DNA from: Caulobacteraceae bacterium
GTDB lineage: Bacteria; Pseudomonadota; Alphaproteobacteria; Caulobacterales; Caulobacteraceae
NCBI GenBank assembly: GCA_947441065.1
Contig: CANESI010000033.1
Span: 1 to 33,444 of the forward strand
Reading direction: 5' to 3'
Length of the DNA: 33,444 bases
Positions within the stretch are counted from its first letter, which is position 1. The number at the start of each line of letters is the position of its first letter. The notes beneath the pieces were generated by a model. The model was not told the origin of the DNA and did not search any database. It saw only the letters and a program-made list of their open reading frames with translations. Made by a program: the position numbers and the translations under genes. Positions 1-33,444 of this stretch are shown here, in pieces.

Positions 1-257
1 GACAGGCCTTGAGACATGGCCTTCATAGCCCCCGACTTCAGGGAGACGAAAATGTCAGAGGCACTGCGCTGCGCCAGTTGCTCGCGGCCGGGCGCTCGCC
101 CTTGGGCAGGCTCATGGCAGCTCTTACAGCGCAGATCATAGAGGGCTTGGCCCGCAGGCAACGGCTCAGGCACGGGAACGGCGAAGGCGCGAACCGGCAG
201 GATTAGCGCCACTATCAGGGCCAAAGCCCGAACCACGCTTAAATCTGATCGCGACAT
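1..257 (-). CDS. c-type cytochrome / quinoprotein, 5' end only (partial)
   Basis: Reading the minus strand from an ATG at 257 gives an open frame of 85 codons that runs off the window edge. It starts with a signal peptide (MSRSDLSVVRALALIVALIL, then a PVRAFA cleavage region). Next comes a class I cytochrome c haem site, CKSCH, at residues 47-51, preceded by GQALYDLR. The following text (RAPGREQLAQRSASDIFVSL, then SGAMKAMSQGLS) resembles the cytochrome domain of PQQ-binding beta-propeller proteins of the polyvinyl-alcohol-dehydrogenase type. It should therefore be a periplasmic electron-transfer protein. A GAGGGA ribosome-binding site lies about 8 nt before the ATG. Whether a beta-propeller follows cannot be seen. 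A stand-alone cytochrome c is the alternative. The haem motif is certain; the family assignment is moderate. Confidence 0.75.
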   Translation of the reverse strand, partial: MSRSDLSVVRALALIVALILPVRAFAVPVPEPLPAGQALYDLRCKSCHEPAQGRAPGREQLAQRSASDIFVSLKSGAMKAMSQGL

Positions 258-365
258 CTGCAATTTCCCTCGCCGCCTCCTTGATCGGAGGTTCTGCGTC
301 TGTGGGAGAGAGTGTCAAATCTCTGACCCGATCTTTCAAGCCAATTCGTGTGCCTAAGTCCAAAT

Positions 366-400
366 AGAAAAACCCCCGGACGTGGTGAACGCCCGGGGGT
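366..400 (-). terminator. Intrinsic terminator of the TonB-dependent receptor gene
   Basis: An 8-bp perfect stem, ACCCCCGG (372-379) with CCGGGGGT (393-400), has a 13-nt loop. Read on the minus strand it is followed by a run of T residues (TTTTTC). It begins 26 nt after the receptor stop codon and separates that gene from the downstream cytochrome gene. Confidence 0.88.
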
Positions 401-425
401 CTAACCTTCGGTCTAGAGGCTAGCT

Positions 426-3191
426 CTAGAACTTATATTGCAGCTCGATCCCGTAGGTGCGCGGTGGCACCACCGAGTAGGTCTTGGTGATACCCTCGAG
501 CATCGGTACAAAGTTACCGTTTGCCAGCTTGTTTAGACCGGCCTGACGGTACCCGGTCGCACCGGCATCATAGCCAATCACATCGGTCAAGTTCTTGACG
601 TAACCAATGATCTTGTAACGGCTTTCGGCCTGGGTCCAGATCAGGCGCGCATCGACCTGAGACCAAGAGGGTGCTTCATTATACTCCCGTTCAAACAGGG
701 TGCCATATTGCTTGTCACGCCAGACATAGCTGGCCGAAGCCACGAGCCAGCCGGGCTGGAAGTCCCAGCTATAGTTGACATTGACCGCCAGCTTTTGCTT
801 TGCCGCGTTCGGCAATTGGCTGCCGGTCAGATCCTGCATTCGCGAGAAGCCGCCGGTGAACCGATCAATGGGACAGGAGGTCGTGCCGTTCACAACAACC
901 GCGCATTGGGCCAAGGTGAGCAGTGGCTTGGCCTTGGGATGCATAGCCGTTGGATCAACGGAGTCGATGGCGCTACCCGCTTTGAGTTGGGTGTCATTAT
1001 AGGAGTAGTTGAACAGGATCTGCATATTCTCAACCGGCTTCCAGGTCGTTTCCAACTCGAAGCCCTGCGAGACCGCCTTCGGCACGTTATAGAAGTCCGT
1101 CGCCGTCGTTGGTCCAGGACCAAAGGCCGGAACCGCACCGGTCGAGATCCGGGTGATGGGGATCTGCAGATTGGTGTAGTCGTAATAGAACAGGGCCATA
1201 TTGGTCTGCAGCGTGCGTCCGAAATCCTTCTTCAAGCCAATTTCGAAGGCGTCCACCAATTCTTCTTCCGTGGTTGGGAAGAAGCTCAAGACCGTGAAGA
1301 TACCGATGTTAAAGCCACCAGCCTTATAACCACGGCTATATTTGGCATAGGCCAAGGTGTCTTCGTCAGGCGTCCATTCGAGACCCGCGGTACCGGTCAC
1401 GGCTTCCCATTCATAGCTCTGATTACGCGTCGCAAAACCTGTCGCTGGGTTGTAAACGGTCTTGCCGGTCACACCCCGTTCCAAAACCGCGCCGGTCGAC
1501 ACGTTGGCACCGGTCTGGGTGATGTCGATAATCGGTGGAACCTTATAGCCCGCTGGATAGCCCAAGAACTGTGCGGGAACGGCTGAGAAGTCGCAGCCAT
1601 CCACGGCGAAGCAAAGGATCCGGACAGTTTCCGAGCCATATTTCTTATCGTGGGAATAGCGCAGACCCGCCGTAACCTTCCACTTATCATTCAACCGATA
1701 GTCGATCTGGCCGAAGGCCGCATAGGACTCGGCATTGACGTCGGGTCGGTTATCAAACCGGCGATAGGTGGTCTGGGTCGGGCAGTTGCCGCCTGGGCTT
1801 GCTGTACAGAGCGGGAACATGAACGGGCCATTATACTCCGGCTGCGTCTTGTTCTCGGTATAGACGGGCTGGGTATAGTGCTGCTTGAAGTAGTAAGCCC
1901 CGCCCACCCACTGCAACGGACTATTGCCCGTCGAGATCAGATTGACCTCGTGGCTCCAGAATGAATTGTCTTCTTGATAGTTGAAGCTCTCGTTCGGATT
2001 GATGGTCAGAGGTCCGCGACCGCCCAAGAAGGCCAACTGAGAGGCCGGCAGTGTATAGGACGTGATGGGTGCGGCTCTCGGCGTATCGGTGGTGCCGCTT
2101 AGGATATAATGATAGTGGACGCCGCCGGTCAGATATTTGATGTCGAACTTATCGGCGTGATAGATCCACTCACTGTGGATCGTCAGCGAGACCGGCAAGG
2201 TCACCTTATAGGCCGTGGCGCGCGCCATTTCCCAAGGGCTGTTCTTGGCTGGGTTGCTACAGCCTGTGGGGTTTAGGTTTACGACATTGGTAACGCCGGT
2301 GATGGCCGGATTGGAGCAGCCAAAGCCATTTTCAGGCTTGGTTGCCGATGGGGGCTGATAGGCGGTTCCCCAATCATAAGGGGTCCAGCCGGGCATGCTG
2401 CCAGGACCGCCCGCGCCATTGCGCCACTGGCTGCCGATGACATTGACCCAACCTTCAAACTTTTCAGAGAAGTTAAACTTCAGTTGAACATCCGTGGTCC
2501 ATTCGTTACGGACATTGCCTTCGTCCGGCATGCCGGGGACCTTATTGTCGATCCAACCCTTGCTCTGATTGTACCAAGAACCGCCAATGCGGAAGCCAAC
2601 CTTGTCGTTAATCGGCCCAGAATAGGTGCCCTCCAGTTGGGTCGCGCCGTAGCTGTCGAGGCTGCTGCGCACTTCGCCTTGGAAGTCCTTGGTTGGGCGC
2701 TTGGAGATGATGTTCAGCGCACCACCGATCGAGTTACGGCCATAGAGCGTACCCTGAGGGCCCCGAAGGACCTCAACGCGATCGACGAACAGGGTCGATG
2801 AACCGGCCCGAACCGCGAAGGTTTCATAGATGCCATCAGAATAGTTGGCCACGGCCGCGTCGGCCGAAAGCACGTTGGTCAAACGGCCCACGCCGCGAAG
2901 TGATACGCGGTCGGTGGAGCTGTTATACTGCAGACCAGGGGTGAAGTTGGTCAGATCTTGGATCGTATTGATCCCGACCAGTTCACGTTTAGCGGCGGTA
3001 AAGGCCGAAACGGCGACGGCGACGGTCTGAAGGCTTTGCTCACGCTTTTCAGCGGTCACCACCAGCTCTTCAATATTACCGCTCCTGTCGCGGCCCGATG
3101 TCGTTTCTTGAGCAAAGGCTTGATCAGATATGCTGATCAGCGAAATGGCCGAAACCGATAGGCAGAGCAAGCTCCGCAAACGCGTATTCAT
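426..3191 (-). CDS. TonB-dependent outer-membrane receptor
   Basis: A 921-residue outer-membrane active transporter energised by TonB-ExbB-ExbD; the ligand is unknown. The signal peptide (MNTRLRSLLCLSVSAISLIS, then QAFA|QE, cleavage near residue 27) is followed by a TonB box, EELVVTA, at 41-47. The plug domain runs to about residue 170 and includes the conserved stretch VEVLRGPQGTLYGRNSIGGA. A long beta-barrel ends in the typical C-terminal aromatic, YGIELQYKF. The frame stays open upstream to 3266, but the ATG at 3191 is chosen because the signal peptide begins there and a GGGGGGAA ribosome-binding site sits 8 nt before it. Four close cysteine pairs (292/311, 462/470, 527/533, 763/773) probably form disulfides in external loops. 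No sigma/anti-sigma pair or dedicated transporter lies beside it. Confidence 0.93.
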   Translation of the reverse strand: MNTRLRSLLCLSVSAISLISISDQAFAQETTSGRDRSGNIEELVVTAEKREQSLQTVAVAVSAFTAAKRELVGINTIQDLTNFTPGLQYNSSTDRVSLRGVGRLTNVLSADAAVANYSDGIYETFAVRAGSSTLFVDRVEVLRGPQGTLYGRNSIGGALNIISKRPTKDFQGEVRSSLDSYGATQLEGTYSGPINDKVGFRIGGSWYNQSKGWIDNKVPGMPDEGNVRNEWTTDVQLKFNFSEKFEGWVNVIGSQWRNGAGGPGSMPGWTPYDWGTAYQPPSATKPENGFGCSNPAITGVTNVVNLNPTGCSNPAKNSPWEMARATAYKVTLPVSLTIHSEWIYHADKFDIKYLTGGVHYHYILSGTTDTPRAAPITSYTLPASQLAFLGGRGPLTINPNESFNYQEDNSFWSHEVNLISTGNSPLQWVGGAYYFKQHYTQPVYTENKTQPEYNGPFMFPLCTASPGGNCPTQTTYRRFDNRPDVNAESYAAFGQIDYRLNDKWKVTAGLRYSHDKKYGSETVRILCFAVDGCDFSAVPAQFLGYPAGYKVPPIIDITQTGANVSTGAVLERGVTGKTVYNPATGFATRNQSYEWEAVTGTAGLEWTPDEDTLAYAKYSRGYKAGGFNIGIFTVLSFFPTTEEELVDAFEIGLKKDFGRTLQTNMALFYYDYTNLQIPITRISTGAVPAFGPGPTTATDFYNVPKAVSQGFELETTWKPVENMQILFNYSYNDTQLKAGSAIDSVDPTAMHPKAKPLLTLAQCAVVVNGTTSCPIDRFTGGFSRMQDLTGSQLPNAAKQKLAVNVNYSWDFQPGWLVASASYVWRDKQYGTLFEREYNEAPSWSQVDARLIWTQAESRYKIIGYVKNLTDVIGYDAGATGYRQAGLNKLANGNFVPMLEGITKTYSVVPPRTYGIELQYKF

Positions 3192-3590
3192 GATAATGTT
3201 CCCCCCTGGAACCAACGCCAACTCGGCGCCGTTACACCCATTCATCCGTTCTAAACGCTCGGGCAAAGGGACCCGAACCGTTCCATTACGGATTTGTTAG
3301 AAAGCAGCCTCTGCCCCTCACGCGCCGTGTCAATGAACCACAGGTAACGTTTTTGTGATGTTGCGAAGCAGCAATTTTGAGAATGGGGATTGGGAAGGAT
3401 AGCAACGCCTTTATTGCTAAGGAATGGTCTCTGCTGCGTCGCACAAATTCCTAGATTGATAATTTTGTCGAAACGACCTTGGCACCCGCCTCTCATCCAA
3501 AGGCGCGACACCCCGCACTTAAGTGCTCGTTAAACCAAATCATCGCAGGTGTTGGAGCGAGCCTAGAGCTCGTTCTCATAGAGCGTCGTG
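3192..3590. other. Intergenic region between divergent genes
   Basis: About 400 bases separate the starts of the TonB receptor (minus) and the TPR protein (plus). Any promoters for both must lie here, but I cannot point to a convincing -35/-10 pair. An 86-codon minus-strand frame here (3251-3511) lacks a ribosome-binding site and recognisable content, and I do not call it a gene. The middle (about 3330-3470) is clearly AT-richer than the flanks, which fits a promoter region. Confidence 0.5.
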
Positions 3591-5255
3591 ATGGCCTTAC
3601 CTCGACCACGCAGTTCCAAACCGCTCAATGGTGCCTCAATGGTGCGTGAGGGACAGGCTCATCTTGCCTCAGGCCGCGCTCAAAAGGCCCGTTCGATAGC
3701 GGAAATGGCCGTCAAACGGCAACCCGAACTCTCGGCGGCTTGGCACCTGCTCGCCCTGGCCTGTGAGGCCTTGGGCGACAATAGCGCCGCGCTAGACGCC
3801 TATCAGCAGGCCATGAGCCTTGCACCCGATCAGCCGCAGATCGGTGTCGATCTGGCCCGTCTGGCCATGACCCTAGATCTCTTTGCCGTTGCCGAGAGAC
3901 TGCTTTTGACCTGCCGACAACAGGACCCCGCCTCCATCGAGATCATCAATAGCCTTGCCTTGGCCCAGGCCAGTCAGATGAACCTCTCCGCAGCCATCGC
4001 CACCCTGACCAAGGCGCTTGAAGCCCATCCGACCGAGCCCATCCTTTGGAATACGCTGGGACTTATTCTCTTTAGCGATGGCCGCATGGATGAGGCCGCG
4101 ACCTTCCTTGGTGAAGCCCTGCGACTCAATCCCGGCATGGGGCAGGCGCGGATCGCCCTTGCCGACGCCCTGATATTCACGGCTGGATTTAGTGAGGAAA
4201 AACAGTCCGTTGCTTTGGCGGAGGGGGAACGTTCCATCGCCGACGCGCCCCCGTCTCTGGTCGCTACGGCGCGGGTCAGTCAGGCCAAAAGGCTGTTCGT
4301 CGCTGGGCGTCTGACCGAAGGCTGGCAGGCCTATGAGGCGCGCCATGATTTAACCTACGAGGACGCCACGGCCTTTCCCCTGCCCTATCGGCAATGGCAG
4401 GCCGGAACATCCATCGAGGGCCGCCATCTGCTCTTGATCGGCGAACAGGGGCTCGGTGATGAGGTCCTGTTTGCGCAGACCGTGCCCGACGTTCTTACCG
4501 CCCTTGGACCAAAGGGCCGCTTGACCCTAGCCCTAGATCCACGGCTGCAGACCCTCGCCGCCCGGTCCTTTCCCACGGCCCAGATCGTGCCCCACACCAC
4601 GGGCCGCGCCAAGGGTCGGGGACTGCGCGGAATATCGTCATCCTTCGGCAAGGATGAGGCCCCTGATCTTTGGGCTCCCTTAGGCACCGCCATGGCCGCC
4701 CTTAGACCTGATACCAACAGCTTCGGCACGGCCCCACCATTCCTGATCCCCGACCCCGCGCGGGTGGCCCATTGGAAGGCTTGGCTCGCCACCTTGGGGA
4801 CCGGTCGAAAGGTGGGGATCATCTGGAAGAGCCTGCTGGTCGACCTCAACCGCGCCCGCTATTTCGCGCCGCTGAGCGCTTGGGAGCCGGTCCTGACAAG
4901 GCCCGGCCTTCAGTTCATAAGCCTGCAATATGGCCGCGCCGAAGATGATCTGCGCACCATTGCCCAGCAGATGGGGGTTCAGGTGGCCGTGCCTCCGGGT
5001 CTTGATCTGAAGGATGATCTGGAGGGCGTCGTGGCCCTCTGCGCTGCCCTCGACCTGACCATTGGCCCCGCAACGGCCACAACCAATCTTGCCGCCGCCA
5101 GTGGTGCGGCCGTCCAGATCTATATGACCCCCGCCTCCTGGCCCCTGTTCGGCACCGATCACTATCCCAGCTATCCAAAGGCCAAGGTTCAGCTTCTGAC
5201 GCGGTTCGGGGCTTGGGATCAGGCGATGGGGGCGATGGCTGAGAGATTGGGGTGA
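3591..5255 (+). CDS. TPR protein with C-terminal glycosyltransferase-like domain
   Basis: About 554 residues. The N-terminal 200 residues are TPR-like helical repeats (for example AWHLLALACEALGDNSAALD, then AYQQAMSLAPDQP; and LWNTLGLILFSDGRMDEAAT). The C-terminal half carries GEQGLGDE (near 285), VGIIWKS, FISLQYG and a final GPATATTNLAAASGA. This resembles the GT-B/GT9-like half of alphaproteobacterial TPR glycosyltransferases, including Caulobacter FlmG-type flagellin glycosyltransferases. A role in transferring a sugar to a protein partner bound by the TPRs is inferred. No flagellin or nonulosonate genes are nearby to support flagellin as substrate. The start is uncertain: GTG 3588, ATG 3591 and ATG 3639 are in frame and none has a strong ribosome-binding site. 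Confidence 0.75.
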   Translation: MALPRPRSSKPLNGASMVREGQAHLASGRAQKARSIAEMAVKRQPELSAAWHLLALACEALGDNSAALDAYQQAMSLAPDQPQIGVDLARLAMTLDLFAVAERLLLTCRQQDPASIEIINSLALAQASQMNLSAAIATLTKALEAHPTEPILWNTLGLILFSDGRMDEAATFLGEALRLNPGMGQARIALADALIFTAGFSEEKQSVALAEGERSIADAPPSLVATARVSQAKRLFVAGRLTEGWQAYEARHDLTYEDATAFPLPYRQWQAGTSIEGRHLLLIGEQGLGDEVLFAQTVPDVLTALGPKGRLTLALDPRLQTLAARSFPTAQIVPHTTGRAKGRGLRGISSSFGKDEAPDLWAPLGTAMAALRPDTNSFGTAPPFLIPDPARVAHWKAWLATLGTGRKVGIIWKSLLVDLNRARYFAPLSAWEPVLTRPGLQFISLQYGRAEDDLRTIAQQMGVQVAVPPGLDLKDDLEGVVALCAALDLTIGPATATTNLAAASGAAVQIYMTPASWPLFGTDHYPSYPKAKVQLLTRFGAWDQAMGAMAERLG

Positions 5256-5260
5256 GAAAA

Positions 5261-5371
5261 CAAGACCCCCTTCGGCCCTTCGGGCCACTTCCCCCAGAGG
5301 GGGAAGATTTACCGGTCCTTGATCTTCCCCCTCTGGGGGAAGTACCGGCAAAGCCGGGGTAGGGGGGCTTG
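5261..5371. repeat. Composite palindromic repeat module A
   Basis: Two 19-nt palindromes of the form CTTCCCCC-N3-GGGGGAAG (5288-5306 and 5324-5342) face each other across a short spacer. The left flank has the GGCCC..GGGCC hairpin type and the right flank the ACCGGC..GCCGGGGTAGGGGG type. The whole begins CAAG and ends CTTG. It starts 6 nt after the TPR gene stop and could also act as a 3' hairpin for its transcript. Related modules lie near 7016, 10697, 10971 and 22366. Confidence 0.85.
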
Positions 5372-5470
5372 TTTGTTTCCCTCCCTTGCCAGAAACCTCG
5401 GTCCGTGATTTGGCTGAGGCCTGACCTGTCGTCGGCAATCGATCGGCGCGGACCATCAAGGGAGAGACCA

Positions 5471-5845
5471 ATGTTTTCACATATCATGATCGGCACGAAC
5501 GATCTGACCAAGGCCAAGAGCTTCTATGACGCCGTTCTGGGCACGCTGGGCGTTGCCCCGGCCCATGTCGATGGCCACCGCATATTCTACATGACGCCAA
5601 CGGGCGTTTTCTCGGTCTCGCTGCCGATCAATGGCGAGCCTGCGACCTATAGCAATGGCGGCACCATCGGTTTTGCTTGCACGACCCCTGAGCAGGCCGA
5701 TGCTTGGCATGCGGCGGGCGTGGCCAATGGCGGCACCACCTGCGAAGACGCGCCCGGCGTTCGCGAAGGCGCGCAAGGCAAGCTCTATCTGGCCTATCTG
5801 CGCGATCCAGACGGCAACAAGATCTGCGCCCTGAAGCGTATGTAA
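5471..5845 (+). CDS. VOC (glyoxalase/bleomycin resistance) family protein
   Basis: A 124-residue single-domain protein of the vicinal oxygen chelate superfamily. It opens with FSHIMIGTNDLTKAKSFYDA, the first beta-alpha module with its N-terminal metal-ligand histidine. It closes with LYLAYLRDPDGNKICA, the typical C-terminal strand of the family. Members are metal-dependent lyases, dioxygenases or binding proteins, and the substrate cannot be inferred here. The frame extends upstream to 5369, but those residues come from the repeat module. The ATG at 5471 is chosen for its GGAGAG ribosome-binding site and its match to the family start. It is probably monocistronic, with a 68-nt gap to trhO. 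Confidence 0.85.
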   Translation: MFSHIMIGTNDLTKAKSFYDAVLGTLGVAPAHVDGHRIFYMTPTGVFSVSLPINGEPATYSNGGTIGFACTTPEQADAWHAAGVANGGTTCEDAPGVREGAQGKLYLAYLRDPDGNKICALKRM

Positions 5846-5913
5846 GCGACGGATGGAAGCAGGCGGACGCTTAAGCCGTTGGCCTGCTTCCCCACTCGGC
5901 GGTATGATGAGCC

Positions 5914-6870
5914 ATGTCGGATCACACCTATCCCATCCGGGTCACCGCCCTCTATCGATTTAGCCCCTTCAAAGACTGCGAAACCTTGCGCGCCGGGCTT
6001 GAGCCCGTTTGCCGCGCGGCAGGGGTCAAGGGCACGCTTCTGCTGGCCCCCGAAGGCATTAACGGCACCATTGCAGGCACCCACGAGGCCATAGATCAGG
6101 TGCTGGCCCATATCCGCACCCTACCCGGCTGCGAGACCCTCTCGGTCAAGGACAGCTTCGCCGAAACCATGCCCTTCTATCGCATGAAGGTTCGGCTCAA
6201 GCGTGAGATCGTGACGATGGGCCAGCCCAATATCGACCCCCTGACCGAGGTCGGCCATTATGTTGCGGCGAGGGACTGGAACGCCCTGATCGCCGACCCC
6301 AACACCATCCTGATCGATACGCGCAACGACTACGAGGTCAGCATCGGGACCTTCAAAAACGCCATCAATCCCAAGACCGCTAGCTTTCGAGACTTTCCAG
6401 ACTGGTTCCGCGCCCATCGGGCTGAACTGCTGAGCGGGCTAGAGGCCCCCAAGGTCGCCATGTTCTGCACCGGCGGCATCCGCTGCGAAAAATCCACAGC
6501 CTTCCTCAAGTCTGAAGGCATAGACGAGGTCTATCATCTCGACGGCGGCATATTGAAATATCTGGAGACGGTGCCTGAGCCCGAAAGCCTTTGGGAAGGC
6601 GAATGTTTCGTCTTTGATCAGCGCGTTTCGGTCGGCCATGGGCTCAGCCTCGGCCACTATGGCCAGTGCCACGCCTGCCGCATGCCGCTCAGCCAAGAGG
6701 ATCAGGCCTCGGAGCTTTATGTCCCCGGCGTCAGTTGCCCCGCCTGCTATGACCACCGCGACGAGGCCCAGAAAGCCGGCTACGCCGAACGCCAACGCCA
6801 AACCGCTCTGGCTCAGGCAAGGGGCGAGGCTCACGTCGGTGCCGTGATCACAGAGAAGAAGGTGGGTTAG
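5914..6870 (+). CDS. trhO: tRNA uridine(34) 5-hydroxylase, rhodanese domain (TrhO/YceA)
   Basis: A 318-residue cytoplasmic enzyme that hydroxylates U34 of certain tRNAs to 5-hydroxyuridine using molecular oxygen, as established for the YceA/TrhO family. The N-terminal acylphosphatase-like domain contains [17 protein letters not shown]. The central rhodanese domain has [20 protein letters not shown] and the catalytic loop [10 protein letters not shown] at 185-194, with Cys185 as the expected active-site residue. The C-terminal part has cysteine pairs CHAC (252-255) and CPAC (275-278), a probable zinc site common in the family. The length is normal and the chosen ATG starts the first conserved strand. 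A dense repeat island follows its stop. Confidence 0.93.
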
Positions 6871-6890
6871 GGTTGCCCCGCCCATTGTTA

Positions 6891-7371
6891 CCGTTTTCCC
6901 CGCGAAGGCGGGGACCCAGACCCTTTCACACAAGCGCAAACCCGCCCACCAGCCCCTGGGTTGCTTCGCTGCGCTCGCAATGACGCGGTGATGGGTTGAG
7001 AGCCATGTTTGAAAACCCCCTACCCCGGCTTCGCCGGTACTTCCCCCAGAGGGGGAAGATCTTGGAGCCTTAAATCTTCCCCCTCTGGGGGAAGTGGCCC
7101 GTAGGGCCGAAGGGGGCTTGTTTTCCCTCTTCCGTTTTCCCCGCGAAGGCGGGGACCCAGACCCTTTCACACAAGCGCAACCCCGCCCACCAGCCCCTAC
7201 CACGTCATTGCGAGGCGCACCGCGCCGAAGCAACCCAGGGGAACATCACTTCTGGTCCATGTCAGCCCCCCGGGTTGCTTCGCTGCGCTCGCAATGACGC
7301 GGGGATGGGGGAGAGGGCCGCGGATGAATACCCCCCACTCCCAACCCTCTCCCCCTCAAGGGGGGAAAGGG
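6891..7371. repeat. Intergenic repeat island 1 (trhO-epoxide hydrolase gap)
   Basis: This 480-base gap holds no gene and is almost wholly repeats. A 67-nt element occurs twice in direct orientation (6891-6957 and 7132-7198) with one mismatch; its core reads CGAAGGCGGGGACCCAGACC. A second family, GGGTTGCTTCGCTGCGCTCG and its inverse, occurs at about 6958-6985, 7206-7236 (inverted) and 7271-7300. A third, CCCCCCACTCCCAACCCTCT followed by a CCCCTCAAGGGG core, lies at 7331-7371. Composite module B sits in the middle. Confidence 0.9.
7016..7120. repeat. Composite palindromic repeat module B
   Basis: Same architecture as the module at 5261 but in the opposite orientation. The ACCGGC-type flank is on the left and the GGCCC-type flank on the right. 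The 19-nt palindromes lie at 7040-7058 and 7076-7094. Confidence 0.85.
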
Positions 7372-7453
7372 CTTCACTTGTTTTCACCCCCACCCCTTGA
7401 CCGCCGCAGCGTAAGCCCCTCAGGCTGGCACCAACAGTAAGAGGAACGCCGCC

Positions 7454-8599
7454 ATGACCGTTAAGCCCTTCACCGTCGACTGGACCGCCGAGCAGGTGGG
7501 TCAGGTTTTGGACCTTGTGCGGGCCTATCCTTTTCCGCCTGCACCGGCTGTGGACAATGGTTGGGCCTATGGCTGTGACGGCGCGTTCCTAAAGGATATC
7601 TGCACGCACTGGACCGACGCCTATGACTGGCGCGCGGCGGTCGCAGAGTTGAACCGCTATCCGCAATTCACCGCGCGGGTGGAGGATTTCGACATCCACT
7701 TCCTCCATTTCGTCGGCGAGGCAGGCGGCAAGCGGCCCCTGCTACTCACCCACGGCTGGCCCGGTTCACACTATGAGTTCTGGGACTCCATCGAAAAGCT
7801 GGCCTTCCCGAGCCGGTTTGGCGGCAAGGCTGAAGATGCCTTTGACCTGGTCATTCCGTCCCTGCCCGGCTTTGGCTTTTCCTCCAAGCCGCAGCGGCCC
7901 ATCGGCCAGAGGGCGACCGCGCGGCTCTTCAACAGCCTGATGACCCAGACCCTCGGCTATGAAACCTATCTGGCCCAGGGCGGCGACTGGGGCGGATTGG
8001 TGACCTCTTGGCTGGGCTTTGACTTTGGATCAAGCGTCAAGGCCATCCATCTGAATATGATGAGCTTTAGGCCCCATGGCGGACCAACATCCGAAGCCGA
8101 AGTCGCGTGGCTGACCCGCACCGGCGCGGCCATGCAGCAACTCGGTGCCTACTTCCTCCTGCAGGCCTCAAAGCCTCAATCTCTGGCCTGGATGGCAGCG
8201 GGCAACCCGGTTGGACAGGCCGCATGGATCCTCGAGCGGTTCTATGACTGGTCGGACCTGCGCACCAAATCTCTGATCGGCGCCTACAGCAAAGACCAGC
8301 TTCTGACCAACATCATGATCTATGTGATGACCGGCTCCTTCACGACCGGGGCCTGGTACTATCGCGGCCTGATGGAGGAAGGCGGCGTTCAGTTGACCGA
8401 GGGCCAGCGCTGCGAGACCCCCACCGCCTTCGCCAACTTCCCAGGCGAGGCTCTCTATGCCGCCCCGCCGCGCAGCTGGGCCGAGCGCGGCTACAACATC
8501 ACCCGCTGGACCGACATGGCCACCGGCGGGCATTTCGCGGCCATGGAAGAGCCGGATCTGTTCGTGACGGACCTGCGCCAATGGGCAGCCTCGCTTTGA
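7454..8599 (+). CDS. Epoxide hydrolase (alpha/beta hydrolase with EHN domain)
   Basis: A 381-residue enzyme of the microsomal-type epoxide hydrolase family, expected to open epoxides to vicinal diols. The N-terminal EHN domain starts with KPFTVDWTAEQVGQVLDLVR. The alpha/beta hydrolase fold shows the oxyanion-hole motif HGWPGS (100-105), nucleophile elbow GGDWGG with Asp178, and C-terminal TGGHFAAMEEPD with His360 as the probable catalytic base. Lid-type tyrosines are plentiful (for example AWYYRG). The start is supported by GAGG 9 nt before the ATG. Its stop overlaps the start of the threonine aldolase gene by 19 nt, so the two are probably cotranscribed. The natural substrate is not identifiable. 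Confidence 0.9.
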   Translation: MTVKPFTVDWTAEQVGQVLDLVRAYPFPPAPAVDNGWAYGCDGAFLKDICTHWTDAYDWRAAVAELNRYPQFTARVEDFDIHFLHFVGEAGGKRPLLLTHGWPGSHYEFWDSIEKLAFPSRFGGKAEDAFDLVIPSLPGFGFSSKPQRPIGQRATARLFNSLMTQTLGYETYLAQGGDWGGLVTSWLGFDFGSSVKAIHLNMMSFRPHGGPTSEAEVAWLTRTGAAMQQLGAYFLLQASKPQSLAWMAAGNPVGQAAWILERFYDWSDLRTKSLIGAYSKDQLLTNIMIYVMTGSFTTGAWYYRGLMEEGGVQLTEGQRCETPTAFANFPGEALYAAPPRSWAERGYNITRWTDMATGGHFAAMEEPDLFVTDLRQWAASL

Positions 8600-9606
8600 A
8601 CCCTCGCTTTGACTTTGCCTCGGACAATACTGCCGGCATGGCCCCAGAGGCCCTAGAGGCGCTGATCGCCGCCAATCAGGGCACGGCTAGCGGCTATGGC
8701 AGTGATGACCTGTCACGGCAGGCAGCGGACGCCGTGCGCGCCTTTCTGGACGCCGATGCCGAGGTTCGGTTCGTGGCGTCTGGCACAGCGGCTAATGCCG
8801 TGGCTCTGGCCATGCTCTGCCACCCATTCGAGGCTGTGTTGGCCCATGAGCACGCCCATGTGACGGTGGACGAGACCGGAGCCCCGACCTTTTTTAGCGG
8901 CGGATCGGGGATCATCCCCCTGCCCGGCCCCTCGGCCAAGATCGACCCGCAGGCCTTGGCCGACCATCTGAATGCGCTCGATAGCCCCCATCATCAGGCC
9001 CCCGCTGCCCTCAGCCTGACCAACAGCACCGAATATGGCACGGTCTATAGTACCGAAGAGGCTCGCACCCTGATCGATCTGGCTAAGGCCAAGGGGGTTG
9101 GCGTGCATCTGGACGGGGCGCGTCTGGCCAATGCTGTGGCCAGCGGCTTTGATCCCAAGGCCATTGCTGGGCTGAGTGTCGATGTTCTGGTGCTGGGCGG
9201 GACCAAGGCTGGCATGTCCCCGACCGAGGCGCTGGTCGTATTCAACAAAAGCTTAGGCCGCCGTCTGGATGCCCGGCTGAAACAGGCAGGGCAACTGCCC
9301 TCCAAGGGCCGGTTCTATGCCGCGCCGTGGATCGGTATGCTGGAAAGCGGAGCCTTTGTCAGCCGCGCCGCCCACGCCAACCAGATGGCCCAGCGCCTCG
9401 CCGCCCTCATGCCCTTTAGGATCGTCCACCCGGTTCAGGCCAATGGCCTGTTCGTTGAGATGAGCGACGAACAGCACAGGGCCTTGAGCGCCAAAGGCTT
9501 GCAGGTCTACCGCGTCGCCGACGGTAGCGTCCGCTTCATGTGCAGTTGGGCCACCACGCCCGAGGCTGTCGATGGTCTGGGCGAGATGTTGCTGGCGGCG
9601 GTTTAA
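8581..9606 (+). CDS. ltaE: Low-specificity L-threonine aldolase
   Basis: A 341-residue PLP-dependent enzyme that cleaves L-threonine or L-allo-threonine to glycine and acetaldehyde. It has the family start [24 protein letters not shown] near 40, the PLP-contact region [12 protein letters not shown], the Asp of LDGAR (Asp178), and Schiff-base Lys209 within VLGGTKAG. The length fits the beta-eliminating-lyase-like aldolase family. The ATG used lies inside the end of the epoxide hydrolase gene (19-nt overlap), suggesting translational coupling. The two reactions do not form an obvious pathway. The stop overlaps the convergent cobS stop by 3 nt. Some relatives have other beta-hydroxy amino acid specificities. 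Confidence 0.88.
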
Positions 9607-10607
9607 GCCACCTTCACCCGCGCCGCGCTTTCGGGCAGGTCCTGACCGAAGGCGCGTTGGAAGAATTCGGCCACGGTGGCCCGTTCCAGCTCGTCGCACT
9701 TGTTCAGGAAGGTCAGACGGAAGGCCAGGGCCACGTCGCCGCCGAAAATCTCGGTGTTCTGCGCCCAGGTGATCACCGTTCGCGGGCTCATGACCGTGGA
9801 GATGTCCCCGTTCATGAAGGCGTTGCGGCTCATATCGGCGACCCGAACCATCGCCGAGATCAGGCGGCGGCCTTCGGTCGTGTCATAGGCGGGCGACTTG
9901 GCGATGACGATGTCGGCTTCGACGTCATGCGGCAGATAGTTCAAGGTCGTAACGATAGACCAGCGGTCCATCTGGCCCTGATTGATCTGTTGGGTGCCGT
10001 GATAGAGGCCGGTCGTGTCGCCCAGACCGATGGTGTTGGTCGTCGAGAACAGACGGAAAAACGAGTTTGGCGTGATGACCCGGTTCTGGTCAAGAAGGGT
10101 CAGCTTGCCTTGAAGCTCCAGCACGCGCTGGATCACGAACATCACGTCCGGACGGCCCGCATCATATTCGTCGAACACAAGCGCGATGGGCCGTTGCAGG
10201 GCCCAAGGCAGCATACCTTCGCGGAATTCGGTGATCTGCTTGCCGTCCTTCAGGACGATGGCGTCCTTACCGACCAGATCGATGCGGCTGATGTGGCTGT
10301 CGAGATTGACCCGGACCAGCGGCCAGTTCAAACGCGCGGCGACCTGCTCGATGTGCGTCGACTTGCCCGTACCGTGATAGCCCTGCACCATGACGCGGCG
10401 ATCAAAGGCAAAACCGGCGCAGATGGCCAAGGTCGTCTGGGGATCGAACCTGTAGGTTGGATCTACCGCAGGCACGTGGCTGTCGGGCGTCGAAAAGGCG
10501 GGCACCATCATGTCGCTGTCGACACCGAAGGTGTCGCGGATGGAAACCATCCGGTCAGGCTTGGCAAGCAACAGGGCGTCGGCGGCGGGTTCGGTCGAGT
10601 TTGTCAT
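9603..10607 (-). CDS. cobS: Cobaltochelatase AAA+ subunit CobS
   Basis: A 334-residue AAA+ ATPase. With CobT it forms the chaperone-like ring that drives cobalt insertion by CobN into hydrogenobyrinate a,c-diamide in aerobic cobalamin synthesis. Walker [10 protein letters not shown] is at 76-84, Walker [11 protein letters not shown] at 141-150, and sensor-type asparagine in FSTTNTIG. The long match to the CobS family includes [20 protein letters not shown]. The ATG at 10607 begins the usual family N-terminus, but the upstream ribosome-binding site is weak. The J-domain gene upstream is on the same strand about 485 nt away, across a repeat island. No cobN is in the window, so some other metal-insertion or ring role cannot be excluded. 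Confidence 0.92.
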
Positions 10608-10696
10608 GCCTATTCAGTTATCGCGTTATCAGCGTTTAGCAAACCGGGGGAACGCAAAAAACTGTCTGTGAACGTAAGTTTGGTAGGTTGCTAAAT

Positions 10697-10742
10697 CTTC
10701 CCCCTCTGGGGGAAGTGGCCCGGAGGGCCGAAGGGGGCCTTG
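10697..10742. repeat. Half repeat module C
   Basis: One 19-nt CTTCCCCC-N3-GGGGGAAG palindrome (10697-10715) with only the GGCCC..GGGCCG flank. It is the only half copy among five module loci here. It lies about 90 nt upstream of the cobS start. Confidence 0.8.
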
Positions 10743-10750
10743 TTTTTCTT

Positions 10751-10970
10751 CCGCCTTCCCCGCGAAGGCAGGGACCCAGACCCTTGCACTCAGACGGAAA
10801 TTGACCCGCTGACCCATGCTTTTGTAGGCAAAAAATGGAGAGCGCGTGAATGAACACCCCCCACTCCCAACCCTCTCCCCCTCAAGGGGGGAAAGGGCTA
10901 GAACCGATAAGCCCTCTCCCTGTGGGAGAGGGTGGGGTGATGGCCTATTCCGTTTTCTTCTTAATGAAAG
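10751..10970. repeat. Intergenic repeat island 2 (cobS-J protein gap)
   Basis: No gene is seen between cobS and the J-domain gene (10608-11092). Besides modules C and D, the gap holds a copy of the GCGAAGGC..GGGACCCAGACC family (10751-10785) and a copy of the CCCCCCACTCCCAACCCTCT family (10857-10899). It also holds an arm with GATAAGCCCTCTCCC that recurs near 22140. Confidence 0.85.
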
Positions 10971-11060
10971 ACCCCCTACCCCGGCTGCGCCGGTACTTCC
11001 CCCAGAGGGGGAAGATCAAGGAGCGGCATATCTTCCCCCTCTGGGGGAAGTGGCCCGGAA
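10971..11060. repeat. Composite palindromic repeat module D
   Basis: The ACCGGC-type flank is on the left, palindromes at 10996-11014 and 11032-11050, and a shortened GGCCCGGAAG flank on the right. It ends about 30 nt beyond the J-domain gene stop, on that gene's 3' side. Confidence 0.82.
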
Positions 11061-11092
11061 GACCCTAAACCAGATTGCCGCCCACCAACCGA

Positions 11093-11749
11093 TCAGGCCA
11101 GCCCGGCAGCCTTAAGGGTCTTATAGGCCTTGATCACGCGCTGCAGCTTACCCTCGGCCCCACGGTCCCCGCCATTGAGGTCGGGGTGGAAGCGGCGGAG
11201 GAGCTCTGTGTAGCGCGCGCGGATGGCTGCAGGCTCGGCGGCCGCATCCATGTCCAGATCGGTCAGGGCGGAGCGCTCGATCTTGCCAAGCTTGCGCTGA
11301 TGGGCGACCTGCTCAGCCTCTTGGGCGGCCTTGCGCTGCGACGCGCTGAACACACCCAAGGGATCACTGAAGTCAGCCGGTCCAGACGCCTTGATCTTGG
11401 CCGCAGCCTCTCGGCTGTTGCGCGAGGCCTTGAACGACCAGGTCGGACGACCGCCGGTAAAGCGGTCCTCCTGCGCCTTGCGCACATCGGCCTCGGTCAT
11501 GCCTGCAAAGAAGTCCCAGTTCTTATTGTACTCGCCCGCATGGCGCACGCAGAACCAGTAATGGTCATTGAGCATGTCACGCGACTTCGGCGCCTTAGTC
11601 TGGCCTGCCACGATGCAGCCCGGCCAGTCGCACTTCTTCTCACCTGGCTTCAGGTGGTTGACGTCATTCTCCTGCTCCTTTTCCCCCTCTTTTGGAGGGC
11701 GGACTCGGATATCTCGGAATTTCGGCTTGTATTCAAACTCTCGGCTCAT
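11093..11749 (-). CDS. J-domain (DnaJ-like) protein with N-terminal Cys/His motif
   Basis: A 218-residue protein with a C-terminal J domain (about 165-215) carrying HPD at 188-190, the tripeptide that stimulates DnaK ATPase. The N-terminal half has Cys40, Cys45, Cys67 and His70 (CDWPGC and FCVRH), a possible zinc site, and a conserved-looking aromatic segment NDHYWFCVRHAGEYNKNWDF. It lacks the Gly/Phe region and zinc-finger repeats of true DnaJ, so it is a specialised cochaperone. Its position between bolA and cobS is common in Alphaproteobacteria. The partner substrate is unknown; metal-cofactor maturation is only a guess from the neighbours. No strong ribosome-binding site precedes the ATG. 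Confidence 0.87.
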   Translation of the reverse strand: MSREFEYKPKFRDIRVRPPKEGEKEQENDVNHLKPGEKKCDWPGCIVAGQTKAPKSRDMLNDHYWFCVRHAGEYNKNWDFFAGMTEADVRKAQEDRFTGGRPTWSFKASRNSREAAAKIKASGPADFSDPLGVFSASQRKAAQEAEQVAHQRKLGKIERSALTDLDMDAAAEPAAIRARYTELLRRFHPDLNGGDRGAEGKLQRVIKAYKTLKAAGLA

Positions 11750-11829
11750 GAAGTGGATTATGCTGCTGAAAGATTGTCATTCAAGGATTGACGAGCGGAA
11801 TAATGCATCGCGACGAAAAGGATCTGTTG

Positions 11830-12102
11830 ATGGGTACGGTTGCCGCACGGATGAAAGCTAAGCTTGAATCTAGGTTTTCACCTGAATTACTTGAAATAGT
11901 TGATGATTCTGACAAACACAAAGGCCACTCAGGATCGTCGGAGGCTGGGGAAACCCATTTCTCGGTGACGATCACATCCAGCGTTTTTTTAGGGGTGAAT
12001 CGAGTCGGTCGGCAAAGATTGGTCATGAAGGCCCTCAGCGAGGAGCTTGCAGGACCGGTTCACGCCCTCACAATCAAGGCGTTGGCCCCGAACGAAGAGT
12101 GA
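11830..12102 (+). CDS. bolA: BolA family protein
   Basis: A 90-residue protein of the BolA/IbaG family, which acts with monothiol glutaredoxins in Fe-S cluster trafficking and, in some bacteria, in transcriptional control. It begins GTVAARMKAKLESRFSPELL. It has the invariant-type histidine in KHKGHSG, HFSVTITSSVF, and the signature NRVGRQRLVMKALSEEL with the C-terminal histidine in GPVHALTIKAL. In-frame starts also exist at 11788 (TTG) and 11803 (ATG). The ATG at 11830 is chosen because AAGGA lies 7 nt before it and the family begins there. It is divergent from the J-domain gene. Its coding sequence is visibly AT-richer than its neighbours (about 48% GC over 11821-11880 by hand count). Confidence 0.9.
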   Translation: MGTVAARMKAKLESRFSPELLEIVDDSDKHKGHSGSSEAGETHFSVTITSSVFLGVNRVGRQRLVMKALSEELAGPVHALTIKALAPNEE

Positions 12103-12122
12103 TTCACCATCCCCTAACCGCC

Positions 12123-13409
12123 CTAGCCCTCTTTAGCGGGGGCTAGGCGGGCACTGATGCGCAGGGCTGTGATCTGATTGCGCTGACGACGCAGGATCTG
12201 GAACCGGTGATGATAGAAGATGAAGGTCTGGCCAGGATCGGGAATGGTCTGGGCCTCATGGATCACCAGACCTGCGACCGTGACCCACTCATCATCGGGC
12301 AGGTCCCAGTCCATGGCCCGGTTGAGATCGCGAATGGTGACGGAGCCATCGACATGGATTGAACCATCGGCCTGACGGCGCACCCCTTGCACGGCGGCGT
12401 CATGCTCGTCCGATATTTCGCCGACAATCTCCTCGAGAATGTCCTCGAGGGTCACGAGGCCTTGCAAGGCACCGTACTCGTCGACCACCAGCGCAAAGTG
12501 ACTGCGGCGCTTGAGAAAGGCGTTGAGTTGGTCCTTCAGGTTGGTCGTGTCGGGGATGAACCAGGGCTCGCGGATGATGGCGGCAATGTCGATCTCATCC
12601 ACCTTGCCCTCAGCGGCGGCAAGCGCACGCAAGAGATCCTTGGCGTGCAAGACCCCGACAATGTTCTCCGGATCATCGCGATAGACCGGCATGCGGGTAT
12701 TGCTTGCCTCGAGCGCCTCGGCCACCAGCTCGCGCGGGGTCAGTTCGATATCGAGCATGGCGATATTCTTGCGATGGACCATGATCTCGGACACATCCAT
12801 GTCTGATAGGTCCAGCACCCCGCCCAGCATCCGCCGGTCGCGCTCTTCGACCAGACCTTCGGAATGGTGATATTCCACCGCGCCGCGGATCTCTTCATGG
12901 GCGGCGAGGACATCGACAGCCATGCCAATATTGATGCCAAAGAGCTTCAAGGTCTGGCGCACAACGAACTGCACGGCAAAGACCGGCGGGCCAAAGAGTT
13001 TGACCACAACGAGGGTCGGTCCTGACAGAGACCGGGCGACATTATCGGGTTTTCTAATAGCGAGGGTCTTGGGAAGAACCTCGGCAAAGACCAGCACCAA
13101 GACGGTCATGACGCCAGTCGCGACGAGCACGCCCCACGGCCCCGGAATGGACTTGGTCATGACGACCGTGGTCAGGGCTGATGCCAAGATGTTTGTCAGA
13201 TTATTGCCCAGGAGAACCGAGCCCATCATCGTTTCTTGGTCAGAAATGAGCCTATTAACGCGTCCTGCCGCCCGATCACCCTCGCGCTCGAGCTGATGCA
13301 TCCGACCTCGGCTAGCCCCGGTCAGCGAGGTCTCTGCCGCCGAAAAGAGGGCTGATATGCCCAGCAGTAACACAACAAACAAGCCAATAGCGATAATCCC
13401 AGCGGTCAC
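12123..13409 (-). CDS. CNNM/CorC-type membrane protein (DUF21 + CBS pair + CorC_HlyC)
   Basis: A 428-residue inner-membrane protein. An N-terminal DUF21 region has hydrophobic helices at about 4-25, 65-85, 92-118 and 132-152, with the conserved [18 protein letters not shown] start. Two CBS domains (about 205-330) follow, with [10 protein letters not shown] and [22 protein letters not shown]-terminal transporter-associated domain (about 345-425) contains [16 protein letters not shown]. Relatives are linked to magnesium/cobalt efflux or membrane integrity; the ion here is not known. It uses a GTG start that overlaps the aroB stop (GTGA), so it is probably translated by coupling at the end of the aroK-aroB-corC transcript. 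A GC-rich 7-bp hairpin (CTAGCCC 12123-12129 with GGGCTAG 12140-12146) spans its stop but has no T tract. Confidence 0.9.
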
Positions 13410-14521
13410 GGGACGGCCCCTTCGGTCAATAGAAAGTCGTGAATGGCGGCAGAACTGACGTCCTTGGCCGTGAAGGCATCGCCGATGGCGCGGGCAAGGA
13501 TGAAGGTCAAACGCCCGCCCTCAGCCTTCTTGTCTTGGGCCATGTGATGGACAAGACGTTCGGCCCTGAACGGCATGCCGGGCAGGTCGGCAATGTCGGT
13601 CGGCAAGCCACTGGCGGCGATGGCGCGGCTGGCCCGCTCGGCATCCTGCCCGGAGCATAGGCCCTGCGAAACCGAAAAGCGGAAGGCTTGGGCGCAACCG
13701 ATAGCCACAGCCTCACCATGGAGCAACGCGCCGTCAAAGCCGATCTCGGCCTCTAGGGCATGGCCGAAGGTGTGGCCCAGATTGAGCAGGGCGCGGCGTC
13801 CAGCCTCTCTCTCATCCTCGGCGACGATTTCGGCCTTCATGGCAACGCAGCGGGCAACCGCTTCGGCCAAGGCTTCGGTTTCCCGCGCCAGAACCGCAGG
13901 CGTATGGACCTCCAGCCATTCAAAGAAGGACGCATCGCCCAGCAGGCCATATTTCAGCACCTCGGCAAAACCGGCCCGCATCTCGCGGTCGCTGAGACTG
14001 TCCAGAACGGTCAGGTCAGCCAAGACCAGACGCGGTTGATGGAAGGCCCCGATCAGGTTCTTACCGCGCGGTGTATCAATCGCGGTCTTGCCGCCAACCG
14101 ACGAGTCGACTTGCGCCAAGAGCGTGGTCGGGATCTGAACGAAATCGATGCCGCGCTTATAGATTGACGCCGCAAAACCGGCCAAATCGCCAATCACGCC
14201 GCCGCCAAAGGCCACGATCAGGTCTCCGCGATCCAGTTCTAACGCCAGAAGTTGATCCGACAGGATCGCAAGCTGCTCAAAGCTCTTTGACGCCTCACCC
14301 GAAGGCACCGTGATCACATCGGCCTTAATGCCCGCCTTGGCAAAGGAGGCCGCCAACCGTGCGCCATGGAGCACCTGAACCGACGCATCGGCGACCACCG
14401 CCACCCGCCGCGACTTTAAGAAGGGTAGGATCTGCTCGCCCGCCTGATCCAACAGCCCAGGCCCCACCAAGACATTATAGGCACGAGCACCAAGGCCCAC
14501 AGGCACCGTTACAACCGTCAT
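13406..14521 (-). CDS. aroB: 3-dehydroquinate synthase
   Basis: A 371-residue NAD- and metal-dependent enzyme of the shikimate pathway that converts DAHP to 3-dehydroquinate. It has the NAD-binding motif GGGVIGD (106-112), [20 protein letters not shown] (130-149), the [10 protein letters not shown] region, and [13 protein letters not shown] with metal-ligand histidines, followed by [10 protein letters not shown]. The frame is open upstream to 14749, but those residues are the aroK gene in another frame. The ATG at 14521 overlaps the aroK stop as ATGA and gives the normal family N-terminus. Its own stop overlaps the corC GTG, so translation of all three genes looks coupled. Confidence 0.95.
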
Positions 14522-15066
14522 AGGGAATGGGTTTCCTGCCATGTCATCAAGGCGGCTAAGATTTCGTCCACGGCGGCACCATGAGGCGTGTCGCCGGTTT
14601 TGACCGTGATATCGGCCTCGGCATAGATGGGATGTCGCACCTTGGCCAAGGCCTCCAAGACTTCGCGCGGGTCCTTGTCGCGCAACAGCGGTCTGGTGTC
14701 CTTGCGCCCGACGCGGCGGGCTAAGAGGTCGATATCGGCCTTGAGCCACACCGACAGGGCCTTATCCTTGATCAGTTGCCGGGTCTCTTCATTGATAAAG
14801 GCCCCGCCGCCGGTCGCCAAGATATGAGGTGGCTCTTCCAGCAGCCTTGCGATCACCCGCCGCTCGCCCTCGCGAAAGGCCGGCTCGCCCATCGAGGCAA
14901 AAATATCAGAAACGGTGCGGCCCGCCGCGCGCTCGACCTCATCGTCGGAATCGCGAAAGGGCACGCCCAGCGCGACGGCCAGCCGCCGTCCGACGCTGGA
15001 TTTTCCAGCCCCCATCAGGCCGACAAGGGCAATGGTGCGTGTCAAAGGGCCTAGGGGACTGGTCAC
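14518..15066 (-). CDS. aroK: Shikimate kinase
   Basis: A 182-residue P-loop kinase that phosphorylates shikimate at O3 with ATP. The Walker A loop GLMGAGKSS is at 16-24, the shikimate-binding Asp is in DSDDEVE (39-45), FREGERR is near 64, and GGGAF (86-90) precedes the lid region with [21 protein letters not shown] start at 15066 is taken; it allows the short N-terminal extension common in Alphaproteobacteria. First gene of the aroK-aroB-corC overlapping set, with its promoter presumably in the 200-nt gap shared with the divergent gene at 15270. Confidence 0.95.
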
Positions 15067-15269
15067 AGTCCACCGCCGCCGAGGATAGAGGCAACCGGAT
15101 CAGGGTCAGCCGAGGTCAGGGTCTTTTCCATAGAAACCGCACATTACACGACAAACACCCGCCACGCCAAGGGATGGGACATGGGATCGCCATTATGCTC
15201 AGGCGAGACTTGCCCGAACATGCCCCTTTCATGGCATACTCAAGCGCACGGTGATTTGGAGAGCAGACA

Positions 15270-17138
15270 GTGAGCCTGATGATGCGAACCTCCGGTTTGG
15301 CCCTAGCGCTTTCAATGATGGCCCTAACGGGTGCCCATGCGCAGCCCGTGACAGAGCCCGCTGCAGTCGCGCAGCCCTTGCTGGCCGCGACCCAAGAGCC
15401 TGAAAAACCAGCCGAAACGCCGATGGAAGCCATGGCGGACGTGCCGATCCTGCTTGAACCGGCAGAGCCCGCGCCGATGCGGCCTGTGGGCGCGGCGGTT
15501 CAGGTGACCGCCCTGTCCGCACCCGACATCTTCTCTCCCGGAGCGCGCAATACCGGACTGAGCGCTGATCTTTGGAATGGCAGCGCCGCCGATATGGCCC
15601 GCGAAATTCTGCCCCAAACTGGTAAAAAGCCCCTGTCGCCCGCCGCAGCCGCCTTGGCGCGGCGCGTTCTGTCCACCGGCGCACAGGCCCCCGATGGGGC
15701 CTCAACGGACTATGACCTTGCCGCTGCCCGCGCAGGAGCCCTGCTCGCTCTGGGCGATGCCGCAGGCGTTGAGGCCATGCTCGAGCGGACCTCTGGCGTT
15801 GCCCAGACCCCGTCTCTGGCCAAGATTTCTGCGGAATCAGCCCTCATCCTCGGCCATCCCGAAAAGGCCTGTCGGATCGGGCAAGCCTTGGGCGCTGAAC
15901 GCGACGCGCCCTATTGGCTGAAACTTCGGGCCTTTTGCCTGATGGTGGGGGGCGAGGGCGCTGCCGCGCAACTGACCCTTGATCTGTTGCCGCCGTCGCC
16001 TGAGGACGCCGATTTTGCCAAGATGATGGCGGCCATGATGGCAGGAACGCCGATGACTGGCCCGGCCTCCTTGCGCACAGGTCTGGACATGACCCTTTCA
16101 CGCGCCTTGAAGCTGAACTTCACGGCCGCCATGGCCCAAGCGCCAGCGGCGATGGTCGTTGCGATCTCGCGAGATGAGGCCGCCGATCCAGCCCTTCGCA
16201 TGGCCGCTGCCGGGCGTGCCGCACGGATGGGGGCCAATGTCAGCGCCGTCTATGACACGGCCACCGCGCAACCGGCACCCGCGCCCAACCCCTCAGGGGA
16301 AAGCGATCTGACAGCACCGCCGCCGATCAATGTCCCTGCCCTGCTGGCCATACCGGGAGCCGCCACCGAAGCCCGCCTCTTGGCCATAGGCCGCGAAACC
16401 ATGGACCTGACGCAGCGCGATCAGGTGGTGGTGGGCCTGCTCAAGCGATCACGGTCGCTCGAGGATCTTGTCGCCCTGTCGCGTCTCAGCCGCCCGCTGA
16501 TCGCCTCCTTGGTCGCGGCTGAAGTGCCGTCGGCGGATCCGGTCCTCTTGGCGACGGCAGCCGTCCTTGCCGGTGACCCTGTCTCTGCGCGCCGCCTTCG
16601 CCAAGCCCTCCCGACTGATCTGGTCAATGAGCAGGTGCTAACCCTTGATGCTTTGCTCGCCGCCGCCACGCCGCCCAGCGCGCCGGGACAGGCTGGCGTC
16701 GTGGCAGGCTTGGTCGAGGCGGGACTTTCGCCGGTCGCCGATCCCGTGCGCCTGCGTCGGCAAGGGGCCGCAGCCTTGACCACCGCCCTGTCAGAGCCCC
16801 TGCCCGCCCCGATCCGAACCCGTCTGGCGCAGTTTTCCCTTCCCAAACATGAGGCCGCCACCAGCCGCCTGATGGCCCTCGATATGGCTGCGGATGCGGG
16901 ATTGAAGGGCGAGACGGTTCTAGCTGTGCTGGCCGTCGCCCAGAATGCCGGCGCCAACGGTCCCAATATCGCCGATCGCCTGAGCGTGGTTCGCGCCCTC
17001 CAGCGCGCAGGAATGGCGGATGAGGCCAGCGCCTTTGCCATCGAGGGCATGGTCTTGATGCAGGGCTACAGCGCCCCGCCACCCGCACCAAAGCCCATTG
17101 CCAAGCCCGCTACCAAAGCCAAGCCTAAAGCCAAATGA
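15270..17138 (+). CDS. Exported Ala-rich helical protein of unknown function
   Basis: A 622-residue protein that I do not recognise. A signal peptide (MMRTSGLALALSMMALTGAH, then AQ) is followed by a Pro/Glu/Ala-rich linker to about residue 75. A long stretch of short Ala/Leu-rich helices follows, such as DLAAARAGALLALGDAAGVE and AKISAESALILGHPEKACRI, suggesting an alpha-solenoid (TPR/SEL1-like) fold. The C-terminus is a Pro/Lys/Ala tail (KPIAKPATKAKPKAK). A periplasmic or envelope scaffold role is inference only. GTG 15270 has GGAGAG 6 nt upstream; ATGs at 15279 and 15282 are alternatives. The stop overlaps the xerD ATG as ATGA, so the two are one transcript. There are few cysteines and no catalytic motif is visible. 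Confidence 0.8.
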   Translation: MSLMMRTSGLALALSMMALTGAHAQPVTEPAAVAQPLLAATQEPEKPAETPMEAMADVPILLEPAEPAPMRPVGAAVQVTALSAPDIFSPGARNTGLSADLWNGSAADMAREILPQTGKKPLSPAAAALARRVLSTGAQAPDGASTDYDLAAARAGALLALGDAAGVEAMLERTSGVAQTPSLAKISAESALILGHPEKACRIGQALGAERDAPYWLKLRAFCLMVGGEGAAAQLTLDLLPPSPEDADFAKMMAAMMAGTPMTGPASLRTGLDMTLSRALKLNFTAAMAQAPAAMVVAISRDEAADPALRMAAAGRAARMGANVSAVYDTATAQPAPAPNPSGESDLTAPPPINVPALLAIPGAATEARLLAIGRETMDLTQRDQVVVGLLKRSRSLEDLVALSRLSRPLIASLVAAEVPSADPVLLATAAVLAGDPVSARRLRQALPTDLVNEQVLTLDALLAAATPPSAPGQAGVVAGLVEAGLSPVADPVRLRRQGAAALTTALSEPLPAPIRTRLAQFSLPKHEAATSRLMALDMAADAGLKGETVLAVLAVAQNAGANGPNIADRLSVVRALQRAGMADEASAFAIEGMVLMQGYSAPPPAPKPIAKPATKAKPKAK

Positions 17139-18067
17139 GCGGCGAGGGCTGGCTCGATGCGTTCCTAGAGATGATGGCCGTCGAGCGTTCGGCGGCGAAA
17201 AATACCTTGGCCGCCTATAGCCGCGACCTTGCTGATGCGCAGCTCTTTCTCAAGGGTTTGGGCTCTGATCTGGCCAAGGCCTCTGCCGAGCAGATTGAGG
17301 CCTATTTCGAAGCCTTGGGCGAACGGGGTGCATCCCCGGCGACCGCCTCACGCCGCCGCTCGGCCCTTCGGCAATTCTATCGGTTTGTGCTTGGCGAGGG
17401 CTGGCGCGAGGATGATCCCTCCCACCGCGTTGATGCGCCCAAACGCGGGCGGCCCCTGCCCAAAGTCCTGACCCGAGAGGAGGTCGAGCGACTGATCGCG
17501 GCGGCACCTTCTGTTGAAAAGGGCAAGGAAGAGGCAGGACTTCGGCTCGGCTGCATGATCGAGCTACTCTATGCGTCGGGTCTGCGCATTTCCGAACTTC
17601 TGGCCCTGACCCAGGCCTCCGTTGCCCGCGATCCGGCCTTTGTCATCGTGAAGGGTAAGGGCGGCAAGGAGCGGCTGGCCCCTCTGAACGGGCATGCTCG
17701 TGAAGCGGTCAAGGCCTACCTGCCCCATCGCAAATCCTTCTTTCCCAAAGGCGTGGCCGATAGTCCATGGCTCTTTCCCTCACGCGGGGTTGGGGGCCGC
17801 CTGACCCGTCGCCGGTTCGGTCAGTTGCTCGATGAGGCGGCTCTGGTCGCGGGCATTGACCGGGCCAAGGTCAGCCCCCACGTCCTGCGCCACGCCTTTG
17901 CCACCCATCTGTTGGAGGGGGGCGCGGACCTTAGAACCGTGCAAAAGCTATTGGGTCATGCCGACATCGCCACGACCCAGATCTATACCCACGTCACCGA
18001 GGGCCGATTGCGCGAGGTGGTGGAAACCAGCCATCCCTTGTCACGCACGCGGACCAAAGGGATCTAA
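17135..18067 (+). CDS. xerD: Tyrosine recombinase XerD
   Basis: A 310-residue site-specific recombinase that, with XerC, resolves chromosome dimers at dif near the FtsK-bound division site. The N-terminal SAM-like core-binding domain (about 5-90) has VERSAAKNTLAAYSRDL. The catalytic domain shows the full set: Arg151 in ASGLRISELL, Lys175 in VKGKGGKER, His249 and Arg252 in HVLRHAFATHLL, His275 in LLGHADIATT, and nucleophile Tyr284 in TQIYTHV. Length, domain layout and location beside aroK/aroB are those of housekeeping XerD, not of a phage integrase. It overlaps the upstream exported-protein gene by 4 nt and converges with the phytase-like gene, the two stops overlapping by 4 nt. Confidence 0.93.
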   Translation: MSGEGWLDAFLEMMAVERSAAKNTLAAYSRDLADAQLFLKGLGSDLAKASAEQIEAYFEALGERGASPATASRRRSALRQFYRFVLGEGWREDDPSHRVDAPKRGRPLPKVLTREEVERLIAAAPSVEKGKEEAGLRLGCMIELLYASGLRISELLALTQASVARDPAFVIVKGKGGKERLAPLNGHAREAVKAYLPHRKSFFPKGVADSPWLFPSRGVGGRLTRRRFGQLLDEAALVAGIDRAKVSPHVLRHAFATHLLEGGADLRTVQKLLGHADIATTQIYTHVTEGRLREVVETSHPLSRTRTKGI

Positions 18068-19044
18068 GGCTTAGGACCTGCGGGCATCCAGTCAAAGGCC
18101 ATAAACAGGTTGCGCTGGGTCTTAGAGAAATTGTCGTCGGTCAAGAGATAGAGCCTGAGGCCTCCACCCTTTCGCCCCTCAGCCCAAATGCCTTCGAAGT
18201 TATCGACCGTTAGCGGGGGTGAGAGGTTCAATGCGTCGACCATTTGAGGTTGGGTCGAGGCCGGTTGACGGACAATCTGAACCGAAATGCGGCTGATCTT
18301 TTGGGCCGGATGCCACTGGTGAAACAGCAAGATCAGATCGCCGTTCGGAGCCTCGTTCAGCGCCGATAGCCGAAAGCCCGCTGGCGGTTTGGGCAGGTTG
18401 GGATGCTCGGCGCAGACGGCCTTTAGACGACAGAGCCATACCGTTCCGGACTCGACACCCACCCAATAGGCGTAGGGACCCTGTGCGGGCGCGAGCGATA
18501 GTCCCTCCATCCCGTTATTGTCTTCCATCGCGATATCGGGCTTGGGCATGGCCTTGGGCGGGCCACCGGCGGCGGGATAGAGCCAGATCCGGTGATCGCG
18601 TTCGAAGCTGACCATCCGGTCGCCATTGGGCCAAAGCACCACACCCTCAGCATCGCCTTGACGCTTGCTGGCAAGAGGTTGGCCGTCCAGCCCAGTGAGG
18701 GTCTGCAGGCTGGCCTGATCAATGCCCGTCAGTTTGCCTTGATCCAGCACCAATTGCGCCGTCAGCAGATCACCGCCATCGGTCACAGCCGTGATCTGGC
18801 CATCTTTGGTGAGGCTCAGATCAGACAGGCCGCCAAAATGGTCGTTGCCCGGACTGTTCAGCGCCACGCCGCCCGCATAGACAAAATGGCCAACCGAGGT
18901 CACGCTCGGATCAGCGTCATTCAAGCGGACGGCGACCGACTCAATCTGGATCGGTCCATTGAACGCGCCCTCAGGCTCGGCCTGCGCCCCGCAAGCTTGA
19001 AGCAGCAGGCCGATCGCAAAAAAGAGGATCGGCCGAAGGGTCAT
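18064..19044 (-). CDS. Esterase-like activity of phytase family lipoprotein
   Basis: A 326-residue protein matching the phytase-like domain family (PF13449 type, predicted beta-propeller). It has [48 protein letters not shown] and [11 protein letters not shown]. The N-terminus [20 protein letters not shown] ends in a lipobox (LQAC), so it is probably an envelope lipoprotein with Cys18 lipidated. Family members are predicted phosphatases or esterases; the substrate is unknown. Its ATG overlaps the cobT stop (ATGA), placing it as the last gene of an accA-cobT transcript. Its stop overlaps the convergent xerD stop by 4 nt. The functional link to cobT is not evident. Confidence 0.85.
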
Positions 19045-20996
19045 GCCCCAGCCACGGCACCGCGAACGGCCTTAAAGGTCGTCTTGGCCGACCCCTTCAG
19101 AGCCGGAGGGCCTTGGGTATTGGGCGGCGCGGCCAAGAGATTGGCCCGCTTGGCCATCCGCTTGGGCTCTTCTTCAAACAGGCTGGCCAGCTGTTCGGTA
19201 ATGGCCCCGCCCAGTTGCTCGACATCAACAATGGTTACGGCGCGGCGATAGTAGCGGGTCACGTCGTGGCCGATGCCGATGGCGATCAGTTCGACCGGTG
19301 AGGCGGTCTCGATCTCGGCAATGACCTGACGCAGGTGCCGCTCCAGATAGTGCCCCGAATTGACCGACAGGGTGGAATCGTCAACTGGCGCACCGTCCGA
19401 AATGACCATCAAGATCTTGCGCGCTTCGGAGCGGCCAATGGTGCGCTGATGGGCCCAGATCAGGGCCTCGCCGTCGATATTTTCTTTCAGCAGCCCTTCG
19501 CGCATCATCAGGCCCAGATTGCGCCGCGCCCGGCGATAGGGGGCGTCGGCGGCCTTATAGATGATATGGCGCAGATCGTTCAGACGCCCCGGCGTTGGCG
19601 GCTTACCAGCCTTGATCCATTCATCGCGGGTCGATCCGCCCTTCCAAGCGCGGGTGGTGAAGCCCAAGATCTCGACCTTGACGCCGCAACGCTCGAGCGT
19701 GCGGGCCAGAATGTCGGCGCAGACGGCGGCGACCATGATCGGGCGCCCGCGCATAGACCCGGAATTATCGATCAGCAGGGTCACGCAGGTATCGCGAAAC
19801 TCCGTATCGGACTCCTGCTTGAAGGACAGGGGCGCGGTCGGATCGACGATCACACGGGTCAGGCGCGCGACATCGAGCATCCCCTCCTCCAGATCAAACG
19901 ACCAAGAGCGGTTCTGCTGCGCCATCAGACGACGCTGGAGGCGGTTGGCCAGACGCGAGACCACGCTCGACAGATTGGCCAGTTGCATATCCAGATAGGC
20001 CCGCAGCCGGGTCAGTTCCTCGGCGTCGCAGAGCTCATCGGCATCGACCGTCTCATCGAAAGCGGTGCTAAAGATCTTATAGGACGGCTCGCGCGCGCCA
20101 TTATCCTTCACATCCGGCCGAGCAGGCTTGGCGCCGTCACCCACTTCGGGTGACTCGTCGCTCATTTCAGTTTCGCCGTCTTCGTTCTCGGAGGACTGTT
20201 CCTCGCCCGGCTGGCTGTCGCCGTCGGAGGGGTCGGTCTCTTCCATCGAGGCCCCATCAGGGCTCTCGCCGGTGCCTTCGCCGTCGTCGCCCTCGTCCTC
20301 TTGCGGCTGGTCCTGCTCCTGCTGGTCCTGATCGCCCTGTTCGGTGGCGTTGGCCTCGTCCTCCTCGCCCATATCCAGATCGCGCAGGATCTCGCGGGTG
20401 ATCTTGCCAAAGGCGGACTGGTCGTCGATGGCCTTGGCCAAGCGGTCGAGGTCTGCCCCCGCCTTGGCCTCAATATCGGCGCGCATCAGATCGACCAGCT
20501 TGCGCGCCCCCTCGGGCGGAGCATCCCCGGTCAGGCGCTCGCGCACCATCAGGGCTAGAATATCCGCCACGGGCGCAGTGGCCCGGTCATCCATCCGCGC
20601 CAAGCCCTTGCGCTCGATGGCAGCATCAAGAACGACATTGAGGTTCTGACGCACCCCGGCCAAGGCGTTGGAGCCGATAGCCTCGATCCGGGCCTGTTCG
20701 ACGGCCTCATAGATGGCTGAGCCTTGCGGCGAGGCGGGACGCAGCCGCGCATGGGCCTCTGCATCATGGTGCGACAGACGAAGGGCCATCTGATCGGCCA
20801 GACCGCGAATGCGCGCCGCCTCGTGCGGCGGCAGATCGCGCGGCGGATGGGGCAGGATCAGCCTCTTGCCAACAAGGCTCGGTCCATCGCCCGAATAGAC
20901 GACGTCCAGATCGGACAGTTCCGCCAAGGAGCGGGCGGCATTGGCCAGCGCGCGCTTGAACGGTTCAACGGGAGATTCAGATTTATTGTTCGCCAT
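19041..20996 (-). CDS. cobT: Cobaltochelatase subunit CobT
   Basis: A 651-residue partner of CobS in the CobN-CobS-CobT cobalt chelatase. The N-terminal helical region (1-205) contains [18 protein letters not shown] highly acidic Asp/Glu/Gln linker spans about 208-288. The C-terminal von Willebrand A domain carries a MIDAS motif DNSGS at 410-414 ([20 protein letters not shown]) followed by [14 protein letters not shown]. The layout is that of the magnesium chelatase D-like subunits. The start is supported by GAGGA just before the ATG, 42 nt after accA. Unusually, it sits with accA and not beside cobS, which is 8.4 kb away. Confidence 0.93.
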
Positions 20997-21038
20997 GGTT
21001 CCTCAACATAGGCCGAGGAATGGGGGACGAAAAGCGTT

Positions 21039-22001
21039 TCAGGCCAGTCCGCTGCGACCAATTGCGTAAAAACGCTCTGAGCGCTGCTTGCGAAGCTCTG
21101 CAGGCGACAGGGTCATGAGCAGCTTGAGCTCCTCTTCCACCACATCGCCGACCCGTTGGATGGCAGAGTCGGGATCAGAATGGGCCCCGCCCGCTGGTTC
21201 TTGGATGATCCGATCAACGATTTTCAGGCCAATCAGGTCTTGAGCGGTGATCTTCATCGCCTCGGCGGCATCCTTGGCCTTGCTGCCATCGCGCCACAGG
21301 ATGGAGGCGCAGCCCTCAGGCGAAATGACCGAATAGATCGAATGTTCGAGAATCAGCACCCGGTTGGCCCCGGCCAGAGCAATGGCCCCGCCCGATCCGC
21401 CTTCGCCCGTCACCGTGGCGATCATCGGGACGTTCAAGGTCAGGCCGCGCTCGGTCGAGCGGGCAATGGCTTCAGCCTGCCCGCGCTCTTCGGCGCCAAT
21501 GCCTGGATAGGCCCCAGCCGTATCGACAAAGGTAATGACCGGCAGGTTGAAGCGCTCGGCCATATCCATCAGGCGCACGGCCTTGCGATAGCCTTCGGGC
21601 CTCGCCATGCCGAAATTGTGCTTCAGGCGGGTGGTGGTGTCGTGGCCCTTTTCATGGCCCATGACCAGCACGGGCACGCCCCGAAACCGGCCTAGGCCGC
21701 CGATAATGGCCTGATCATCAGCAAAACAGCGGTCGCCGCGCAGTTCGACAAACTCTTCGATCAGTCCGTCGACATAGTTGATGAAGTGCGGGCGCTCTGG
21801 ATGGCGCGCGACTTGGGTCTTCTGCCAAGGATCAAGATGGGCATAGGCCTCATGGCGCAGCACATCAGCGCGCGCGCGCAGAGCGTCCAACTCCCCGTCA
21901 AAGGCCCCAGCCCCCGCCGTGTCAGACAGCTTCGACAGTTCGTCGATCTTGGCTTGAAGATCAGCGATCGGACGTTCGAATTCAAGAAAATGGGTCGCCA
22001 T
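21039..22001 (-). CDS. accA: Acetyl-CoA carboxylase carboxyltransferase subunit alpha
   Basis: A 320-residue alpha subunit of the carboxyltransferase that, with AccD, transfers carboxyl from carboxybiotin to acetyl-CoA in the first step of fatty-acid synthesis. Family landmarks: FLEFERPIADLQAKIDEL at the N-terminus, RGDRCFADDQAIIGGLGRF, NFGMARPEGYRKA, FVDTAGAYPGIGAEERGQ (oxyanion-forming region), GEGGSGGAIALA and SVISPEGCASILWRD. Normal length. Probably the promoter-proximal gene of accA-cobT-phytase-like. A repeat island lies upstream. Confidence 0.95.
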   Translation of the reverse strand: MATHFLEFERPIADLQAKIDELSKLSDTAGAGAFDGELDALRARADVLRHEAYAHLDPWQKTQVARHPERPHFINYVDGLIEEFVELRGDRCFADDQAIIGGLGRFRGVPVLVMGHEKGHDTTTRLKHNFGMARPEGYRKAVRLMDMAERFNLPVITFVDTAGAYPGIGAEERGQAEAIARSTERGLTLNVPMIATVTGEGGSGGAIALAGANRVLILEHSIYSVISPEGCASILWRDGSKAKDAAEAMKITAQDLIGLKIVDRIIQEPAGGAHSDPDSAIQRVGDVVEEELKLLMTLSPAELRKQRSERFYAIGRSGLA

Positions 22002-22099
22002 GGGTCTCTTGAGTCTGCCTTCACCAACGAAGCGCCAAACTAGGCCTGTTCCCGTTCAGCGACAAGGGAGAGGTTTGGGGGGGGGGCAAGAAGGAAGGC

Positions 22100-22365
22100 C
22101 CTCACCCAACCCTCTCCCGCAGGGAGAGGGCTAGAGCGGATAAGCCCTCGCCCCCTTCAGGGGGAGAGGGTTGGGTTAGGGGGCATCCACTATCCTCACC
22201 GCGTTCCATCCGTGTGAAAGGGTCTGGGTCCCCGCCTGCGCGGGGAACAAGGGAGAAAAAGCCCTTTCCCCCCTTGAGGGGGAGAGGGTTGGGAGTGGGG
22301 GGTGTTCATCCACTATCCTCCCGGCGTCATTGCTGCGCTGCGCTCGCAATGACGCTCTAAGGAAA
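22100..22365. repeat. Intergenic repeat island 3 (upstream of accA)
   Basis: The 480-nt gap between accA and the lyase gene contains no gene. From the left: a G run near 22077-22087, a pair of CCTCTCCC..GGGAGAGG arms (about 22110-22180), an inverted copy of the GGGTCTGGGTCCCCGCCTGC family (22213-22250), an inverted copy of the CCCCTTGAGGGG..GGGAGTGGGGGG family (22261-22310), and a fragment of the GCTGCGCTCGCAATGACG family (22329-22353). Module E follows. Confidence 0.88.
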
Positions 22366-22470
22366 CAAGGCCCCCTACGGCCCTCCGGGCCACTTCCCCC
22401 AGAGGGGGAAGATTTAAACTCCAAGATCTTCCCCCTCTGGGGGAAGTACCGGCGCAGCCGGGGTAGGGGG
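22366..22470. repeat. Composite palindromic repeat module E
   Basis: The GGCCC..GGGCC flank is on the left, 19-nt palindromes at 22393-22411 and 22428-22446, and the ACCGGC..GCCGGGGTAGGGGG flank on the right, the same orientation as the module at 5261. It ends 13 nt before the end of the lyase gene and may serve as its 3' hairpin. Confidence 0.85.
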
Positions 22471-22482
22471 TTAGCCCCTCCC

Positions 22483-23532
22483 CTACAGCCCGTAAACCTC
22501 AGCAAATTCAGGGTCCTTACCCGCGATCTGGCGGGCGCAATCGACCAAGACCTTGGCCTGTTTCCAGGTGGCATCATCCTGCATCTTGCCGTCGATCATG
22601 GCCACGCCGCTGCCGTCTGGCATGGCTTCGAGGATCTTCTTGGCGAAGGCGACCTCGCCCGGATCAGGGCTGAAGACGCGCTTGGCAACAGCGATCTGGT
22701 CAGGGTGTAGGGTCCAGGCCCCAGCGCAGCCCATCAGGAAGGCATTGCGGAACTGCTGCTCACAGGCATCAAGGTCGGCAATATCGCCGAATGGGCCATA
22801 GAAGGCCTTAAGCCCATAGGCCGCCGTCGCATCAACCATCTTGGCCATGGTGTAGTGCCACAGGTCCTGCTGCACCGAGGCGCGCGGCGAGCCATCGGCC
22901 TTTGGATCTTCGATCACGCGATAATAGGGATGACCGCCGCCGACGCGGGTGGTCTTCATGCCGCGCGAGGCAGCCAGATCGGCGGGGCCGAGGCTGATCC
23001 CGTGCATGCGGGGACTTGCCGCGCAGATGGCCTCAATATTGTTGACGCCCTCGGCGGTCTCCAAGATGGCGTGCAGTTGGATCGGCTTGGTCACGCCATG
23101 ACGGGCTTCGAGCTGGGCCAAATATTGGTCCATGAAATGGATATCCCACGGCCCCTCGACCTTGGGCACCATCATCACGTCAAGACGATTGCCGACCCCT
23201 TCAACGATCTCGCTGACATCATCCATCAGCCACGGCGAGTTCAAGCAGTTGATCCGGGTCCAAAGCCCCACGCCCATGGCCGCAAAATCGGTGGCATTGG
23301 CCATCTCGATAAAGCCGCGTCGCGCCAAGGTCTTGGCATCCGCAGGAATCGCATCCTCCAGATTGCCGAGAATCACATCCACCGTCGCGGCGATCTGCGG
23401 TACCTTGGCCCGGACCTTTTCGAGGTGCGGCGGCACGAAATGGATCATGCGCTCGACCCGAGGCGGAATCTCACGCAAGGGCGCAGGGGCACCAATGGCC
23501 AAGGGCTTGAAATAGTTGCGCGGCGTTTTCAT
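22483..23532 (-). CDS. HpcH/HpaI-type CoA lyase (malyl-CoA / citramalyl-CoA lyase-like)
   Basis: A 349-residue protein of the HpcH/HpaI aldolase and citrate lyase beta superfamily. It resembles L-malyl-CoA/beta-methylmalyl-CoA lyases (Mcl1-like): [35 protein letters not shown], the Arg of [38 protein letters not shown] with the metal-binding Glu, and [20 protein letters not shown] with the second acidic ligand. The expected reaction is reversible Mg-dependent cleavage of a malyl-CoA-type ester to acetyl- or propionyl-CoA plus glyoxylate. No ethylmalonyl-CoA or glyoxylate pathway genes flank it, so the exact substrate is open. Start supported by GGAAGGG about 7 nt upstream. Confidence 0.88.
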
Positions 23533-23592
23533 GATCGAGCCCTTCCAGACGGTTAGACCCCCGTTTTGGCGCCCCTATGCCAAAGGGTCAAG

Positions 23593-23604
23593 ATGTCCGG
23601 ACAT
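23593..23604. promoter_or_regulatory. 12-bp palindrome upstream of the CoA lyase gene
   Basis: A perfect 12-bp palindrome, ATGTCCGGACAT, lies 61 nt upstream of the lyase ATG, where an operator could sit. Its first ten bases recur at 30556-30565 in the rpoH leader. A regulator site is only a suggestion. Confidence 0.3.
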
Positions 23605-23617
23605 TTAACGGCGCGGC

Positions 23618-23712
23618 CCTATCAGCCCCAAACAAAAAGGGCCGCTCCAGCGGACCAGCCCTTTTCGAAATTCTGAGGCCTTAAAAGGCTTAGGCGGCGG
23701 CTTGTGCGGCGA
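23618..23712. repeat. Direct repeat copy 1: rpmB 3' end remnant
   Basis: These 95 bases match 24552-24646 with 5 mismatches and no gaps. In the minus-strand rpmB frame the copy still encodes LAAQAAA and a TAA stop, then the terminator stem. Upstream of that point the match to rpmB stops. It therefore looks like a duplicated 3' end left at the far side of an inserted segment. Confidence 0.9.
23634..23666 (-). terminator. Intrinsic terminator after the HNH gene (duplicated copy)
   Basis: Stem AAAAGGGC (23635-23642) pairs with GCCCTTTT (23658-23665). Read on the minus strand it ends in a T run. Its inner helix carries one change relative to the rpmB copy (GGTCC opposite GGAGC), so the upper stem is weakened. 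It now serves the HNH gene, about 70 nt past its stop. Confidence 0.8.
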
Positions 23713-23733
23713 GTTTCTGGCTTAGTGCGGAAA

Positions 23734-24447
23734 TCAGGCGGGATTTGTATCCGCGAGAAAATCTCCGAGAGCCTTACCGGTTTTTCGTGAGTTACATTCG
23801 CGGCAAGCTGTTATAACATTATCATATTCATTGCCGCCGCCCTGAGAAACTGGCGTGATGTGGTCGAGCGTTGCGGTAAAACGGGTGAGTTGTTTTCGGC
23901 AATATTCACATTGATAGCCGTCTCTCTCAAAGATTAGCGTTCGGTTCTCCCTCACATTGTAATAATCAACTTCAGATTGTGGATTTAAAATCGGATCAGG
24001 CTTGATAGCTTCCGATTTCATTGCAAGCCTACACAACTCAATCTCTTCAGGGATCAATACCTTGTAAAGGGTTCCGGTCCTGTTAGGCTCTGATTGCTTA
24101 CAGATCACACCCAAGTCAACAAGCTGCTTTAGGCTGGCTGCCACCAATTGCACACTGATACCGGAAGCGGCATCCGCCCTCGCAGAGCTTACAATATGCC
24201 GTAGGCCGGAAACGCTGACACGTACATATTGCGTTCCAGACCCAATAATCGAATGCCGAAACATATAAAAGTAAACCGAAGCCTCATAAGGTGTAAGTTG
24301 AGGCATCAGATAATCGGTTACATCGGCTATTATTTCGGGCAATTCGAGGGCCGCAAAGTCTCGTAAAGCAGCATCTTCCGGTGACGTCGTTATTCTATCC
24401 TCAAGGGTACTTAGAAGTCCCCGAATCTGTTCAATCTCGTCACTCAT
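23734..24447 (-). CDS. Winged-helix / HNH endonuclease protein (probably acquired)
   Basis: A 237-residue protein. Residues 1-45 are acidic and helical. About 48-135 look like a winged helix-turn-helix (LTPYEASVYFYMFRHSIIGS, then QYVRVSVSGLRHIVSS, ASLKQLVDLGVICKQ and GTLYKVLIP), as in replication-initiation-type modules. The C-terminus (about 172-225) is a zinc-ribbon HNH nuclease: CEYC (180-183), catalytic DH at 195-196 in TATLDHITPVSQGG, Asn210, and CREC (215-218) followed by Asn219. The expected role is a metal-dependent DNA nickase or nuclease targeted by the wHTH. A GGGGAGG ribosome-binding site precedes the ATG. Base composition is lower in GC than the neighbours (86/180 over 23761-23940 and 23/60 over 24241-24300 by hand count, against 39/60 in accA). 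It is bounded by a duplicated rpmB 3' end, which indicates insertion. Confidence 0.88.
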   Translation of the reverse strand: MSDEIEQIRGLLSTLEDRITTSPEDAALRDFAALELPEIIADVTDYLMPQLTPYEASVYFYMFRHSIIGSGTQYVRVSVSGLRHIVSSARADAASGISVQLVAASLKQLVDLGVICKQSEPNRTGTLYKVLIPEEIELCRLAMKSEAIKPDPILNPQSEVDYYNVRENRTLIFERDGYQCEYCRKQLTRFTATLDHITPVSQGGGNEYDNVITACRECNSRKTGKALGDFLADTNPA

Positions 24448-24551
24448 TATCGCGGCCTCCCCGCCACCCCTCAGCGAATCGAACCTACAATGAAATCATC
24501 AATTTTCACATTGACCGTGAAACGCTAACACGCCCTCATAGATTGTCAAAA

Positions 24552-24646
24552 CCTATCAACCCCAAACAAAAAGGGCCGGTCCAGCGGACCAGCCCTTTTC
24601 GAAATTCAGAGGCCTTAAAAGGCTTAAGCGGCGGCTTGCGCGGCGA
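24552..24646. repeat. Direct repeat copy 2: native rpmB 3' end and terminator
   Basis: The intact partner of the repeat at 23618-23712. It covers the last eight rpmB codons including the stop, a short spacer and the terminator. The two copies are 934 bp apart and enclose the HNH gene. Confidence 0.9.
24568..24600 (-). terminator. Intrinsic terminator of rpmB
   Basis: Stem AAAAGGGC (24569-24576) with GCCCTTTT (24592-24599), and an inner helix GGTCC/GGACC. Read on the minus strand it ends in a T run 20-30 nt after the rpmB stop. Confidence 0.9.
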
Positions 24647-24920
24647 TCTTCGCCTTGAGCTGGCGCTTGATGCGCACGGCGCGCAGCGACAGGTCGGCGT
24701 CAGGCGCCTTGACCAGGAACACGTCCAGACCGCCACGGAAATCCAAGGTCCGCAGGGCGGCATTGGTGATACGCAGACGGAAGGACTGGCCCAGCACTTC
24801 GGACTGAAGCGTGATCGCCTTAAGCGCGGGCAGGAACCGGCGCTTGGTCTTGACGTTAGAGTGGCTAACATTGTTGCCGACCATAGGGCCAACACCGGTG
24901 AGTTCGCAGCGGCGCGACAT
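24624..24920 (-). CDS. rpmB: 50S ribosomal protein L28
   Basis: A 98-residue large-subunit ribosomal protein, near the length usual for alphaproteobacterial L28. It begins [20 protein letters not shown], followed by [13 protein letters not shown], and ends with [20 protein letters not shown]. The frame is open upstream to 25046, but the ATG at 24920 matches the family start and has AAGG about 7 nt before it. It is divergent from the DUF3108 gene. Its own terminator lies directly downstream, followed by the HNH insertion. Confidence 0.96.
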
Positions 24921-25169
24921 GCTCAAACCTTCGAAAAAGTAACAGGGACCCGCGAAAGGGCTTCCGCGAGAGAGGGGGCGGTATAGGCCACCCGCGCCGT
25001 ACACGTCAAGGCCCCCGGCATGGCCAAGGATGAGTTTCTGCCTCATTGTCTTGTCTGGTCATGAAACGGCCAAGTTTCACACCGAGGTGATAGATCTCTC
25101 ACGGCCCCTTCAACCCGGCCACAGTCTTAGCCTATAAGGCGTCGAAATCCTTTGGTTCGGAGACCCTTC

Positions 25170-26012
25170 ATGACCGGCCGCAGCCGCTCCATTGCATCCT
25201 GCTCTGCCGCCCTGGCAATCGCGCTGGCGACGCTCGCCTCGCCGGTCCTTGCGCAGGGTGACACGCCGTTGGTCCCCGAGGCCAAACCCATGAAGCTGGC
25301 CCTCGGCTATGACGGCCGACTCTATATCAAGGTTCTAGACATTCAGTTCAACCAGACCGCCAGCCCCGAGGCCTTTAGTTCTAAGGTGCGGCTGGTGACC
25401 TACGGCCTGCTGAGGGCCTTCCGTAAACTGGATATGCGCGCCAATGCCCAAGGCCGCGTCGTCAGTGGCGAACCCCAGCCCGGCTCGATCACTCACCAGA
25501 ACATCGACGGAAAGCATAACCGAAAGGTCACTGCCACTTGGACGACCTCCGACGTGGTGTCGGCCTCAATACCAACCTATGATTCGATGGGCGACCCGCC
25601 CGCAACAAGGGCACAGCGCGTCACAGCTGCTGACCCCTTGACCAACTTTATGCGCATGACCCTCGCGAGCAGCCAAGATGGTCCCTGTCAGGGCAAGGCG
25701 CGGTTCTATGACGGCAAGCAACTTTACGAATTGGATTTTGCAGGGCCCAAGCCCTACCGGCTCGACAACCGCGAAAAACGGTTCGGACTGGTCAATCCGC
25801 TGCGCTGCACCGTGCGTTATAGCGAGGTGGCCGGGTTCAAGAAAAAGGCCGTTGAGGACAAGAGCGGCGGCCTGAGACGGCCGATCACGACCGACTGGGC
25901 GCAGGTCGGCGTTGGCGGGCCTTGGGTGCTATCCTCCCTGTCGGCAGAGACGCCCCTAGGCGATGCCGTGATCCAGTTGGCGCGCATGAACATTGAGGGC
26001 ACCCGCCCCTAG
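25170..26012 (+). CDS. DUF3108-type exported protein
   Basis: A 280-residue exported protein resembling DUF3108 domain proteins found next to rpmB in related bacteria. The signal peptide runs through ALAIALATLASPVLA|QG. The mature part opens with MKLALGYDGRLYIKVLDIQF and contains FYDGKQLYELDF and a final VIQLARMNIEG, the repeated beta-strand pattern of the family. The biochemical role is unknown; a periplasmic location is likely. An in-frame upstream GTG at 25152 exists, but the ATG at 25170 has GGAGA 8 nt upstream and starts right before the signal peptide. The 120-nt divergent gap to rpmB should hold both promoters. Confidence 0.8.
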   Translation: MTGRSRSIASCSAALAIALATLASPVLAQGDTPLVPEAKPMKLALGYDGRLYIKVLDIQFNQTASPEAFSSKVRLVTYGLLRAFRKLDMRANAQGRVVSGEPQPGSITHQNIDGKHNRKVTATWTTSDVVSASIPTYDSMGDPPATRAQRVTAADPLTNFMRMTLASSQDGPCQGKARFYDGKQLYELDFAGPKPYRLDNREKRFGLVNPLRCTVRYSEVAGFKKKAVEDKSGGLRRPITTDWAQVGVGGPWVLSSLSAETPLGDAVIQLARMNIEGTRP

Positions 26013-26229
26013 CCGTTCCGAGCCATTTAGAACGCGGTTGTGGTTAACGCGCGCTATGATACTATATCTAGTATAGAACAAACACCGAATCGGCCGATGT
26101 CGCTGATTCGGCCATGATTCGTTTCCCTGTCGTTCGGGCGAAATGTGAATTTCCGTTAAGCTCCCTGATTCCTGTTGAAGCTTCCGCTAGGCCCTTGCCG
26201 TTGGCCTGAGTCCGCTCCACCTTGAGATC
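26013..26229. promoter_or_regulatory. Helicase upstream region with AT-rich palindrome
   Basis: This 217-nt gap precedes the helicase gene. It contains ATACTA-TATC-TAGTAT (26059-26074), an inverted repeat in an AT-rich patch. About 25 nt further on, GATTCGGCC occurs at 26105-26113 and a near copy, AATCGGCCG, at 26087-26095. It is a plausible promoter/operator zone; no regulator is identified. Confidence 0.4.
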
Positions 26230-28842
26230 ATGAGCGACCGCCCTTCAGGAGCAGCGCCCGCACGGCTCGTCGCCGTTCTGGGGCCTACCAATACCGGCAA
26301 GACCCATCTGGCGGTCGAGCGGATGCTCGGCCATGCTTCTGGCATGATCGGCCTGCCCCTTCGGCTTTTGGCCCGCGAGATCTATGAGCGGATCGTCAAG
26401 GCGCGGGGCGCGCGATGCGTGGCCCTGATCACCGGCGAGGAAAAGATCATCCCGCCGCGGCCGTCCTATTATGTCTGTACGGTCGAGGCCATGCCGCTGA
26501 ACCGCGAGGTCGAGTTCCTGGCGGTGGACGAGATCCAGCTCTGCGCTGATCCCGCGCGCGGTCACGTCTTCACCCAGCGATTGCTCCATGCGCGCGGCAG
26601 TTGCGAGACCATGTTCCTAGGCGCGGGCACGCTTGCCCCCCTGATCCGGCGCCTCCTGCCTGATGCGGAGTTCGTCACCCGCGAGCGATTCTCGAAACTG
26701 ACCTATGACGGCCCCAAAAAGCTCAGCCGCCTGCCCCGGCGCAGCGCGGTCGTCGCCTTCTCCACCGACGCCGTCTATGCCATTGCCGAGTTGATCCGGC
26801 GCCAGCGCGGCGGCGCGGCGGTGGTCATGGGCTCGCTCAGCCCCCGGACGCGCAATGCCCAGGTCGCGCTCTATCAGTCCGGCGAGGTGGATTTTCTGGT
26901 CGCCACCGACGCCATCGGCATGGGCCTGAACATGGATGTCGACCATGTCGCCTTTGCTGGCCTGCGCAAGTTCGATGGCAAGCGCACCCGCTGGCTCTAT
27001 CCGCAGGAGATCGGCCAGATCGCCGGGCGGGCGGGCCGGTTCCGTTCGGATGGCACCTTTGGCGTCACTGGCGAATGCCCTGAGATGGACGAAGATCAGG
27101 TCTCGGCCGTCGAAAACCACGCCTTTGAGTCGATCTCCGCTGCCGAATGGCGCAATTCGCGGCTGGAGTTCCAGTCCCTGCACGCCTTAATTCGCAGCCT
27201 CGCCGAGCCGCCGTCCCGCGACGGACTGAAGCTGGCCGAAGAGAGTCTGGACGAGACCGCCCTTCGGCGCATGGCGCTCGACGAGGACGTCGCGCGGCGC
27301 TGCCGAGACAAGTCCAACCTGATGAGGCTGTGGGATGTCTGTCAGACGCCAGACTTCCGCAAGACGACGCTGGATGATCACCTGCGTATGGTGCGCGACC
27401 TGTTCATGCCCCTGACCCAAGGCTCGCGCCGCGCCCCCACCGATTGGATCGCCGAGCAGTTTCGGGCGCTAGACCGGCTCGACGGTGACATCGACGCCCT
27501 GTCAGGCCGCCTCTCGAGCGTGCGAACTCTTGCCTATATCGCCAATCGGCCAGACTGGCTGGTTGATCCGGCCCATTGGCAAGGCCAGACCAAGACCCTC
27601 GAAGAGCGGCTCTCCGACACGCTCCACGAGCGGCTGATGCAGCGTTTCATCGACCGGCGGACCAGCGCCCTGATGCACGGCCTTCGTCAGCGCGAGGACC
27701 TGCTCGCAGGCCTCGGCAGCGATGGCACGGTCACGGTAGAGGGCCATTTTGTCGGCCAACTCAGCGGCCTGCACTTTGTCCCGGCTCAGGGCGAGAGTGA
27801 ACTGGAAGACAAGGCCTTGCGCGCAGCGGCCCAGCGCGCCGTTGGCCCTGAAATTGCCCGCCGCCTTGGCACGATCGCGGCTGAGCCGGACGAGGCCTTC
27901 GCCCTGATGCCCGATGGCGCGGTGCTTTGGAACGGAGAGGCGGCAGGCAAGCTGGACATGTCACGCCTCTTTGCACCGCGTGTGCGCCTGTTTGGTGAGC
28001 TTGGTCCCGCTCCAGCGCGAGAGCGGGCCACGCGGCGGCTGGAGGCCTTCCTAGCGGCAGAGGCGGGGCGACGACTTGGCCCCCTGCGCGATCTCGAAGC
28101 CGCGATCCAAAGCGGCAAGATCAAGGGCCTGGCCAGAGGCATTGCCTATCAACTCGCCGAGTCGGGCGGCGTGCTCGACCGGTCCCTCGTCGAGACCGAG
28201 GTTCGAGCCCTGAGCCCCGTCGAGCGACGTCATCTGCGGGCCATTGGGGTGCGGTTCGGAGCCTTCAGCCTGTTCCTCCCCGCCCTACTGACGCCAGAGG
28301 CCCTGGCCTTCACCCGCGCCTTTGCGGCGATTGAGCGTCCCGATTGGCCCGCCGCTTTCCAGTCCATCGGCCCCCTGCCTTCCGCGATCCCCTCAGCGCG
28401 AATCCTAGCCGCCTATGGCTTGCGGGCCGTCGGGGCCTTCACTGTGCCAGTCCTGATGCTGGAGCAGTTGGACAACCATCTGCGGGCCCTGCCTGCCGTC
28501 AATGGGGCCATGCCGCTGACGTCTGAGGCGATTGAGGCGCTGGGCTGGACACCGTCTCAGGCCGAGTGGGTCCTGCGCGGCCTCAACTTTGCCCCTGTCG
28601 GCAAGCCGGTGCCGGGCGAGCCTCGCCTGTGGCGCAGACGCCGGGCCGACCGCGCAGCCGCTGCCCAAGCCCCCGAGCAAACCGCCAAGGCTAGGGCTGC
28701 GATGGACCGGGCGGTGGCCGCGTCCCCCTTCGCGGCTCTGGCCGCGCTCAAGGTTCCACCCCCCGCGCCCGCTAAACCGGCCCGCCGCCGTCGCCGGCCG
28801 GTCCGAAAGATCGCCAACGCCCAGAAAGGACAGGCTGGATGA
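26230..28842 (+). CDS. Suv3-like superfamily 2 RNA helicase
   Basis: An 870-residue helicase related to mitochondrial Suv3, which unwinds RNA in the degradosome; the alphaproteobacterial relatives are its bacterial counterparts. Motif I GPTNTGKT at 18-25, motif Ia region LPLRLLAREIYERI, motif II DEIQ at 100-103, motif III-like GAGT at 131-134, motif V ATDAIGMGLNMD near 225-236, and motif VI QIAGRAGR at 263-270. The rest is a helical C-terminal region specific to the family, ending in an Ala/Pro/Arg-rich basic tail (KPARRRRRPVRKIANAQKGQ) suited to RNA contact. It overlaps the S4-domain gene as ATGA, suggesting that the helicase and the small RNA-binding protein are made together. Confidence 0.92.
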   Translation: MSDRPSGAAPARLVAVLGPTNTGKTHLAVERMLGHASGMIGLPLRLLAREIYERIVKARGARCVALITGEEKIIPPRPSYYVCTVEAMPLNREVEFLAVDEIQLCADPARGHVFTQRLLHARGSCETMFLGAGTLAPLIRRLLPDAEFVTRERFSKLTYDGPKKLSRLPRRSAVVAFSTDAVYAIAELIRRQRGGAAVVMGSLSPRTRNAQVALYQSGEVDFLVATDAIGMGLNMDVDHVAFAGLRKFDGKRTRWLYPQEIGQIAGRAGRFRSDGTFGVTGECPEMDEDQVSAVENHAFESISAAEWRNSRLEFQSLHALIRSLAEPPSRDGLKLAEESLDETALRRMALDEDVARRCRDKSNLMRLWDVCQTPDFRKTTLDDHLRMVRDLFMPLTQGSRRAPTDWIAEQFRALDRLDGDIDALSGRLSSVRTLAYIANRPDWLVDPAHWQGQTKTLEERLSDTLHERLMQRFIDRRTSALMHGLRQREDLLAGLGSDGTVTVEGHFVGQLSGLHFVPAQGESELEDKALRAAAQRAVGPEIARRLGTIAAEPDEAFALMPDGAVLWNGEAAGKLDMSRLFAPRVRLFGELGPAPARERATRRLEAFLAAEAGRRLGPLRDLEAAIQSGKIKGLARGIAYQLAESGGVLDRSLVETEVRALSPVERRHLRAIGVRFGAFSLFLPALLTPEALAFTRAFAAIERPDWPAAFQSIGPLPSAIPSARILAAYGLRAVGAFTVPVLMLEQLDNHLRALPAVNGAMPLTSEAIEALGWTPSQAEWVLRGLNFAPVGKPVPGEPRLWRRRRADRAAAAQAPEQTAKARAAMDRAVAASPFAALAALKVPPPAPAKPARRRRRPVRKIANAQKGQAG

Positions 28843-29123
28843 GTGAAGAGACCTGCCGTATCGATGTCTGGCTCTGGCGCGCTCGGTTCTTGAAGACCCG
28901 CGCCCTCGCCGCCAAGTTCGTGGAAGACGGGCGCGTGCGCCTCGAACGCCCCGGCCTTGGTCCGCCCGCTCGCCTCGACAAGCCCTCACGCACCATCAGA
29001 CCCGGCGATCAACTGACCTTTGCCATCGCCGCCCGCGTCTTTGCGGTCCGCATCGAAGCCCTCGGCGAACGCCGTGGCCCCGCCCCCGAAGCCCAAGGGC
29101 TCTACAGCGACCTTCCGGCCTAA
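28839..29123 (+). CDS. S4 domain RNA-binding protein (HslR-like)
   Basis: A 94-residue protein that is essentially one S4 domain, the alpha-L RNA-binding fold seen in HslR/Hsp15, which binds stalled 50S subunits. CRIDVWLWRARFLKTRALAA (6-25) and FVEDGRVRLE are the signature helices, and IRPGDQLTFAIAARVFAVRI closes the domain. Compared with E. coli Hsp15 it lacks a long basic C-terminal tail. Translationally coupled to the helicase by a 4-nt overlap. A role in rRNA or stalled-ribosome handling is inferred from the family. Confidence 0.88.
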   Translation: MSEETCRIDVWLWRARFLKTRALAAKFVEDGRVRLERPGLGPPARLDKPSRTIRPGDQLTFAIAARVFAVRIEALGERRGPAPEAQGLYSDLPA

Positions 29124-29278
29124 ATCTGGGAACAAGAGGGTCAATTTCCATCCGCCAAACCCCTACCCTCAGAATTCCTGATAGGGCTGCGAATGGATCG
29201 GCTGTTGACAGAAACGTCGATCCCCTGAGATAGACCGCGACCACCGTTTCGTGGCCGACCGGATATCGTGGACTTGAT

Positions 29279-29620
29279 ATGACCTACATCGTTATGGATG
29301 CCTGCATTAAGTGCAAGTTCATGGACTGCGTGGAAGTCTGTCCCGTGGACTGCTTCTATGAGGGCGAAAACTTTCTGGCGATCAATCCAGATGAGTGCAT
29401 CGACTGCGGCGTCTGCGAACCCGAATGTCCCGTCGATGCGATCAAGCCCGATACGGAAGATGATGCCGACGGCAAGTGGCTGAAGATCAACACCGATTTT
29501 GCTAAGGTCTGGCCGAACATTACCGTCAAGGGTGAGCCGCCCGCAGATCGCGAAGCCTTTGAGCGCGAGACCGGCAAGTTCGAAAAATACTTCAGCGAAA
29601 AGCCCGGCAAGGGCTCCTGA
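29279..29620 (+). CDS. fdxA: Seven-iron ferredoxin FdxA
   Basis: A 113-residue [3Fe-4S][4Fe-4S] ferredoxin. Cysteines lie at 9, 12, 17, 21 and 25 ([20 protein letters not shown]) and at 40, 43, 46 and 50 ([16 protein letters not shown]), the usual FdxA arrangement. The C-terminal segment includes FAKVWPNIT. It is a cytoplasmic electron carrier whose partner is not evident here. A 155-nt gap upstream suggests its own promoter. A weak 5-bp hairpin AGCCC/GGGCT spans the last codons before a short T run. The order fdxA-carD-sigma factor is a recurring alphaproteobacterial arrangement. Confidence 0.95.
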
Positions 29621-29944
29621 TTTTCGTCACGCGCGACACTCGGTCAGGGCAGACCCAAAAGCCCCCCCTTAGCCGACCCTTTCTTTGTGACGATTTTTGT
29701 GATATCCCATAGGACGATGCCGTTTTGTGTTCCTGCACAGCGCGCATCTTTTCGACAACAGCGGTCCTCTACTGACGCGCGCCCCTATCTAAGGCGAAGG
29801 GTGTCCTAGACTAAGTTTGCAACATGACACGGCTGATGACGTCCGTACCGTAACGGGCTGGATCTCCAATGTCTGTTGTTGGGTAAAAGGTTGAGGTCTT
29901 TCATTCGTGTCGGATGGAAGAACAGATTTTCGAGAGGGTTTTCT
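29621..29944. promoter_or_regulatory. Long leader/promoter region of carD
   Basis: 324 bases without a gene. The stretch around 29680-29715 is T-rich and contains TGTGACGATTTTTGTGATAT, where GTGA-N7-GTGA spacing is visible. No terminator with a convincing stem is seen. The last 14 nt carry the carD ribosome-binding site (GAGAGGG). A promoter is expected here, but its elements cannot be fixed by eye. Confidence 0.4.
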
Positions 29945-30448
29945 ATGAACGCCAATGTCCACGATTTCTCGGTTGACGATCACGTTGTTTATCCCGCGCA
30001 CGGCGTAGGACAGGTGGTCGGCGTAGAAACTCAAGAGGTCGCCGGTATGGCGTTCGAGGTCTACATCATCACCTTCGACCACGAGAAAATGACCCTGCGC
30101 GTCCCCACCAAAAAGGCCAAGACCGCAGGCCTGCGTCCTCTGGCGGCGGGCGATGTCGTCTCGCAAGCCCTGACCACCCTCAAGGGCCGCGCCCGGGTGA
30201 AGCGCACCATGTGGAGCCGCCGCGCCCAAGAATATGAAGCCAAGATCAATTCCGGCGACCTGATCTCCATCGCTGAAGTGGTGCGCGACCTGCACCGCGC
30301 CGAGAACCAGCCCGAGCAGTCCTATTCCGAGCGCCAACTTTATGAATCAGCCCTCGACCGTATGGCTCGCGAAGTGGCCGCCATTGAGCGGATAGACCGC
30401 GACGCCGCCATCGGCATCCTGAATAAGTCTCTGCTTAAGGCCGCCTAG
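29945..30448 (+). CDS. carD: CarD/CdnL family transcriptional regulator
   Basis: A 167-residue RNA polymerase-binding protein of the CarD_TRCF family, which stabilises open promoter complexes (CdnL in Caulobacter and Myxococcus). The N-terminal RNAP-interacting domain has FSVDDHVVYPAHGVGQVVGV and, around 45-60, ITFDHEKMTLRVPTKKA. The helical C-terminal DNA-binding domain includes VKRTMWSRRAQEYEAKINSG and LYESALDRMAREVAAIERID. In-frame codons extend back to 29876, but the ATG at 29945 has GAGAGGG 7 nt before it and matches the family start. It lies just upstream of the rpoH-type gene, with an internal hairpin between them. Confidence 0.93.
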   Translation: MNANVHDFSVDDHVVYPAHGVGQVVGVETQEVAGMAFEVYIITFDHEKMTLRVPTKKAKTAGLRPLAAGDVVSQALTTLKGRARVKRTMWSRRAQEYEAKINSGDLISIAEVVRDLHRAENQPEQSYSERQLYESALDRMAREVAAIERIDRDAAIGILNKSLLKAA

Positions 30449-30465
30449 GCCCTTGGCCTGATCTC

Positions 30466-30496
30466 GTCCTGAGTTGGCCGCTAGGCCGCTCAGGAC
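30466..30496. other. Stem-loop between carD and rpoH
   Basis: A perfect 8-bp stem, GTCCTGAG (30466-30473) with CTCAGGAC (30489-30496), encloses a 4-bp inner helix GGCC/GGCC with a GCTA loop. On the plus strand it is followed by an A-rich run, not T, so it is not a standard intrinsic terminator. It could be a transcript-processing or stability element, or part of the rpoH leader. Confidence 0.6.
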
Positions 30497-30594
30497 AAAA
30501 ATCAAAAAATCTTTAGCTCCTGGTGAACCGCAAAGCGCGCGGGCACGTAGACCAAATGTCCGGACCTTTCAGTTCGGTTCAGAGGGTCAAGACC

Positions 30595-31479
30595 ATGGCG
30601 CTAGTTGAAACATCCGAATCCTTACGCGCAGACCGGCGGTTCGTGAAAACCGCAATGTCGGCTCCGATGCTCGAGGCCTCTCACGAGCACGACCTCGCCC
30701 GTCGCTGGCGCGAAGATCAAGATGACAAGGCCCTGCACGAGCTGATCACCGCCTATATGCGCTTGGTCGTGTCCATGGCTGGGCGCTTTCGTAACTATGG
30801 CCTGCCGATGAGCGACCTGGTGCAGGAGGGCAATGTCGGCCTGATGCAGGCTGCGGCACGGTTCGAACCGGAGCGTGAGGTGCGGTTCTCCACCTATGCC
30901 TCCTGGTGGATCCGCTCTTCGATCCAAGACTACATTCTGCGCAACTGGTCGATTGTCCGCACCGGCACGACGGCAGCGCAAAAGTCCCTGTTCTTCAATC
31001 TGCGCCGCCTGCGGGCCGTCCTGAACGATGTCGGCGGTCAAGGCCTATCCCCCGAAAGCCGCGCCTTCATCGCCAAGGAATTGGCCGTCGATGAGCGTGA
31101 AGTCGACGCCATGGCCTCGCGCCTGTCGACCGGCGACCGGTCCCTCAACGCCCCTCTGGTTGAGGCGGGCGAAGGCGAATGGCAAGACTTCCTCAAGGAT
31201 GAGGCTGAGCTGCCCGAAACCGTCGTCATGAACAAACGCGACGACGCCACGCGCTCAAACCTGCTGCAGGAGGCCCTCAACACCCTGACCCCGCGCGAAA
31301 TGAACATTGTACGCCAACGTCGCCTGATCGAGGATCCTGAAACCCTCGAAACCCTCGGCAAGGCGCTCGGTATCTCCAAAGAGCGCGTGCGCCAGATCGA
31401 GCACCACGCCATGAAGAAGTTGAAAATCGCGCTGGAGCAAAAGGTCGGCGATCCTTGGGCGGCAGGCCTAATCGGCTAG
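30595..31479 (+). CDS. rpoH2: RNA polymerase sigma factor, RpoH2 type
   Basis: A 294-residue sigma-32 family factor. Region 1.2/2.1 contains MLEASHEHDLARRWREDQDD. Region 2 has NYGLPMSDLVQEGNVGLMQA and RFSTYASWWIRSSIQDYILR, followed by the RpoH-box-like NWSIVRTGTTAAQKSLFFNL. Region 4.2 has LGKALGISKERVRQIEHHAM. The N-terminus (RRFVKTAMSAPMLE) and VSMAGRFRNYGLPM resemble the RpoH2/RpoHII branch, which in other Alphaproteobacteria serves oxidative and photo-oxidative stress, more than the main heat-shock RpoH1. The branch call is from memory of the families. Upstream in-frame codons reach 30523; the ATG at 30595 has GAGGG 8 nt before it and is preferred. A cytoplasmic regulator likely cotranscribed with or downstream of carD. 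Confidence 0.88.
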   Translation: MALVETSESLRADRRFVKTAMSAPMLEASHEHDLARRWREDQDDKALHELITAYMRLVVSMAGRFRNYGLPMSDLVQEGNVGLMQAAARFEPEREVRFSTYASWWIRSSIQDYILRNWSIVRTGTTAAQKSLFFNLRRLRAVLNDVGGQGLSPESRAFIAKELAVDEREVDAMASRLSTGDRSLNAPLVEAGEGEWQDFLKDEAELPETVVMNKRDDATRSNLLQEALNTLTPREMNIVRQRRLIEDPETLETLGKALGISKERVRQIEHHAMKKLKIALEQKVGDPWAAGLIG

Positions 31480-31519
31480 GTTGGCAGCCGCCCCCCACGA
31501 TGCTACACCGCCCTCGTGG

Positions 31520-31596
31520 GTCCCGTTAGCTCAGCCGGACAGAGCACCGGTTTCCTAAACCGGGGGTCAGAGGTTCGAGTCCTCTACGGGACGCCA
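31520..31596 (+). tRNA. tRNA-Arg (anticodon CCT)
   Basis: A 77-nt cloverleaf. Acceptor GTCCCGT (31520-31526) pairs with ACGGGAC (31586-31592). D-arm GCTC..GAGC. Anticodon stem CCGGT/ACCGG encloses loop TTCCTAA, with anticodon CCT reading AGG. T-arm AGAGG-TTCGAGT-CCTCT. Discriminator G and an encoded CCA follow at 31593-31596. The 5' end lies about 40 nt after the rpoH2 stop. Confidence 0.97.
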
Positions 31597-31636
31597 CATT
31601 GCCCATATCGAAGCCTTTGAACGGCCTGTGCAGACA

Positions 31637-31738
31637 GGTCTGGGTCCCCGCCTGCGCGGGGAACACGGATGTGGGAAAACACCTAAAGCCCTTTCCCCCC
31701 TTGAGGGGGAGAGGGTTGGGAGTGGGGGGTGTTCATCC
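31637..31738. repeat. Intergenic repeat island 4 (after tRNA-Arg)
   Basis: An inverted copy of the TCTGGGTCCCCGCCTGCGCG family (31637-31664) is followed by an inverted copy of the CCCCTTGAGGGG..GGGAGTGGGGGG family (31688-31738). The same two families stand in the same order and orientation at 22213-22310. No gene is seen between the tRNA and the NnrU gene. Confidence 0.88.
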
Positions 31739-31754
31739 CGTGCCCCTAGCCCCC

Positions 31755-32348
31755 TCACCCAAACGGGCTGACACCGACCAAGAGGCGGTGACCGCCCATG
31801 ATCAGGGCTGCCCAGGCGCCGGTGCCGAGTACCAGGGTCAGGATGAGGCCGAGTGGCTTGTACGGCACAGGCTCGCTGGGGTTGGCGCGGTCGCGTTGGC
31901 GGGCGGCGCGGAAAGCTAAGACCGCCCAGATCAGGAACGAGCCGAACAGCACAATATCGGCCAGATTGCCGTTGCTGAGCAGGTGAGCCAGAGCCCAGAC
32001 CTTGACCGACAGGACCATCGGATGGTGCAGCTTGGCTTTCAAGACATTGGCCGGAATATAGGTCGCGACCATCAAGATCAGGGCGGGCAGCATCAAGAGA
32101 ACAGCAATATGGCGCGTCGCCACCGGCGGCAGCCAGATCACAGCCGGACTTAATCGCGCTTGGCTATAGCCCCAGATGATCAGGGCAAAGCCGATCAGGG
32201 ACACAATCGAATAGAGCCCCTTGAAACCACCGGCCCCGAGGCGCTGTACAAGACCATCGCGAAGGCTTGCTGGGCCAACACGCAGGCTATGGCAGCCCAA
32301 GAACAGAACCAATCCACAAATCAAAAGCAGCATGATCCTCATTCCCAT
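31755..32348 (-). CDS. NnrU family inner-membrane protein
   Basis: A 197-residue polytopic membrane protein of the NnrU family, whose founding member is encoded near denitrification genes; its biochemical role is not settled. Hydrophobic helices are seen at about 4-20, 44-60, 82-98, 125-147 and 168-186. The family landmarks LFLGCHSLRVGPASLRDGL at the N-terminus and ANVLKAKLHHPMVLSVKVWA, followed by HLLSNGNLADIVLFGSFLIW, are present. No nitrite or nitric oxide reductase genes are in the window. The ATG at 32348 is followed by in-frame ATGs at 32342 and 32333; the true start among them is uncertain. Confidence 0.88.
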   Translation of the reverse strand: MGMRIMLLLICGLVLFLGCHSLRVGPASLRDGLVQRLGAGGFKGLYSIVSLIGFALIIWGYSQARLSPAVIWLPPVATRHIAVLLMLPALILMVATYIPANVLKAKLHHPMVLSVKVWALAHLLSNGNLADIVLFGSFLIWAVLAFRAARQRDRANPSEPVPYKPLGLILTLVLGTGAWAALIMGGHRLLVGVSPFG

Positions 32349-32498
32349 TCTATCGCGTGCGCGCCAACGCGGCTCGGCCTGAAAAGGATATGAGCATGAT
32401 TTGCGCGGATGACCAGAGCCGAATGGGTCTTGCCATCGGCTCAGTAACGGAACACTACTGTTTGTAACAAAAATAAGACTGAGACATGGGAGGATCTA

Positions 32499-32603
32499 AT
32501 GGTCAGACGTTTGACCTTCGTTCTGTGCGTGATTTTCGGATCATTGGTTCCACAGTCGCATCATCAGACCCTATCGCGGGTTTTGGATTGGTGCTTGGCC
32601 TAG
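32499..32603 (+). CDS. Possible small ORF with strong ribosome-binding site
   Basis: A 34-codon frame starting at ATG 32499, preceded by GGGAGGA (32488-32494) only 5 nt upstream. It encodes a basic then hydrophobic N-terminus (MVRRLTFVLCVIFGSLVPQS), like a signal peptide or small membrane peptide. It stops 3 nt before the convergent selO stop. It may be a real small protein or the stub of an exported-protein gene whose remainder was lost. Evidence is limited to the ribosome-binding site and the hydrophobic pattern. Confidence 0.35.
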   Translation: MVRRLTFVLCVIFGSLVPQSHHQTLSRVLDWCLA

Positions 32604-32606
32604 GCT

Positions 32607-33444
32607 TTAGAGCCTCGCCTCTGCGGTCAAGGCCATCGCGTCTAGCTTTCTCGACAGCGGCGTCCAATCATCCGACTGAGCGATCGCGCTCCAGATGGCC
32701 TCGATCTCGTCGATCAGCAGTTCCTGTGGCTCTTCGGTTTGGAAAATCGCGTGGCTGAGCCGTTCGGGACGATCCGGTTCAAACCCCTGTAGGGCAGCGC
32801 GGAAGGCTTGGAACGCAGGGCCGGTATAGAGGCCAGCCCGCACCCCGCCCATTGCCCGCGCCTCGGACGCTGCCCCCGTAAACCAATCAAAGAAGAACGG
32901 CTCCCAGCGCAGGGCGGGATCCGCCTCGCCCAAGGCTTGGAAGGCCGCATTGACCAGCGCCGGGTCACGCTCATCGCCCAGGCGCCGGATCCCCAGACGG
33001 GCGAACATGGCGTCGCAAAGAGCCTCGCGATAGGTTACGGCATAGCCATTGAGCACCTCGGCAAGGTCGGCCTCATCGGCCAGGTCGGTCAGGCAACCCG
33101 CCAGTTGCTTCAGACTCCAGAGCACGGCTTGGGGCTGACGGCCAAACCGGTAGAGGCCGTTCTGGTCGAAATAGGCCGCGACAAAGTTGGGATCGTTATA
33201 GGGCAAGAAGCGATAGGGGCCGTAATCGAAGCTCTCGCCTGTCACGTTCATATTATCGGTATTGAGCACCCCATGGACAAATCCCGCCGCCATCCACCGC
33301 GCGGTTGTTACGGCAGCGCGCTGCATCACGCCGGTCAAGAAGGTCAGGGCGCGGGGACCATCCCCTTCAACCGTCAAGATGGCCGGATCATAGACCGCGC
33401 CGACATGATCGATCAGGCGGCGGATCAGGTCTGGGCGCTGGAGA
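32607..33444 (-). CDS. selO: Protein adenylyltransferase SelO, C-terminal part (partial)
   Basis: The last 278 residues of a SelO/YdiU pseudokinase, which transfers AMP from ATP to Ser/Thr/Tyr of target proteins and is tied to redox stress. The frame is open to the window edge (LQRPDLIRRLIDHVGAVYDP precedes the first in-frame TTG). The active-site segment HGVLNTDNMNVTGESFDYGP holds the metal- and nucleotide-binding Asn/Asp residues, followed by YRFLPYNDPNFVAAYFDQNG and YRFGRQPQAVLWSLKQLAGC. The C-terminus lacks the terminal selenocysteine/cysteine: it ends DAMALTAEARL, so this is the Cys-less form. The N-terminal ATP-binding part lies outside the window. Confidence 0.92.
   Translation of the reverse strand, partial: LQRPDLIRRLIDHVGAVYDPAILTVEGDGPRALTFLTGVMQRAAVTTARWMAAGFVHGVLNTDNMNVTGESFDYGPYRFLPYNDPNFVAAYFDQNGLYRFGRQPQAVLWSLKQLAGCLTDLADEADLAEVLNGYAVTYREALCDAMFARLGIRRLGDERDPALVNAAFQALGEADPALRWEPFFFDWFTGAASEARAMGGVRAGLYTGPAFQAFRAALQGFEPDRPERLSHAIFQTEEPQELLIDEIEAIWSAIAQSDDWTPLSRKLDAMALTAEARL

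Follow-up and report, generated by a model that had tools for sequence, protein, structure and literature searches.

Free-standing homing endonuclease genes (HEGs) are best known from phages. As far as the accessible portions of the cited papers go, free-standing HNH endonuclease genes sit between conserved genes (PMC2988022), phage HEGs cluster near essential genes (PMC10448857), and T4 introns undergo one-sided homing events with illegitimate junctions at microhomology (PMC2988022). If a chromosomal one-gene nuclease insert offers a predicted cut point, two diverged gene ends and an empty site for comparison, the origin of such insertions would become directly testable. Here we analyse such an insert beside rpmB in a 33,444-nucleotide stretch of DNA from a Caulobacteraceae bacterium, hereafter the window.

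All features of the locus lie on the minus strand, in the order rpmB, copy P of the rpmB end, a 104-bp spacer, an HNH gene, a 21-bp spacer, copy D of the rpmB end and a lyase gene. The rpmB gene (24624-24920), encoding ribosomal protein L28, is intact: it has the full frame of 98 codons and matches Pfam Ribosomal_L28 (2.9e-22) and NCBIfam L28, and its protein is 100% identical to that of the congeneric genome G006. Copy P (24552-24646) adjoins rpmB, and copy D (23618-23712), a displaced rpmB 3′ end, adjoins the HpcH/HpaI-type lyase gene (22483-23532; Pfam HpcH_HpaI, 1.1e-24). The two copies form a direct repeat of 95 bp with five mismatches and no gaps. Both the repeat and the intact rpmB had been described in the initial annotation, and both were confirmed, the repeat by recounting and by a repeat search that aligned 23618-23717 with 24552-24651 (93% over 100 nt). 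Across 23001-25200 the top-scoring ungapped direct repeat reaches 80, compared with a maximum of 14 in 30 block shuffles, and a search of the window's own genome with 23100-23712 returned these two copies and no third.

Each copy holds the last 6-7 rpmB codons, the stop codon, a strong hairpin and a 12-bp tail beyond it, with fold energies of -41.2 kcal/mol for copy P and -40.6 kcal/mol for copy D. From its appearance, we read the hairpin as a terminator; a consensus terminator scan did not list it, reporting one weaker terminator-like site at this place against 2.2 expected from shuffles. Two Rfam matches at copy P both fall under the gathering score, and an RNA element was set aside as a candidate. 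The unique part between the copies (23713-24551) is 839 bp long, giving a repeat period of 934 bp, and contains only the HNH gene (23734-24447; 237 codons; Pfam HNH, 7.5e-13, and HNH_5, 8.4e-13; structure model and fold search), with a spacer of 48% GC on its start side (24448-24551) and the short spacer (23713-23733) between its stop codon and copy D. No integrase is found within these 839 bp, so the earlier description of a minimal element lacking an integrase holds.

The initial annotation proposed that the HNH gene had been inserted, and that close relatives should show an empty site with a single terminator. A search with 23100-23712 matched five of the seven genomes of the genus, including the window's own. 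In G006 and G002, the neighbour of rpmB is again this lyase gene, one terminator-like hairpin is present in each, and the distance from the rpmB stop to the lyase start is 146 and 148 bp, respectively, versus 1091 bp in the window. G005 has rpmB with a different neighbour and the lyase gene on a separate contig, G004 has only fragments of the lyase gene, and neither G001 nor G003 gave a match to the 23100-23712 query. Colinearity between the window and G006 extends over 17 kb, and its three large blocks match at 91-93%. Since the site is empty in two congeners that share the gene order, we conclude from these comparisons, which comprise two genomes, both congeners, that the HNH gene and the second rpmB end represent a real single-gene insertion at this locus, present in the window and absent from the homologous sites of G006 and G002.

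Other differences between the relatives were seen along the window. Between its S4-domain and ferredoxin-like genes, G006 has a gene for a HigB-like toxin (Pfam HigB-like_toxin) together with an HTH gene (L126, 16246-16825). About 0.7 kb is missing at 29123-29161 of the window relative to G006, and G002 is also about 0.7 kb longer at that spot. Palindromic repeats of one family, about 50-110 bp long with a CTTCCCCCAGAGGGGGAAG core, recur in intergenic positions (5257-5366, 7010-7124, 10690-11080, 22096-22475 and 31620-31759), and the palindromic repeat region at 22184-22475 is absent from G006.

The HNH gene is judged foreign to its host because its composition lies far below that of six neighbouring genes, with a GC content of 46.8% versus 61-67% and a GC3 of 43.7% versus 70-80%; the AT-richness noticed at first sight is thus borne out. 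On the protein, Pfam identifies HNH only, and no Pfam family scores above its cut-off in the N-terminal half. An AlphaFold2 model built from 18 aligned homologues (mean pLDDT 78.5, pTM 0.52) contains a predicted winged helix within residues 35-150, which agrees with the wHTH assignment of the initial annotation. Structures that match this part include RbkR (Z 9.7, rmsd 1.9 over 68 residues) and CRP, DnaD and others at Z 8-9; these Z values reflect a common winged-helix arrangement and do not imply function. Residues 160-226 adopt a predicted HNH fold similar to TasH (9w04; Z 8.1, rmsd 2.0, 59 aligned residues), and the Gme HNH structure 4h9d matches the model with a Foldseek E of 5.5e-04 and a Z of 7.5, but with an rmsd of 6.6. 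The IscB model matches the HNH domain at 4.1e-14, under its own cut-off. Among the 18 homologues, D195 is invariant and H196, N210 and N219 are nearly invariant, and we take these four to be the catalytic HNH positions. With its Pfam HNH domain and these conserved residues, the gene product is probably a DNA-cutting enzyme, as judged by sequence and model. Assignment to a known defence family was rejected: all 14 PADLOC matches (PtuB, DpdF and others) lie within residues 154-228, the HNH region.

To describe the family, we searched genome contigs; a single-protein query found no relative and an alignment query found 50 loci. Of these, 22 (L062-L083), a lower bound for a search that used two peptide patterns, show 33-57% identity along most of the protein's length, and their record titles name Pseudomonadota, Acidobacteriota, Cloacimonadota, Neomarinimicrobiota, Sumerlaeota, Chloroflexi and others. 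The other 28 loci have HNH-only matches and were put aside as domain background; one of them, L084, is truncated at the end of its contig and could be a genuine homologue. A profile of the N-terminal half recovered the window's genome alone among 398 genomes of the order and again alone among 398 genomes of the phylum, a set that overlaps the first. In the class Alphaproteobacteria (385 genomes), the protein-spanning matches among those listed come from the window's genome, G422 and G062, and G412 has a weaker long match (29%, residues 42-228); matches were listed for 272 of the 385 genomes, and the HNH-only ones, which make up most of them, were treated as domain background. The spread of the wHTH-HNH family, as sampled by these searches, is patchy. 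In a tree of 18 rows, Neomarinimicrobiota group with Cloacimonadota (100/99), Methylotenera groups with the Methylococcales-type rows (100/99), and the nearest row to the window is L072 (94/87). Several copies appear damaged, by an early stop at L072, a frameshift at L080, a stop plus a deletion at L081 and an altered C-terminus at L074, and perhaps also at L082 (stops in the one frame tried); they come partly from draft MAGs, and sequencing error may explain some of them.

Neither a phage nor a plasmid origin was retained: 80% coverage of the protein is reached by none of 144 matching phage records and by one of 60 matching plasmid records, the latter at 28% identity. One nearly full-length match was found in an IMG/VR contig (L130; one of 17 loci). 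Among the papers listed by literature searches, none, judged by title and abstract start, treated this wHTH-HNH family or integration at rpmB.

The genomic settings of the homologues are varied. At L079, in Geothrix rubra, the homologue is one cassette in an attC array, with repeats on either side, and this was the only one of 21 homologue loci scanned with an attC pair (consensus RYYYAAC ... GTTRRRY). An integron origin of the window copy was rejected, as 23600-24699 contains no attC pair on either strand and the genome, in an assembly that is 97.5% complete, has no IntI (TIGR02249) match above the cut-off; sub-cut-off IntI matches carry little information, since all 14 control genomes have them as well. 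In three MAGs (L075, L076 and L080) the homologue lies 80 bp after an lpdA-like gene, and in two (L069 and L081) it lies 56 and 43 bp after a pyrC-like gene. These gene names are ours, with Pfam run on L080 and L069 only: the upstream neighbour at L080 has pyridine-nucleotide oxidoreductase domains, and that at L069 has one amidohydrolase match just over the cut-off. The spot after the HNH gene is occupied by a GNAT gene at L075, by a ParE-type toxin and a small upstream gene at L076, and by no such small gene at L080. The position after the lpdA-like gene thus looks like a place where gene-sized inserts settle.

Toxin-antitoxin or abortive-infection-type Pfam matches were present in neighbours at six of 15 loci (AbiU2 at L062, PIN at L067, HipA at L068, HicB and YoeB at L070, nucleotidyltransferase at L072 and ParE at L076), in a scan of 20 proteins, one or two per locus, that were hand-picked partly for toxin-antitoxin-like looks. 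A relaxase (Pfam) neighbours the homologue at L063. The family, whose N-terminal half carries no Pfam name, is found near toxin-antitoxin-type genes and in a superintegron. In locus pairs with unrelated flanks (L064 versus L075 and L076, L065 versus L068, and L067 versus L069), DNA similarity begins 1-7 bp before the start codon and stops 20-45 bp before the gene end. Because the similarity between these loci ends near the ORF ends, it suggests an ORF-sized mobile unit, but such edges could alternatively arise from faster drift in non-coding flanks. The idea that the HNH gene belongs to a mobile kind gains support from the presence of the family at unrelated sites across phyla, from the integron cassette and from the ORF-confined DNA similarity.

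A further claim of the initial annotation, that the element targets the rpmB 3′ end, found no support. At 21 of the 22 homologous loci (all except L083), no rpmB was seen among the neighbours viewed, and a scan for repeats spanning the gene turned up no gene-end duplication like that of the window; it covered 21 of the 22 loci, all but L077, which has no upstream flank, and L072, L082 and L083 had fewer than 250 bases on one side. Strong direct repeats were limited to L079 (attC) and L064 (REP-like), where the adjacent gene, which has no Pfam match, presumably encodes a RAYT-type transposase. Weaker direct repeats at L070 (41 bp) and L071 (58 bp) have one side more than 500 bp from the gene. 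A comparison of terminators upstream of homologues (2 of 21 versus 9 of 133 controls) is uninformative, the scan having missed the window's own hairpin. We surveyed 90 rpmB loci (30 and 60), mostly best-scoring ones and not a random draw, of which 89 including the window's were testable; none of the 88 others, all of the family Caulobacteraceae, has a duplicated rpmB coding end, and the rpmB end was dismissed as a hotspot in this family. Short repeats were seen at L012 (22 bp) and L019 (41 bp), both after the stop codon; at L019 (G009), the stretch just 3′ of the rpmB stop recurs about 1 kb downstream with 88% identity. As far as seen in these sequences, the duplication is peculiar to the window locus, and targeting of rpmB by the wHTH-HNH family is not supported. 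Homologues that are never near rpmB and lack flanking duplications had been named in advance as grounds for giving up the proposal; that is what we observe for targeting by the family, whereas the insertion at this locus stands.

These surveys also bear on the proposal that the insert is what is left of an integrative element (CIME-like), in which a tyrosine-recombinase element entered at the rpmB 3′ end and lost its integrase and other genes, leaving P as attL and D as attR. Tyrosine-recombinase elements integrate at the 3′ ends of the ribosomal protein genes rplL, rpmE, rpmG and rpsI, and such remnants retain attL and attR without an integrase, according to the available part of PMC5704250. 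The genome itself has five tyrosine-recombinase matches above the cut-off, two of them Xer-like by our reading, and one match, supported by Pfam, lies in the window. However, the 839 bp contain no integrase and 0.93 kb is all that remains, no coding end is duplicated at any of the 88 other rpmB loci, and the wHTH-HNH family occurs elsewhere without such ends (21 of 22 loci scanned); we consider this origin unlikely. Three further tyrosine-recombinase matches, on contigs C9 and C17 of the window's genome (G000), lie in open frames of 472, 196 and 443 aa.

The ancestry of the two copies was examined by comparison with the congeners. The rpmB body (24647-24935) differs from G006 at 2 of 289 positions and from G002 at 16 of 290, while P and D differ from each other at 5 of 95 (5.3%), about as much as copies of different species. 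Ten aligned columns distinguish G006 from G002. The four of these that fall in the tail, in which P and D are identical to each other, were left out of the count. At the remaining six, P matches G002 at four and D matches G006 at four, with P and D unlike each other at only two of these columns. This pattern agrees weakly with an imported P and a native D, and we infer that D is the native copy. The 12-bp tail, present in both P and D and absent from both empty sites, counts against this assignment, since a simple native D does not predict it. The suggestion that one end came from another strain is thus partly upheld: the between-species divergence and mixed ancestry of the copies speak for it, and the two differing columns and the shared tail limit how far it can be taken.

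The shared tail would be explained by a tandem duplication in place, in which the HNH gene landed beside rpmB and a stretch with the rpmB end was then duplicated and diverged. P and D, however, are about as far apart as either is from the copies of other species, and G006 has no insert despite its nearly identical rpmB body, which makes this order of events very unlikely. The window also comes from a metagenome-derived genome of 83 contigs with 1.38% contamination, in which diverged copies might arise from an assembly chimera of two strains. Such an artefact is still less credible, and highly improbable, as the inner junctions are both in sequence that is not repeated, exact runs common to P and D reach 28 bp at most, and both outer sides are colinear with G006.

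We then propose a tentative model, possible although somewhat short of probable, in which a horizontally acquired, roughly ORF-sized wHTH-HNH gene was inserted 3′ of rpmB by one-sided, homing-like repair. Incoming DNA from a congener would have brought its own rpmB end and hairpin, the later copy P. The final rpmB codons would have been broken near 24646, possibly by the nuclease itself, and the rpmB side would have been repaired by copying the donor stretch of rpmB end, hairpin and HNH gene. On the other side, the copied end would have been joined to the broken recipient end, such that D starts at the break and the displaced rpmB end of the recipient survives as copy D. The insert is expected to be close to neutral: rpmB retains its stop codon and hairpin, the HNH gene is followed by a second hairpin, and the sequence ahead of the lyase gene is preserved. 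One-sided repair predicts a duplication that starts at the break and a donor end beside rpmB, matching the arrangement found. Both the break at the rpmB end and its maker are inferred. Against the proposed repair stand the ancestry of P and D, which differs at only two of six columns, the 12-bp tail absent from both empty sites, the lack of a comparable duplication at any other homologue (21 of 22 loci scanned) and of any homologue seen next to rpmB, and the tyrosine recombinases of the genome, which could act in trans.

The same pair of copies is also the exact outcome of a single crossover with a circle, so host recombination alone might have placed the gene: incoming DNA with a diverged rpmB end would have recombined through the 95-bp homology, for example as a circular or repeated intermediate, with the HNH gene as a passenger and the nuclease uninvolved. 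Genes around the locus do gain and lose gene-sized inserts between relatives, as with the HigB-like pair of G006. This route requires a donor with the HNH gene already beside an rpmB end, and none exists among the genomes viewed; we regard it as possible but on the unlikely side. Returning to one-sided repair, it is tempting to extend it to the whole family, which would move across phyla as nearly bare ORFs among chromosomes and superintegrons and land 3′ of host genes. The window would then hold a one-sided homing fossil in which the start of D shows where the final rpmB codons were cut and the hairpin brought along kept the insertion from doing harm. This wider picture is speculative, and we consider it rather unlikely.

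Compared with known systems, the window protein shares the HNH domain with IscB, Cas9d, TasH and the Gme HNH nickase, but has no RuvC or RNA-guide parts, and its N-terminal half is a predicted winged helix. The Geothrix rubra homologue is an integron cassette with repeats on both sides, unlike the window locus, which has no attC pair and whose genome has no IntI match above the cut-off. Direct repeats that include a gene 3′ end, together with an intact rpmB, recall integrative elements and CIMEs at ribosomal protein gene 3′ ends, as described in the accessible part of PMC5704250; the window insert differs from these in its size of 0.93 kb, in lacking an integrase or relaxase and in the absence of recurrent rpmB use at 88 loci. 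In contrast to the phage homing genes in the portions of PMC2988022 and PMC10448857 at hand, the window family resides in bacterial chromosomes, encodes a predicted nuclease with a putative winged-helix DNA-binding half and comes here with a duplicated gene end. With the T4 mob genes and the phage HEGs near essential genes described in those portions, the window gene has in common that it is a single HNH gene, intergenic and beside a conserved gene. It is also, like free-standing homing genes, foreign and patchily distributed, with some decayed family members, and the mixed ancestry of the window's rpmB end, in which P and D differ at two of six columns, recalls co-conversion.
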